Source: Geodermatophilus sp. YIM 151500
Lineage (GTDB): Bacteria; Actinomycetota; Actinomycetes; Mycobacteriales; Geodermatophilaceae
Direction of reading: 5' to 3'
NCBI RefSeq assembly: GCF_025716945.1
Contig: NZ_JAOVZT010000008.1
Coordinates: 102,150-152,854, forward strand
DNA: 50,705 nucleotides
Part shown: positions 1 through 50,705 of the stretch, piece by piece
Numbering within the stretch: position 1 is the first letter of the stretch
How the letters are laid out: the number at the start of each line of letters is the position of its first letter
Notes under the pieces: model-generated
The model's input: the letters and a program-made list of their open reading frames with translations, nothing else
What the model was told of the DNA's origin: nothing
The model's database searches: none
Program-made: the position numbers and the translations under genes

Positions 1-12
1 CCCCGCCGTCCC

Positions 13-32
13 GCCATCTCGGCCGAGATGGC
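13..32. promoter_or_regulatory. 20-bp perfect palindrome upstream of fabG
   Basis: The sequence GCCATCTCGGCCGAGATGGC is a perfect 10+10 inverted repeat lying 48 bp before the chosen fabG start. It could be an operator, for example for a TetR-type regulator of fatty-acid genes. It could also fold with a four-base loop as the terminator of a gene left of the window. The sequence alone does not separate these readings. Confidence 0.45.
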
Positions 33-80
33 ACCCCCGATGCTCCCGTGACGCAACCGATCCCGGAGGACGACCTCATC

Positions 81-1436
81 GTGAGCGACTGGTACCGCGA
101 CTTCACCAACTCCGGCGTGGGCGCCACGCTGACCAAGCGGCTCGGGCTGCCCCGCCCGGCCGTGCTGCGCCGCCACGAGCCCGGCGCTCCGCTGCTGCCC
201 GGCCCCGCGGTGGTCGGCACGGCGGGGGAGGGCCGGCTGCGCGATCCGCTGACCGCCGTCCTGAAGGACGCCGGCGTGACCCTCCTGTCGCCGGTGACCG
301 CCGACGGCGGCACCGACGGGGAGCGAACGGCCGCCGTCCTGCTCGACGCCACGGGCCTGCGGACGCCGGCCGACCTGGCCGCCGCGCACGACTTCCTCGC
401 CCCCGCGCTGCGGCGGCTCGCGCCGTCCGGCCGGGTGCTGGTGCTCGCCGAGCCGCCGTCGGAGGCCGCCGACCCGGCGCAGGCCGCGGCCCGGCAGGCG
501 CTGGAAGGACTGGTCCGTTCCACCGCCAAGGAGCTGCGCGGCGGCGCGACGGCCAACCTGCTGCTCGTGCCGGACGGCGCCGAGGGCGGGCTCGCCGGCC
601 CGGTGCGGTTCTTCCTGTCCGGCCGGTCGGCGTACGTGGACGGCCAGGTGGTCACCCTGACGGCCGCGGGCGCCACCGACGGGCAGGACGACGACCGCCC
701 GCTCGCCGGCAAGGTCGCCGTCGTCACCGGCGCGGCCCGGGGCATCGGCGCGGCCATCGCCCGGGTGCTGGCCCGCGACGGCGCGCACGTGGTCGTGGTC
801 GACCTGCCGGCCGCCGGCCAGGCGCTCGCCGGCGTCGCCAACGAGGTCGGCGGGACGGCGTTGCAGCTCGACATCACCGCGCCCGACGCCCCCGAGCGGC
901 TGGTCGGCCACCTGCGGGAGCGGCACGGCGGGGTCGACGTCGTCGTCCACAACGCCGGCATCACCCGCGACAAGCTGCTGGTCAACATGGACGCCGCCCG
1001 CTGGAACGCGGTCATGGCGGTCAACCTGCAGGCCCAGCTCGACCTCACGCAGGCGCTGCTCGACGCCGACGGCCTGCTCCGGCCCGGCGGGCGGGTGGTC
1101 TGCGTCAGCTCCCAGTCCGGCATCGCCGGCAACCGCGGGCAGACCAACTACGCGGCCTCCAAGGCGGGGGTCATCGGCATGGTGCGCGCCTGGGCGCCGG
1201 CCCTCGCCGAGCGCGGCGCGACCATCAACGCCGTCGCGCCCGGCTTCATCGTCACCGAGATGACCGCGCGGATGCCCTTCGGCACCCGCGAGATCGGCTC
1301 CCGGATCAACTCCCTGCAGCAGGGCGGGCTGCCGGTCGACGTCGCCGAGACCGTCGCCTGGCTGGCCCAGCCGGAATCGACGGGGGTCAACGGGCAGGTC
1401 GTGCGGGTCTGCGGCCAGTCGTTCCTGGGGGCGTGA
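81..1436 (+). CDS. fabG: 3-oxoacyl-ACP/CoA reductase, high-molecular-weight FabG (FabG4 type)
   Basis: NADPH-dependent short-chain dehydrogenase reducing 3-ketoacyl thioesters in fatty-acid metabolism. The protein has 451 residues, close to the roughly 450 of mycobacterial FabG4 and about twice a standard FabG. Residues 1-205 form a degenerate flavodoxin-like N-terminal domain. The catalytic SDR domain carries TGAARGIG at 216-223, HNAG near 290-293 and YAASK with Tyr357 and Lys361. I chose GTG 81 over GTG 48 because GGAGGA lies 10 bp before it and the protein then begins MSDWYRDFTNSG, as in FabG4 homologues. The stop overlaps the start of the MaoC gene, the same pairing as fabG4-htdX in mycobacteria (recalled). 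Confidence 0.9.
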   Translation: MSDWYRDFTNSGVGATLTKRLGLPRPAVLRRHEPGAPLLPGPAVVGTAGEGRLRDPLTAVLKDAGVTLLSPVTADGGTDGERTAAVLLDATGLRTPADLAAAHDFLAPALRRLAPSGRVLVLAEPPSEAADPAQAAARQALEGLVRSTAKELRGGATANLLLVPDGAEGGLAGPVRFFLSGRSAYVDGQVVTLTAAGATDGQDDDRPLAGKVAVVTGAARGIGAAIARVLARDGAHVVVVDLPAAGQALAGVANEVGGTALQLDITAPDAPERLVGHLRERHGGVDVVVHNAGITRDKLLVNMDAARWNAVMAVNLQAQLDLTQALLDADGLLRPGGRVVCVSSQSGIAGNRGQTNYAASKAGVIGMVRAWAPALAERGATINAVAPGFIVTEMTARMPFGTREIGSRINSLQQGGLPVDVAETVAWLAQPESTGVNGQVVRVCGQSFLGA

Positions 1437-2317
1437 TGGGTTCGGCTGCTCCCGGCGATGCGGCGGGCCGCACCGAGCTGGCGTCCGCGCCGTCGCTGCC
1501 GGCGCTGTTCGCCCGCGCCGCGGTGACCGCGCGCGGCCGCGGCGGCGACCTGCCCACCACCCGGCTGGCGCGCACCGGCGTCCGGGCCGACCAGCAGCAG
1601 CTGGCCGGGTACGCCCGGGTCTGCGGGTTCGGGCTGTCCGACGTCCTGCCGCCGACGTTCCCGCACGTGCTGGCCTTCCCGCTGCAGGTCGCGCTGATGA
1701 GCGACCGGGCCTTCCCGCTGGCGCTGCCCGGCCTCGTGCACGTGCGCAACCGCATCGACGCGCTGCGGCCGATCGGCACCGGTGAGGCGCTGGACCTGGA
1801 GGTGTGGGCCGAGCGGTTCGCCCGGCACCGGTCGGGTGCCACCGTCGACCTGTGCGCATCGGTCTCCGCCGACGGGGCCGAGGTGTGGCGCGGCCGGTCG
1901 ACCTACCTCGCGCGGGGGGCGACGCCGCCGGACGGCGCGCCGGAGGCCGAGGTCACGGTCGAGGTCGGCGACGTGCCCGACGGCACCATCCGCTGGCTGG
2001 TCGACGGCGACACCGGACGCCGCTACGCGAAGGTCTCCGGCGACGTGAACCCCATCCACCTGTCCGGGCTGACCGCCAAGGCCTTCGGGTTCAAGCGGGC
2101 GATCGCGCACGGCATGTGGGTCGCCGCCCGGGCGCTGGCGGCCCTGGAGGGCCGGCTGCCCGCGGCGGCGAGCGTCGACGTGGCATTCCGCAAGCCGCTC
2201 TTCCTGCCCTCCACGGTCACGCTGGCCACGGCGGAGGTCGGCGGCGGCTGGGACCTCGCCGTCCGCAACGCCGACACCGGCGCCGAGCACCTCCTCGGCA
2301 CCGTCCGCCCCCGCTGA
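1436..2317 (+). CDS. MaoC-type (R)-specific enoyl-acyl hydratase (HtdX-like)
   Basis: Double-hotdog hydratase acting on 3-hydroxyacyl/enoyl thioesters, the partner reaction of the upstream reductase. The C-terminal half contains the hydratase-2 motif with Asp203-Val-Asn-Pro-Ile-His208, followed by the typical glycine/histidine stretch ending AIAHGMW. The N-terminal hotdog lacks that motif, as in the mycobacterial HtdX/HtdZ family. ATG 1436 overlaps the TGA of fabG by one base, so translation is probably coupled; GTG 1433 is a possible alternative. An inverted repeat follows the stop. Family assignment is firm; the physiological substrate is unknown. Confidence 0.85.
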   Translation: MGSAAPGDAAGRTELASAPSLPALFARAAVTARGRGGDLPTTRLARTGVRADQQQLAGYARVCGFGLSDVLPPTFPHVLAFPLQVALMSDRAFPLALPGLVHVRNRIDALRPIGTGEALDLEVWAERFARHRSGATVDLCASVSADGAEVWRGRSTYLARGATPPDGAPEAEVTVEVGDVPDGTIRWLVDGDTGRRYAKVSGDVNPIHLSGLTAKAFGFKRAIAHGMWVAARALAALEGRLPAAASVDVAFRKPLFLPSTVTLATAEVGGGWDLAVRNADTGAEHLLGTVRPR

Positions 2318-2318
2318 G

Positions 2319-2356
2319 GGAGGAGATCCGTCGCGGTGACCGCGACGTACCTCCTC
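2319..2356 (+). terminator. Hairpin after the fabG-maoC pair
   Basis: Directly after the TGA there is GGAGGAGATCC, then GTCGCG-gtgac-CGCGAC, then GTACCTCCTCC. This gives a perfect 6-bp inner stem flanked by an imperfect outer stem of GGAGG against CCTCC. There is no T-tract, as is common for high-GC actinobacterial terminators. The arm GGAGGAGATC and the GCGGTGAC centre recur in the much stronger hairpin at 33666-33711, so both may belong to one terminator type. Confidence 0.5.
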
Positions 2357-2510
2357 CACGTCGACCGACGGGTACGTCAACCGACGGTCGTGTGACGGTC
2401 GGATCTCGATGCGGCAACGATCACCGGAACGTCGGCGTTGAGGTGGCGACCCGGCGCGCGGACCGGAAGGGTCGAGGGGCTAGCTGCTGCCGACGCCGGA
2501 GGACGAACCC

Positions 2511-4043
2511 GTGCGCTCCACCCGACTGCTCGCCCTGACCGCTGCCGGCGCGCTCGCCGTCAGCGCCTGCTCGGGGGGTGAGGGCGTCGACACCGGTACG
2601 GGCGGGGGAGGCGGTGGCGGGGGCGAGAACACGCTCGTCGCCGCGGTCGCCGCCCAGCCGGACCAGCTCGACCCGCACGTGACCACGGCGTACCCGAGCT
2701 TCCAGGTGCTCGAGAACGTCTACGACACCCTCGTCGTGCCGAACGCCGAGGACCTGACGATGGAGCCGAGCCTGGCCGAGAGCTGGGAGACCAGCGAGGA
2801 CGGCCTGACCTGGACGTTCACCCTCCGCGAGGGCGTCACGTTCCACGACGGCAGCGAGTTCGACTCCGCCGACGTCGTCTACTCGTACAACCGGATCATC
2901 GACGAGGACCTGTCCAACGCCTACCGGTTCGCCACGGTGGAGTCGATCGAGGCCGACGGTCCGCAGACCGTGGTCATGACGCTCGGCCAGCAGACGCCGA
3001 ACCTGCTCGAGCGGATCGGCGCCTTCAAGGGCATGTCGATCATCCCGGAGGGGGCGGCCGACGAGCTCGACCTGACCATCGAGGCCGTCGGCACCGGGCC
3101 GTTCCAGCTCGAGAGCTCCGACGCGAGCAGCACGGTGCTCACCGCCTACCCCGACTACTGGGGCGGCGACGTCACGGTCGACGGCGTCGAGTTCCGCTAC
3201 ATCACCGAGCCGGCCGCCGCGCTGACCGCGCTGCAGAACGGCGAGGTGCAGTGGACCGACAACGTGCCGCCGCAGCAGATCCAGGCGCTGGAGGGCGAGC
3301 AGGCCGTGGAGCTGGCCGCCACGCCCAGCGTCGACTACTGGTACCTGTCGATGAACTACGACCGGGAGCCGTGGGGCAACCGGGACGTCCGCCGGGCGAT
3401 CGCCACCGCGATCGACCGCGAGGCGGTCGCCGAGGCGGCCAAGTTCGGTGCCGCCCGGGCCAACCAAACGGCGATCCCCGAGGACAGCTTCTTCTACTAC
3501 GACTACGCGCCGTACCAGGCCGATCCTGAGGCCGCCCGGCAGCTGCTCGAGGGGGCCGGCGTCCAGACGCCGCTCACCATGGGGCTGATGGTGACCGACG
3601 AGTTCCCCGAGACGGTCACCGCCGCGCAGGTGATCGCCAGCCAGCTGGAGCCGATCGGGATCACCGTCGAGGTGCAGAACGAGGACTTCGCCACCTGGCT
3701 CTCGCGCCAGGGCGACGGCGACTTCGACGCCTTCCTGCTCGGCTGGCTGGGCAACCTCGACCCGGCCGCCTACTACCAGGAGCAGCACATCACCGACGGG
3801 TCCAACAACTACCAGGGCTACAGCAACCCGGAGGTCGACCGGCTGCTGCAGGAGGGCGCGGCCGAGACCGACCAGGACGCCCGCAAGCAGATCTACGACC
3901 AGGCGGCGCAGCTGATCGTCGACGACGCCTCGTACGTGTACCTCTACAACCCCGACGTGGTGCAGGCCTGGACGCCGGGTCTGCAGGGCTACCAGATCCG
4001 CGCGGACAAGGCGATCAACTTCGAGAGCGTCCAGCTGCCGTGA
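2511..4043 (+). CDS. ABC transporter substrate-binding lipoprotein (SBP_bac_5 family)
   Basis: Extracellular solute receptor of a peptide/opine/nickel-type importer, 510 aa. The signal peptide ends in a lipobox (AVSAC) with lipidated Cys20, followed by a glycine-rich linker of about eight glycines. The body shows family-5 features: QPDQLDPH near residues 48-55, a SLAESWETSEDGLTWTF-type segment and a late SNPEVDRLLQEG segment. GTG 2511 has GGAGGA at 2498-2503. This is the first gene of a five-gene importer operon. The substrate cannot be read from sequence; dipeptides, oligopeptides and glutathione are all possible. Confidence 0.93.
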   Translation: MRSTRLLALTAAGALAVSACSGGEGVDTGTGGGGGGGGENTLVAAVAAQPDQLDPHVTTAYPSFQVLENVYDTLVVPNAEDLTMEPSLAESWETSEDGLTWTFTLREGVTFHDGSEFDSADVVYSYNRIIDEDLSNAYRFATVESIEADGPQTVVMTLGQQTPNLLERIGAFKGMSIIPEGAADELDLTIEAVGTGPFQLESSDASSTVLTAYPDYWGGDVTVDGVEFRYITEPAAALTALQNGEVQWTDNVPPQQIQALEGEQAVELAATPSVDYWYLSMNYDREPWGNRDVRRAIATAIDREAVAEAAKFGAARANQTAIPEDSFFYYDYAPYQADPEAARQLLEGAGVQTPLTMGLMVTDEFPETVTAAQVIASQLEPIGITVEVQNEDFATWLSRQGDGDFDAFLLGWLGNLDPAAYYQEQHITDGSNNYQGYSNPEVDRLLQEGAAETDQDARKQIYDQAAQLIVDDASYVYLYNPDVVQAWTPGLQGYQIRADKAINFESVQLP

Positions 4044-4088
4044 CCTGGCGGCTCGCCGGGTGAGGCCCCGCCGGACGGGGTCCGCGCC

Positions 4089-5030
4089 GTGACCGGGTAC
4101 CTGCTGCGCCGCACCGGCCAGTCGGCCGTGGTGCTCGCCGGGGTGAGCGTGATCGTGTTCGCCCTGGTGCACCTCGTGCCGGGCGACCCGGTGCGGTTGG
4201 CCCTCGGCACCCGCTTCGACCAGGCCACCTACGACGCGTTGCTCGCCCGCTCCGGCCTGGACCAGCCGCTGGTGCAGCAGTTCTTCGGCTGGGCCGGCCG
4301 GGCGCTGACCGGTGACCTCGGGGTCAGCTTCCGCAGCGGCGACCCGGTGACCCTGCTGATCCTCGAGCGGCTGCCGGCCACGGTGACCCTGGCGTTCGCC
4401 TCGCTGCTGGTCGCGCTGCTGATCGCCGTCCCGCTCGGCACCGTCTCGGCGCTGCGCCCGCGGACCGTCGTCGACCGGGCCGCCACGGTGTTCAGCCAGT
4501 TCGGCATCTCGGTGCCGGACTTCTGGATGGGCATCGTGCTCATCCTGGTCTTCGCCGGCACCCTGGGCTGGCTGCCGACGGGCGGCTACGTTCCGCTCGG
4601 CGAGGACCCGCTCGGCTGGTTGCAGCGGTTGATCATGCCGGCGGTGGTCACCGGGGTGGTGTCCGGCTCGGTGATCACCCGGTTCGTGCGGAGCAGCGTC
4701 CTGGAGGCGCTGGGTTCCGACCACGTGCGGACGGCGGAGGCCAAGGGCCTGCCCCGGCGGCAGGTGCTCACCTGGCACGTGCTGCGCAACGCCCTGCTGC
4801 CGCTGGTCACGGTGACCGGCGTGCAGCTGGCCTACCTGCTCTCCGGCGTGGTGGTGGTGGAGATCGTCTTCGCCTGGCCCGGCCTCGGCCAGCTGGCGCT
4901 CCAATCGGTGCAGGCCCGCGACTACCCGGTGCTGCAGGGCGCCATCCTGCTGTTCGCGCTGGTGTTCCTGGTGATCAACCTGCTGGTCGACCTGCTCTAC
5001 ACCGCCATCGACCCGAGGATCCGCAGGTGA
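4089..5030 (+). CDS. ABC transporter permease, DppB type
   Basis: Inner-membrane permease, 313 aa, with six predicted transmembrane segments. The N-terminal signature is that of DppB/OppB proteins (LRRTGQSAVVLAGVSVIVF, then HLVPGDPVRLALG). The ATPase-contacting EAA loop lies around residues 207-232 and includes E-A-K-G at 217-220. GTG 4089 begins the typical MTGYLLRR start. The gene starts 45 bp after the lipoprotein gene, and its TGA overlaps the GTG of the next permease by 4 bp. Confidence 0.92.
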   Translation: MTGYLLRRTGQSAVVLAGVSVIVFALVHLVPGDPVRLALGTRFDQATYDALLARSGLDQPLVQQFFGWAGRALTGDLGVSFRSGDPVTLLILERLPATVTLAFASLLVALLIAVPLGTVSALRPRTVVDRAATVFSQFGISVPDFWMGIVLILVFAGTLGWLPTGGYVPLGEDPLGWLQRLIMPAVVTGVVSGSVITRFVRSSVLEALGSDHVRTAEAKGLPRRQVLTWHVLRNALLPLVTVTGVQLAYLLSGVVVVEIVFAWPGLGQLALQSVQARDYPVLQGAILLFALVFLVINLLVDLLYTAIDPRIRR

Positions 5031-6034
5031 GCGTCCAGCCGACCCCCGGGCCGCCGCCGGGCGGCACGCCACCGGCCGAGACGCCGTCCGAGACGCCGGC
5101 CGAGACGCCGTCCGAGGCGCCGGGCGGCTCGCCGGGCCCGGCGGGCGGGCGGACGGCGACGCTGCGGCCCGCCCGACCGCGGTGGCGGGAGACGCTGCGG
5201 TTGCTGGCCGGCAACCCCACGGCCGCCGTCGCCGCCGTCCTGCTGCTGCTGATCGTGCTGGTCGCGGTCTTCGACGAGCCGCTGGCCCCGCAGGGCGCCA
5301 ACGAGATCGACGTGGCCGGCCGGCTGCAGCCGCCGGGCCTCGAGCACCCGTTCGGCACCGACGACCTGGGCCGCGACGTCCTGAGCCGGATCATCCTGGG
5401 CGCCTCGGTGTCGCTGCGGGTGGGCTTCCTGGCCGTGCTCATCGCGCTCGTGGTCGGCAGCACCATCGGGCTGCTGGCCGGCTTCTACGGCCGGTGGGTG
5501 GACGACGTCCTGATGCGGGTCATGGACATGCTGTTCGCCTTCCCGGCCGTGCTGCTCGCGATCGCCGTGCTCGCCGTCCGCGGGCCCGGCTCGGGCAACA
5601 CCGCGCTGGCCATCGCCGTCGTCTACGTGCCGATCTTCGCCCGGGTGACCCGGGCCAGCGTGCTCGGCGTCCGGGAGGAGGTGTACGTGCGCGCCTCCCG
5701 CTCCGTCGGAGCCGGGGACCTCCGGCTGCTCACCCGGCACGTGCTGCCCAACGCCGCCCCGCCGATCATCGTGCAGACCTCGATCAGCCTGGCGTTCGCG
5801 GTGCTCGCCGAGGCGGCGCTGTCGTTCCTCGGCCTGGGCACCCAGCCGCCGAACCCGTCGTGGGGGTTGATGCTCGCCGAGGGCCGCGGCTACATCGAGC
5901 TCGCCTGGTGGATCGCGTTCTTCCCCGGCATGGCCATCTTCCTGACCGTGCTGTGCTTCAACCTGCTCGGCGACGGGCTGCGCGACGTGCTCGACCCGCG
6001 GCAGCGCACGCTGATGGGCGGGGGCGGTCGGTGA
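5027..6034 (+). CDS. ABC transporter permease, DppC type, with Pro/Thr/Glu-rich N-terminal tail
   Basis: Second permease of the importer, 335 aa. Homologues begin close to the segment corresponding to WRETLRLLAGNPTAAVA. Here about 45 residues precede it, rich in Pro, Thr, Ser, Glu and Gly with a repeated PSETPAETPSE pattern, so the cytoplasmic N-terminus is unusually long and disordered. DppC hallmarks follow: HPFGTDDLGRDVLSRI, an EAA loop near 215-240 and FLGLGTQPPNPSWG. GTG 5027 overlaps the previous stop by 4 bp. An internal start downstream of the tail cannot be excluded, but the overlap supports the long form. Confidence 0.9.
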   Translation: MSVQPTPGPPPGGTPPAETPSETPAETPSEAPGGSPGPAGGRTATLRPARPRWRETLRLLAGNPTAAVAAVLLLLIVLVAVFDEPLAPQGANEIDVAGRLQPPGLEHPFGTDDLGRDVLSRIILGASVSLRVGFLAVLIALVVGSTIGLLAGFYGRWVDDVLMRVMDMLFAFPAVLLAIAVLAVRGPGSGNTALAIAVVYVPIFARVTRASVLGVREEVYVRASRSVGAGDLRLLTRHVLPNAAPPIIVQTSISLAFAVLAEAALSFLGLGTQPPNPSWGLMLAEGRGYIELAWWIAFFPGMAIFLTVLCFNLLGDGLRDVLDPRQRTLMGGGGR

Positions 6035-7086
6035 CGGCGCCGCTGCTCGAGGTCGACGACCTGTGCGTGCGGCTGCGGACGCCGCGCGGTCCCGCGGCGG
6101 TGGTCAACGGGCTCAGCTACACCGTCGGCGAGGGCGAGACGGTGGCCGTGGTGGGGGAATCGGGCAGCGGCAAGAGCGTCTCGGTGCTCGCCCTGCTCGG
6201 GCTGCTGCCCACCCGGTCGGCGACGGTGACCGGGCGGGCGCTGCTGCGCGGCGAGGACCTGCTGACCCTGCCCGACGACCGGCTGCGCCGGATCCGCGGC
6301 GCCGGCGTCGGCATGGTGTTCCAGGACCCGATGACCTCGCTCAACCCGGTGCTCACCGTCGGGCGTCAGCTGGTCGAGGGCATCCGGGCGCACGCCGACG
6401 TGCCCAGGCCGGCCGCCCGCGACCGGGCCGCCGAGCTGCTCGGCGAGGTGGGCCTGCCCGATCCGCGCCGGGCGCTCGACCGCTATCCGCACGAGCTGTC
6501 GGGCGGCATGCGGCAGCGGGTGATGATCGCGATCGCGCTGTCGAACTCGCCGTCCCTGCTGATCGCCGACGAGGCGACCACCGCGCTCGACGTGACCGTG
6601 CAGGCGCAGATCCTCGAGCTGGTCGAGCGGCTGCAGCGCGACCACGGCACCGGCGTCGTGTGGATCACCCACGACCTCGGCGTCGTCGCCGGCATCGCCG
6701 ACCGGGTGCTGGTCATGTACGGCGGGCGCTGCGTGGAGGACGGCACGGCCGACGACGTCCTGGAGCGGCCCGCGCACCCCTACACGCGCGGCCTCCTCGG
6801 CGCGCTGCCCGACCTGGCGCTGGACCGCGACGACGGCGAGCTGGCGACCGTGCCCGGCACCCCGCCGCCGCCGACCGACCTGCCCGAGGGGTGCGTCTTC
6901 TGGCCGCGCTGCCCGGTGCGCGGTGATCCGCGGTGCGAGACCGAGCAGCCGCCCCTCGCCCCCGTCCTCCGCGGCGGTCACGGCCATGACCGCCGCGAGC
7001 CGCCGCACCGGGCGGCGACCTGGTGCGGCGAGGACGAGGCGCCGGCGCGCGGCAGCGGGGCGGCGGCCGCCGGGAGAGCACCGTGA
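6031..7086 (+). CDS. ABC transporter ATP-binding protein, DppD type
   Basis: Cytoplasmic ATPase, 351 aa. Walker A GESGSGKS spans residues 42-49, the signature LSGGM starts at 156, Walker B ends with Asp180-Glu181 and the switch histidine is His214 (ITHDLGV). The C-terminal oligopeptide-transporter extension has the cysteine motif [15 protein letters not shown] typical of DppD/OppD. GTG 6031 overlaps the permease stop by 4 bp. The reading frame is open upstream of this point, but that part encodes no ABC domain and is antiphase to the permease gene. Confidence 0.93.
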
Positions 7087-8135
7087 GCGGCCGGCTGGAC
7101 GACGACGTCCTGGTCTCCGCCCGCGGGCTGGAGGTGCATTTCCCGATCCGGGGCTCCGGTGTGCGCCGCCGGCAGGTCGGGGCGGTGCGGGCCGTGGACG
7201 GCGTCGACCTCGACATCCGCCGCGGCGAGACGCTCGGCCTGGTCGGCGAGTCCGGCTGCGGCAAGTCGACGCTGGGCAACGCGCTGCTGCGGCTGGTCGA
7301 GCCCACCGGTGGCCGGGTCGAGTTCGACGGCACCGACGTCACCGCGCTGGGCCGCCGGCAGCTGCGCGCGCTGCGCCGCCGCGCCGGCATGGTCTTCCAG
7401 GACCCGTTCGCCTCCCTCGACCCGCGCCGCACCGTGGCGCAGACCGTGGCCGAGCCGCTGGAGGTGCACGGCCTGCGCCCCGGACGGCGGGAGCGGGCCG
7501 CCCGGGTGGGGGAGCTGCTGGAGCTGGTCGGCCTGGACCCGGCGGTGTCCGGCCGCTACCCGCACGAGTTCTCCGGTGGGCAGCGGCAGCGGGTCGGCAT
7601 CGCCCGCGCGCTGGCCGGCGAGCCCGACTTCCTGGTGTGCGACGAGGCCATCGCGTCGCTCGACGTCAGCGTGCAGGCCCAGGTGCTCAACCTGCTGCGC
7701 CGGCTGCAGCGGCAGCTCGGGCTCACGCTGTTGTTCATCTCGCACGACCTGTCCGCGGTCCGGCACATCTCCGACCGGATCGCGGTGATGTACCTGGGCC
7801 GGATCGTCGAGCTCGGGCCGGCCGCCGCGGTCGGCCGCGAGCCGCAGATGCCATACACGCAGGCGCTGCTGTCGGCGGTGCCGGTGCCGCACCCGTCGGT
7901 CGAGCGGTCCCGCGAGCGCGTCGTCCTCACCGGTGACGTGCCGTCGCCGGCGGCCGTGCCCAGCGGATGCCGGTTCCGCACCCGCTGCCCGTACGTCTTC
8001 GAGCCGTGCGACGACGTCGACCCCGCGCTGCAGCCGGCCGGTGCGCCCGGCCAGCTCGCCGCGTGCCACCTGCACGGCGTGGTCGGCCGCGAGGTGCCGG
8101 AGGGGGAGAAGGCCGGCACCGTGCCCGCCGAGTGA
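7083..8135 (+). CDS. ABC transporter ATP-binding protein, DppF type
   Basis: Second ATPase subunit, 350 aa. Walker A GESGCGKS spans residues 55-62, and the signature [15 protein letters not shown], Walker [12 protein letters not shown] and switch FISHDLSAV follow in order. The C-terminal cysteine extension ([14 protein letters not shown]) is the DppF/OppF form. GTG 7083 overlaps the previous stop by 4 bp. Together the five genes encode a complete importer with no regulator attached. Transcription probably ends at the hairpin between this gene and the convergent MFS gene. Confidence 0.92.
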
Positions 8136-8148
8136 GCGGTCGCGGGAC

Positions 8149-8167
8149 CGGGGGTCGCGGTTCCCCG
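8149..8167. terminator. Possible bidirectional terminator between dppF-type and MFS genes
   Basis: In the 42-bp convergent gap, CGGGG and CCCCG form a 5-bp stem with a nine-base loop, flanked by further GC pairs. The position between two convergent stops suits a shared terminator, but the stem is short. Confidence 0.35.
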
Positions 8168-8177
8168 ACCGACGGCG

Positions 8178-9389
8178 TCAGGCGTGCTCGCCGAGCAGGC
8201 GCGGGCGGGCGGCGGCCCAGCCCGCCGCCGTCTGCCCCACCACCATCGCCAGCAGCAGGACCAGCCCCGCCGTCCACCCGCCGGTGACGTCGGCCAGCAC
8301 GCCGAGGGCCACCGGGCCGGTGGCCGCGAGCAGGTAGCCGACGCTCTGCGCGGCCGCCGACAGCCGCCCGGTCTGCGCGACGTCGCGGCTGCGCACCAAC
8401 ACCAGCGTCATGGCCAACGGGAAGGCCGTGCCGGTGCCCAGCCCCCACAGCAGCGCCCACAGCAGCGGCGCCGCGGACGGCGCGACCAGCAGGCCCGCGA
8501 CGCCGGCGGCGATGGGCGCCGTCGTCAGGAACACCCACACCCCCTGCCCCGGGCGGCGGGTCGCCAGCATCGGGACGACGAGGGACGCCGGCCCGCCGAG
8601 CACCGCGGCCGCCGCCGTGTACCCGCCGGCGGCCACGGCCGAGAGGCCCGCCTCGACCTCGAGCACCTCGGGCAGCCAGGTGAGCATCGCGTAGAACGAC
8701 AGGGACTGGAGGCCGAGGAAGAGGGTCACGGCCACCGCCACGCGGTCGCGGAGGATGCCGCGGCGGCCGGGGCGCGCCGGCAGGTCCCCGGCCGCGCCCC
8801 GCCGGGCCCGGGCCAGGGCGGCGACGGCCAGGCCGGCGACCAGCACCGGCACCAGCCACAGCGCCAGCCCGACCACGGCGCTGCCGGCGAGGCCGGTCAG
8901 CGGCTGCGCCAGCCCGGTGCCGAGCGCCGCGGACGTCGCCATCGAGGCGGTGACCAGGCCCACCACGGCGGCCGCACGCGCCCCGTACTCCGCGCGGGCC
9001 ACGGCGGGCAGCAGCACGTTGGCCACCGCGGTGCCGACGCCGAGCAGCACCGTGCCGGCGAACAGCCCGGCCACGCCGGCCAGGCGGAGGGCGACGCCGG
9101 CGGCGAGCAGCACCATGCCCGCCACCACAGCGCTGTGCAGGCCGATGCGGGTCGCCAGCACGGGGGCGAGCGGTGACAGCACGCCGAAGCACACCAGCGG
9201 CACCGCGGCCAGCACGGCCAGCGTCGGGACCGGGACGGCGAGCTCGGCGCCGAGCTCGCCGAGCAGCGGGCCGACCGCGGCGAACGGCCCGCGCAGGCAG
9301 AGCGCGACGAGGGTCAGGGCGGCGGCGGGTGCGAGCAGGTGCAGCCGGCGCCGCACGGGCGAGCCCGCCGTCGTCGTCCCGGAGGCCAT
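8178..9389 (-). CDS. MFS transporter, CynX/NimT-like
   Basis: Major facilitator superfamily membrane protein, 403 aa, with about twelve hydrophobic segments. The beginning (LTLVALCLRGPFAAVGPLLG) resembles the start of CynX/NimT (cyanate / 2-nitroimidazole) transporters, where an Arg and a Pro sit in helix 1. ATG 9389 is chosen because GGGGAGG precedes it by about 6 bp; the frame is open for another 26 codons upstream without a better start. Substrate unknown. It stands alone and convergent to the ABC importer operon. Confidence 0.85.
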   Translation of the reverse strand: MASGTTTAGSPVRRRLHLLAPAAALTLVALCLRGPFAAVGPLLGELGAELAVPVPTLAVLAAVPLVCFGVLSPLAPVLATRIGLHSAVVAGMVLLAAGVALRLAGVAGLFAGTVLLGVGTAVANVLLPAVARAEYGARAAAVVGLVTASMATSAALGTGLAQPLTGLAGSAVVGLALWLVPVLVAGLAVAALARARRGAAGDLPARPGRRGILRDRVAVAVTLFLGLQSLSFYAMLTWLPEVLEVEAGLSAVAAGGYTAAAAVLGGPASLVVPMLATRRPGQGVWVFLTTAPIAAGVAGLLVAPSAAPLLWALLWGLGTGTAFPLAMTLVLVRSRDVAQTGRLSAAAQSVGYLLAATGPVALGVLADVTGGWTAGLVLLLAMVVGQTAAGWAAARPRLLGEHA

Positions 9390-9562
9390 GCCCGACCTCC
9401 CCGGATGCCGACGACCGCCCGGCTCAGCATTCTGCGCGACCGCCGACCCGCACCCGCGGCCGGCCACCGACGAGTGGCGCCGAGTGGCGCCCGGTGCGCC
9501 CGCTGCGCATGCTGACCCCGAGCCGGCCGACCCGTGCCGGCACGGAGACCACGGGGGAACCC

Positions 9563-9811
9563 ATGACCATGAGCAGCACCGACGCTGCGACCGGTTCGCG
9601 CGACATCAAGGCGCACGAGGCGACGAGCTTCGCCGACCTCGGCAAGGAGATGTGGACCTACCTCACCGGCAAGGGTGCGGCGATCAACTACGAGTTCGTC
9701 GACATGGTGGTCGAGGTGCCGCGCGAGACCGGTCCCGATGCTCCGCGGGCGGTCTGGCGGCTGCACGGCACGCTGCGCATCACGACCGCCGAGAACGCCG
9801 GCAGGGGATGA
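9563..9811 (+). CDS. Small conserved-looking protein of unknown function (82 aa)
   Basis: Not recognised. It is an acidic, soluble 82-residue protein beginning MTMSSTDAATGSRDIKAHEA, with a central segment FVDMVVEVPRETGPDAPRAV. The ending LHGTLRITTAE suggests a beta-rich small fold. ATG 9563 follows a GGGGGA purine tract; ATG 9569 is an alternative. The TGA overlaps the ATG of the next gene by 4 bp, which supports both being genes and being translated together. Confidence 0.6.
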   Translation: MTMSSTDAATGSRDIKAHEATSFADLGKEMWTYLTGKGAAINYEFVDMVVEVPRETGPDAPRAVWRLHGTLRITTAENAGRG

Positions 9812-10245
9812 GCCCCGAGGGCGGGCGCGCCCTCGGCGTGACCGCCGACCTGTCGATCGAGGTCGACGGGACGCCCGTGCACGTCCGAGCGGACGGCGGC
9901 TCGCACGTGCACGTGGTCGCCGACGACGTCCGCGGTGCCCTGGCCGCGGTCCGGGACGCCGCCGCGGCCCGGACCGGGCGGCCGCCCGGCCGGGCGGACC
10001 TCGCCCGGATGGCCGATTCCCTGGCCGCGCACGGCCTCACCGCGCACGTCGAGGGCCCGGACGGCCCGGTCGTGACGCTGGGCGCCGACGTGGGGTCGAC
10101 CACCGGGGCGGTGGCCCTCGGCACGCGGCGCGCCCGGTTGCACGTGCCCGGAGTGCTGCGGGTCGGCCGCCGCGAGGTGCGCGCGGTCGCGCTGGCCGCG
10201 GGCGCGGTGCTCGTCGCCGTCCTCGCGGCCCGTCGCCGGCGCTGA
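9808..10245 (+). CDS. Unknown protein with a C-terminal membrane anchor (145 aa)
   Basis: Not recognised. Residues 1-110 are soluble and contain a beta-strand-like repeat of the kind LSIEVDGTPVHVRADG / SHVHVVADD. One hydrophobic helix at about 122-140 is followed by RRRR at the C-terminus, the layout of a tail-anchored protein with its N-terminal domain in the cytoplasm. ATG 9808 overlaps the stop of the preceding 82-aa gene by 4 bp, so the two products probably act together at the membrane. Function not inferable. Confidence 0.55.
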   Translation: MSPEGGRALGVTADLSIEVDGTPVHVRADGGSHVHVVADDVRGALAAVRDAAAARTGRPPGRADLARMADSLAAHGLTAHVEGPDGPVVTLGADVGSTTGAVALGTRRARLHVPGVLRVGRREVRAVALAAGAVLVAVLAARRRR

Positions 10246-10437
10246 GCCTCGATCTACCTCGACCCCGAGGCGCTGCTCCGCTCCGCCTCGCCGGCCCGGG
10301 CCGCCGCCGGGGACGGACATCGAGCCGCACCGGCTTGGCTGACGTGTTGCGGCCGCGCCGAAGAAGACCTCCGGTCGCTCCCGCCTCACGACCGGCCAGA
10401 ACCTAGGGAGCCCAGTAGATCCAGCGAGGGGACTCCG

Positions 10438-10443
10438 TAGCAT
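10438..10443 (+). promoter_or_regulatory. Possible -10 element of the tRNA-Ser gene
   Basis: TAGCAT lies 16 bp before the mature 5' end of tRNA-Ser and matches the TAnnnT form of actinobacterial -10 boxes. No convincing -35 box is seen at the right distance, so this is only a candidate. Confidence 0.25.
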
Positions 10444-10459
10444 GGGATGTGGCCTGCTA

Positions 10460-10547
10460 GGAGGGCTCGCATAGTGGCCTAGTGCGGCGGTCTTGAAAAC
10501 CGCTAGGAGTTCACCGCTCCTCGTGGGTTCGAATCCCACGCCCTCCG
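10460..10547 (+). tRNA. tRNA-Ser(UGA)
   Basis: An 88-nt cloverleaf. The acceptor stem pairs GGAGGGC with GCCCTCC, with G as discriminator. The anticodon stem is GCGGT/ACCGC with loop CTTGAAA, so the anticodon is UGA, reading UCA. The long variable arm pairs AGGAG with CTCCT, and the T arm is GTGGG-TTCGAAT-CCCAC. The long variable arm and anticodon identify serine. CCA is not encoded. It is not tRNA-Sec, whose anticodon would be UCA or, for TAG decoding, CUA. Confidence 0.97.
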
Positions 10548-10655
10548 CGTCGTGACGGCACAGGCACCGGCACAGCCCGGACCAGCGATCCGCGGGGTCT
10601 CGGCGCGGATCGGACCGGAGGCCGCCCTCGCTCCGGGTGTGCCCCCCGGGGCGTC

Positions 10656-11690
10656 CTACAGCTCCTGCCGCAGCAACTCCGCGGCGGCGACGAGGGAGCG
10701 CATCTTGCCCTCGGCCGAGGCACGGGGGAGGTACTTCAGCCCGCAGTCGCTGGACAGCACGAGCGTGTCCGGGTTGACGTCGTCGAGTGCTCGGCGGACC
10801 CGCTCGGCCACCGTCGCCGGTGTCTCGACCTCGGGGGTCGACAGGTCGAGGACGCCGAGGACGACGCCCTTGCCCCGCAGCGGCCGCAGGCTCGCCGGAT
10901 CCAGCCGCGACTGCGCGGTCTCCACGGAGACCTGGTCGACGGGGGTGTCGGCCAGCTCCGCGAGGAACGAGTAGCCCTGCGGGCGCTCGTGGACGATCGC
11001 GGCGTAGCCGAAGCAGATGTGCACGGCCGTGATCCCCGCGGCACCCTCCAGCGCACGCGTCAGCGCCTCGGCACCGTACTGGCGGGCCGCCTCGGGACGC
11101 GCCTGCAGCCAGGGCTCGTCGACCTGCACGATGTCGGCCCCGGCGGCGAAGAGGTCGGCGATCTCCTCGCGGACGACCTCGGCGTAGGCCAGCGCGAGGC
11201 TGCGCGCGTCGGGGTAGTGGTCGTTCTGGGCCTGCAGCGACATCGTGAACGGCCCGGGCACCGTGACCTTGACCGTCCGGTCCGTGTGCGCGCGGAGGAA
11301 CCGGACGTCGTCGACCTCGACGGGGCCGGGGCGGGAGATCTCACCGACGACGCGGGGCACCGGGTTGGGCTGTCCCGAGCGCCCCGGCACCGTGCCGGGG
11401 TTGTCGACGTCGACCCCGTCGAGCGCCGTCGCGAAGTGGTTCGAGTACGACTCCCGGCGGATCTCCCCATCGGTCAGGATGTCCAGGCCGGCGCTCTCCT
11501 GCGACAGGATCGCCAGCAGCGTGGCGTCGTCCTGGGCCTCGGCCAGGTGCTCGGCGGGGATCCGCCACAGCTCCCTGGCCCGGACCCGCGGCGGAAGACG
11601 GTGCGCCAACCGATCCCGGTCGATCAGCCAGTCCGGCTGGGGGAGGCTCCCGACGATCGACGTGGGAAAGGCCGGCAGCTGGCTGGGCAT
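10656..11690 (-). CDS. Cobalamin-independent methionine synthase-like protein (MetE C-terminal domain only)
   Basis: Zinc-dependent methyl-transferase-fold protein, 344 aa, matching only the catalytic C-terminal half of MetE (full-length MetE is about 750 aa). Probable zinc ligands are His224 and Cys226 (HICFG), a Glu near 257 and Cys316 in SSDCGLKYLPR. The start ATG 11690 has GGAGGAG just upstream, and the N-terminus TSIVGSLPQP is typical of the family. The gene ends in TAG. It follows the IclR regulator and amidohydrolase on the same strand, so it probably belongs to the catabolic operon. It could move a methyl or thiol-linked group from a substrate (compare MetE-like epoxyalkane:CoM transferases) rather than make methionine; that is inference. 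Confidence 0.82.
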   Translation of the reverse strand: MPSQLPAFPTSIVGSLPQPDWLIDRDRLAHRLPPRVRARELWRIPAEHLAEAQDDATLLAILSQESAGLDILTDGEIRRESYSNHFATALDGVDVDNPGTVPGRSGQPNPVPRVVGEISRPGPVEVDDVRFLRAHTDRTVKVTVPGPFTMSLQAQNDHYPDARSLALAYAEVVREEIADLFAAGADIVQVDEPWLQARPEAARQYGAEALTRALEGAAGITAVHICFGYAAIVHERPQGYSFLAELADTPVDQVSVETAQSRLDPASLRPLRGKGVVLGVLDLSTPEVETPATVAERVRRALDDVNPDTLVLSSDCGLKYLPRASAEGKMRSLVAAAELLRQEL

Positions 11691-11779
11691 CGGTCTCCTC
11701 CTGCGGCTCGAAGGTCTCGCGGGTGTCGGCGCGGGCCGGGGACGGCGGCCCAGCGGCCGGTCGGCGGCCGGTCGGCGGG

Positions 11780-12610
11780 TCATGCCGTGGCCGAGCCGTT
11801 CCCGGTCGGGCGGCCGGCCGACACGTGCGGCCGCGACTGCCACAGCGCCCATTCCGCGCTGACGTCACCGGCGGTGCGCAACAGCAGCGGAAGGTGCTTC
11901 CGCAGCAGGTCATCGGTCGAGGTCTCGGCCGCGTGCACGGTGACGTTCATGGCCGCCCGGACGACGCCCGTGCTGTCGCGGACCGGCGCGGCGATCGACC
12001 GCACCCCGGGCGCCAGCTCCTGGTCGGCCAGGGCCCAGCCACGTGCCCGGACCTCGGTGAGCTCGTCCCGCAACCGCTCGGCGGAGCGGCCGATGAAGGG
12101 CGGCAGCCCGGCGCGGCTGGGCAGGGCGAGCGTGGCCGCCAGCTCGTCGGGGGGCAGCGCGGCCAGGAGCACCTTGCCCTGGGACGTCTGGACGGCGGGG
12201 AAACGCGTGCCGATCTCCACTCTCAGGGCGATCAGCTTGGGCACCGACACCCGCGCGACGTAGACGATGTCCGAGCCGTCGAGCTGGGCCATCGAGGACG
12301 ACTCCCCGGTGCGGGCGACCAGTGCCTCGAGGTGCGGGCGGGCGATGTCCCACAGGCCGAGCGCGCCGATGTAGGCCATGCCGAGGCTGAGCACCTTCGG
12401 GGTGAGCGAGAACGCGCCACCGGACGACCGGACGAAGCCGAGCTCCTCGAGGGTGAGCAGCAGCCGCCGGGCGGTGGGCCGGGCCAGCCCGGCGGCGGTG
12501 GCCACCTCCGTCAGCGACATGCTGCGGTGGTCGACGTCGAAGCAGGCCAGGACGTCCAGTCCCCGGGCCAGGGCCTCCACGAAGTCAGGTCCCGCGCCGC
12601 GCCCCGCCAT
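11780..12610 (-). CDS. IclR-family transcriptional regulator (PcaR/PcaU-like)
   Basis: DNA-binding regulator of 276 aa. The N-terminal winged helix at about residues 10-70 (SLTEVATAAGLARPTARRLL is the HTH) is followed by an IclR effector domain with a MAQLDGSDIVYVARV segment and a late AINVT-like strand (AMNVTVHA). This subgroup commonly controls aromatic-acid catabolism. It lies between the amidohydrolase and MetE-like genes on the same strand. The start is placed at ATG 12610, four bases after GGAGG; GTG 12613 would be too close to it. Its likely target is the divergent region 14198-14440, where a CCATCCG-N6-CGGATGG dyad occurs. Confidence 0.88.
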   Translation of the reverse strand: MAGRGAGPDFVEALARGLDVLACFDVDHRSMSLTEVATAAGLARPTARRLLLTLEELGFVRSSGGAFSLTPKVLSLGMAYIGALGLWDIARPHLEALVARTGESSSMAQLDGSDIVYVARVSVPKLIALRVEIGTRFPAVQTSQGKVLLAALPPDELAATLALPSRAGLPPFIGRSAERLRDELTEVRARGWALADQELAPGVRSIAAPVRDSTGVVRAAMNVTVHAAETSTDDLLRKHLPLLLRTAGDVSAEWALWQSRPHVSAGRPTGNGSATA

Positions 12611-12682
12611 CACACCTCCGCCGCCGCTGCCCGGGGACGACCCGCGCCGCCGGCCGGCCCGCGGCGCGGGTCCGCCGAGTCC

Positions 12683-14197
12683 TCATCGGCCGAGGACCCG
12701 CTCCTCCCCGCCGGCGCGCTTGGACTCGTCCTTGTAGTCGGTGTACTGGTACGGGTTCTCCAGGATCTCGGCCTCGGCGTCCGGCCGCTCGGGGAACATG
12801 CCCTGCTGCCAGGCCTCCTCGCCGAGCTCCGACCGCAGGTACTCGACCGTCGACTCGACCTCCCGGCGCACGGCGGCCAGGTCGATGCCGACCAGCGCGC
12901 CGTCGTACTTCACCACCCGGCCGTCGACCACCACCGTGTGCACGTCGCCCCGCTGCGCCTGGAAGGCGACGTGGCCGTAGGGGTTGAGCAGCGGGAACGA
13001 CACCGGCGAGGTGTCGTTCTTGATCAGCACGACGTCGGCCTTCTTGCCTTCCTGCAGGCTGCCCAGGTCGTCGCGGCCGAGAGCGTGCGCGCCGCCCCGG
13101 GTGCACCACTCGACCACGTGCTGCGCCCGCAGCCGCAGGTGGGTGATCGTCTCGCCCTTGAGGTGGGCGTCCATGTGCTCGGCCATGCGGTCGGCGTTGA
13201 GCGTCGCCCGCATCGCCGAGAACATGTCGCCGCTCCACCACACGCTGGTGTCCATCGACAGCGACACCGGGATCCGGTACTGGAGGACCTGCTCGGTGGG
13301 CGCGTGCCCCTGGCCCGCGCTGCACTCGGACTCGGTCGCCACCGAGATGGAGCCCCCGGTGGCGGCGATCCGCTGGTAGCTGTCCCGGGTGAGGGTCGAG
13401 GCGTGCACGTAGACGGTGTCCGGGGTCATGAACCCGTTCTCGTGCATGAGCCGGATGCCGTCGTCGTTGGTGGCGCCCCAGACGCCGGCGTGCGTCGTCA
13501 CCGGGATGCCCAGCTCGCGGGCGACCTCGAACGCGGCCCGCTCGGGGAAGCTCGGGTCGCCGGTGACGTCGAAGGCGACCTGCACGCCCATCCGGTCGTC
13601 GGCGGCGTCCCGCAGTCGCTCCAGGAGCGAGCGGACTGCGGGGTCGGCGGTCCACTCCCACGGGCCGGCCTGGATGTTGCCGTAGGCGAGGACGAACCGG
13701 CCGGGCACCGAGCGCAGCGCCTCGAGGGCGGCCTCGCCGTGGTCGACGGTGTGCAGGTTGTGCGACCAGTCGACCGTGGTGGTCACGCCGGCGTCCAGCG
13801 ACTCGATGGCCGCCAGCCGGTTGCCGGCGGCGATGTCCTGGGGCCGGAACTTCTTGCCGTGCTCGAGGTAGTACCAGACGAAGTACTGGGTCAGCGTCCA
13901 GTCGGCGCCGTAGCCCCGCATGGCCGTCTGCCACATGTGCCGGTGGGTGTCGATCATGCCGGGCATCACGATGCCGCCCCGGGCGTCGATCTCCTGCGTG
14001 CCGTCCGGCGCCTCGAGGGCGGGGCCGACCGCGGCGATCCGGTCGTCGACGACGAGCACGTCGGCGTCCCGGAGGACCGTGGCGGCGTCGTCCATCGTCA
14101 GGACGGTCCCTCCGCGGAACACGAGCGGACGGCCGGCGACCGGGGGTCCGGCGGCGGCGTGCGCCTGCGGGTCGACGGGGGTGTCGGTCAGGCTCAT
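12683..14197 (-). CDS. Metal-dependent amidohydrolase (AtzA/TrzN/SsnA-like, amidohydrolase family 1)
   Basis: TIM-barrel hydrolase or deaminase, 504 aa. Metal site: His85 and His87 (DTHRH), His236 (TTHAG), a histidine at 265 (YVHAS) and Asp316 (SMDTS). The flanking beta-sandwich is recognisable in FRGGTVLTMDD at the start and QEGKKADVVLIKND near 430. The family includes chlorohydrolases of s-triazines and deaminases of guanine-like compounds; the substrate here is unknown. ATG 14197 has GGAGGA upstream. It is divergent from the CoA-transferase operon and first in an operon with the IclR regulator and MetE-like gene, so it probably opens a catabolic pathway by removing an amino, chloro or amide group. 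Confidence 0.85.
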   Translation of the reverse strand: MSLTDTPVDPQAHAAAGPPVAGRPLVFRGGTVLTMDDAATVLRDADVLVVDDRIAAVGPALEAPDGTQEIDARGGIVMPGMIDTHRHMWQTAMRGYGADWTLTQYFVWYYLEHGKKFRPQDIAAGNRLAAIESLDAGVTTTVDWSHNLHTVDHGEAALEALRSVPGRFVLAYGNIQAGPWEWTADPAVRSLLERLRDAADDRMGVQVAFDVTGDPSFPERAAFEVARELGIPVTTHAGVWGATNDDGIRLMHENGFMTPDTVYVHASTLTRDSYQRIAATGGSISVATESECSAGQGHAPTEQVLQYRIPVSLSMDTSVWWSGDMFSAMRATLNADRMAEHMDAHLKGETITHLRLRAQHVVEWCTRGGAHALGRDDLGSLQEGKKADVVLIKNDTSPVSFPLLNPYGHVAFQAQRGDVHTVVVDGRVVKYDGALVGIDLAAVRREVESTVEYLRSELGEEAWQQGMFPERPDAEAEILENPYQYTDYKDESKRAGGEERVLGR

Positions 14198-14299
14198 GCG
14201 GTCCTCCTCGACAGCCACCCGGACTTCGGACGGTCGTCCGCCGGGCGGTCGGCAGCGTCGCGCCGACACTGTGGAGCCGCCACGGACGGCGTGTCAAGG

Positions 14300-14319
14300 C
14301 CATCCGGGACGACGGATGG
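14300..14319. promoter_or_regulatory. Candidate operator dyad CCATCCG-N6-CGGATGG
   Basis: A perfect 7+7 inverted repeat with 6-bp spacing lies in the divergent region between the amidohydrolase and CoA-transferase genes. It sits just upstream of a TTGACG -35-like box. Size and placement suit an IclR-family activator or repressor site. That the IclR protein encoded nearby binds here is inference. Confidence 0.45.
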
Positions 14320-14335
14320 ACGCGGCCGTTCGAGG

Positions 14336-14364
14336 TTGACGCGGGCCCGCTGGCCGTCCAGACT
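14336..14364 (+). promoter_or_regulatory. Candidate promoter of the CoA-transferase operon
   Basis: TTGACG at 14336-14341 and CAGACT at 14359-14364 are separated by 17 bp, a good -35 and a moderate -10 hexamer. Transcription from here would give a leader of roughly 70 nt before ATG 14441. The dyad at 14300-14319 lies just upstream of the -35, an activator position. Confidence 0.4.
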
Positions 14365-14440
14365 CCGGCACGGACATGCGTCCGCAGAGCGGCCATCATC
14401 GGCGCGAGCGGGTGGGGCCGACGCGAGCGAATGGGGATCG

Positions 14441-15640
14441 ATGACCTCTGGACCTGGGCTCCCCGGCGCGGCGCCGGGGCGGGGACCGCTGGCGGGACTG
14501 CTCGTGGCCGACTTCTCCCGCATCCTGGCGGGCCCCTACGCCACCATGCTGCTGGCCGACCTGGGGGCCGAGGTCGTCAAGGTCGAGGGGCCGGGAGGGG
14601 ACGACACCCGCACCTGGCAGCCCCCCGTCCGGGACGGCGTGGCCACCTACTACCTCGGGGTCAACCGCAACAAGCGCTCGGTCGCGCTCGACCTGAAGGA
14701 CGCCGCGGACGCCGGGCTCGCCCGCGAGCTCGCCCGCCGGGCCGACGTGCTCGTCGAGAACTTCAAACCCGGGGGACTGGCCCGCTTCGGACTGGACTAC
14801 GACAGCGTGGCGGCCGGGAACCCGGGCGTGGTCTACGCCTCGATCAGCGGCTTCGGCAGCGCTCCCGGAGGGCGGTCGCTGCCCGGCTACGACCTCATCG
14901 TGCAGGCGATCTCCGGGTTCATGAGCCTCACCGGGGATCCCGGCGGCGAGCCGTACCGCGCCGGCGTGGCGCTCTTCGACGTCATGGCGGGGCTGCACGC
15001 GACGATCGGCGTCCTCTCGGCGCTGAACCACCGGCACGAGACCGGCCGGGGTCAGCACGTCGAGGTCAACCTGCTCTCCTCCGCGCTCTCGGGGCTGGTG
15101 AACCAGACCAGCGCCTTCGTGGCCGGCGGGGTGGTGCCCTTCCGCATGGGCAACAGCCATCCGAGCCTCTTCCCGTACGAGCCGCTGCCGTGCGCCGACG
15201 GCGAGCTGATCGTGACGGCCGGCAACGACGGGCAGTTCCGCCGGCTGTGCGAGGTCCTCGGCGTGCCGGAGCTGGTCGACGACCCCCGCTTCCGGCGCAA
15301 CGAGGACCGCACCGCCAACCGCGACGAGCTGCGCCCGCTGCTGGTGGAGCGGCTGCGCACCCGGTCCAAGCTCGACTGGTTCCACGAGATCATCGCCGCC
15401 GGCGTCCCCTGCGGGCCGATCAACACCATCGACCAGGGCGTGGCCTTCGCCGACGAGGTGGGTCTGGACCCGGTGGTCACCGTGGGGCAGGGCGCTGCCG
15501 CCGTCCCTTCGGTGCGCAACCCGATCTCCTTCTCCGCCACGGCCGCCGAGTACCGCCTCCCTCCGCCGGCGCTGGACGAGCACGGCGCGGAGGTGCGCCG
15601 GTGGCTGGCGGAGCCGGCCGGCGAGGAGCGGTCGGCATGA
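14441..15640 (+). CDS. CaiB/BaiF family (class III) CoA-transferase
   Basis: Transfers CoA from an acyl-CoA donor to a carboxylic acid, 399 aa. N-terminal signature VADFSRILAGPYATMLLADLG; the catalytic aspartate, which forms the aspartyl-acid anhydride, is Asp180 in VALFDVMAGL. The fold's C-terminal part includes PINTIDQ. ATG 14441 lies after a GGGGA tract; the frame is open far upstream but without domain content. Its TGA overlaps the ATG of the next gene by 4 bp. In this context it probably activates a catabolic intermediate for the lyase encoded next. Confidence 0.9.
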   Translation: MTSGPGLPGAAPGRGPLAGLLVADFSRILAGPYATMLLADLGAEVVKVEGPGGDDTRTWQPPVRDGVATYYLGVNRNKRSVALDLKDAADAGLARELARRADVLVENFKPGGLARFGLDYDSVAAGNPGVVYASISGFGSAPGGRSLPGYDLIVQAISGFMSLTGDPGGEPYRAGVALFDVMAGLHATIGVLSALNHRHETGRGQHVEVNLLSSALSGLVNQTSAFVAGGVVPFRMGNSHPSLFPYEPLPCADGELIVTAGNDGQFRRLCEVLGVPELVDDPRFRRNEDRTANRDELRPLLVERLRTRSKLDWFHEIIAAGVPCGPINTIDQGVAFADEVGLDPVVTVGQGAAAVPSVRNPISFSATAAEYRLPPPALDEHGAEVRRWLAEPAGEERSA

Positions 15641-16440
15641 GCGCGGCGGGCGACGGGCTGTCGTTCCCGACGTCGCTGGGCACGTCCACGGCCGACGACA
15701 TCCGGTTGCTGGGCCGCGACCTGGCCGCCGACCTGATGGGGTCGGTCGGCTTCGGTGAGCTGGCCTTCTGGCTCGTGGCGCTGCGCCGCCCCACCCCCTC
15801 GGAGACCCGCGTCTTCGAGGCGGTGTTGGTGGCCCTGGCCGACCACGGGTTCACGCCGACGGCGATCGCGGCCCGGCTCACGTACCTCTCGGCGCCGGAC
15901 TCCCTGCAGGGCGCGCTCGCCGCGGGCCTGCTCGGGGGCGGTTCCCGGTTCCTCGGCGTGACCGAGGACTGCGGCACTTACCTGCACGAGGTGCTCGAGC
16001 GGCAGGAGGGCGAGCTGCCCGCGGACGACGCCGGCTGGGACGCCCTCGCCGTCCGGGCGGTGGGCGAGTCGCGCACCGCCGGGCGCTTCGTGCCCGGCCT
16101 GGGGCACCCGGTGCACAAGGAGCGTGACCCGCGGACCGCCGTGCTCCTCCGGATCGCCGAGGAGGAGGGGCTGCGCGGGCCGCACCTGCGGTTGTTCGAG
16201 GCGATCGGCCGCGTGCACGAGCAGGTCCTCGGCCGGCGGCTGCCGCTCAACGGGGCCGGGGTCTGCGGCGCCGCGCTGGCCGACCTCGGGCTGCCCGTCG
16301 AGCTGCTGCGCGGCTTCGCCCTGCTGGCCCGGGCGGCGGGGCTGCTCGGCCAGCTCGCCGAGGAGCGGCGCCGGCCGATCGGCATGGACGCCTATCTCGC
16401 CGTCGACCGCAACGCCGTCTACGTCGACCCGGGGGGGTGA
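15637..16440 (+). CDS. Citryl-CoA lyase / citrate-synthase-like protein
   Basis: Short member of the citrate synthase superfamily, 267 aa; true citrate synthases have about 400. The active-site region FVPGLGHPVHKERDPRT carries His157 and His160 with a following Asp. Proteins of this size are annotated as citryl-CoA lyases and cleave citryl-CoA-like thioesters to acetyl-CoA and an oxoacid. It overlaps the CoA-transferase gene by 4 bp, so the pair could activate and then cleave a hydroxy-dicarboxylic or tricarboxylic acid. The actual substrate is unknown and may be neither citrate nor its methyl homologue. Confidence 0.8.
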   Translation: MSAAGDGLSFPTSLGTSTADDIRLLGRDLAADLMGSVGFGELAFWLVALRRPTPSETRVFEAVLVALADHGFTPTAIAARLTYLSAPDSLQGALAAGLLGGGSRFLGVTEDCGTYLHEVLERQEGELPADDAGWDALAVRAVGESRTAGRFVPGLGHPVHKERDPRTAVLLRIAEEEGLRGPHLRLFEAIGRVHEQVLGRRLPLNGAGVCGAALADLGLPVELLRGFALLARAAGLLGQLAEERRRPIGMDAYLAVDRNAVYVDPGG

Positions 16441-16444
16441 GCTC

Positions 16445-17416
16445 GTGCGCGCCGCCGTCCTGCAGGCACCGGGGCAGACCCCCGGCTACCGCGAGCACCC
16501 GGCACCGGAGCCCCCGCCCGGGCACGCGCTGGTCCGGGTCACCGCGGCGCCGATCGCGCCGCTGGACCTGCTCTGCGCGTCGGGGACGTCGTACTTCGGC
16601 CGGCCGGCCACGCCCTACGTGCCCGGGGTGCAGGGCGTCGGGGTCGTCGAGCGCTCCGCCGTGCTGCCGGAGGGCGCCCGGGTCTTCTTCGCGACCCGCG
16701 CCGGGATGGCCCCCGGCGACGGCAGCCTCGCGGAGCTGTGCGCGGTCCCCGAGGCGGACCTGGTCCTGCTCTCCGCCGACGTGCCTGACGCGGAGCTGGC
16801 GGCCCTGGGGATGTCCGGTGTCGCCGCGTGGATGTGCCTCACCGCGCGGGGCCGGCTCCGGCCGGGGGAGCGGGTGCTGGTCCTCGGGGCCGGTGGCGCG
16901 GTGGGCCAGGCGGCCGTCGGCGCCGCGAAGCTGCTGGGCGCCGGCCGGGTCGTGGCGGTGGCCCGTTCGCCGGAGGCCCGGGAGCGTGCGCGACGGGCGG
17001 GGGCCGACGAGGTCGTCGAGCTCGCGGGCGACGTCGACGAGCTCACGGTCCGCTTCCGGGACGCCCTGGGCGGCGACGTCGACGTCGTCGTCGACCCGGT
17101 CTTCGGGACGGCGGCGACCGCGGCCTCCCGCGTGCTCGCGACGGGCGGCCGGCTGGTCAACCTCGGCGGCTCGTCCGGTGACCTCGCCGAGTTCTCCTCG
17201 GCCGTCCTGCGCGGCCGCGCGGCCGACGTGCTCGGCTACACGAACAACGTCCTGACCCGGGACCAGCGCGACGGCGCTCTGGCGGCCCTCGCGGAGCACG
17301 CCGCGCGGGGCCGGCTCCGCGTGGCCCACCAGGTGCTGCCGCTGGCCGAGGTCGCCGATGCCTGGCGCCGGCAGGCTGCCGGGGAGACCGGGGGTCGGCT
17401 GGTCCTGACCCCCTGA
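16445..17416 (+). CDS. Zinc-independent MDR oxidoreductase (quinone oxidoreductase-like)
   Basis: Medium-chain NADPH-dependent reductase of 323 aa. The N-terminal GroES-like domain is short and lacks the catalytic zinc cysteine/histidine set of alcohol dehydrogenases. The Rossmann motif is GAGGAVGQAAVG, followed by an AVARSPEARERARRAGADE-type strand-helix, and the C-terminus reads GRLVLTP. GTG 16445 is four bases after the lyase stop and is preceded by a run of seven G. Cluster position suggests reduction of an unsaturated or quinone-like intermediate. Confidence 0.85.
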   Translation: MRAAVLQAPGQTPGYREHPAPEPPPGHALVRVTAAPIAPLDLLCASGTSYFGRPATPYVPGVQGVGVVERSAVLPEGARVFFATRAGMAPGDGSLAELCAVPEADLVLLSADVPDAELAALGMSGVAAWMCLTARGRLRPGERVLVLGAGGAVGQAAVGAAKLLGAGRVVAVARSPEARERARRAGADEVVELAGDVDELTVRFRDALGGDVDVVVDPVFGTAATAASRVLATGGRLVNLGGSSGDLAEFSSAVLRGRAADVLGYTNNVLTRDQRDGALAALAEHAARGRLRVAHQVLPLAEVADAWRRQAAGETGGRLVLTP

Positions 17417-17472
17417 CCGCACCACGCAGGCGGACGTCGCCCGTCGCCCGCCCGGCCCGCTAGGAGGAGACC

Positions 17473-18336
17473 GTGCAGCTGGTCACCGAGGACAACATCA
17501 CCGACCTCGCCGTCGAGCGCTGGGCCACGGCGCGCGATCCGCGGCTCGCCGAGCTGATGACCGCGCTGGTGCGGCATCTGCACGACTTCGCCCGCGAGGT
17601 GCGGCTGACCGAGGCCGAGTGGATGGCCGCGATGCAGTGGCTGACCCGCACGGGGCAGATCAGCGACGACAAGCGGCTGGAGTTCGTGCTGGCCTCCGAC
17701 GTCCTCGGGTTGTCCATGCTCGTCGTCCAGATGAACCACCGGCTGGACCCGGCGGCGACCCCCGCCACGGTCCTCGGTCCCTTCCACATCGCGGGTTCCC
17801 CGGAGCTGGGCTTCGGCGGGGACATGTCCGACGGGCTGCCGGGCCAGCCGCTGTTCGTGCACGGCACGGTGCGGGACCTGGACGGCAAGCCCGTGCCGGA
17901 TGCGGTGCTCGACGTCTGGCAGGCCGACGACGAGGGCGTCTACGAGGCGCAGCTGGGCGAGGTCGACGAGGCCCGGCTGCGGGCCAAGTACACCTCCCGC
18001 GAGGACGGCACGTACTGCGTGCGGACGATCGCGCCGAAGGGGTACACCATCCCGATGGACGGACCGGTCGGTGACCTCATCGGGCGGACGGAGATCAGCC
18101 ACTTCCGGCCGGCGCACATCCACTTCCTGCTCGACGTGCCGGGCTACGAGCCGCTGATCACCCACCTGTTCCAGGAGGGTGCGGACTACCTGGACAGCGA
18201 CGTCGTCTTCGGCACGAAGCAGGAGCTGGTGGTCCGGTTCGAGCACCGGCCGCCCGGCGAGACCCCGGACGGCGGCACGTCGTCGGAGCCCTGGGTCGAG
18301 GCGCGCTACGACTTCGTGCTGCAGCGCCGGTCCTGA
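17473..18336 (+). CDS. Intradiol ring-cleavage dioxygenase (hydroxyquinol/catechol 1,2-dioxygenase type)
   Basis: Non-haem Fe(III) enzyme opening catecholic rings between the two hydroxyls, 287 aa. The ligand set is complete: Tyr157 (DEGVY), Tyr191 (KGYTIP), His215 and His217 (RPAHIHF), with spacing close to catechol 1,2-dioxygenase (24 residues from the second Tyr to the first His). The N-terminal helical dimerisation domain covers about 1-100. The segment YTIPMDGPVG resembles hydroxyquinol dioxygenases, so a trihydroxybenzene is a fair guess. GTG 17473 follows AGGAGGAG. It closes the plus-strand catabolic operon. No maleylacetate reductase or cycloisomerase is present nearby. Confidence 0.9.
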   Translation: MQLVTEDNITDLAVERWATARDPRLAELMTALVRHLHDFAREVRLTEAEWMAAMQWLTRTGQISDDKRLEFVLASDVLGLSMLVVQMNHRLDPAATPATVLGPFHIAGSPELGFGGDMSDGLPGQPLFVHGTVRDLDGKPVPDAVLDVWQADDEGVYEAQLGEVDEARLRAKYTSREDGTYCVRTIAPKGYTIPMDGPVGDLIGRTEISHFRPAHIHFLLDVPGYEPLITHLFQEGADYLDSDVVFGTKQELVVRFEHRPPGETPDGGTSSEPWVEARYDFVLQRRS

Positions 18337-18371
18337 GCCGCCCGGCCCGGGAGCGGCCACGGCGGCGTCGA

Positions 18372-18418
18372 CCGGGCAGGGCCGTCGGGGCGTCAGCCGG
18401 GCAGGGCCGTCGGGGCGT
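18372..18418. repeat. Tandem duplication at the end of the SnoaL-like gene
   Basis: A 22-bp sequence (18372-18393) recurs at 18397-18418 with a 25-bp period. The second copy encodes the last residues of the minus-strand SnoaL-like protein and the first lies just past its stop. It looks like a recent local duplication that left the reading frame of the gene intact. Confidence 0.8.
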
Positions 18419-18773
18419 AGGCCAGCAGCTCCCAGTTCCCGGACGCCCTCGTCCAGACCGCGAGCGCGAGGTTGTCGATCGTCTTGGGCGTGCCCCGGAC
18501 CTCGAGGTCGGCCGTCATCCTGCCGACCACGATGGCGGTGTCGCCCACGACGTCGACGCGTTCGACCGGGTGATCGATGCGCCGGTAGACGTAGTAGCCG
18601 GACCGGACCTTCTCCAGGTACTGGGCCTTGGTGTCCCGGGCGCCGCTGGAGTGGGCGTAGCTCAGCCCGTCGGCGCACAACTCGTCGAGCGTCGTCAGAT
18701 CGCCGTCCTGCATCGCCCGGTAGCGGCGGTCCTCCGCGGCCAGGACCGCCCGCACGTCCGCGGAGTCGCTCAC
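18393..18773 (-). CDS. SnoaL/NTF2-like (DUF4440-type) protein
   Basis: Small alpha+beta barrel protein of 126 aa. The start ADVRAVLAAEDRRYRAMQDG and the later ending WTRASGNWELLAYAPT are characteristic of DUF4440/SnoaL-like proteins, which bind hydrophobic ligands or act as small isomerases and hydrolases. It is convergent with the dioxygenase gene. It may or may not belong to the same catabolic function. The GTG start has AGG directly upstream and a 12-bp palindrome about 20 bp before it. Confidence 0.8.
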   Translation of the reverse strand: MSDSADVRAVLAAEDRRYRAMQDGDLTTLDELCADGLSYAHSSGARDTKAQYLEKVRSGYYVYRRIDHPVERVDVVGDTAIVVGRMTADLEVRGTPKTIDNLALAVWTRASGNWELLAYAPTALPG

Positions 18774-19150
18774 CTCGGCCTGCCCGGCCCGGCCGTACCG
18801 GTACGTCGCACGGTCCGATCATGCCTGCACGGACCGCCTCCCGCGGACCGGAGGGTGGCCCGCGTCCCGGAACCCGCCGTCCGGGGCGCCCGACACGCCG
18901 TCGCGTCGCGTCGGCAGGAGGGACGACCTCACCCCGCTTGGCGGCGTTTCCGCTGGTCAGCGTGCGGCTTGTCGACAAGCCGGGGTTCCGCGGGGCGGGT
19001 CGTCGACCGCGGACCGGGCCCGCCGCAACGATCCGGTGACGAGGCGGACGGACCCTCCTCGGAACCGGCCGGGTCCGCGCCCCCGGAGCCCTAGCTTCGT
19101 GCTCCCCGCGGTACTTCCCGCCGCGGGCGAGGGTGCTGAGGAGTCGACGC
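18774..19150. other. Noncoding stretch between the SnoaL-like gene and the next plus-strand gene
   Basis: No credible gene. It holds a 12-bp perfect palindrome CGTACCGGTACG at 18794-18805, close to the SnoaL-like start. It also has an 18-bp palindrome at 18965-18982 and a TAGCTT -10-like element at 19092-19097 upstream of the gene starting at 19151. The region is shared by divergent promoters. Confidence 0.6.
18965..18982. promoter_or_regulatory. 18-bp perfect palindrome
   Basis: CGGCTTGTCGACAAGCCG is a perfect 9+9 inverted repeat in the divergent intergenic region. It has no loop, so it reads more like a protein-binding dyad than a terminator. No regulator is encoded next to it. Confidence 0.4.
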
Positions 19151-19978
19151 GTGACCTTGGGTGCGACCGTGGGCTGGCCGGCGGCGGCGGTGCTGGGCTT
19201 CTTCGTGCTGACCGCTCTGGTGGTCGCCCTGGGCGCCAGCTCGACGGCCCGCTACGAGTTCGAGCGCAACGGCGCCGGCCAGCGCCGACGCCCGGCTCCG
19301 AGCCGCTCCGGCGCCCACCCCGCCGGCAGCGCCCGCGCCCGCCGGTCGGCCGGCGCTCCCACCGACCAGCCGCGGGCCGGGTCGGTGGGTCTCGCCGTCC
19401 GTCCCGCCCCGGCACCCCCCGCCGGAGGGCACGGGTGGTGGCTGGTCGACGAGTCCGCGCGGGTGCTCGCCGGCCCGTTCGCCGACCGGACCGACGCCGA
19501 CTGGGCCGCCCTGGCCGACGGGCTGCCGGCGATCGCGGTGCACGGCGCCCGGAGCGCCGACGGCGGCGTGACCCCGCGGCTCGCGCCCGAGGAGCGGGCG
19601 TGGCTCACCGAGCTGGGGGGTCAGCTCGACCGGCTCCCGGCCGACTGGGACGCGCTGCTGTCCGACACCGACCCGCTGACCACGCTGGTGGTGGAGGTCG
19701 CCGCGACGCTGGTCGAGGCGGGGCTGCCGCTGCACGGCACGGCGCAGGGCCACCCGGCCGGTGGTGTCTGCCTGATGCCCGAGCTGGCGCTCGGCGGCGT
19801 CCTGGTCAGCTGGCACGCCCACGACCGGATGAGCCTGCACCAGCTGCGGGGCGCCGCGGCCGATGCCACGGTGCGACGCTGCATGAACGCCGCTGTCGCC
19901 GACGTCCTCACCAACCTCGGGTTCGTGGTCGAGCCGTTCGGCGCGACGGGCAGCTCGGTCGTCACGGCCCTGCGCTGA
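19151..19978 (+). CDS. Membrane-anchored protein of unknown function (275 aa)
   Basis: Not recognised. One transmembrane helix at about residues 6-29 (AAAVLGFFVLTALVVALGAS) is followed by an Arg/Pro/Ala-rich linker to about residue 85. A C-terminal globular domain of about 180 residues begins GHGWWLVDESARVLAGPF and includes WLTELGGQLDRLPADWDALL and CLMPELALGG. GTG 19151 has GGAG about 8 bp upstream; GTG 19133 is possible. The end overlaps the convergent next gene by 17 bp. Function unknown. Confidence 0.7.
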   Translation: MTLGATVGWPAAAVLGFFVLTALVVALGASSTARYEFERNGAGQRRRPAPSRSGAHPAGSARARRSAGAPTDQPRAGSVGLAVRPAPAPPAGGHGWWLVDESARVLAGPFADRTDADWAALADGLPAIAVHGARSADGGVTPRLAPEERAWLTELGGQLDRLPADWDALLSDTDPLTTLVVEVAATLVEAGLPLHGTAQGHPAGGVCLMPELALGGVLVSWHAHDRMSLHQLRGAAADATVRRCMNAAVADVLTNLGFVVEPFGATGSSVVTALR

Positions 19979-20555
19979 CCACCCCGGCCGGCCCGGGACC
20001 CGTCCCGGCCGGCCCGGGACCCGTCCCGGTCGGCCCGGGAGCCGGGGCGTCGACCGCGGGCAGCAGCCGCACCTCGACCACCAGGCCCGACGCCGCCGCC
20101 GCGTCGGCCGGGCCGTCCGGCACGCGGTGCGGGGACAGCGGGGCGCCGTCCGGGCCCAGCCAGCGGATCGCCACGGGCAGCGCCGTGCCCGTCACGGGCG
20201 GCCGGACGGCCGGGGCGCGTTCGGCGAAGGCGCGGTCGGCCAGGTCGGCCCACCCGTCGACGCCCCGGGGGACGGCGGTCAGCGTGGCCAGGGCGCCCAG
20301 CCGGCCCGCCGTCCCGTCGACCGCCAGGGAGCCGCCGGTGCGCGGCCACGCCACGTCCGGCGGCACGACCCGGACCCGCACGCCGAGCGCGGTGAGGACC
20401 CGGGCCGCCGCGAGCACCTGCGCCCGCTGCCGCGCGCGCGGATTGCCGCGGTGCAGCGCGGTGCGGACGCCGACTCCGGCGAGCGCGCCGGCGACCCTGA
20501 GCCGCCGGGCGCCGCGGTCGGCCAGCGCGATCGGGTGCGGGGCGGTGACGGTCAC
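19962..20555 (-). CDS. Hypothetical protein with Gly/Pro repeat tail (197 aa)
   Basis: Not recognised. The first 150 residues look globular (LADRGARRLRVAGALAGVGV, VRVRVVPPDVAWPRTGGSL), and the last 30 are a low-complexity TGPGPAG repeat encoded by tandem 21-bp units. GTG 20555 has AGGAGGG at a good distance. The 3' end overlaps the convergent neighbour. The coding call rests on the ribosome binding site and the long globular-looking frame, so confidence is moderate. Confidence 0.5.
   Translation of the reverse strand: MTVTAPHPIALADRGARRLRVAGALAGVGVRTALHRGNPRARQRAQVLAAARVLTALGVRVRVVPPDVAWPRTGGSLAVDGTAGRLGALATLTAVPRGVDGWADLADRAFAERAPAVRPPVTGTALPVAIRWLGPDGAPLSPHRVPDGPADAAAASGLVVEVRLLPAVDAPAPGPTGTGPGPAGTGPGPAGVVSAGP
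19990..20040. repeat. 21-bp tandem repeat encoding TGPGPAG
   Basis: Units begin at 19990 and 20011, and a partial third begins at 20032. The unit keeps the frame and gives the Gly/Pro-rich C-terminus of the minus-strand hypothetical protein. Confidence 0.8.
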
Positions 20556-20957
20556 GGCGGTCCCTCCTCGTCGCACGACCCGTCGGTGCGCGGACGGGTC
20601 CGGGACGACGCCAGCGTGCTGCCCCCGGGTGACGGGCGGGCTGCCCTCCGCGTTACGGGGGTGCGACGCCCCGGCGAAGGGTCGGCGCGGGGCGGGCGGC
20701 GGCGCGGGCCGTGCAGGTTGCAGGACGCCGAGCCGACGACCGGGTCAGGGGGCGCATGACCAGCGGACCGCGGCGTCGTCGCCTGAGAACCGCGCGTCCG
20801 GCGGTTCGTCCGGCATCCGGTGCCGGAACGGGGCCCGGTCAGGCTAGCCTCCGCGCCGAGCCCCGGATCCCGAGGCGGTCGGACTCCCCGTCCGGCCGGC
20901 GGGCCGCCCGGCCGAGTCCGATGCCGGACGGGGCGCCGACGTGGATGAGGCGGGAGC
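20556..20957. other. Noncoding region with a strong hairpin before the ThDP gene
   Basis: No credible gene in 402 bp. Its main feature is an inverted repeat at 20879-20921: outer arms TCGGACTC and GAGTCCGA (8 bp) enclose GGCCGG and CCGGCC. It lies about 40 bp before the ThDP enzyme start, so it could be a leader structure or an operator. A TAGCCT -10-like box occurs at 20855-20860. Confidence 0.5.
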
Positions 20958-22547
20958 ATGCCGACGGGTGGGGAGGCGCTGGTCGCGGCGCTGGAGCAAC
21001 TCGGGGTCGAGGTCGTCTTCGGGTTGCCGGGGGTGCACAACCTGGCCGCGTGGCGGGCCTTCGCGGGCAGCGGTGTCCGGCTGGTCGGCGTGCGGCACGA
21101 GCAGACCGCCGCCTACGCCGCCGACGGCTGGGCGCGGGCCACCGGGCGGCTCGGGGTGGCGCTGACGACGACGGGGCCCGGAGCAGCGAACGCGGTGACC
21201 GCGACCGGTGAGGCGTGGTCGTGCCACTCGCCGGTCCTGGTGATCGCCACCGACATCCCGACCGCCCAGCGCGTGCCGGGGCAGTACCGGGGGGTGCTGC
21301 ACGAGTGCACCGACCAGGCGTCCTTCTTCCGCCCGGTCACGAAGGAGGTCGTGCACGTCGAGCGGGCCGAGGACCTGTTCGCCGAGGTGCTGCGCGCGGG
21401 CCGGCTCGCGATGGCCGCGCCGCGCCGTCCGGTCTACCTGGAGGTGCCCACCGACCTGCTGCGAGCGGAGGTCGACGGCTGGTTCGAGGCGCCGGTGCCG
21501 GTCGGGCCGTCGTCCACCGTGCTGGTGGACGACGCGGTGGGCGCGCTGCTCGAGGCCCGGCGCCCGCTGGTCTGGGCCGGGGGCGGGGCGACCGCCGCGA
21601 AGGCGGGCGGACTGGTCCGTCTCGTCGCCGAGCGGATCGGCGCCCCCGTGCTGACCTCGTTCGGCGGCCGCGGGCTGCTCGCGCCGTCCGCGCCGTGCCT
21701 CGTGCCGCTCCCCCCGCACGCGCCGGAGGCCGGCGCGCTGTGGGACGCCGCCGACTGCGTGCTCGTCGTCGGCAGCGACCTCGACGCCATGAACACGCAG
21801 GGCTTCCGGCAGCCGCGCCCCCCGACGCTGGTCACCGTCGACGTCGCCGAGCCGGTGACCTACCCGCCCGACGTGTGGGTGGCCGCCGACGCCGCCGCCG
21901 CGCTGCTGGCCGTGCTCGACGCGCTGCCGGCCCGGCGCCGGTCGCCGTGGTGGCACCGCCCGGAGGGGCGGTCCACGTACGCCGGCCAGGAGACGGAGTT
22001 CCTCGAGGCGCTGGAGTCGGGCCTGCCGTCGAACGCCGTGGTCGTGGCCGACATGTGCGTCGCCGGCTACTGGTACGGCGCCTTCGGTCGGGTGGGCGGC
22101 GCCCGCGGGCTGGCCTACCCGGTCGGCTGGGGCACGCTCGGTTTCGGCTTCCCGGCGGCGCTCGGCGCGGCGCTGTCGCGCCGGCCCACCGTGGCGCTGG
22201 TCGGCGACGGCGGGTTCCTGTTCGCCTGCGGGGAGCTGGCCACGGCCGCGCAGGAGCGGCTGCCGGTGACCGTCGTCCTCGTCGACGACGGCGGCTACGG
22301 GATGCTCCGCTACGACTTCACCAAGGACGGCGAGCAGCCGCTGGGCTGCGACCTGGCCACGCCCGACTTCGTGGCCCTGGCGACCGCGTTCGGCGTCCCG
22401 GCGCGGGAGGTGACCGTCGGCGGGCTCGGCGCGGCGGTCGCGGACGGCATCGCCTCCGGCGGGCCGTCGCTGCTCGTGCTGCGGGCGGCCTTCGGCCCGC
22501 CGCTGTCGACCTCGCCCCGCTGGTACCGCGCCGCCGGCCGGGGGTGA
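20958..22547 (+). CDS. Thiamine-diphosphate-dependent enzyme (acetolactate synthase-like)
   Basis: Three-domain ThDP enzyme of 529 aa. The N-terminal pyrimidine-binding domain has the catalytic Glu48 (VRHEQT). The central domain runs about 185-320. The C-terminal pyrophosphate domain has GDGG starting at 416 and, 27 residues on, Asp443-Asp444 in place of the usual Asn-Asn. The family includes acetolactate synthases, benzoylformate decarboxylases and related lyases. No regulatory subunit or other ilv gene is nearby, so a true ILV role is doubtful. ATG 20958 follows GGCGGGAG. Confidence 0.85.
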   Translation: MPTGGEALVAALEQLGVEVVFGLPGVHNLAAWRAFAGSGVRLVGVRHEQTAAYAADGWARATGRLGVALTTTGPGAANAVTATGEAWSCHSPVLVIATDIPTAQRVPGQYRGVLHECTDQASFFRPVTKEVVHVERAEDLFAEVLRAGRLAMAAPRRPVYLEVPTDLLRAEVDGWFEAPVPVGPSSTVLVDDAVGALLEARRPLVWAGGGATAAKAGGLVRLVAERIGAPVLTSFGGRGLLAPSAPCLVPLPPHAPEAGALWDAADCVLVVGSDLDAMNTQGFRQPRPPTLVTVDVAEPVTYPPDVWVAADAAAALLAVLDALPARRRSPWWHRPEGRSTYAGQETEFLEALESGLPSNAVVVADMCVAGYWYGAFGRVGGARGLAYPVGWGTLGFGFPAALGAALSRRPTVALVGDGGFLFACGELATAAQERLPVTVVLVDDGGYGMLRYDFTKDGEQPLGCDLATPDFVALATAFGVPAREVTVGGLGAAVADGIASGGPSLLVLRAAFGPPLSTSPRWYRAAGRG

Positions 22548-22568
22548 CGGGGCGGCTGGCGCGCCCCG
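22548..22568. terminator. Bidirectional terminator-like hairpin
   Basis: A perfect 7-bp stem, CGGGGCG against CGCCCCG, with a 7-base loop starts directly after the TGA of the ThDP gene. It lies inside the 30-bp gap to the convergent thioesterase gene, so it probably serves both. Confidence 0.5.
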
Positions 22569-22577
22569 GCACGGCGG

Positions 22578-23600
22578 TCAGCCCGGGGCCGACGGCGGCC
22601 GGAAGGCGAACGAGCCGGTGCCGACGGGGACGCCGTCGACCGTGACGGTCACGGCGGCGAAGGCGGCGCTGCGGCCCCGGCGGGTGACCGACGCCTCCGC
22701 GACGAGCTCGTCCCCGTCGCCGGGGCGGAGGAACTGCCAGTACCCGTCGGCCGGGTCGGGGCGGGGGCCGTCGGCCGGCTCGCGGGAACCGTCGGGTGGT
22801 CCCGCCGCCGGGCCCACCGCGCGGGCCGCGGCGGCCAGGCCGATGCCGTAGAGCGCTCCGCCCTGCACGTGCCCCACCCGGTTGGTCAGCGCGGGACCGA
22901 TCCGCAGGCGGCCGCGTGCCGTGCCCTCCGCCGTGCCCGCCTCCCACGTCGGCGCGGTGAGCTCGGCGCTGACCGACGTCCCCCGGGCGCGGGCGCGCGC
23001 GCCGGCCCGCAGGGTGGCCTCGACCGCGGCCCGCTCGTCCGGACGGAGCGCATCCCACGCGGGCACGGGTGGGTCCGGCGGCTCGTCACGTTCCCAGGGG
23101 AGCAGCGGCAGGCGCGCGCCCCCGGGCACCGGCAGGGCCATGAACCAGCCCTGCGCGGCGGCCACGACCGCGCCGGAGGCGTCGGTGAGCTCGCACCGGG
23201 CCAGGGCGTGGCGCCGGTCGGCGTCCAGCGACACCACCGAGGCGGCCGGGGTCACCGGGGCGCGCACGTCCGGGGCGAGGTGGTGCAGCGCCATGGTGAC
23301 CGTCCCGAGGCGGCGTCCGGCACCGACCTCGGCCCGCACGGCGGAGCCCATGGCCAGGTCGGCGATCGCGGCCACCGACACCGGCGGGACCGGTCCAGGC
23401 GTGACCGCGGCGTCCGGCTCCAGCCAGGGGTGCGGCGGCGCGCCCGGCGGCCGGCGGGCGGTGATGCCGAGGACGTGCCCGTAGAAGTGCATGCCCAGGG
23501 CGCGGGTCCGGGCGACGGCGCGGAGCGCGGCGGCCTCGACGTCCGGGTCGCCCCCGATCCCGCCGTCCGGCCGGTCGGTCGGCGCTGCCCCGCTGCCCAT
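22578..23600 (-). CDS. Double-hotdog thioesterase-like protein
   Basis: A 340-aa protein with two hotdog-like halves. Residues about 85-165 contain the PaaI-type helix (AIADLAMGSAVRAEVG with LGTVTMALHHL). The C-terminal half, about 215-335, has NRVGHVQGGALYGIGLAAAARA and a terminal strand AAFAAVTVTVDGVPVGTG. Such proteins hydrolyse acyl-CoA thioesters. A long Ala/Pro/Arg-rich stretch joins the halves. It lies 29 bp downstream of the GGR-like flavoprotein gene on the same strand, so the two may be co-transcribed. Confidence 0.75.
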   Translation of the reverse strand: MGSGAAPTDRPDGGIGGDPDVEAAALRAVARTRALGMHFYGHVLGITARRPPGAPPHPWLEPDAAVTPGPVPPVSVAAIADLAMGSAVRAEVGAGRRLGTVTMALHHLAPDVRAPVTPAASVVSLDADRRHALARCELTDASGAVVAAAQGWFMALPVPGGARLPLLPWERDEPPDPPVPAWDALRPDERAAVEATLRAGARARARGTSVSAELTAPTWEAGTAEGTARGRLRIGPALTNRVGHVQGGALYGIGLAAAARAVGPAAGPPDGSREPADGPRPDPADGYWQFLRPGDGDELVAEASVTRRGRSAAFAAVTVTVDGVPVGTGSFAFRPPSAPG

Positions 23601-23629
23601 GCCCCTCCCCGGAGCCGTCCTCGTCGGCG

Positions 23630-24754
23630 TCAGCGAAGCGTACGGACCGCCGCAGCGAGGGCCCGCGCGGTCAGCCGGCCGTCGGCCAGCCCGAGTCGGA
23701 CGACGTCGTCGAAGACGCGCTGGTCGGCGGCCGCGGCGCGGACGGCGGCGTCCATGACCCGCGGCACCCGGGACAGCTGCGAGGCGACGGTCAGGTGCCG
23801 CAGCGTGCCACCGAGTCGCCGCCCGAGCAGGCGCCGGTGCACGGCACCCGCCCGCGCCCCGTGCGCCGCGGCCTCTCCCGCCAGCGCACCGGAGAGCACG
23901 GCGTAGAAGATCCCCTCGCCGGTGAGCGGGTTGATCAGTGCGGCCGCGTCACCGGCGAGCAGCACCCGGCCGTCGGGCTGGCGCGGCCGGCCGCTCGACA
24001 GCGGCAGGCGGTGCGCCCGCAGCCGCTCGGGCGCGACGCCGGGCAGCAGCCGGTGCAGCCCCTCCACCAGCTGCGTGCGGGTCACCCCGCCGGAGACGAG
24101 CTCGCCGTAGCCGACGTTGGCCCGCCCGTCGCCCAGCGGGAACGACCACGCGTAGGCCGGCCAGCGCTGCGCCGTCGTGGTGACCACCTGCACGCCGTCG
24201 AGCCCGCGCGGCACCGGCGCGTAGCCGCGGATGGCGACCGCGAGCTGGTCGGCGCGGTTGGTCCGCACGCCCAGCGCCCGCCGGACGACGGACTCCGCCC
24301 CGTCGGCGCCGATCACCACCCCCGCGGACAGCGCGCCGTCGACGAGCACCCGGTCGGCGCCCGGCTCGACCCGGCGGACCGCCCGCCGCCGGAACACGGC
24401 GCCGGCGGCGAGCGCGGCGTCGAGCAGCCGGGCGTCGAAGAGCTCACGGGGGACGACGGCCGCCGGGCGGTGCATCGCCCGCTCGGCGCCCGCCCCGGAC
24501 GGCCCGGTCAGCCGCAGCCGCGGCACCGGCCGGAAGCCGGCGGTCAGGGCGGCGGGGTCGAGACCGAGGCCGGCCAGGACGTCGAGCGCCTCGGGCGCGA
24601 GGCCGTCCCCGCACACCTTGTCGCGCGGGAAGTCGGCGCGGTCGAGCACGAGCACCGAGGTCGAGGGGGCGCGACGCAGTGCCGACAGCGCCGCGGTCGC
24701 CCCGGCCGGCCCGCCGCCGATGACGACGACGTCCCAGCGCTCCACCCCGGCCAC
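23630..24754 (-). CDS. Geranylgeranyl reductase family FAD-dependent oxidoreductase
   Basis: Flavoprotein of about 374 aa. The N-terminal FAD motif is VVVIGGGPAGATAALSALRR, followed by RADFPRDKVCGDGL, the conserved DKxCGDG segment of the GGR/MenJ group. The second FAD motif is GDAAALINPLTGEGIFYA near residue 290. Members reduce isoprenoid double bonds, as in archaeal lipids, chlorophyll tails or menaquinone (MenJ). The start is GTG 24754, or GTG 24745 three codons on; neither has a clear SD and the message may be leaderless. Menaquinone reduction is plausible because MenB is encoded 6 kb away, but not demonstrated. Confidence 0.82.
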   Translation of the reverse strand: MAGVERWDVVVIGGGPAGATAALSALRRAPSTSVLVLDRADFPRDKVCGDGLAPEALDVLAGLGLDPAALTAGFRPVPRLRLTGPSGAGAERAMHRPAAVVPRELFDARLLDAALAAGAVFRRRAVRRVEPGADRVLVDGALSAGVVIGADGAESVVRRALGVRTNRADQLAVAIRGYAPVPRGLDGVQVVTTTAQRWPAYAWSFPLGDGRANVGYGELVSGGVTRTQLVEGLHRLLPGVAPERLRAHRLPLSSGRPRQPDGRVLLAGDAAALINPLTGEGIFYAVLSGALAGEAAAHGARAGAVHRRLLGRRLGGTLRHLTVASQLSRVPRVMDAAVRAAAADQRVFDDVVRLGLADGRLTARALAAAVRTLR

Positions 24755-24777
24755 GCTAGGCGCGCCGGCGCTCCGCG

Positions 24778-25830
24778 TCAGCCGCGCGGCAGGTAGTGGT
24801 CGAAGAACAGCCGGCTGGTCAGCTCCACCCGGCTGTGGACGCCGGTCTTCTCGAAGACGTGCTTCACGTGGTCGGCCACGGTGTGCGGCGACAACCACAG
24901 GGCCCCGGCGATCTCGGCGTTGCTGTACCCGCGGACGACGAGGCCGACGACCTCGGTCTCTCGCTCGGTGAGCCGGTAGGCATCGATGAGCAGGGCCGCG
25001 ATGTCGGCGGGCCGGGACGGCTCCACGACCAGGCTCACGGTGCTGCCGCTCAGCCGTTCGGCGTGCAGGGTGAGCCAGCGCCCGGTGCGGGAGCGCAGCC
25101 GGCATCGGGCCCGGCCGGGACCGCCCGCCGCCGTGCGCACGAGCGATGTGACGACGTGCGGCAGGCCCTCGGCCGTGCCGTCGTCCACGTCCCCCAACCG
25201 CTGCAGGGCGGCCGGCGACCCGCTGATGACCGCCACCCGGCGCGCGCCGACGTCGAGGAGCACCACGCCGGGGCCGTCGTCGCCGCCTTCGCCCGCCCTC
25301 GCCAGCAGCTGCACCCGGCGCAGGGCCTCGGCGACGTGCGAGCCGATGCTGCCGACCAGCGCCGCCTCGGCGGCGGTGAAATCGGCGACGTCCGAACCGC
25401 GCAGCAGGATCAGCGCGCCCCACGGGGTGCGGCCGTCGCGGTGCACGGCGCGGACCTCGTGCGGCAGCCCGGCTGGTTCGAGCACGTCCCGGAAGCGGGC
25501 GCTGCGCTGCGGCGCGCGGCCGGTCGCCTCCGACAGGCGGACGACGGAGCGCTCGGCGCGGGCCAGCTCGGCCAGCCGCCCGACGTCGGGTCCGCCGCCG
25601 AACTCCAGCTCGAGCAGACGGGGCAGCAGCGCGGGCGGCAGCCCTTCCTCGTGGAAGCCGCCGGTGGGCAGCGCCGTGGCCGGGTCGAAGCTCATCGCGC
25701 ACCAGCGGTCGTGGGGCACCGCGCCGGCGACCGCCGCGGTGACCGACCGGTGCAGGGCTGTCGGGTCCGTCGCCGTCCGGCAGACCCGTTCCACCTCGGA
25801 CACCGCATGCCGGGCACGCCGTGCGTCCAT
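24778..25830 (-). CDS. LuxR-type transcriptional regulator with GAF-like sensor
   Basis: Regulator of 350 aa. Residues about 5-180 resemble a GAF-type sensor (VCRTATDPTALHRSVTAAVAG). The C-terminal LuxR helix-turn-helix spans about 285-345: LTERETEVVGLVVRGYSNAEIA starts it and HTVADHVKHVFEKTG is the recognition helix. ATG 25830 begins MDARRARHAVSEVERVC and has no clear SD. The gene diverges from the BBE-type oxidase, which it probably controls through the dyads at 25867-25938. Confidence 0.85.
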   Translation of the reverse strand: MDARRARHAVSEVERVCRTATDPTALHRSVTAAVAGAVPHDRWCAMSFDPATALPTGGFHEEGLPPALLPRLLELEFGGGPDVGRLAELARAERSVVRLSEATGRAPQRSARFRDVLEPAGLPHEVRAVHRDGRTPWGALILLRGSDVADFTAAEAALVGSIGSHVAEALRRVQLLARAGEGGDDGPGVVLLDVGARRVAVISGSPAALQRLGDVDDGTAEGLPHVVTSLVRTAAGGPGRARCRLRSRTGRWLTLHAERLSGSTVSLVVEPSRPADIAALLIDAYRLTERETEVVGLVVRGYSNAEIAGALWLSPHTVADHVKHVFEKTGVHSRVELTSRLFFDHYLPRG

Positions 25831-25866
25831 GCCGAGAAGTGTGGTGCCCGGCGTTCCCGGCAGGAA

Positions 25867-25881
25867 CCCCTGACGCAGGGG
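25867..25881. promoter_or_regulatory. Candidate LuxR operator CCCCTG-acg-CAGGGG
   Basis: A perfect 6+6 inverted repeat with 3-bp centre lies in the 118-bp divergent region, 37 bp upstream of the regulator start. It has the size of a dimer-binding dyad. That the adjacent LuxR protein binds it is inference. Confidence 0.4.
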
Positions 25882-25911
25882 ATGGATCGGCGGCCCCGCC
25901 GGGCCGCACCG

Positions 25912-25938
25912 TCGGTGCGCGCACCCGATGCGCACCGA
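25912..25938 (+). promoter_or_regulatory. 9-bp hairpin abutting the RBS of the BBE-type oxidase
   Basis: TCGGTGCGC (25912-25920) pairs perfectly with GCGCACCGA (25930-25938) around a 9-base loop. The 3' arm runs into the GAGGAGGA ribosome binding site. The repeat could regulate translation or be a second operator half-site pair. Confidence 0.4.
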
Positions 25939-25948
25939 GGAGGACACC

Positions 25949-27316
25949 ATGGCTGCACTCGCCCCGGCCCCCTTCGCGGGCACGCTGCTCACTCCCGACT
26001 CGCCCGGCTACGACGACGCTCGCCGCGTCTACAACGGCTCGATCGACCGCCGTCCTGCCTTCATCGCCCGCTGCGGGTCCGCGGACGACGTCGCCGCCGC
26101 GCTGGCGCTGGCCCGCCGGCACGACCTGGCCGTCGCCGTCCGGGGCGGCGGGCACAGCATCCCGGGCTGGTCGGTGGTCGACGGGGGGCTCGTCGTCGAC
26201 CTCACCGCGATGCGCGAGGTGCGGGTCGACCCCGGCACCCGGACGGCGGTCGTCGGACCCGGCGCCACCTGGGCCGAGTTCGACGCGGCCGCGCAGCAGC
26301 ACGGCCTGGCCACACCGGGCGGGGAGATCTCGCACACCGGCGTCGCGGGCCTCACCCTCGGCGGCGGCATCGGCTGGCTGAGCCGGATGCACGGCCTGGC
26401 GTGCGACAACCTGCTCGCCGCCGAGCTGGTGACCGCCGCCGGGGAGATCCGCTGGGTCGACGACCGCACCGACCCGGAGCTGATGTGGGGACTGCGCGGC
26501 GGTGGCGGCAACTTCGGCGTCGTCACTTCGTTCACCTTCGCGCTGCATCCGGTCGGGCCGGTGCCCGGCGGTGTGGTCTTCCACCGCGGGGAGCGCGCGG
26601 CGGAGGTGCTGCGGCTCTACCGGGACCTCGGTGCCGCCGCGCCTCGCCAGCTGTCGCTGGTCGCCGTCCAGGCCACCGCACCGCCGGCACCGTTCGTCCC
26701 GGAGGAGCTGCGCGGCCGGTCCCTGGCGGGCATCTCGGCGGCCTGGTTCGGCGACGCGGCGGACGCCGAGCGGATGCTCTCGCCGATCCGGTCCGCCCTC
26801 GGCCGCCCGGAGATCGACATGCTGGGCGTGCTGCCCTACTGCGCGCTCCAGCAGTCGGTCGACACCAGCGCCCCGTGGGGTATGCGCTCGCACCTGAAGA
26901 GCGACTTCCTCGACGAGCTGGACGACGCCGCGATCGACGCGCTGGTGGCGACCGCGGCGCAGCGGAGGCACCCGATGTCCCACGTGTTGGTGCGCCGCCT
27001 GGGTGGGGCGATCGCCGACGTGGGCCCCGCGAGGACCGCGTTCGCGCACCGGTCGGCCACGCACATGACCACGATCGTCGGGGTCTGGGACGCCGCCGGG
27101 GAGCCGGGCCCGGAGTCCGCCTGGGCCCGCCGCACCTGGGCCGCGACCCGCCGACTGGCGTGCGGCACCTACGTCAACCACCTCGAGGACGAGGGCGGCG
27201 GACGGGTGCGCGAGGCCTACCCCTCGACCACCTGGGCACGGTTGGCGGCGCTCAAGGCCCGGCTCGATCCGGAGAACGTCTTCCGGCACAACCAGAACGT
27301 GCCCCCGGCGAGGTGA
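25949..27316 (+). CDS. FAD-linked oxidase, berberine-bridge-enzyme type
   Basis: Oxidase of 455 aa with the PCMH-type FAD domain. RGGGHS at 65-70 contains His69, the usual 8-alpha-N-histidyl FAD attachment site. The GVAGLTLGGGIGWL segment lacks the cysteine that makes the second covalent FAD bond in bicovalent members, so a monocovalent flavin is expected. The C-terminal BBE motif is intact (YVNHLEDEG, then LDPENVFRHNQN). ATG 25949 has GAGGAGGA 6 bp upstream. The substrate, often a sugar, phenolic or alkaloid-like alcohol, is unknown. Confidence 0.88.
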   Translation: MAALAPAPFAGTLLTPDSPGYDDARRVYNGSIDRRPAFIARCGSADDVAAALALARRHDLAVAVRGGGHSIPGWSVVDGGLVVDLTAMREVRVDPGTRTAVVGPGATWAEFDAAAQQHGLATPGGEISHTGVAGLTLGGGIGWLSRMHGLACDNLLAAELVTAAGEIRWVDDRTDPELMWGLRGGGGNFGVVTSFTFALHPVGPVPGGVVFHRGERAAEVLRLYRDLGAAAPRQLSLVAVQATAPPAPFVPEELRGRSLAGISAAWFGDAADAERMLSPIRSALGRPEIDMLGVLPYCALQQSVDTSAPWGMRSHLKSDFLDELDDAAIDALVATAAQRRHPMSHVLVRRLGGAIADVGPARTAFAHRSATHMTTIVGVWDAAGEPGPESAWARRTWAATRRLACGTYVNHLEDEGGGRVREAYPSTTWARLAALKARLDPENVFRHNQNVPPAR

Positions 27317-27414
27317 TGACCTCCTGCGCGGCCGACGGCTTCGGAGGGCTTCGACGGGTTCCGGTCCCCGGCGGGGCCGCCTCCGGGGCGCAGTGCCAGG
27401 GCTCCTGACACCCC

Positions 27415-27467
27415 CCGCGGACCTCGTGCTGTGAGTTCCAGGCGCACGCAGAGCACGAAGTCCGCGG
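27415..27467. repeat. Long imperfect inverted repeat (REP-like hairpin)
   Basis: CCGCGGAC-c-TCGTGCT pairs with AGCACGA-a-GTCCGCGG: 15 pairs with one mismatch around a 21-base loop. It lies about 100 bp after the BBE-type oxidase and just before the NUDIX gene. It may be a terminator, a leader structure or a copy of a dispersed palindrome; no second copy is seen in this window. Confidence 0.6.
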
Positions 27468-27488
27468 ACAACGGGTTCACTGGAGGGC

Positions 27489-28055
27489 GTGCGCTCCCCG
27501 ACCGACAGCTGGACGACGTGCGCGCTCGGGCACCGGCACTGGGGCCTTGCCGGTGCGGCCGGGCTGCTGCTGCACCGGGACGCCGCCGACGGGCCCGAGT
27601 TGCTGCTCCAGCACCGGGCTCCCTGGTCGCACCACGGTGGCACCTGGGGGACGCCCGGCGGGGCGCTGCACGTGGGCGAGCCGCCGGAGGCGGGGGCGCT
27701 GCGCGAGGTGCGCGAGGAGCTCGGCCTGACCGCCGCCGACGTCGTGCTCGGCGCCCGCTCGATCGACGACCACGGCGGCTGGGCCTACACCACCGTGCTG
27801 GCCCGCCCGGCGCGCCGCATCGAGGCCGGCGACCTCACGCTCGACGGGGAGAGCGCCGGCGCGGCGTGGCTGCCCCTGGCCGCGCTCACCGACGTCGAGC
27901 TGCACCCCGGCCTCGCCGCGTCCCTGGACCGGCTGCGCCCGCTGCTGCTCGCCCGCGACACCACCGGCGGTGGTGCGTTCGTCGCCGAGCGCACCGATCG
28001 CTCCGACCCCGCCCACGTCGCCGAGGCCCTCGACGTCACCGACGCCACCGGCTGA
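27489..28055 (+). CDS. NUDIX hydrolase
   Basis: Pyrophosphohydrolase of nucleoside-diphosphate-linked compounds, 188 aa. The Nudix box GX5EX7REUXEEXGU is complete: Gly58, Glu64, Arg72-Glu73 and Glu76-Glu77 followed by Leu-Gly-Leu. The N-terminus SWTTCALGHRHWG is typical of an actinobacterial subgroup. The GTG start at 27489 is only one base after GGAGGG, too close for normal initiation, so the message may be leaderless or start slightly differently. About 30 extra residues follow the domain. Confidence 0.88.
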   Translation: MRSPTDSWTTCALGHRHWGLAGAAGLLLHRDAADGPELLLQHRAPWSHHGGTWGTPGGALHVGEPPEAGALREVREELGLTAADVVLGARSIDDHGGWAYTTVLARPARRIEAGDLTLDGESAGAAWLPLAALTDVELHPGLAASLDRLRPLLLARDTTGGGAFVAERTDRSDPAHVAEALDVTDATG

Positions 28056-28065
28056 CCAGCGGGAG

Positions 28066-28084
28066 GGACCGGCCGCCGCGGTCC
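28066..28084. terminator. Hairpin between convergent NUDIX and EEP genes
   Basis: GGACCG pairs with CGGTCC around a 7-base loop in the 42-bp gap between the two stop codons, as expected of a shared terminator. Confidence 0.45.
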
Positions 28085-28097
28085 GCCCGCGAACTGC

Positions 28098-28904
28098 TCA
28101 CGCCGGCGCGACGGTCGCGAACAGCGCCCGGTGGTCGCCGACGGGGAGGCGGACGGCGGTCGCGTCGTCGGGCGCCAGCCGACCGCCGACGGCCAGCAGG
28201 TGGTCCAGCTGCACCCGCGGGTCGTGCCCGGGGAAGGTCGCCGCCCGCACGAGGTCGACCGCGCCGAGCACCCGGGCGGGCACGCCCCCGGGCAGGTTGA
28301 GGTCACCGGCGACCACGACCGGCCCGGGCAGCCGGGCGGCCCAGCGGCGCAGCCGCAGCAACTGCCGCACCGACGTGTGCGGCGCGAAGGAGAGGTGGGT
28401 CGCGACGACGGTCAGCCCGTCGAGCTCCGCGGCGACGGCGACCCGGGGTTCGTCGGGGAACCACCACCGACGCACCCGGCCGGTGCCCGGATCGGGTGCC
28501 TGCATCGGCAGGCGGGCACGACCGGCGCCGAGCGCGAGCACCGACCAGCGGCGCACCGGTCGCCGGCTGACCAGGGCGACGCCGTAGGACGGCGCGACGG
28601 CCGGGGTTCCCGGACCGCGCAGCCGCGGCGGCCGGATCGGCTGCCAGCTGCGGAACGGGTCGGGGGTGCCGGCGACGGTGGCCGCCATGCGCCAGTCGCC
28701 GGCCAGGCCGTCCCCGACCGCCGCGGCCTGGTCGACCGCGTGCGACCGCGGCTGGGCGGCGTCGACCTCCTGCAGGGCCAGCACGTCGACGTCCAGTCCG
28801 GCGACCGCGGCGGAGATCGCGTCGCCGTCCATCGGACGACCGGCCCCGTCGCGTCCGGAGGAGAGGTTCAGCGTGCCGACCCGCAGAGGAAGGACGGTCG
28901 GCAC
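28098..28904 (-). CDS. Endonuclease/exonuclease/phosphatase family protein
   Basis: Mg-dependent phosphodiesterase-fold hydrolase, 268 aa. Motifs in order: RVGTLNLSSG near the start, VLALQEVD with the metal-binding Glu, VVATHLSF, GDLNLPGG, and the C-terminal QLDHLL and GDHRALFA with the catalytic His. Members cut DNA, phosphoinositides or sphingomyelin; the substrate here is unknown. GTG 28904 is chosen because the homologous core begins directly after it; upstream codons encode an Arg/Pro-rich stretch. No SD is evident. Confidence 0.85.
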   Translation of the reverse strand: MPTVLPLRVGTLNLSSGRDGAGRPMDGDAISAAVAGLDVDVLALQEVDAAQPRSHAVDQAAAVGDGLAGDWRMAATVAGTPDPFRSWQPIRPPRLRGPGTPAVAPSYGVALVSRRPVRRWSVLALGAGRARLPMQAPDPGTGRVRRWWFPDEPRVAVAAELDGLTVVATHLSFAPHTSVRQLLRLRRWAARLPGPVVVAGDLNLPGGVPARVLGAVDLVRAATFPGHDPRVQLDHLLAVGGRLAPDDATAVRLPVGDHRALFATVAPA

Positions 28905-29066
28905 CCGGACGACGCTACGTCGGGTGCCGGGCCGGCCGCCCGGCCGGTGCGGGACGGGCCCGCCGGAACGCGCTGACACCGTGCCGACACGCGGTAGCGC
29001 CTGCGGCCGAACCGTGAGGACGCGCCGAGGCCGGGCCATGGGGCGAGCGGGGGTGCCGGGACGCGC

Positions 29067-29094
29067 TGTCGATCCGCGCCGGTACCGCTAGCTT
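29067..29094 (+). promoter_or_regulatory. Candidate promoter of the Pro/Ser/Thr-rich exported protein gene
   Basis: TGTCGA and TAGCTT are separated by 16 bp, about 40 bp upstream of GTG 29132. The -10-like TAGCTT also occurs upstream of the gene at 19151, so it may be a common form in this genome. Confidence 0.3.
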
Positions 29095-29131
29095 CGGCCG
29101 GTCCCCGATCTGCGTCTGCTAGGAGGCGACC

Positions 29132-30130
29132 GTGCCTCGTCGCCCCCGTCACCGCGGTCCCGGAACCGCTCGGCGCAGCTCTTCCGGCGCCGGCCGGCAC
29201 GCCCGGTCGCAGGTTCCGGCCGTCCGGCTGGCCGGCCTCGCCTGTGCCGGCCTGCTGGCCGGCGTGCCGGTGGCGTGGTGGGCCTGGGGAGGCGCGGATC
29301 CGGCACCCTCCGCGGTGCTCCGCTCCGCCGGGGAGGCCGCGGCGGGGACCGGTCCGGAGCCAGGATCTCCGGCGGGGTTCCTCTCCCTGCGCTGGGCAGA
29401 GGCGGTGGCCGACGACTCGGTGCCCGGCTCCGCCGGCCCGTCGCCGTCCGTTCCTGCGGCGCCGGACCCGCCGCCGCCCGCTCCCGGTGGGGACGTCGCT
29501 GCTGCGCCGGTCGAGATCGCCGTCCCCGAGCGCGCTCCCGTCGCCCGACCGGCCCAGCGGACGGCGGACGCCGCGGAGCGCACCGCACGGCGTGGCGACG
29601 GCGCGGAGCGGCCGGCCGGCGACCGCCCGCCGCAGGCCCCTGCCGCTCCGACGGAGGGACCGCCCGGCCCGGAGCCCACGCCGACGGAGGGCGCGCCGGC
29701 CGTCACCCCGGAGCCGACCGACGGGACGCCGTCGGGCTCCCCGACCTCCGGTCCGGATGCCGGAGAGCCGACCGGGGATCCGTCGGGACCCTCCGAGCCG
29801 TCCGGGACTCCGACCGAGCCCGGTCAGCCGGCCAGGACCCCGTCGGAGCCGTCGTCCACGCCGTCGAAGTCACCGAAGTCATCGGAGCCGTCGTCCACCC
29901 CGTCGAAGTCACCGAAGTCGTCGGAGCCGTCGTCCACGCCGACCGGGCCGTCGTCGGAGCCGTCGACGTCACCGAAACCGTCGTCCACGCCGACCGGGTC
30001 GTCCGAGCCCGGGGACGGGCGCGGGACGGAGCCGGCCAGGACGTCCGGCACGTCGGAGGAACCGTCGTCGACGCCGACGAGGACGACCCCGTCCGAGCGC
30101 GGGGGCGAGTCGGCGACGCGGACCCCGTAG
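29132..30130 (+). CDS. Exported or membrane-anchored Pro/Ser/Thr-rich repeat protein
   Basis: Not assigned to a family. The 332-aa product starts with a basic segment of about 30 residues, then one hydrophobic helix (VRLAGLACAGLLAGVPVAWWAWG, about 30-52). After this it is almost entirely Pro, Ser, Thr, Glu and Gly, a cell-wall-spanning or mucin-like composition with no visible catalytic domain. From about 238 it contains exact SEPSSTPSKSPKS repeats. GTG 29132 has AGGAGG at 29121-29126. It ends in TAG. It may be a surface stalk or glycosylated spacer; that is inference. Confidence 0.7.
   Translation: MPRRPRHRGPGTARRSSSGAGRHARSQVPAVRLAGLACAGLLAGVPVAWWAWGGADPAPSAVLRSAGEAAAGTGPEPGSPAGFLSLRWAEAVADDSVPGSAGPSPSVPAAPDPPPPAPGGDVAAAPVEIAVPERAPVARPAQRTADAAERTARRGDGAERPAGDRPPQAPAAPTEGPPGPEPTPTEGAPAVTPEPTDGTPSGSPTSGPDAGEPTGDPSGPSEPSGTPTEPGQPARTPSEPSSTPSKSPKSSEPSSTPSKSPKSSEPSSTPTGPSSEPSTSPKPSSTPTGSSEPGDGRGTEPARTSGTSEEPSSTPTRTTPSERGGESATRTP
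29843..29928. repeat. 39-bp in-frame tandem repeat (13 residues)
   Basis: Units begin at 29843 and 29882 and differ at only a few bases; a third begins at 29921 and then diverges. Shorter degenerate copies continue to about 30000. Each unit encodes SEPSSTPSKSPKS, typical of repeats that vary in number by slippage. Confidence 0.85.
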
Positions 30131-30255
30131 GACGCGTCGCAGGGCGGGGTCTCGCGGGACGGAGGCGGTGGACGGGCGGCCGTCCGTCTCCGACGTCGCC
30201 GCCGGCGTGGACCTCCCCTGACCCGGCGGATCGCCGACCTGGCAAGGTTCGCCGC

Positions 30256-31146
30256 ATGACCGCCCGCGACGACGTCTCCGAGCTGTTCGACAGCGCCGCG
30301 TGGACACCCGTCCCCGGGTTCGACCTCGGTGACCTCACCTACCACCGGGCGGTCGACGCGGGCGTCGTCCGGATCGCCTTCGACCGTCCCGACGTCCGCA
30401 ATGCCTTCCGGCCGCAGACGGTCGACGAGCTGATCGCCGTCCTGGACCACGCCCGGCTCAGCACCGACGTCGGCTGCGTGCTGCTCACCGGCAACGGCCC
30501 GAGCCCCGCGGACGGCGGCTGGGCCTTCTGCTCCGGCGGCGACCAGCGAGTGCGCGGCCGGTACGGCTACGAGCACGACCGGGGGCGGACGAGCGGCCGG
30601 CTGCACGTGCTGGAGGCCCAGCGGCTCATCCGCTTCATGCCCAAGGTGGTCGTCTGCGTCGTCCCGGGCTGGGCCGCCGGCGGCGGGCACAGCCTGCACG
30701 TCGTCTCCGATCTGACGCTGGCCAGCGCCGAGCACGCCCGGTTCAAGCAGACCGACGCCGACGTCGGCAGCTTCGACGGCGGGTTCGGCTCTGCCTACCT
30801 GGCCCGCCAGGTGGGGCAGAAGTTCGCGCGGGAGATCTTCTTCCTCGGCGCCGAGTACTCCGCGGCCGACGCCCACCGGATGGGCATGGTCAACGCGGTG
30901 GTCCCGCACGCCGAGCTGGAGCGCACCGCCCTCGACTGGGGACGGCGGATCGTGGCCAAGAGCCCCACCGCCCAGCGGATGCTGAAGTACTCGTTCAACC
31001 TGGTCGACGACGGCCTGGTCGGTCAGCAGCTGTTCGCCGGGGAGACGACCCGGCTGGCCTACATGGCGGAGGAGGCGGTCGAGGGCCGCGACGCCTTCCT
31101 GGAGAAGCGGCCGGCCGACTTCAGCCGCTTCCCCTGGCACGTGTAG
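30256..31146 (+). CDS. menB: 1,4-dihydroxy-2-naphthoyl-CoA synthase MenB
   Basis: Crotonase-fold enzyme closing the second ring in menaquinone biosynthesis, 296 aa. CSGGDQRVRG at 92-101 and GYEHDRGR distinguish MenB from other enoyl-CoA hydratases. KQTDADVGSFDGGFGSAYLA carries an intrinsic acidic residue at the place where bicarbonate-dependent enzymes have Gly, as in the mycobacterial type. The C-terminus FPWHV fits. ATG 30256 is chosen from homologue length; the SD is weak. The gene ends in TAG. Other men genes are not adjacent. Confidence 0.93.
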   Translation: MTARDDVSELFDSAAWTPVPGFDLGDLTYHRAVDAGVVRIAFDRPDVRNAFRPQTVDELIAVLDHARLSTDVGCVLLTGNGPSPADGGWAFCSGGDQRVRGRYGYEHDRGRTSGRLHVLEAQRLIRFMPKVVVCVVPGWAAGGGHSLHVVSDLTLASAEHARFKQTDADVGSFDGGFGSAYLARQVGQKFAREIFFLGAEYSAADAHRMGMVNAVVPHAELERTALDWGRRIVAKSPTAQRMLKYSFNLVDDGLVGQQLFAGETTRLAYMAEEAVEGRDAFLEKRPADFSRFPWHV

Positions 31147-31245
31147 GACCCCCGTGCCCCCCACCACTCGCACGCTCGTGGCGGGCCGCTTCAGGTGCGC
31201 CGTTCTAGGGTCGGCCAGGAGCTCCGACATCCCGAGGAGGACGAC

Positions 31246-31578
31246 GTGATCGTCGAGGTGCTGACGGGGACCGACGAGCGGCCCGAGGCGCGGGTGGTCG
31301 ACGTGGACGACGTCCGATCGGTGCACCTGGCGCTCGGGGCGGTCACCGACGAGGAGGCGGCGCGGTCGCTGGAGCACGCCGGCCTCGGTCGCCTGCGCGA
31401 ACCGGGCACCGCCCACCTGGACGTCGCCGCGCTGCGAGCCGCCGCCGAGCCGCGGGCCACCGCTGAGGACTGGGCGGCGCAGTGGGACCAGATGATCGCC
31501 ACCGCCCGCTCGGAGGGCCGGCTCTCCGAGGACGGCGCCACGCTCCGGGTGCCGGTGGAGAGCGCGGCGGGCGCGTGA
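31246..31578 (+). CDS. Small acidic protein of unknown function (110 aa)
   Basis: Not recognised. The sequence begins MIVEVLTGTDERPEARVV and is rich in Asp, Glu and Ala, with a helical middle (EEAARSLEHAGLGRL) and WAAQWDQMIATARSEG near the end. GTG 31246 has GAGGAGG 5 bp upstream, which supports translation. It lies between menB and a TetR-type regulator on the same strand. Confidence 0.65.
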   Translation: MIVEVLTGTDERPEARVVDVDDVRSVHLALGAVTDEEAARSLEHAGLGRLREPGTAHLDVAALRAAAEPRATAEDWAAQWDQMIATARSEGRLSEDGATLRVPVESAAGA

Positions 31579-31671
31579 CGGAAAGAAGGTCGTCCGAATG
31601 GTTGTGGCCCGTCCAGTGAGTCGCCATCATGTGCGGGTGCTCTTGGCCATCCCCTTCCGGACGGAGCCGTT

Positions 31672-32343
31672 GTGAGCGGGACACCCGGACGTCCGCTGAG
31701 CGCCGAGCTCTCCGAGCAACTGATGTCCGTGGCGGTAGACATCCTCGCGGACGAGGGGTGGAGCCGGCTCAACAGCGACCGCATCGCCGCGCGGGCACGC
31801 GCCGGCAAGGCCGGGATCTACCGCCGCTGGCCGTCGATGGCGGCGCTCGTCCACCACGCGGTGGGCCGGTTCTCGCTTGTCGAGACGCCCGACGACGAGG
31901 GCTCGCTGCGCGGCGACCTGGCGGCCCTCGTGCGGCGCTGGACGCGACCGCTGGACCGCGAGGAGCGGGCGGCGGCCAGCCTGGTCGGGGCCGCCCGGCA
32001 CGACGACCTGCTGCGCGAGGGTCTGGATGCGGCGCTGGTGCGACCGCTCGCAGCCGCGGTCGAGGAGCTCGGCGCGCGTGCGGCCGGCCGGGGCGAGCGC
32101 GTCGAGCCGGGCCGGCTGGCCCTGCTGGGTTCGGTGCTCGAGGCGTTCTGGTGGCAGCGCTACACCGCGGTCGGCGACGGCGCGATGGCGCCCGAGCGGG
32201 TCGAGAACGTGCTGGACGACGTCCTGCTGCCGATCGTGCAGGCCGGGAACGGGTCCGGCAGCACCGCGGTGTCCGTCCGCGCCGCCGCCGTACCCGCGGT
32301 CAACCTGCCGGCGGTCGCGGTCGCGGAGGCGGCCACCTTCTGA
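31672..32343 (+). CDS. TetR/AcrR-family transcriptional regulator
   Basis: DNA-binding regulator of 223 aa. The N-terminal helix-turn-helix is clear at about 14-60: MSVAVDILADEGWSRLNSDR, then IAARARAGKAGIYRRWPS, the recognition helix with its conserved Tyr-Arg-Trp-Pro. The ligand-binding domain follows with a TetR_C-like EAFWWQRYTAVGD segment. GTG 31672 has GGAG 6 bp upstream. No divergent target gene is present. The C-terminal 30 residues are low complexity. Confidence 0.88.
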   Translation: MSGTPGRPLSAELSEQLMSVAVDILADEGWSRLNSDRIAARARAGKAGIYRRWPSMAALVHHAVGRFSLVETPDDEGSLRGDLAALVRRWTRPLDREERAAASLVGAARHDDLLREGLDAALVRPLAAAVEELGARAAGRGERVEPGRLALLGSVLEAFWWQRYTAVGDGAMAPERVENVLDDVLLPIVQAGNGSGSTAVSVRAAAVPAVNLPAVAVAEAATF

Positions 32344-32368
32344 TCCGTCCCGTCGGCGGCCGCCGCGG

Positions 32369-32917
32369 TCACCGGGCGGACGTGCGCTGCGCCGTCCAGT
32401 CCTGGTGCACCGTGCGGGCCCACGACTCCACGAGCACCGGCAGGTCGATGACGTCGAGGTCGGCGGCGACGTCGGCGATCGTCGTCCGCCACGATCCCGG
32501 GGGCGCGTCCGCGTTCCCGACGGCGGCGCCGGGCTCGGCCGCGGCGCCGCCGGCGATCCGCCGGGCGAGACCGTCGAGCGCGTCGCGCAGCCGCGTGGGG
32601 TCGTCCGCGACGGGGTGCTGGGCGTCGTAGGCGTCGTCGGCGAGCTGGGCCACGGCCGCCGTGCCCGGGTCGGCGTCCGCCTCGTCGCGGAGCCCGCGCA
32701 CCGTCACCTCGAACAGCCGGGCGCAGGCCGGTGCGGCCCCGGGGTGCGGCCGCTCCGGCGGCGCGGCCGGCACGAGGACCGAACCGCACCCCGGGCAGGT
32801 CACCGTCGCCGGATCACCGGCGGCCGCGCGTCCGGCGGTCTCGTGTGCGGCGGCCGTGCGGCCGGCTGGCCCGCGTCCGGCGGCGCTGCCGGGCGCGATG
32901 GAGGAGTCGGCAGGCAC
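32369..32917 (-). CDS. DUF5946-like protein
   Basis: Protein of about 182 aa with CPGCG near residue 41, a half zinc-ribbon. CARLFEVTVRGLRDEADAD and LADDAYDAQHP follow, the pattern I associate with DUF5946; function unknown. The start is uncertain: GTG 32917 is used, GTG 32935 is possible. It converges on the TetR-type gene and is divergent from the HAD gene. Confidence 0.65.
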   Translation of the reverse strand: MPADSSIAPGSAAGRGPAGRTAAAHETAGRAAAGDPATVTCPGCGSVLVPAAPPERPHPGAAPACARLFEVTVRGLRDEADADPGTAAVAQLADDAYDAQHPVADDPTRLRDALDGLARRIAGGAAAEPGAAVGNADAPPGSWRTTIADVAADLDVIDLPVLVESWARTVHQDWTAQRTSAR

Positions 32918-33002
32918 CCGCCGATGGTGCCGCACGCCCGCCCCGGCCGCCGTCCACCCCTCCGGCGGTTGGTCCGGCTCCGGCGTGGGCAGCCCTGCGC
33001 GC

Positions 33003-33668
33003 ATGCCGACCGCCCGGATCGCCGTCGTGGACGTCGACGGCACGCTCGTCGACACCAACTACCACCACGCGGTGGCCTGGTACCGCGCGTTCCGGTCGCT
33101 GGGCGAGACGTACCCGGTCTGGCGGATCCACCGGCTGATCGGCATGGGCGGTGACCAGCTGGTGGCCGCCCTCGGCGGGGACGACGTCGAGCGGCGGATC
33201 GGCGACCGGGTGCGGGACCGCTGGGTCGAGGAGTTCGACCCGATGCTGGGGGAGATCAGCGTGCTCCCCGGCGCACGGGAGCTGCTGGTGGCGCTGCGGG
33301 AACGCGGGCACCGGGTCGTGCTGGCCAGCTCCGGCAAGCCGCAGCACGTCGAGCAGTACCTCGACCTGCTGGACGCCCGCGACGTCGCCGAGGAGTGGAC
33401 CGACGCCGACGACGTCGAGTCGACCAAGCCGGCGCCGGACCTGCTCCAGGTGGCGTTGGCGAAGCTGGGCGAGCCGGCCGACGCCGCCGGCGTCGTCATC
33501 GGCGACTCGGTCTTCGACGTGCAGGCGGCCGCCAACGCCGGGATGCCGGCGATCGTCGTGCGCTCGGGCGGTTTCGGGGACGACGAGCTGCGCGAGGCCG
33601 GCGCGATCGCGCTGTTCGACACCCCGGCCGACCTGACCGCCGCCCTCGACGACACCCCGCTGGCCTGA
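33003..33668 (+). CDS. HAD-superfamily phosphatase (phosphoglycolate-phosphatase-like)
   Basis: Mg-dependent phosphatase of 221 aa. Motif I is DVDGTLVDT at about 9-17 with nucleophile and acid/base aspartates, motif II is LASSGKP, motif III is the lysine in TKPAPDLL and motif IV is IGDSVFD. A helical cap lies between motifs I and II. The family cleaves phosphoglycolate, sugar phosphates and related compounds. Its neighbour across the terminator, GpgS, makes glucosyl-3-phosphoglycerate. A role as the dephosphorylating partner (GpgP-like) is tempting, but genuine GpgP proteins usually belong to another family. Confidence 0.87.
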   Translation: MPTARIAVVDVDGTLVDTNYHHAVAWYRAFRSLGETYPVWRIHRLIGMGGDQLVAALGGDDVERRIGDRVRDRWVEEFDPMLGEISVLPGARELLVALRERGHRVVLASSGKPQHVEQYLDLLDARDVAEEWTDADDVESTKPAPDLLQVALAKLGEPADAAGVVIGDSVFDVQAAANAGMPAIVVRSGGFGDDELREAGAIALFDTPADLTAALDDTPLA

Positions 33669-33711
33669 CGGAGGAGATCGGGCGCGGTGACCCGCCCGAT
33701 CTCCTCCGTCA
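33666..33711. terminator. Perfect 19-bp bidirectional terminator hairpin
   Basis: The arms 33666-33684 and 33693-33711 are exact reverse complements around an 8-base loop (cggtgacc). The left arm begins with the TGA of the HAD gene and the right arm ends with the TGA of gpgS, so one palindrome supplies both stop codons and terminates both convergent genes. Confidence 0.85.
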
Positions 33712-34746
33712 GCCGGCGGTCTCGGCCCAGCGGGCCCGGTACTCGGCCACGCTCGCCAGCGGCGGCCGCTCGTCGACGTCGACGGCGACGCTGGCCGGCA
33801 CGAACCCCGTGCCGTCGTGGCGGAAGCTGGTGAGCAGCGCGCCGGGCTCGACGCGTCCACCGCCGGCGCGTCCACCGCCGGCGCGTCCACCGCCGGCGCG
33901 TCCGCCGCCGGCGCGGGTGCACTCCAGCCGGCCCAGCACCGCCGCGAGCACCTGCCCGGCCATCGCGCCGAGCGCCTCGTCGGTCTGGGAGGTGTGCCGG
34001 CGCTCGCCGAGGTCGACCTGCGCCAGCGCGGGCAGCCCGGCGAGGTCGAGCAGGTCGACCAGCAGGCCGATCTCCACGCCGTACCCGGAGAAGAACGGGA
34101 CCTGCTCGAGCGCCGACCGGCGCCCGGCGTACTCCCCGCCGAGCGGCTGCACGAAGCCGGCGAGCTCGGGCCACAGCGCGTTGAGCAGCGGCCGGGCGGC
34201 CAGCTCGGTGACCCGGCCGCCGCCCGCCGGCCGGCTCTGGCCGGCCAGCTCCAGCGGCCGCGTGTAGCAGCCCTTGACGTACTGCACCTGCGGGTCGGCG
34301 AGCAGCGGGCCGAGCAGCCCGGGCACGTAGTGCGCCACGTCGCCGAGCAGGTCGGCGTCGAGGAAGACGACGAGGTCGCCGGTGCTGGCCGCCAGCCCCT
34401 TCCACAGCGCTTCCCCCTTGCCCGGCCGGGTGCCGTGCGCCGGCAGCACGTCGGCGGTGGCGACGACCTCGGCCCCGGCCGCCCGGGCGACCGCGGCGGT
34501 GCCGTCGGTGGAGTCGGAGTCGACGACGAGCAGCTCGTCGACCAGCGGGGTGCGCCGCACCCAGTGCTCGGCCAGGTCGCGGACCAGCCGGCCGACCGTC
34601 GCCTCCTCGTTCCGGGCGGGCAGGACGACGGAGACGCGGTGGCCGCCGCGCCGCTTGGCACGCAGCAACCGGGCGGGATGGATCCCGGCCAGGGAGGGGG
34701 CGGACGTCGTGCGGTGCTCGAACCAGGCGCGGGCGTCGGGTCGCAT
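33709..34746 (-). CDS. gpgS: Glucosyl-3-phosphoglycerate synthase GpgS
   Basis: GT-A glycosyltransferase (GT81) joining NDP-glucose to 3-phosphoglycerate, the first step to glucosylglycerate or methylglucose lipopolysaccharide, 345 aa. Diagnostic segments: VVLPARNEEATVG, VDSDSTDGT, GKGEALWKG, the metal-binding LDADL and FFSGYGVEIGLLVDL. A low-complexity insertion of four RAGGG units lies near residue 290, outside the conserved core. ATG 34746 gives MRPDARAWFEHRTT, as in homologues. Glucosylglycerate is a compatible solute, fitting a desiccation-tolerant actinobacterium. Confidence 0.92.
   Translation of the reverse strand: MRPDARAWFEHRTTSAPSLAGIHPARLLRAKRRGGHRVSVVLPARNEEATVGRLVRDLAEHWVRRTPLVDELLVVDSDSTDGTAAVARAAGAEVVATADVLPAHGTRPGKGEALWKGLAASTGDLVVFLDADLLGDVAHYVPGLLGPLLADPQVQYVKGCYTRPLELAGQSRPAGGGRVTELAARPLLNALWPELAGFVQPLGGEYAGRRSALEQVPFFSGYGVEIGLLVDLLDLAGLPALAQVDLGERRHTSQTDEALGAMAGQVLAAVLGRLECTRAGGGRAGGGRAGGGRAGGGRVEPGALLTSFRHDGTGFVPASVAVDVDERPPLASVAEYRARWAETAG
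33853..33912. repeat. 15-bp tandem repeat in gpgS
   Basis: Four units of 15 bp start at 33853, 33868, 33883 and 33898; the last carries one substitution. They encode RAGGG on the minus strand and keep the frame, so copy number can change without breaking the gene. Confidence 0.85.
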
Positions 34747-34771
34747 CGGCCCACCATGGTCGGCCGGCGGG

Positions 34772-34791
34772 CCGCGCGCCACGCGGCGCGG
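34772..34791 (-). terminator. Possible terminator after the phosphatase operon
   Basis: CCGCGC pairs with GCGCGG around an 8-base loop, about 80 bp downstream of the last gene of the minus-strand operon and just before gpgS. Confidence 0.35.
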
Positions 34792-34873
34792 TGCTGTTCA
34801 CCTGACCGTCACGCCCCACCCACCTGCGCGGTGACCTGCGCCATCACCGCCGCGGACGACGACCTGGGCGGGG

Positions 34874-37027
34874 TCAGGCCTCCGAGCCGACCGGGCTCGG
34901 CGTGCGGTCGAGGGCCGCGCGGCTGTCCGGACCGGGCTCGACGCCCTCGCCGGTGGGCTCCGGGTGCCCGAGGTCGGTGAGCCAGCCGCGGAGCACCCGG
35001 TGCAGCTGCTCGGCGCCGACGATCTCGCCCGGCGGGGCGAACGACCGGGGGTGGACCAGGAAGCCCCGCTGCTGCGGCCCGCCGAGGCCGCCGTGCGAGC
35101 CGACGTGCGGCTCGAACGGGGACGCCTCGTCGGTGTCGGGGTCGTACCGGCTGTTGATGACGACGTCGGCGCAGTGCGGGAACGTGGAGCCGCGGGCGAC
35201 CACCGCCGCCGCGTGCGGGCCGTAGCCGGCCAGCGGATCGGCGCCCCGCACCTCGCCGGTGGCCAGCCGGTGCACCCCGTCGCGGCCGAGCACCACCGGC
35301 CCGTGCTCGGCCGAGTGCACGAGCAGGAAGCCGACGCCGGGGTGGTCGACGAGCGCGGGCAGCAGCTCGGGCCAGTGCCGCTCGATGGTCTCCAGCGGCA
35401 CCCGCCCCGGCACGTCGGGGAACGACACCATCGCGACGTGGCCGGACACCACGACCACCACACCCGGGGCGACCCGCGGCACGGCACCCGGCGCGCCGGC
35501 CGGTTCCGCAGCGTCCGCCGGCGCCGCCCCGGCGACCCGGGCCCGCAGCCGGCGGGCGACCACACCGCCCCCGGCCGCGGCCGCGGCGACCTGCCAGCCC
35601 TCGGCCGGGCGGCGGCTGCTCCGGGGCCCCGTGCGGGACCGCCGGTCGGCGGCCGAGCCACCGCAGAGCCGGCCGACCAGCTCCTCGACCGTCTCGCCGA
35701 AGCGGTCGGCGAACGTCTCCCCCTGGGTCTGCCCGTGGTCGGACAGGCACACCAGGTGGTACCGGCGCGGCGCCAGCGACGCGGCGCGGTGCAGCCGGCC
35801 GATCTGCTGGTCGATGCTGCGCAGCACGTCGAGGGCGTCGGCGCGCTCGACGCCGGAGTGGTGGGCCACCTCGTCGTAGCCCAGGAAGTCGGCGTAGACC
35901 ACCGGCCGGCCGGCCAGCACGTCCTCCAGCAGGGACGACACCACCACGTCGCGGGAGATGACCGTCGTCCCGGGCCGGGCCAGCGGGTAGATGCCGCCCC
36001 GGGGCACCCTCGGCCGGACGTCGGCGCGCCGCTGCCGGGCCGCGGCCACCAGCTCGCGGCCGATGTCGACGAACGAGACGCCGATGGTGCGCACCGCGTT
36101 GACCGGGTTGGCGAAGTACGCGTAGTAGCCCGAGCCGACCGGGTCACGGCCGCGCCGGGCCCGCCGCGAGGTGCGCGGGACCACGTGCGCCAGCGAGCTC
36201 ATGGTCAGGCTGACGTAGCGGGCGTCGCCGGTGAACAGGTTCCCGCGGCTGGCGCCGTCGCCGGCGAGCAGCCCCCGCCCGTCGGAGTGGCGGCGCTCGA
36301 TCGCGGCGGCGTCCTCGGGGTGCGAGACCCGGACGACGCGGTCGCGCTCCTTGTCGTACCAGCGGAACCCGGGCACGTCGTGGTTGGAACCGTGCAGGAT
36401 GCCGACCACGGCGGCGCCGGTCTGCGAGCTCCAGTCGGTGTGCCAGCCGGTGAGCACGTGGCTGCCGGAGCGCAGCCAGGCGGCGAGGGTGGGCAGCGAG
36501 CCGTCGCGGACGGCGCGGCGCGCGGTCTCGTGGCCGAGCCCGTCGATCTGCAGGAACAGCACGCCGGGCGGACAGGGCTCCAGCTCCGCGCCGCGGGCCG
36601 CCCGGCGCCGGGCCCGGCGGAAGAAGAGCTCGTCCTCGTCGACGGCGAGGGCGCTGCTCGCCAGCCCGGCGACCGCCGACATCGCGAGCGCGACCGCGAC
36701 CGACGTGGCGAAGCTGGTGACCACGACACCGGGGATGGCGGTGAAGATGCCGAGCACGCCGGCGCCCATCAGCAGGAAACCGCCCAGGCCCAGGGTGAAG
36801 AACGCCAGGGGCAGCGCAACCCGCATGACCAGCGGCCAGATGAGGCCGGCGAGCACCCCCAGCAGCAGCGCCGCGACCGGCGGCTGCCACCAGGAGCGCA
36901 TCGCGAAGCCGGCCAGCCCGCGGTCGAGGGCCACCAGCGCCGCGGTGGCGATGGTCCAGACGAGCAGGACGCGGGCCAGGCTGCGACCGGCGCGCAGCAC
37001 CCGGCCGGCGGTGACGGCCGCGCTCAT
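34874..37027 (-). CDS. Membrane protein with holin-like N-terminus and alkaline-phosphatase-superfamily domain
   Basis: A 717-aa fusion. Residues 1-130 hold four hydrophobic segments resembling the phage holin family 4 superfamily. The rest is a type I phosphodiesterase/nucleotide pyrophosphatase-like domain: metal site FLQIDGLGHETA, a Thr/Ser-rich HTDWSSQTGA that may supply the nucleophile, FLGYDEVAHHSG and LSDHGQTQG. HVGSHGGLGGPQQRGFLVHP near the end completes the family pattern. The active site probably faces the same side as the C-terminal domain. ATG 37027 overlaps the DedA gene stop by 3 bp. The substrate may be a lipid head group or nucleotide. Confidence 0.82.
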   Translation of the reverse strand: MSAAVTAGRVLRAGRSLARVLLVWTIATAALVALDRGLAGFAMRSWWQPPVAALLLGVLAGLIWPLVMRVALPLAFFTLGLGGFLLMGAGVLGIFTAIPGVVVTSFATSVAVALAMSAVAGLASSALAVDEDELFFRRARRRAARGAELEPCPPGVLFLQIDGLGHETARRAVRDGSLPTLAAWLRSGSHVLTGWHTDWSSQTGAAVVGILHGSNHDVPGFRWYDKERDRVVRVSHPEDAAAIERRHSDGRGLLAGDGASRGNLFTGDARYVSLTMSSLAHVVPRTSRRARRGRDPVGSGYYAYFANPVNAVRTIGVSFVDIGRELVAAARQRRADVRPRVPRGGIYPLARPGTTVISRDVVVSSLLEDVLAGRPVVYADFLGYDEVAHHSGVERADALDVLRSIDQQIGRLHRAASLAPRRYHLVCLSDHGQTQGETFADRFGETVEELVGRLCGGSAADRRSRTGPRSSRRPAEGWQVAAAAAGGGVVARRLRARVAGAAPADAAEPAGAPGAVPRVAPGVVVVVSGHVAMVSFPDVPGRVPLETIERHWPELLPALVDHPGVGFLLVHSAEHGPVVLGRDGVHRLATGEVRGADPLAGYGPHAAAVVARGSTFPHCADVVINSRYDPDTDEASPFEPHVGSHGGLGGPQQRGFLVHPRSFAPPGEIVGAEQLHRVLRGWLTDLGHPEPTGEGVEPGPDSRAALDRTPSPVGSEA

Positions 37028-37803
37028 GCCCGCTCGCAGCCCGCCCGGCGCCCTCCCGCGCCCGCTGGGTCGTCACGGGGAGGCGCGCCGCGGACGGGAC
37101 GGTCCGTCCCGCGGGCGTCCGTGCCGTCGCCGGTGCCGCGGTCGGTGCCACGGTCGGTGCCGCGGTCGGTGCCGTCGCCGATGCCGTGGTCGGTGCCGCG
37201 GCCGGTGGCGGCCCTCCGCCGCTGCCGCCGGCCGCCGGCGAGGTTGAGCAGCGCACCGACGAGCAGGACGAGCAGCGTGGCCAGCAGCGTGGCCACGAGC
37301 GGGGAGTCGAAGATGCCGCCGGTGAGCATGCCGAGCGCGGCGTAGGCGAGCGCCCACAGCGTCGCGGCGAGGCCCACCGCGGGCACCGTGCGGCGCCACG
37401 GGTAGTCGAGCGCACCGGCGGCCAGCAGCACCGGGATGCGCCCGGCGGGCAGCAGGCGGCCGGCCACGATGATCTGCCAGCCGTGCCGGCGGAACTGCTC
37501 GCGGACCTCCGCGATCCGCTCGGCGTGCTGCCCGCGGGCCACCCAGCGCACCGCCCGCGGCCCGCCGAACCGGCAGATCGCGAAGGTGATCAGGTCGCCG
37601 AGGACGGCGGCCGCGATGGCGACGGCGAGCACCAGCGGCAGGGCGAGCCGGTCGGACGTCGTGGCGAAGGCCGCCGCGGCGCCGACGACCGCCCCCGTCG
37701 GCACCACCGGCACGATCGAGCCGAGCAGCACCCCGCCGAACAGCACCGGGTAGCCGACCGACGCCGCCTCGGTCCAGCCCGCGGCTAGCACGCCGGCGCT
37801 CAC
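37024..37803 (-). CDS. DedA-family membrane protein with repetitive C-terminal tail
   Basis: VTT/DedA-type membrane protein, 259 aa, of the group now linked to flipping of polyprenyl-phosphate or phospholipids. Recognisable parts are a hydrophobic start with PVVPTGAVVGAAAAF, GDLITFAICRFGG, and the re-entrant FRRHGWQIIVAGRLLPAGRIP with the conserved G-x-R-x-x-P-x-x-R core. The last 60 residues are an unusual charged Gly/Thr/Asp/Arg tail with GTDR repeats. GTG 37803 overlaps the upstream hydrolase stop by 4 bp. It is the middle gene of a three-gene operon with two hydrolases. Confidence 0.88.
   Translation of the reverse strand: MSAGVLAAGWTEAASVGYPVLFGGVLLGSIVPVVPTGAVVGAAAAFATTSDRLALPLVLAVAIAAAVLGDLITFAICRFGGPRAVRWVARGQHAERIAEVREQFRRHGWQIIVAGRLLPAGRIPVLLAAGALDYPWRRTVPAVGLAATLWALAYAALGMLTGGIFDSPLVATLLATLLVLLVGALLNLAGGRRQRRRAATGRGTDHGIGDGTDRGTDRGTDRGTGDGTDARGTDRPVRGAPPRDDPAGAGGRRAGCERA
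37131..37173. repeat. 12-bp tandem repeat in the DedA tail
   Basis: Three full and one partial 12-bp units (37131, 37143, 37155, 37167) encode GTDR on the minus strand. They account for the low-complexity C-terminus. Confidence 0.8.
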
Positions 37804-38612
37804 GGCGTCTCCAGGGCGGGGGCCAGCGGCACCGGCTCGCCGGGATCGGCCACGACCACCCGGGTGGCCAGCCCGCGGCCGGCCACCGCGGCCGCGAACT
37901 CGTGCGGCGGATCGGCCAGCAGCCGGGCCATCCGCGCCCGCAGCGGGGAGGTGCGCAGCCGGGTGCCGGCGACGGCGAGCGTGCCCCAGTGCACCGGGAC
38001 GGCGACGCGCGGCTGCACCCGGGCGACCGCCTCGGCGGCGCGCACCGGGTCGAGGTGACCTGGCCCCAGGGTGGGCCCCCAGCCCCAGACCGGCAGCAGG
38101 GCGACGTCGACGCCGCGGGTGCCCAGCACCGACATGCCGTCGAACAGGTCGGTGTCGCCGCTGACGTACACCGACGAGCCCCCGCCCTGCAGCAGGTGCC
38201 CGACGGACTCCGTGGCGGGGCCGTGGGTCAGCCGCGGCCCCCAGCGGTGCCCGCTGTGCTCGGCGGGGACGGCGGTCACCCGCAGGTCGCCGTCCAGGAG
38301 GCTCTCGCCCGGGGAGAGCTCGTCGACCCGGGTGAAGCCGCGGCTGCGGAGCCAGGCCGCGGCCCCGCGAGGCACGACGACGCGGGTGTGCGCGCCGAGC
38401 ATCCGCAGCGAGGCCGGGTGCAGGTGGTCGCCGTGGAGGTGGCTGATCAGGACGAGGTCGACGCCCGCCCAGACGGCCGGGTCGGGCAGCGGGACCACCC
38501 GCCGCAGCGGGCCGATGCCGGTGGTCAGCACCGGGTCGGTGAGCACCGTGCGGCCGGCCAGCTCGACGCGCACCGTCGAGTGGCCGACGAAGTGCAGGCC
38601 CAGCCCGGTCAC
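37800..38612 (-). CDS. Metallo-beta-lactamase-fold hydrolase (UlaG-like)
   Basis: Zinc-dependent hydrolase, 270 aa. It begins with the FVGHSTVRVELAGRTVLTDPV pattern of the UlaG/NAPE-PLD-like group and has the metal motif HLHGDHLH near 58-65. YVSGDTDLFDG supplies the bridging Asp and PVHWGTL the last His. The first gene of the operon with DedA and the membrane phosphatase, it starts at GTG 38612. With those neighbours, a role in lipid or phosphodiester metabolism at the membrane is reasonable inference. Confidence 0.87.
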   Translation of the reverse strand: MTGLGLHFVGHSTVRVELAGRTVLTDPVLTTGIGPLRRVVPLPDPAVWAGVDLVLISHLHGDHLHPASLRMLGAHTRVVVPRGAAAWLRSRGFTRVDELSPGESLLDGDLRVTAVPAEHSGHRWGPRLTHGPATESVGHLLQGGGSSVYVSGDTDLFDGMSVLGTRGVDVALLPVWGWGPTLGPGHLDPVRAAEAVARVQPRVAVPVHWGTLAVAGTRLRTSPLRARMARLLADPPHEFAAAVAGRGLATRVVVADPGEPVPLAPALETP

Positions 38613-38723
38613 CTGCCCAGTATCGGCGCGGGGAGGGACAGTTCCACCGCGTGGAGCACCGTTCCGGGTGAACCCCGAGCGATCCGGGGGTGAACCCCGA
38701 TCGCCCGCCGGGATCCGCGGAGC

Positions 38724-41270
38724 TCAGCGGGGGAGGCCCGACAGCGAGCGCTCCACGGCGCCGCGGGTGAGCTGCCGGGCGCCCGTGCGGTGCTGCACCA
38801 GCGCGACCCCCGCGGCGAGGGCGGCCGACCGGGCCGCTGCGGTGTCGATGCCACCGGCGACGACCACCAGATCGAACTCCGCCGCCGTCCGGCTGATCGC
38901 GGTGAGCACCCGCAGCCCGCGCTCGGTGTCGTCGCGGACGGCGAGCGCGGAGAGGTCGACCCGCAGCACGTCGAGCGGCATCCGGGCGAGCAGGGCGAAG
39001 AGGCTGTGCCCCATGCCGTAGTCGTCCAGGCACAACCGGACGCCGGTCCGCTGCACCGCGACCAGCTCGGGCAGGAGCGCGGCCGACGAGGTCAGCAGGA
39101 CCTCCTCGGTGAGCGCGAGCACGAGCCGGCCGGGTGGGAGGCCGGCGGCGGCCAGCGCCGTCCGCACCTCCTCGGCCAGGCCCTCCGGGGACCAGTGGCC
39201 CGGCGCGAGGCCCACCACGACGCCGAGCGCGTCGTCGAGCGCGGCTACCTGCGCGCACGCGGTGCGCAGCACCCAGCGCTGCAGGTCGGGGGTGCGGCCC
39301 TGCCGCTCGGCCGCGGCCCACAGCTCCGACGCGGCGACGGGGCCCAGCACGCCGTGCTGCCACACCGGTTCGGCGGTGACCAGCACGGTCGCGCCGCCGG
39401 CGTCCTCGGCCGGGTCGTAGCGCAGCTCCAGGGTGCCGTCGGCCAGCGCCGTCGCGAGGTCGGGTCCGTTCGCCGCCGGGCCGCGCACGCCGTCTCCGGC
39501 CACCCGCACGCAGCCCTTGCCCGCCTGCTTGGCCGCCCGCAGGGCCGCGTCGGCCTCGCGGAAGGCCACCTGGCCGGCGCCGGGGCGCAGCACGGTCACG
39601 CCGACGCTGGCGCCGACGGCGAAGGTCCACTCCCCGGCGCGGTGCGGCAGCCCGAGGGCGTCGACCACCCGGCCGGCGACGTCCACCGACTCGTCGAGCG
39701 TGCCGCCGACCACCACGGCGAACTCGTCACCGCCGAGCCGGGCGACCACGTCGTCGTCCCGGACGACGGTGTGCAGCCGGCGCGCCACCTCAACCAGCAG
39801 CTGGTCGCCGGCCTCGTGGCCGGCGACGTCGTTCACCGTCTTGAAGCCGTCGAGGTCGAGCGCGAGCAGGCAGCGGCCGTCGTCGGCGACGGCGGCCAGC
39901 TCCTGGAACAGCATCGCCCGGTTGGGCAGGCCCGTCAGGTGGTCGGTGAAGGCCATCCGCTCCAGCTCCCGCTCGCGCCGGCGGCGGGTGGTCACGTCGC
40001 GCAGGTGGAGCAGGTGGCGCCCGCTGCCGGGTCGCACGGACGCGCTGGCCTCCACCTCGCGGCCGGAGCCGGCCACCCGGAAGTGGACCTCCCCGCCGGC
40101 GACCAGCGCGGCGGCCACGGCGGCCCGGTCGTCGGCGCGCACCAGGTCGGTGAGCCGGACCGCCCGGTCCTCGGGCAGCCCGAGCAGTTCCCGCGCGGTC
40201 GGCGAGGCGAACCGCACCGCGAGGTCGCCGTCCACGACCGCGATCCCGTCGGAACTGACCTCGACGAGGTCGCGGAAGTCCTCCTCGCTGCGGACGAGGT
40301 AGTCGACGAGGCGGCCCCGCTCCCGGATGCGCAGCAGCACGCGCGCACCGACCAGCGCGAGGACCAGCGCGCAACCGATCTGCGCGCCGGCCGACAGCGG
40401 CTCGCCGCGCAGGAGGGCGGTGACCAGCGCCACCGGGAGGGCCAGCAGGGCGACGACGACCAGCACCATGCCGGCCGGGTTGACCCGCGCGGTCGCGCCC
40501 GCGGCCGGGTCGGCACCGTGCCGCGGCGCGTGCCCCACGGCGAGGAGGGCGGTCTGCATCCCGAGCACGACGGTGACGCCGGAGGCCGCCACCCACGCCG
40601 GGGACGACGTCACGACGGCGAGCGACTCGGCCACCGCCGCGGTGGCCTGCCAGGCGACGGCGGTGATCATCGTGGTGGCCGACCGGCGGAGCGCCGCGGT
40701 CGAGACGGTGCAGAGCACGCCCGCACCGCCCACGACCAGCGCCGCGTAGACGCCGTAGCCGAGCACCAGGGCGCCGGGATCGTCCGCTCCCCGGGTGGGG
40801 TCGGAGATCGGCGTCCGCAGCACCTCGGTGACCGCGACCAGCGCCACGGTGACCATGGCGCCGTCGACCAGCAGCGCGGCCCAGCGCGTGCGGCGGACCC
40901 GCCGGGCCAGCACGGCGCAGGTGACCAGCGGCATGCTCGCGCCGGTCAGCAGGACGACGTCGTCGACGGCGAAGCCGTCCATGGCCGGGCCCGGGGCGAG
41001 CCCGGTCAGCAGCTGTGCGACGCAGACCAGGACGGCGCCGACGAGCAGTGGCCGCCAGGGGCGGGCGGCGGCCGCGTCCATCCGCCGCAGCCGGGCGGAC
41101 AGCGACCGGGCCGTGGCGCCGGCGGCCGCGGCCAGGACGAGGTCGTCCCACTGCATGCCGGTGCCGTCGGCCGGGCTGGACGGCACGGTGAGCGCCAGGC
41201 CGAGCAGCGCGAGCAGGACCGTCCGGCCGACGTCGCGCGGGACGAGCGGCGGTCGCACCCGCGCGCTCAC
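38724..41270 (-). CDS. Membrane PAS-GGDEF protein with degenerate EAL domain
   Basis: Cyclic-di-GMP signalling protein of 848 aa. Residues about 10-290 form roughly eight transmembrane helices, followed by a PAS domain (FRDLVEVSSDGIAVVDGD). The GGDEF domain has an intact active site, GGDEF at 513-517, and DHLTGLPNRAMLFQEL upstream. The C-terminal EAL-type domain is degenerate: the EAL position reads TAEPVWQH, and the usual DDFGTG segment is DDYGMG. It should therefore be a cyclase without phosphodiesterase activity. GTG 41270 overlaps the stop of the upstream PAS-GGDEF-EAL gene by 4 bp. Confidence 0.88.
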   Translation of the reverse strand: MSARVRPPLVPRDVGRTVLLALLGLALTVPSSPADGTGMQWDDLVLAAAAGATARSLSARLRRMDAAAARPWRPLLVGAVLVCVAQLLTGLAPGPAMDGFAVDDVVLLTGASMPLVTCAVLARRVRRTRWAALLVDGAMVTVALVAVTEVLRTPISDPTRGADDPGALVLGYGVYAALVVGGAGVLCTVSTAALRRSATTMITAVAWQATAAVAESLAVVTSSPAWVAASGVTVVLGMQTALLAVGHAPRHGADPAAGATARVNPAGMVLVVVALLALPVALVTALLRGEPLSAGAQIGCALVLALVGARVLLRIRERGRLVDYLVRSEEDFRDLVEVSSDGIAVVDGDLAVRFASPTARELLGLPEDRAVRLTDLVRADDRAAVAAALVAGGEVHFRVAGSGREVEASASVRPGSGRHLLHLRDVTTRRRRERELERMAFTDHLTGLPNRAMLFQELAAVADDGRCLLALDLDGFKTVNDVAGHEAGDQLLVEVARRLHTVVRDDDVVARLGGDEFAVVVGGTLDESVDVAGRVVDALGLPHRAGEWTFAVGASVGVTVLRPGAGQVAFREADAALRAAKQAGKGCVRVAGDGVRGPAANGPDLATALADGTLELRYDPAEDAGGATVLVTAEPVWQHGVLGPVAASELWAAAERQGRTPDLQRWVLRTACAQVAALDDALGVVVGLAPGHWSPEGLAEEVRTALAAAGLPPGRLVLALTEEVLLTSSAALLPELVAVQRTGVRLCLDDYGMGHSLFALLARMPLDVLRVDLSALAVRDDTERGLRVLTAISRTAAEFDLVVVAGGIDTAAARSAALAAGVALVQHRTGARQLTRGAVERSLSGLPR

Positions 41271-43159
41271 CGGAGGGCGCCCGCGGGCAGGCAGGCGCGC
41301 CAGGCGCCCGCGGCGAGCTGGTCGGCCTCGAACGGCCGGGAGAACACGTAGCCCTGCAGGTACCGGTGCCCCATGTCGCGCAGCAGGGCCAGCTCCGCGG
41401 GCGTGGTGACGCCCTCGACGACCACCGGCAGGCCCAGGCTGGCGCCCAGGTGCAGCACCGCGCGGCACAACGCCCGCCGCTGCGGGTCGCTCTCGACGCC
41501 GGCGAGGAAGTGCTGGTCCATCTTGAGCACGTCCACGGGCAGACCGGCCAGATAGGCCAGCGACGACCAGCCGGTGCCGAAGTCGTCGACGGCGATCCGG
41601 ACGCCGAGCGTGCGCAGGGCGGCGAGGTCGTCGACGACGTGCGCGTCGTCCAGCAGCACCGACTCGGTGATCTCGACGACGAGCCGCGAGGGCGGCAGGC
41701 CGCTGCGCTCGAGGGCGGCCAGCACGTCGGGCACCAGCTCGCCGCTGCGCACGTGCCGCGCGGAGACGTTGACCGCGACGGCCGGCCCGGTCCCGGCGGG
41801 GTCGTCGTCGGGCAGTGCGGCCACGGCGGCGCACGCCTCGCGCAGCACCCAGCGGCCGAGGTCGGCGATCAGCGGGGACTCCTCGGCCAGCGGCACGAAC
41901 TCCGCCGGCGGGACCTCCCCGAGCTCCGGGTGCCGCCAGCGCAGCAGGGCCTCGACCGACACCGTGCGCTGCAGCACGGCGTCGACGACCGGCTGGAACA
42001 CCAGCCGCAGCTCGCCGCGGGCCAGTGCACCCGCCAGGTCGGCGCGGAGGGTGGCGCGCCGGTCCTCGGCGCTGCGGAGGGCGTCGTCGTAGCGGTGCAC
42101 CGCGCCCGGACCGGCGGCGCGGGCGCTGCGCAGCGCCCGGTCGCCACGGCGCAGCGCCTCGCCGGTGTCGACGCCGGGGGACAGCGCGGTCACGCCGGCC
42201 ACGGCGGTCAGCGGCACGGTGCCGGTGGCGGTGACCAGCGGGCCGACGTCGGCGACCAGGCGGGCGGCGACGACCTCGGCGTCGGCCACCGTGCCGTAGA
42301 CGAGGACGACGAAGTCGCCGTCCTTGCCCCGGGCCAGCCAGTCCTCGCCGCGGAGCGAGCGGGCCAGCCGGGACGCGAGCGCCCGCAGCGCGGCGTCCGC
42401 GTCGTCCTCGGGCAGGGCGCCCAGGCCCTCGATCCCGACGAGGACGAGCGCGGTGGGGTGGCCGGCGACGCGCTGCACGGCGGCCAGCCGGCGCACCAGC
42501 GCGGCGCGGTTGGGCAGGCCGGTGACCGGGTCGGCCAGCGAGAGCTCGAGCAGGTCGCCGTCCAGGCCCGGCAGCGGCGGGCGGGCGGTGACGTCGCGGC
42601 AGTAGAGCACCAGCGTGCCGGCCTCCGGGTCGGCGCGCAGGTCCCGGACGGTGGCCTGCACCAGCAGCCACCGGCCGTCGGCGTGCCGCACCCGCACGGT
42701 GCGGACGGCGGACTCGTCCCGGGTGGCCGGCGCCGCGGCGGCGGCACGGAGGGTGGGGAGGTCGTCGGGGTGGACCGCGCACTGCACCGGCAGCCCCACC
42801 AGCGCGGCCTGGTCCCGGCCGAGCATCCGGGCCGCGCGGCGGGAGACGTAGGAGACCCGCGCCCGGTCGTCGAGGATGACCACCGGGTCGGGGCTGCCCT
42901 TGAGCACCGAGCGGAAGTGCGTCCGGGTGCGCCGCAGGTCGGCGGCCACCCGCCGCTCGCGCCAGCAGGCCAGCGCGAGCGCGAGGCCGAGCGCCCCGAC
43001 GAGGGCGGGTCCGGCGGCCGTGGGCAGCCGGGCGGCCAGCGCGGCCAGGCCGCCCGCGACGACGAGCACGGCACCGGCGGGGACGGCGAGCCGCGCGCCA
43101 CGCCCGGGACGGGGCGCGGCGGCGGGCGCTCCGGACCGCCGGAGCGGGGCGCTGGTCAC
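41267..43159 (-). CDS. Membrane PAS-GGDEF-EAL protein with degenerate GGDEF
   Basis: Cyclic-di-GMP protein of 630 aa. Two transmembrane helices (about 24-66), a PAS domain (about 80-190), a GGDEF domain and an EAL domain. The cyclase motif is destroyed, with KDGDF at 279-283 in place of GGDEF. The EAL domain looks active: EAL at 403-405, ITES at 497-500, DDFGTG at 525-530 and VEGVTT near the end. It should be a phosphodiesterase. The GTG 43159 start region is divergent from fdhA. Its stop overlaps the start of the cyclase gene, so the two opposing enzymes are made together. Confidence 0.88.
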   Translation of the reverse strand: MTSAPLRRSGAPAAAPRPGRGARLAVPAGAVLVVAGGLAALAARLPTAAGPALVGALGLALALACWRERRVAADLRRTRTHFRSVLKGSPDPVVILDDRARVSYVSRRAARMLGRDQAALVGLPVQCAVHPDDLPTLRAAAAAPATRDESAVRTVRVRHADGRWLLVQATVRDLRADPEAGTLVLYCRDVTARPPLPGLDGDLLELSLADPVTGLPNRAALVRRLAAVQRVAGHPTALVLVGIEGLGALPEDDADAALRALASRLARSLRGEDWLARGKDGDFVVLVYGTVADAEVVAARLVADVGPLVTATGTVPLTAVAGVTALSPGVDTGEALRRGDRALRSARAAGPGAVHRYDDALRSAEDRRATLRADLAGALARGELRLVFQPVVDAVLQRTVSVEALLRWRHPELGEVPPAEFVPLAEESPLIADLGRWVLREACAAVAALPDDDPAGTGPAVAVNVSARHVRSGELVPDVLAALERSGLPPSRLVVEITESVLLDDAHVVDDLAALRTLGVRIAVDDFGTGWSSLAYLAGLPVDVLKMDQHFLAGVESDPQRRALCRAVLHLGASLGLPVVVEGVTTPAELALLRDMGHRYLQGYVFSRPFEADQLAAGAWRACLPAGALR

Positions 43160-43309
43160 CTCGGATGCTTCGGGACGGTGGTGCGGGTGCTGGAGCCGCC
43201 GCGACGGCGGGTCACCCGGACGGGCGGGACGCCGCCGGGTGTCCGCCGAGCCGGGGTCCGCGCCGTCCGCCGTCCGGACCTGCGGGTCGACCGGTGGCGG
43301 CTGTCCCGA

Positions 43310-43328
43310 CGGTCACGATCCGGTCACG
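43310..43328. promoter_or_regulatory. Direct repeat CGGTCACG, 11-bp period
   Basis: Two copies at 43310-43317 and 43321-43328, one helical turn apart, lie about 60 bp before fdhA in the 229-bp divergent region. The spacing suits an activator, but the motif is short and no regulator is known. Confidence 0.25.
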
Positions 43329-43388
43329 CGCGGCCGACCGGCCCCGGTCGCCGTGCCGGGTCCCCGGCCCGGTGGCAGAGTGCTGATC

Positions 43389-46300
43389 GTGAAGACCTGG
43401 CTCGACTCCTGGCCGGTGTACCGGCAGCTGACCGGCTCGGATCCGCTGGGCCGCGGCACGGCCGCGCGCAGCACGGGCACGGAGAAGGTCACCGCGCGCA
43501 CGGCGACCGCCGACCGCGTCGTCCAGACGGTCTGCCCCTACTGCGCCGTCGGCTGCGGTCAGCGGGTCTACGTCAAGGACGAACGCATCGTGCAGATCGA
43601 GGGCGACCCCGACTCGCCGATCAGCCGTGGCCGGCTGTGCCCGAAGGGCAGCGCGACCAAGGGCCTGGTGACCAGCCCGAGCCGGGTGACCACGGTGAAG
43701 TACCGCCGTCCGTACGGGACGGAGTGGGAGGACCTCGACCTCGACACGGCGATGGACATGATCGCCGACCGCGTGCTCGACGCCCGCCGCAAGGGCTGGC
43801 AGGACAAGCACGACGGGCTGAAGGTCAACCGGACCATGGGGATAGCGAGCCTCGGAGGGGCGACCCTCGACAACGAGGAGAACTACCTCATGAAGAAGCT
43901 CTACAGCGCCCTGGGCGCGATCCAGATCGAGAACCAGGCGCGCATATAGCACTCCGCCACGGTCCCCGGTCTGGGGACCTCGTTCGGCCGCGGTGGGGCG
44001 ACCACCTTCCAGCAGGACCTGGTGAACTCCGACTGCATCGTCATCGAGGGTTCCAACATGGCCGAGTGCCACCCGGTCGGCTTCCAGTGGGTGATGGAGG
44101 CCAAGCAGCGGGGCGCGAAGGTCATCCACGTCGACCCACGGTTCACCCGGACGTCGGCCGTGGCCGACCTGCACGTGCCGCTGCGGGCGGGCACCGACAT
44201 CGCCTTCCTCGGCGGGCTGATCAACCACGTCCTGCAGAACGAGCTCGACTTCCGCGAGTACGTCGTCGCGTACACCAACGCGTCGGCGATCGTGCGGGAG
44301 GACTTCCGGGACACCGAGGACCTCGACGGGCTGTTCTCCGGCTTCGACCCGGAGACGCGGCAGTACGACGAGACGTCGTGGCAGTACGAGGGTTTCGCCG
44401 TGAACCCGGCGTCCGGGCAGCGCTCGCCGACCCTGCCGGGCGGCTCGGCGTTCCGGCAGGCCGAGGACGGCGTGGTGCAGGACAACCTGACCGAGGACGG
44501 CGACCCGACCGAGGGTGCCCCCGACGCCGGTGAGGACCAGCGGGGCAGCGGCGAGGTCGAGGCCGGCGAGACCTCGGACATCAAGGACGCCGACCAGTAC
44601 GAGGGCGGCCAGGGCTCGGCCAACCTGCGGGGCCGGCCGGAGACCGACCCGACCCTGCAGCACCCGCGCTGCGTCTACCAGATCCTCAAGCGGCACTTCG
44701 CCCGCTACACCCCGGAGATGGTCGGCGAGATCTGCGGCATCGAGCCGGAGGTCTTCCTCGAGGTCGCGCGGACGGTCACCGCCAACAGCAACCGCGAGCG
44801 GACGACGTCCTGGGTCTACTCCGTCGGCTGGACCCACCACACCGTCGGCGTCCAGTACATCCGCGCCTGCTCCATCCTGCAGGCCCTGCTCGGCAACATG
44901 GGCCGGCCCGGCGGCGGCATCCTGGCGCTGCGCGGGCACGCCAGCATCCAGGGGTCGACCGACATCCCGACGCTGTTCAACTTGCTGCCGGGCTACATCC
45001 CGATGCCGCACGCCCGCGAGCACCTCGACCTGGACAGGTTCTGCGCCTCGAGCGCGGGCCGCGGCGGGTTCTGGGGCAACATGCGCGCCTACACCGTCAG
45101 CCTGCTCAAGGCCTGGTGGGGCGACGCGGCGACGGCGGAGAACGACTTCGCGTTCGGCTACCTGCCGCGGCTGACCGGCGACCACGGCACGTACAAGACC
45201 AGCGCCGACATGATCCAGGGCAAGGTGCCCGGCTACTTCCTGGTCGGGGAGAACCCGACCGTCGGGCACGCCAACGGCCGGATGCAGCGGTTCGCGCTGG
45301 CCAACCTGGAGTGGCTGGTCGTCCGCGACCTGCAGATGATCGAGTCGGCCACGTTCTGGAAGACCGCGCCGGAGATCGAGACCGGCGAGCTGGTCACCGA
45401 CCGGATCGCCACCGAGGTCTTCTTCGTGCCCGCCGCGACGCACGTGGAGAAGGAGGGCACCTTCACCCAGACGCAGCGGCTGCTGCAGTGGCGGCACAAG
45501 GCCGTCGACCCGCCGGGCGACTGCCGCAGCGACCTGTGGTTCTACTACCACCTGGGCAAGCGCATCCGGGAGAAGCTGGCTGGCTCCACCGATCCGCGCG
45601 ACCGGCCGATCCTCGACCTGACCTGGGACTACCCGGAGCACGGCGAGCACGCCGAGCCCGACGCCGAGGCGGTGCTGCGGGAGATCAACGGGTGGGACGG
45701 CGACGGCAGGGCGCTGTCCAGCTACCTGGAGATGAAGGACGACGGCTCGACCACCGGCGGCTGCTGGATCTACACCGGCGTCTACGCCGACGAGGTCAAC
45801 CAGTCGGCGCGGCGCAAGCCCGGCCGCGAGCAGGACTGGGTGGCCAACGAGTGGGGCTGGGCGTGGCCGGCCGACCGGCGGATCCTCTACAACCGCGCCA
45901 GCGCGGACCCCTCCGGCAAGCCGTGGAGCGAGCGGAAGAAGTACGTCTACTGGGACGAGGACGCCGGCGAGTGGACCGGGCCCGACGTGCCGGACTTCGA
46001 GAGGACCAAGCGCCCGGACTACGTGCCGCCGGACGACGCCAAGGCGCAGGACGCGCTGGGCGGCGCCGACCCGTTCGTGATGCAGAGCGACGGCAAGGCG
46101 TGGTTGTACGTGCCGGCGGGCCTGGCCGACGGCCCGATGCCGACGCACTACGAGCCGGCCGAGTCACCCGTGGAGAACCTGCTGTACCAGCAGCAGGCGA
46201 ACCCGGCCCGCGAGGAGATCCACGCCGCGTGGAACCGGCTCAACACGTCCGCCGACGACGCGTACCCGTTCGTCTTCGCCACCTACCGGCTCACCGAGCA

Positions 46301-46769
46301 CCACACCGCCGGCGGGATGAGCCGCACGCTGCCCTACCTGTCGGAGCTGCAGCCGGAGTTCTTCGTCGAGGTCAGCCCTCAGCTGGCCGAGGAGCGCGGG
46401 CTGGAGAACGGCGAGTGGGCGACGCTGATCACCGCCCGGACGGCGGTCGAGGCGAAGGTGCTGGTCACCGAGCGGATGCGGCCGCTGAAGATGCGCGACG
46501 GGCGGCGGGTGCACCAGATCGGCGTCCCGTACCACTGGGGGGAGCAGGGCCTGTCGGTCGGCGACTCGGCCAACGACCTGCTGGCCGTGGTGATGGACCC
46601 GAACGTGCACATCCAGGAGTCGAAGGTGGCCAGCTGCGACATCCGGCCGGGCCGCCGTCCGCGGGGCCAGGCGCTGGTCGACTTCGTCGAGGAGCACCGC
46701 CGGAAGGCCGGGGTGAAGTCGGGGCTGGTGCCGGTCGGTGGCCGGGCCCCGGTGGAGGACGCGACGTGA
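43389..46769 (+). CDS. fdhA: Selenocysteine-containing formate dehydrogenase, catalytic subunit, with in-frame TAG at Sec187
   Basis: Molybdopterin bis-MGD enzyme oxidising formate to CO2, 1126 aa if TAG 43947-43949 is read as selenocysteine. The [4Fe-4S] cysteines are C49, C52, C56 and C84, with GRLCPKG following. The sequence before TAG (IENQARI) and after it (HSATVPGLGTSFGRGG) matches FdnG-type enzymes, where the residue at this place is Sec followed by His. The frame is open for 940 codons past TAG; without readthrough only 186 residues would be made. Domains continue with VIHVDPRFTRTS and a C-terminal MopB half from about 930. An acidic insertion spans about 335-415. No twin-arginine signal is seen, so the subunit may stay cytoplasmic. 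GTG 43389 is preferred; GTG 43380 is possible. Confidence 0.93.
43947..43949 (+). other. TAG codon predicted to encode selenocysteine (recoded amber)
   Basis: The TAG is flanked by Ile (ata) and His (cac), in the same frame as both halves of fdhA. It aligns with the catalytic Sec of FdnG/FdhF. TAG differs from the usual Sec codon TGA at two positions, so a single sequencing error cannot explain it. The codon needs a tRNA-Sec with anticodon CUA, which is not in this window. Confidence 0.88.
43961..43979 (+). promoter_or_regulatory. Bacterial SECIS element (selenocysteine insertion hairpin)
   Basis: GGTCCCC (43961-43967) pairs perfectly with GGGGACC (43973-43979) around the loop GGTCT. The stem begins 11 nt after the TAG. 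In E. coli fdhF the SelB-binding hairpin has the same loop (GGUCU, with essential G and U) and the same 11-nt distance (recalled). Weak lower pairing is possible with flanking bases. This is direct support for Sec insertion at TAG. Confidence 0.88.
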
Positions 46770-46792
46770 CGTCCGACGCCGTCCGCCACCCC

Positions 46793-47212
46793 TCATATCC
46801 GCGCGGCCGCGTCGGTCGGGGTGACGGCCAGGCCGCTGCCGAGCAGCGCACGGTCGGCGCTCACGAGGGGGCAGCCGAGCGCCCGGGCGGCGGCGGCCCA
46901 GCTCGCGTCGTAGAAGGTCAGGGCGTGCTGTTCCGCGAGCGCGGCGGCCTCGGCGTGCCACGAGGGTGCGGGGTGCACCAGGGGGCCGCACAGCCGGCGC
47001 AGCAGGTCCAGCTGCTGGGTGACGACCGCCGCGGGCTGCCGGAGCGCGCGCAGCAGCACGTTGCCGAACTCGTAGACCGCGAGGTCGAGGAGCAGCACGC
47101 GGGCGGTGCCGGCGCGATGGGCGGTCAGCAGGCGCCGCGCGGGCTCGACCTCGGACTCGCCCTCCTCGTGCACCCACTTGAGGGCGACCGAGGTGTCGAC
47201 GAGCAGGATCAC
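46793..47212 (-). CDS. vapC: PIN-domain toxin, VapC family
   Basis: Probable endoribonuclease of 139 aa. Four acidic residues of the PIN site are present: Asp6 (LVDTS), Glu48 (VYEFGN), Asp102 (TFYDASW) and Asp120 (LVSADRAL). GTG 47212 overlaps the antitoxin stop by 4 bp, the standard toxin-antitoxin arrangement. It lies on the strand opposite to the fdh genes, inside the fdh operon, ending 23 bp from the fdhA stop. Confidence 0.9.
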   Translation of the reverse strand: MILLVDTSVALKWVHEEGESEVEPARRLLTAHRAGTARVLLLDLAVYEFGNVLLRALRQPAAVVTQQLDLLRRLCGPLVHPAPSWHAEAAALAEQHALTFYDASWAAAARALGCPLVSADRALLGSGLAVTPTDAAARI

Positions 47213-47439
47213 CGGTCGCGCTCGGCGCGCACCAGATCGGCTGCCTCGAACGGGCCGGTCGTCCGCATCGCGGCCCGGGCCCGCTCGAGCAGGGCGTCCA
47301 ACTCGGCCGGGTCCTGCTGGTCGAGCTCCCGCCGGACGGCGACGGCGAGCAACCCACTGCGGGTGCTGCCGCGCCGGGCCGCCTCGCGGTCGAGGTCGGC
47401 GAGCAGGTCGGCCGGCAGCGAGACCATGACCTTGGGCAT
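47209..47439 (-). CDS. vapB: Ribbon-helix-helix antitoxin, VapB-like
   Basis: Antitoxin of 76 aa. It begins MPKVMVSLPADLLADLDREA, the strand-helix start of an RHH/CopG-type DNA-binding domain, followed by RGSTRSGLLAVAVRREL. The C-terminal helix should wrap the PIN toxin. ATG 47439 has no SD, and a TATATC -10-like box sits only a few bases upstream, so it may be leaderless. Because the frame is open further upstream through the fdhB start, the start rests on the RHH beginning. Confidence 0.85.
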   Translation of the reverse strand: MPKVMVSLPADLLADLDREAARRGSTRSGLLAVAVRRELDQQDPAELDALLERARAAMRTTGPFEAADLVRAERDR

Positions 47440-47444
47440 GCCCG

Positions 47445-47457
47445 GAGGATATACCTC
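47445..47457. promoter_or_regulatory. Candidate toxin-antitoxin operator GAGG-ATATA-CCTC
   Basis: An inverted repeat GAGG/CCTC with an AT-rich centre lies 6 bp upstream of vapB and contains its possible -10 box. It would allow the RHH antitoxin to repress its own promoter. It is also 31 bp upstream of fdhB on the other strand. Confidence 0.4.
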
Positions 47458-47487
47458 GGTACAGCCAGCGACGTGGAAGGAGCCGGC

Positions 47488-48561
47488 GTGACCTCGGTCA
47501 GCTCGGCGAGCCCGGTGTTCTCCGGGCGGGATCGGCAGAACCGGCTGTTCGGGCCGCTGCCCGACGTCAGCGGCGAGGCCGGCTACGAGGCCGACCACCC
47601 GCAGCGGATCGGCTTCTTCACCGACACCTCGGTGTGCATCGGGTGCAAGGCCTGCGAGGTGGCCTGCAAGGAGTGGAACATGCTCCCGATGGACGACGCG
47701 GATGGTGTCCGCGACGCCATGGGGCTGTCGGGCATGTCCTACGACAACACCGGGATGCTGGGCGCCAACTCGTGGCGGCACGTGGCGTTCGTCGAGCAGA
47801 GTCGCCCGGTCGACCTGCCGATGCCGCAGGTCGGGCCGCCCGGTGCCGGGCGGTTCGGCGAGTCGCAGGCGCCCGGGCACGCGGACGGCGACCTGCCGGC
47901 CGACGGGACGACGCCGGCCTACACCGGGGTGCTGAACGCCGAGGCGCTGACCGAGTTCGACCCGCAGACCGGGCGGTCGGCCGACCGCGAGGTGCGCTGG
48001 CTGATGAGCTCGGACGTGTGCAAGCACTGCACGCACGCGGGTTGCCTGGACGTCTGCCCGACCGGGGCGCTGTTCCGCACCGAGTTCGGCACGGTCGTCG
48101 TCCAGGGCGACATCTGCAACGGCTGCGGGTACTGCGTGCCGGCCTGCCCGTACGGGGTGATCGACAAGCGCGAGGGCGACGGCCGGGTGTTCAAGTGCAC
48201 CCTGTGCTACGACCGGACGCTGGACGGGCTGATGCCGGCGTGCGCCACCGCGTGCCCGACCCAGTCGATCCAGTTCGGCAACCTCGACGAACTGCAGGCG
48301 CGGGCCGACGCACGGCTGGCGACGCTGCGTGAGCAGGGCGTCGAGTCGGCCCGGCTCTACGGGCGAGACGAGAACGACGGCGTCGGCGGAGCGGGGGCGT
48401 TCTTCCTGCTGCTCGACGAGCCCGAGGTGTACGGGTTGCCGCCGGACCCGGTGGTGCCCACCCGGGATCTGCCGTCGCTGTGGAAGTCGGCGGGGGCTGC
48501 CGCGGCGATGATCGTCGGCGTGATCGGCACGGCGGTGCTCGGGTCGCGGGGGCGGAAGTGA
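47488..48561 (+). CDS. fdhB: Formate dehydrogenase iron-sulfur subunit (four [4Fe-4S] ferredoxin-like)
   Basis: Electron-transfer subunit of 357 aa carrying electrons from the catalytic subunit towards the quinone pool. Four cysteine clusters are seen in order: CIGCKACEVAC, CKHCTHAGCLDVCP, CNGCGYCVPACP and CTLCYDRTLDGLMPACATACP (cut between two clusters). An insertion of about 70 residues lies between clusters one and two. A C-terminal transmembrane helix (AMIVGVIGTAVLG) should anchor it. GTG 47488 has GGAAGGAG at a good distance. Its TGA overlaps the NrfD gene by 4 bp. Confidence 0.92.
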   Translation: MTSVSSASPVFSGRDRQNRLFGPLPDVSGEAGYEADHPQRIGFFTDTSVCIGCKACEVACKEWNMLPMDDADGVRDAMGLSGMSYDNTGMLGANSWRHVAFVEQSRPVDLPMPQVGPPGAGRFGESQAPGHADGDLPADGTTPAYTGVLNAEALTEFDPQTGRSADREVRWLMSSDVCKHCTHAGCLDVCPTGALFRTEFGTVVVQGDICNGCGYCVPACPYGVIDKREGDGRVFKCTLCYDRTLDGLMPACATACPTQSIQFGNLDELQARADARLATLREQGVESARLYGRDENDGVGGAGAFFLLLDEPEVYGLPPDPVVPTRDLPSLWKSAGAAAAMIVGVIGTAVLGSRGRK

Positions 48562-49619
48562 CGGCGTCCCCGGGAGCCGGCTGGCGGCGGGCCGACGGCC
48601 CGGCGGCGCACGACCGGGAGAAGCGGCGCCGCCGCCGGGGGAACGGCCACGGATCGGGCGGCGGCGTGGGCTTCCGCGCGGCGGCGGCCGACGGGGCGCC
48701 CGTCGTGCAGGACGTCGAGTTCTCCTCCTACTACGGGCGGCCGGTGATCAAGGCGCCGGTGTGGAAGACGCCCGACGTCCCGCTGTACCTGTTCCTGGGT
48801 GGGGCGGCGGGGACGTCGGCGATCCTGGGGGCGTTCTCGGAGCTGACCGGGCGCCCGGTGCTGGCGCGGGTGTCGCGGCTGGTGTCCGGAGGCGGGTCGG
48901 TGCTGTCGGTGGGCTGGCTGATCCACGACCTGGGTCGGCCGGAGCGGTTCCTGAACATGCTGCGGGTGCTCAAGCCGACCTCGCCGCTGTCGGTGGGGTC
49001 GTGGATCCTGGCGCCGTTCAGCGCGGCGACCGGGGCGACGGCGGCGGTGGAACTGCTCGGCTGGTTCCCGCGGCTGAAGCAGTTCGGCGGCGCGGTGGCG
49101 GCGCTGTTCGGTGCGCCGATGGCGACCTACACCGCGGTGCTGTTCGCGAACACCGCGGTGCCGTCGTGGAAGGAGCCGGGCAAGCAGCTGCCGTTCGTGT
49201 TCGCCGGGTCGGCGCTGGCCGCGGGTGGCGGCCTGACGATGGTGTTCGCGCCGGTGGAGGAGGCGGCGCCGTCGCGGGCGATGGCGGTGGCCGGGGCGGC
49301 GGTGGAGCTCGCGGTGATGCAGAAGGTGGAGCACGACCACGGGATCGTCAGCGAGCCCTACCGGGAGGACAAGGCGGGGAAGTACCTCAAGGCGGCGCGG
49401 ACGTGCACCGCGGCAGGGGCTGGGCTGACCCTGCTGGCCGGCCGCCGCCGGCTGGGAGCCGTTGCGTCAGGTGCGCTGTTGGCGGCCGGATCGCTGCTGA
49501 CCCGCTTCGGTGTCTACGAAGCCGGGATGGCGTCGGCCAAGGACCCGAAGTACACCGTCGTCCCCCAGCGCGAGCGGCTCGTCGAGCAGGACGGGCACGC
49601 CCGCTCCGTCGTCCGCTAG
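48558..49619 (+). CDS. nrfD: NrfD/PsrC-family membrane subunit of formate dehydrogenase
   Basis: Polytopic membrane protein of 353 aa, probably the quinone-reducing subunit. A long soluble N-terminus includes a basic HDREKRRRRRGNGHG stretch, then about eight hydrophobic helices beginning PLYLFLGGAAGTSAILGAF. HDLGRPERFLNMLRV is characteristic of NrfD. A haem-binding FdnI-type subunit is not present, so electrons are probably passed to menaquinone through NrfD. GTG 48558 overlaps fdhB by 4 bp. It ends in TAG. Confidence 0.88.
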   Translation: MTASPGAGWRRADGPAAHDREKRRRRRGNGHGSGGGVGFRAAAADGAPVVQDVEFSSYYGRPVIKAPVWKTPDVPLYLFLGGAAGTSAILGAFSELTGRPVLARVSRLVSGGGSVLSVGWLIHDLGRPERFLNMLRVLKPTSPLSVGSWILAPFSAATGATAAVELLGWFPRLKQFGGAVAALFGAPMATYTAVLFANTAVPSWKEPGKQLPFVFAGSALAAGGGLTMVFAPVEEAAPSRAMAVAGAAVELAVMQKVEHDHGIVSEPYREDKAGKYLKAARTCTAAGAGLTLLAGRRRLGAVASGALLAAGSLLTRFGVYEAGMASAKDPKYTVVPQRERLVEQDGHARSVVR

Positions 49620-49741
49620 CTAGCCCAGCGCGACGTCTCGGCCGAGCGGTCGGGGTCGAAGGTGCCCCGCAGGTACTTGCCGTCCAGCCGGGCCTCGCCG
49701 CAGACCGTGGCGGTGTCGACGGCCGGCCGCCTTAACGGGGC
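49616..49741 (-). pseudogene. C-terminal coding remnant, convergent with the NrfD gene
   Basis: Reading the minus strand from 49741 to the TAG at 49616-49618 gives an open stretch ending LDGKYLRGTFDPDRSAETSRWAS, which looks like the end of a real protein. There is no start or ribosome binding site, and the frame loses coding character beyond 49741, where base composition changes. It is probably the tail of a gene cut by insertion or deletion. Identity unknown. Confidence 0.4.
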
Positions 49742-50099
49742 TGACGCAGCCAGCGGCCTAGCGCGCGGTGGTTACGCGGCGCCCTTCCGCGCGAGTGCGC
49801 GCGGCAAGCTCGGCATCGCGACGACGGATCGCCGCCGCGGTGGGCGTGACGCCGGCCAGCCGCGTCCGGGCGGCGGCAATCCGAGCCAAGGCTAGACAGG
49901 CTGCTCTGCAGACCGCATAGTCGTCATCACCACAGAGCTGTGGGACAGTTACATCAAGTAGCGACGAGCGTCGCTGTTGGCTCACGGCCACAGAGCAACA
50001 CGTCGTGGCCGACGCCTGTCCCTCCGCTGACCCCCCTAGTTCAAGCCCGCGGACGGCCATCCACCTGGTCGGCAGCCGTCCGCGCGACAGGAGTCCGTT
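49742..50099. other. Low-GC intergenic stretch between fdh genes and the secreted protein gene
   Basis: GC falls to roughly 50-55% around 49900-49980, against more than 70% elsewhere. Visible structure: a CCACAG-ag-CTGTGG dyad at 49930-49943 and a small GCGAC/GTCGC hairpin near 49962. No tRNA, integrase or transposase is seen. The change of composition suggests an insertion or recombination boundary. Confidence 0.5.
49758..50060 (-). CDS. Possible small hypothetical protein (100 aa)
   Basis: Not recognised. An ATG start at 50060 and a helical, Ala/Arg-rich second half (ACLALARIAAARTRLAGVTP) are visible, but the first half looks random and contains several cysteines. It overlaps a lower-GC tract. 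Treat as a weak call. Confidence 0.3.
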   Translation of the reverse strand: MAVRGLELGGSAEGQASATTCCSVAVSQQRRSSLLDVTVPQLCGDDDYAVCRAACLALARIAAARTRLAGVTPTAAAIRRRDAELAARTRAEGRRVTTAR

Positions 50100-50705
50100 G
50101 TGTATCGCGTTCTACATCGCCGATGGTTGGCATTGCTCGGCGTTGTTCTGCCCGTGGCGACCATGGTCGCGGGGTGGGCCGTCCTGTCGCCTGCGTCGGC
50201 CGCCCCGGCTCGCTCGGATGGCGTTCCCGCCGTCCACTCCGGCAGTTCGTCGATCGTCTACTCGGGAAAGTGGCCTGGTGGGCCCTCCGAGCGCTCGTCC
50301 CGCACCCGGGGTGCCACGGCATCATTCACTTTCACGATCGGCCCCGGAGGGGGCACCGTTTCTTGGCGAGGATTCAAGGCCTCAAACCATGGCATCGGCG
50401 TGGTCAGTGTGGACGGGCGGCCGGGCAGCAGGGTGGACCTTTACCGGCCGTCACGGCTGAACACCACCCTGTGGACCAGTCGCCCCCTAGTGGCAGGCGT
50501 CCATACCCTAGAGGTGGAAGTTGCGGCGGAGCGCTCCTGGCGGTCCAAGGGCCGCTGGGTATCGATAACCGGGCTCTCCGTATCCAACGGCACGCTTGCG
50601 GGTCCCAGTCGTCCGGCAGCCTCCCCCAGCCGTCCCGCGACCTCACCCGGCCAGCCGGCCCCGGCAGCCTCCCCCAGCCGTCCCGCGACCTCACCCGGCC
50701 AGCCG
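50100..50705 (+). CDS. Secreted protein with galactose-binding-like domain and Pro/Ser repeats (3' end cut by the window)
   Basis: The first 202 residues are visible. A signal peptide (RRWLALLGVVLPVATMVAGW, cleavage after ASAA near residue 36) precedes a beta-sandwich of about 120 residues. That domain begins SIVYSGKWPGG and includes ASFTFTIGPGGGTVSWRGF and VVSVDGRPGSRVDLY, ending GVHTLEVEV. Such domains occur in extracellular carbohydrate-binding proteins. A 16-residue PAASPSRPATSPGQPA-type repeat then runs to the window end. Codons such as ata, cta, gta and tca are used more freely than in neighbouring genes, suggesting foreign origin. GTG 50100 has AGGAG 6 bp upstream. Confidence 0.75.
   Translation, partial: MYRVLHRRWLALLGVVLPVATMVAGWAVLSPASAAPARSDGVPAVHSGSSSIVYSGKWPGGPSERSSRTRGATASFTFTIGPGGGTVSWRGFKASNHGIGVVSVDGRPGSRVDLYRPSRLNTTLWTSRPLVAGVHTLEVEVAAERSWRSKGRWVSITGLSVSNGTLAGPSRPAASPSRPATSPGQPAPAASPSRPATSPGQP
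50616..50705. repeat. 48-bp in-frame tandem repeat (16 residues)
   Basis: A first unit at 50616-50663 and a second from 50664 to the window edge (42 of 48 bases) are identical in the visible part. More copies may follow outside the window. Confidence 0.85.

Follow-up and report, generated by a model that had tools for sequence, protein, structure and literature searches.

A TAG codon as the probable selenocysteine codon of a formate dehydrogenase gene in Geodermatophilus sp. YIM 151500

The frame at 43389-46769 on the forward strand of the window, meaning the whole 50,705-nucleotide stretch of Geodermatophilus sp. YIM 151500 DNA analyzed here, is very probably the fdhA gene of formate dehydrogenase, with an internal TAG as its selenocysteine (Sec) codon. 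This was the best explanation of the locus: the TAG is most likely read as Sec in this gene, and both the observation and its interpretation were confirmed at the sequence level. Translation gave a single frame with this TAG as its sole internal stop (Table 1), and the NCBIfam formate dehydrogenase model NF041513 (cut-off 1400 bits) scored 1946.4 bits in a match running through the TAG, from residue 4 to residue 1105. This bore out the sequence-only reading made earlier, which had described one FdnG-like frame split only by the TAG. The long open frame that it reported after the TAG stood as well; its figure of 940 open codons had to be corrected, the count being 939 sense codons followed by the TGA stop.

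Table 1. Features of the fdhA locus, in window coordinates.
Feature	Position	Strand	Basis
fdhA up to the TAG (alpha subunit of formate dehydrogenase), with the Fe4S4 domain and the beginning of the molybdopterin domain	43389..43946	+	open frame; PF04879, PF00384, NF041513
TAG, putative selenocysteine codon, residue 187 (numbering from the GTG at 43389)	43947..43949	+	PDB alignment; family/phylum codon counts; CUA tRNA-Sec in genome
3' part of fdhA, TGA stop at 46767-46769	43950..46769	+	frame; NF041513; PDB alignment
bSECIS-like hairpin, loop GGUCU beginning 18 nt past TAG	43961..43979	+	folding; covariation
4Fe-4S dicluster subunit (FdhB-like)	47473..48561	+	PF13247, PF12838
NrfD-type membrane subunit (FdhC-like)	48480..49619	+	PF03916

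With the TAG read as a residue, the product also exceeded the cut-off of TIGR01553 (952.8 vs 814.2 bits). The residues flanking the codon were AIQIENQARI-TAG-HSATVPGLG, and alignment to PDB sequences placed the TAG opposite the X of 1h0h and the X of 1kqf, which we take to be Sec, with His next to it. It also lay opposite a C of 9qm0, an entry whose title says selenocysteine-containing. We have scanned the window for in-frame stops flanked on both sides by coding-like composition, which yielded five candidates (two TAG and three TGA). Visual inspection of the residues on either side indicated that, of these, just the stop at 43947 links two parts of one protein. The frame of the NrfD-type subunit ends at a TAG (49617-49619), which was taken as its stop. 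Three weaker fdhA-like matches elsewhere in the genome had no stop and were taken as other molybdoenzymes.

The hairpin downstream of the codon has the stem GGUCCCC/GGGGACC closed by the loop GGUCU. We have tried 59 fdhA loci for covariation, 56 of which had TAG or TGA at the site and gave 44 distinct sequences; the three left uncounted were L062 (from G039) and L259, neither of which yielded a site, and L269, which has the Cys form. The fourth pair (43964-43976) was C-G in 31 of the 44 sequences, G-U in 6, U-A in 3, G-C in 3 and U-G in 1, and the seventh (43967-43973) was C-G in 40 and G-C in 4. The outermost pair was formed in just 36 of 44, and the third failed in one. The loop read GGUCU (35), AGUCU (6) or AGUUU (3), and was absent as GGUCU from L269, the sole Cys-form fdhA read. 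Compensatory changes were maintained in both the TAG and the TGA forms. It was covariation over the 44 distinct sequences that identified the hairpin as bSECIS-like; stability by itself was not significant, the hairpin folded alone being no more stable than shuffled sequences (z -1.20 for 45 nt and -0.45 for 55 nt).

The genome (4,771,094 bases in 53 contigs, 99.82% complete) carries a tRNA-Sec at C49:2601-2692, which scored 66.4 bits with RF01852 against a cut-off of 47. Its anticodon, according to ARAGORN, is CUA, and its fold had a z of -3.64. The second RF01852 match above the cut-off, with 51 bits, was a tRNA-Ser(UGA) within the window. On the same contig as the tRNA-Sec we have found selA (TIGR00474, 424.8 bits), selB (TIGR00475, 282 bits) and, on the strand opposite to the tRNA, selD (TIGR00476, 387.3 bits), all over their cut-offs. 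The sequence-only reading had proposed a search for these genes and had named a UCA tRNA-Sec only, or a lack of Sec genes, as grounds for abandoning the Sec assignment; neither was encountered.

A TAG occupied the Sec site in all three putative selenoprotein genes sought in this genome, namely fdhA, UGSC and an SBP_bac_5-type (SBP) gene. The UGSC family (NF041046) had one match, at G000:C11:636191-636613, containing one TAG in the context VAVGD-TAG-GSCSSW; it scored 108.6 and 115.4 bits, under the curated cut-off of 125. As to ordinary stops, a crude gene caller ended 39 of 45 calls at TGA and 6 at TAG (some calls were false and one was the first half of the SBP gene), and these counts are too rough to support a claim that UAG is avoided as a stop.

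We have then surveyed 76 Geodermatophilaceae genomes (thresholds E 1e-10 for tRNA-Sec and E 1e-100 for fdhA). A tRNA-Sec was present in 74 of them, and all 76 genes were read: 68 had the anticodon CUA (67 genomes) and 8 had UCA. The UCA genes comprised those of 7 UCA-only genomes, which belong to genera g6, g8 and g10 and have assemblies of 190 to 550 contigs, and an extra copy in G014. The anticodon arm was GGTCTTCAAAACC in most of the 7 UCA-only genomes and GGCCTCTAAAGCC in the CUA genes, the anticodon and the closing pair differing together between the two forms; apart from this arm, the CUA tRNA-Sec was like the UCA tRNA-Sec of the sister genera.

The fdhA gene was found in 66 of the 76 genomes, every one of them among the 67 with a CUA tRNA-Sec. 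In 65 of these 66, its N-terminal part contained one TAG, and therefore the TAG is not due to chance. The remaining one, G039, has lost the region of the site through a frame-shifting deletion. At 30 loci of the family we have read the codon itself (29 TAG, and the deletion of G039), and the comparison with relatives that the sequence-only reading had proposed came out in its favor. The ten genomes without fdhA were the 7 UCA-only ones, the 2 without a tRNA-Sec match and G071, in which a CUA tRNA-Sec was present and an fdhA match was absent at E 1e-100. Together, the CUA tRNA-Sec, the sel genes, the PDB alignment and the TAG of the relatives supported the assignment of this TAG as the Sec codon of formate dehydrogenase, as the sequence-only reading had proposed.

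Outside the family, the N-terminal part of fdhA was found in 81 genomes of a 296-genome phylum sample: the genome studied here with TAG, 78 with TGA and 2 without a stop. The codon was read in 28 of the 29 loci from outside the family, giving 27 TGA and one TGC (G113); G315 was the second phylum genome without a stop in this part. One genome outside the family, G215, had one TAG in addition to TGA in the same part of fdhA. A CUA tRNA-Sec pattern, which would overlook CUA forms with a different T arm, gave three matches in the 296 genomes; only that of the genome studied here was a tRNA, ARAGORN finding none at the other two loci.

A nonsense mutation that has turned fdhA into a pseudogene would explain an in-frame stop, and the relative G039 does carry a broken fdhA. 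This is highly improbable given that 65 of the 66 family genomes with the gene share one TAG there and that 17 full-length matches, besides the gene's own, are 74-84% identical across the whole protein. The recurrence of the TAG in 65 genomes already refutes a sequencing or assembly error, of which we saw no sign and whose probability we regard as negligible; TAG and TGA are also two positions apart, and the earlier judgment that sequencing noise was unlikely held.

How UAG would be read also had to be weighed. ARAGORN named the CUA tRNA a tRNA-Pyl, a label given because of its anticodon, and decoding as pyrrolysine or by a general amber suppressor would fit that name. Such decoding is hardly credible for a tRNA that is above the tRNA-Sec cut-off, is located amid selD, selA and selB and, outside the anticodon arm, matches the UCA form of sister genera; the aligned site in the solved relatives, moreover, is what we take to be Sec. 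UAG might instead mostly terminate, with little Sec inserted, in a kind of regulated readthrough. In this genome UAG apparently serves as a stop too, the NrfD gene ending in one, so that a release factor would be in competition for the codon; the codon's place in the active site and the conservation of the hairpin argue for insertion of Sec, and we consider predominant termination very unlikely.

Reading of the fdhA UAG as Sec would proceed by the SelD, SelA and SelB enzyme steps, which are those of the established bacterial Sec pathway. SelD would make selenophosphate, SelA would convert Ser-tRNASec(CUA) into Sec-tRNASec(CUA), and SelB would bring the latter to the fdhA UAG, because the hairpin just downstream marks the codon. 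UAGs without a hairpin, such as that ending the NrfD gene of the same operon, would still terminate translation. Within Geodermatophilaceae, the tRNA anticodon would have changed from UCA to CUA along with the closing pair of the stem, and the Sec codons from TGA to TAG. The gene, its codon, the tRNA, the sel genes, the covariation of the hairpin and the co-distribution are seen in the sequences themselves; the charging of the tRNA, the insertion of Sec, the role of other UAGs as stops, and the direction and sequence in which the changes came about are what we infer.

The SBP gene of this genome (PF00496, E 2.3e-43) is located at L009:2868-4556, between the tRNA-Sec and selA, and its TAG (3351-3353 of L009) lies in the context GSGEGHW-TAG-VIDEPGPWGTG. 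SBP-type genes were present in 9 of the 76 family genomes. The type adjoining tRNA-Sec had TAG in G000 (the genome studied here), G069, G051 and G040, the last being frame-shifted further on, and TGA in G025, whose tRNA-Sec is UCA. A second type had TAG in G034, G033, G050, G040 and G051 (the G051 copy is split) and, in G007, TAA with further frame damage; the tRNA-Sec of G007 is UCA. Several SBP copies were truncated or frame-shifted.

Among named genomes, a scan seeded on two N-terminal motifs gave 80 loci listed of 89 relatives, in which the site was TGA in 68, TAG in 11 and TAA in 1 (two counts, made with different patterns). The 11 TAG loci, among the matches listed, were Geodermatophilus, Modestobacter and Blastococcus records, all Geodermatophilaceae, and the TAA was the broken G007 copy; the TGA loci included Pseudonocardia, Rubrobacter, Solirubrobacterales, Bacillaceae, Methylobacterium and Methylibium. 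The gene was present in 24 of 396 genomes sampled from the phylum, namely in the genome studied here and in 23 from a single other family; all 25 loci of that family, which partly overlap the named ones, had TGA. Apart from the genome's own locus, 105 loci were read, and none showed a Cys form (seeded on N-terminal motifs, the named loci being 80 of 89). A Methylobacterium radiotolerans plasmid was the sole match among 72,556 plasmid records (1e-30); its gene has TGA, lies directly 5' of selB and is absent from the gene table, which omits pseudogenes.

A sel gene stood in the examined flank of 29 of the 80 named loci (listed of 89), with SelB in 29, SelA in 13, tRNA-Sec in 10 and SelD in 7. 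Wherever the tRNA-Sec was there, codon and anticodon agreed (10 of 10: 3 TAG with CUA and 7 TGA with UCA). On the codons read, the family is UAG-coded in every CUA genome whose site was read and UGA-coded in Rubrobacter, Pseudonocardia, Bacillaceae, Methylobacterium and others. As the SBP codon tracks the CUA or UCA form, the family would record the codon swap together with its tRNA.

Most members share the motif GHW-U-[VAI][IL]D..GPW, and residues invariant in 32 sequences include N20, W21, H92, H134, W161, the putative Sec and D165. The codons GGC CCG TGG were retained in all six Bacillaceae loci of a set with gene GC3 of 0.29 to 0.48; three further Bacillaceae loci, L169, L171 and L173, lie outside this set, and in L169 and L173 the middle codon is a different one, as is its residue. 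The SBP hairpin, folded alone, gave no significant z. Over 75 distinct segments, the best inner pair (columns 20-28) was C-G in 45, U-G in 21, G-C in 7 and C-A in 2, and no single helix fits all of them because pairing apparently occurs in two registers, by lineage.

The predicted SBP structure (mean pLDDT 90.0) had the fold of family 5 solute-binding proteins and superposed on 5u4o with a Z of 32.9 and an rmsd of 2.5 over 452 aligned residues. By eye, a signal peptide was not evident in the protein of this genome or in many others, and some proteobacterial ones may have it. Eight members scanned at E 0.1 matched ten families, of NikA, Opp, Dpp and related types. An identity with SaoB or SaoX was rejected, as neither NCBIfam model matched any of the eight at that threshold. 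Being encoded amid sel genes, the protein may take part in selenium handling, e.g., by binding a selenium compound or soft metal through the putative Sec.

One genome of the family, G014, had two forms of tRNA-Sec: the CUA form on contig C11, where selA and selD also lie, and, on C17, a divergent UCA form (81.8 bits), in an island of 59-63% G+C flanked on both sides by 68-77%. Transposase-like genes were seen by eye near the UCA form. The gene adjoining it, of CMD type (PF02627), has TGA opposite the second Cys of the CxxC of a 28% identical protein. Among 25 other genomes of the genus, 5 gave 89-91% matches to a stretch of about 0.7 kb farther along C17, so this contig seems to be of G014's genus; the island itself could be misjoined. 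It had no long match on plasmids, and a stretch resembling the UCA tRNA-Sec was found in five records of the plasmid collection. Only one SelA was found. G014 would have two Sec codons: UAG, decoded by the CUA tRNA native to it, and UGA, decoded by a foreign UCA tRNA that lies beside the CMD/AhpD-type gene with CxxU, one SelA serving both. That the UAG code carries a solute-binding selenoprotein family of NikA/Opp fold and that G014 uses two Sec codons is, as a joint reading of the sequences, likely.

The change of Sec codon spans most of one bacterial family, in which other genera retain the UCA tRNA-Sec, and this mixture of CUA and UCA genera makes a multi-gene swap of a recoded codon testable by comparison. 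Standard gene calling splits such genes in two, so that this enzyme may escape notice, as may its companions. With no Cys form among the loci read, the SBP family would be hidden from searches based on Cys/UGA pairs, and PMC12013277 says that its method may overlook selenoproteins lacking Cys homologues. An SBP-type selenoprotein family was not apparent in the accessible parts of PMC1794560 and PMC9312934, nor was the SBP_bac_5-type family among the 119 families in the table, as available, of PMC13188914. None was named in the literature searched, in which subscription journals were thinly covered, so this is no proof of novelty. As far as these searches reach, novelty lies in the breadth of the survey, in the SBP-type family and the swap of its codon, and in a genome carrying tRNA-Sec in two forms.

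The TAG of fdhA itself adds an instance to a variation that was already known, UAG-Sec having been reported before. Citing Mukai 2016, PMC5330540 describes three Geodermatophilaceae genomes in which a tRNA-Sec has the anticodon CUA, along with FDH, UGSC and AhpC genes. A Blastococcus genome is named there, in agreement with the published UAG forms of Blastococcus and Geodermatophilus to which the sequence-only reading had referred. According to PMC10778597, UAG, UAA and ten sense codons are recoded as Sec in some species. The coding found here shares with that of PMC5330540 the CUA tRNA-Sec, FDH and UGSC with TAG at the Sec site, and the bacterial family; whereas three such tRNAs are reported there, we have found them in 67 of 76 family genomes, and the SBP_bac_5-type gene is added to the set. 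The 2026 review (PMC13188914) tabulates, in its accessible part, 119 prokaryotic selenoprotein families or subfamilies, including FDH and UGSC, which are common to both sets, and the solute-binding SaoB and SaoX, which differ from the SBP family by their models. Compared with the Sec-form alpha subunits of N-type formate dehydrogenase (1kqf and 1h0h), the fdhA product is alike along the whole chain, at the Sec position and in the following His; it differs in its codon, TAG here and TGA there, and in the membrane subunit, which in this window is of the NrfD type.

Within the same operon as fdhA, the frame of the NrfD-type gene closes with TAG (window 49617-49619), and UAG therefore seems to retain its meaning as a stop codon at the end of this gene. 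A candidate VapBC-type toxin-antitoxin pair was placed between fdhA and the gene of the Fe-S subunit (see table below). The fdhA copy of another Geodermatophilaceae genome, G039 (L062, G039:C12), has lost its Sec codon to a frame-shifting deletion.

Two further TAG-interrupted genes of the source genome (G000) were an SBP_bac_5-type gene and a member of the UGSC selenoprotein family. For the former, the homologous site outside G000 is TGA in most cases. Such a TGA-containing gene, on plasmid pNYY1_1, which was typed as mobilizable, is missing from the gene table of that record, which omits pseudogenes. The copy found in the UCA genome G007 (L081 and L182) presented TAA at the Sec site together with additional frame damage, which would reflect either decay of the gene or an assembly error.

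Coordinates of the candidate recoded genes and other features
Feature	Location	Strand	Remarks
SBP_bac_5-type gene, in-frame TAG	L009 (G000:C49) 2868-4556		between tRNA-Sec and selA
UGSC-family gene, TAG at the Sec codon position	L246, G000:C11:636191-636613	minus	
SBP-type gene, TGA at the site	L293, Methylobacterium radiotolerans plasmid pNYY1_1, about 5001-6470		immediately 5' of selB
Divergent UCA tRNA-Sec and adjoining CMD/AhpD-type gene, TGA in CxxU	L107 (G014:C17) 1169-2157		
Two open frames, in-frame junction TGA immediately 5' of ATG	L107 5512-4493	minus	same lower-G+C stretch as the UCA tRNA-Sec
VapBC-type toxin-antitoxin pair, candidate	window 46793 to about 47440	minus, opposite to fdhA	by eye

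The G014 genome, from the same family, contains a CUA tRNA-Sec and, as its second tRNA-Sec, the divergent UCA form of locus L107, which lies with the adjoining CMD/AhpD-type gene in a stretch of lower G+C content. The TGA joining the two open frames in this stretch could be a Sec codon, or the frames could correspond to two coupled genes; read through as a single frame, they gave no Pfam match.

Finally, selA, selB and selD were seen to co-occur with an fdh operon on plasmids from two actinobacteria, Arthrobacter sp. YA7-1 and Tsukamurella tyrosinosolvens (L290 and L291), with a tRNA-Sec-like stretch flanked by selA and selD.
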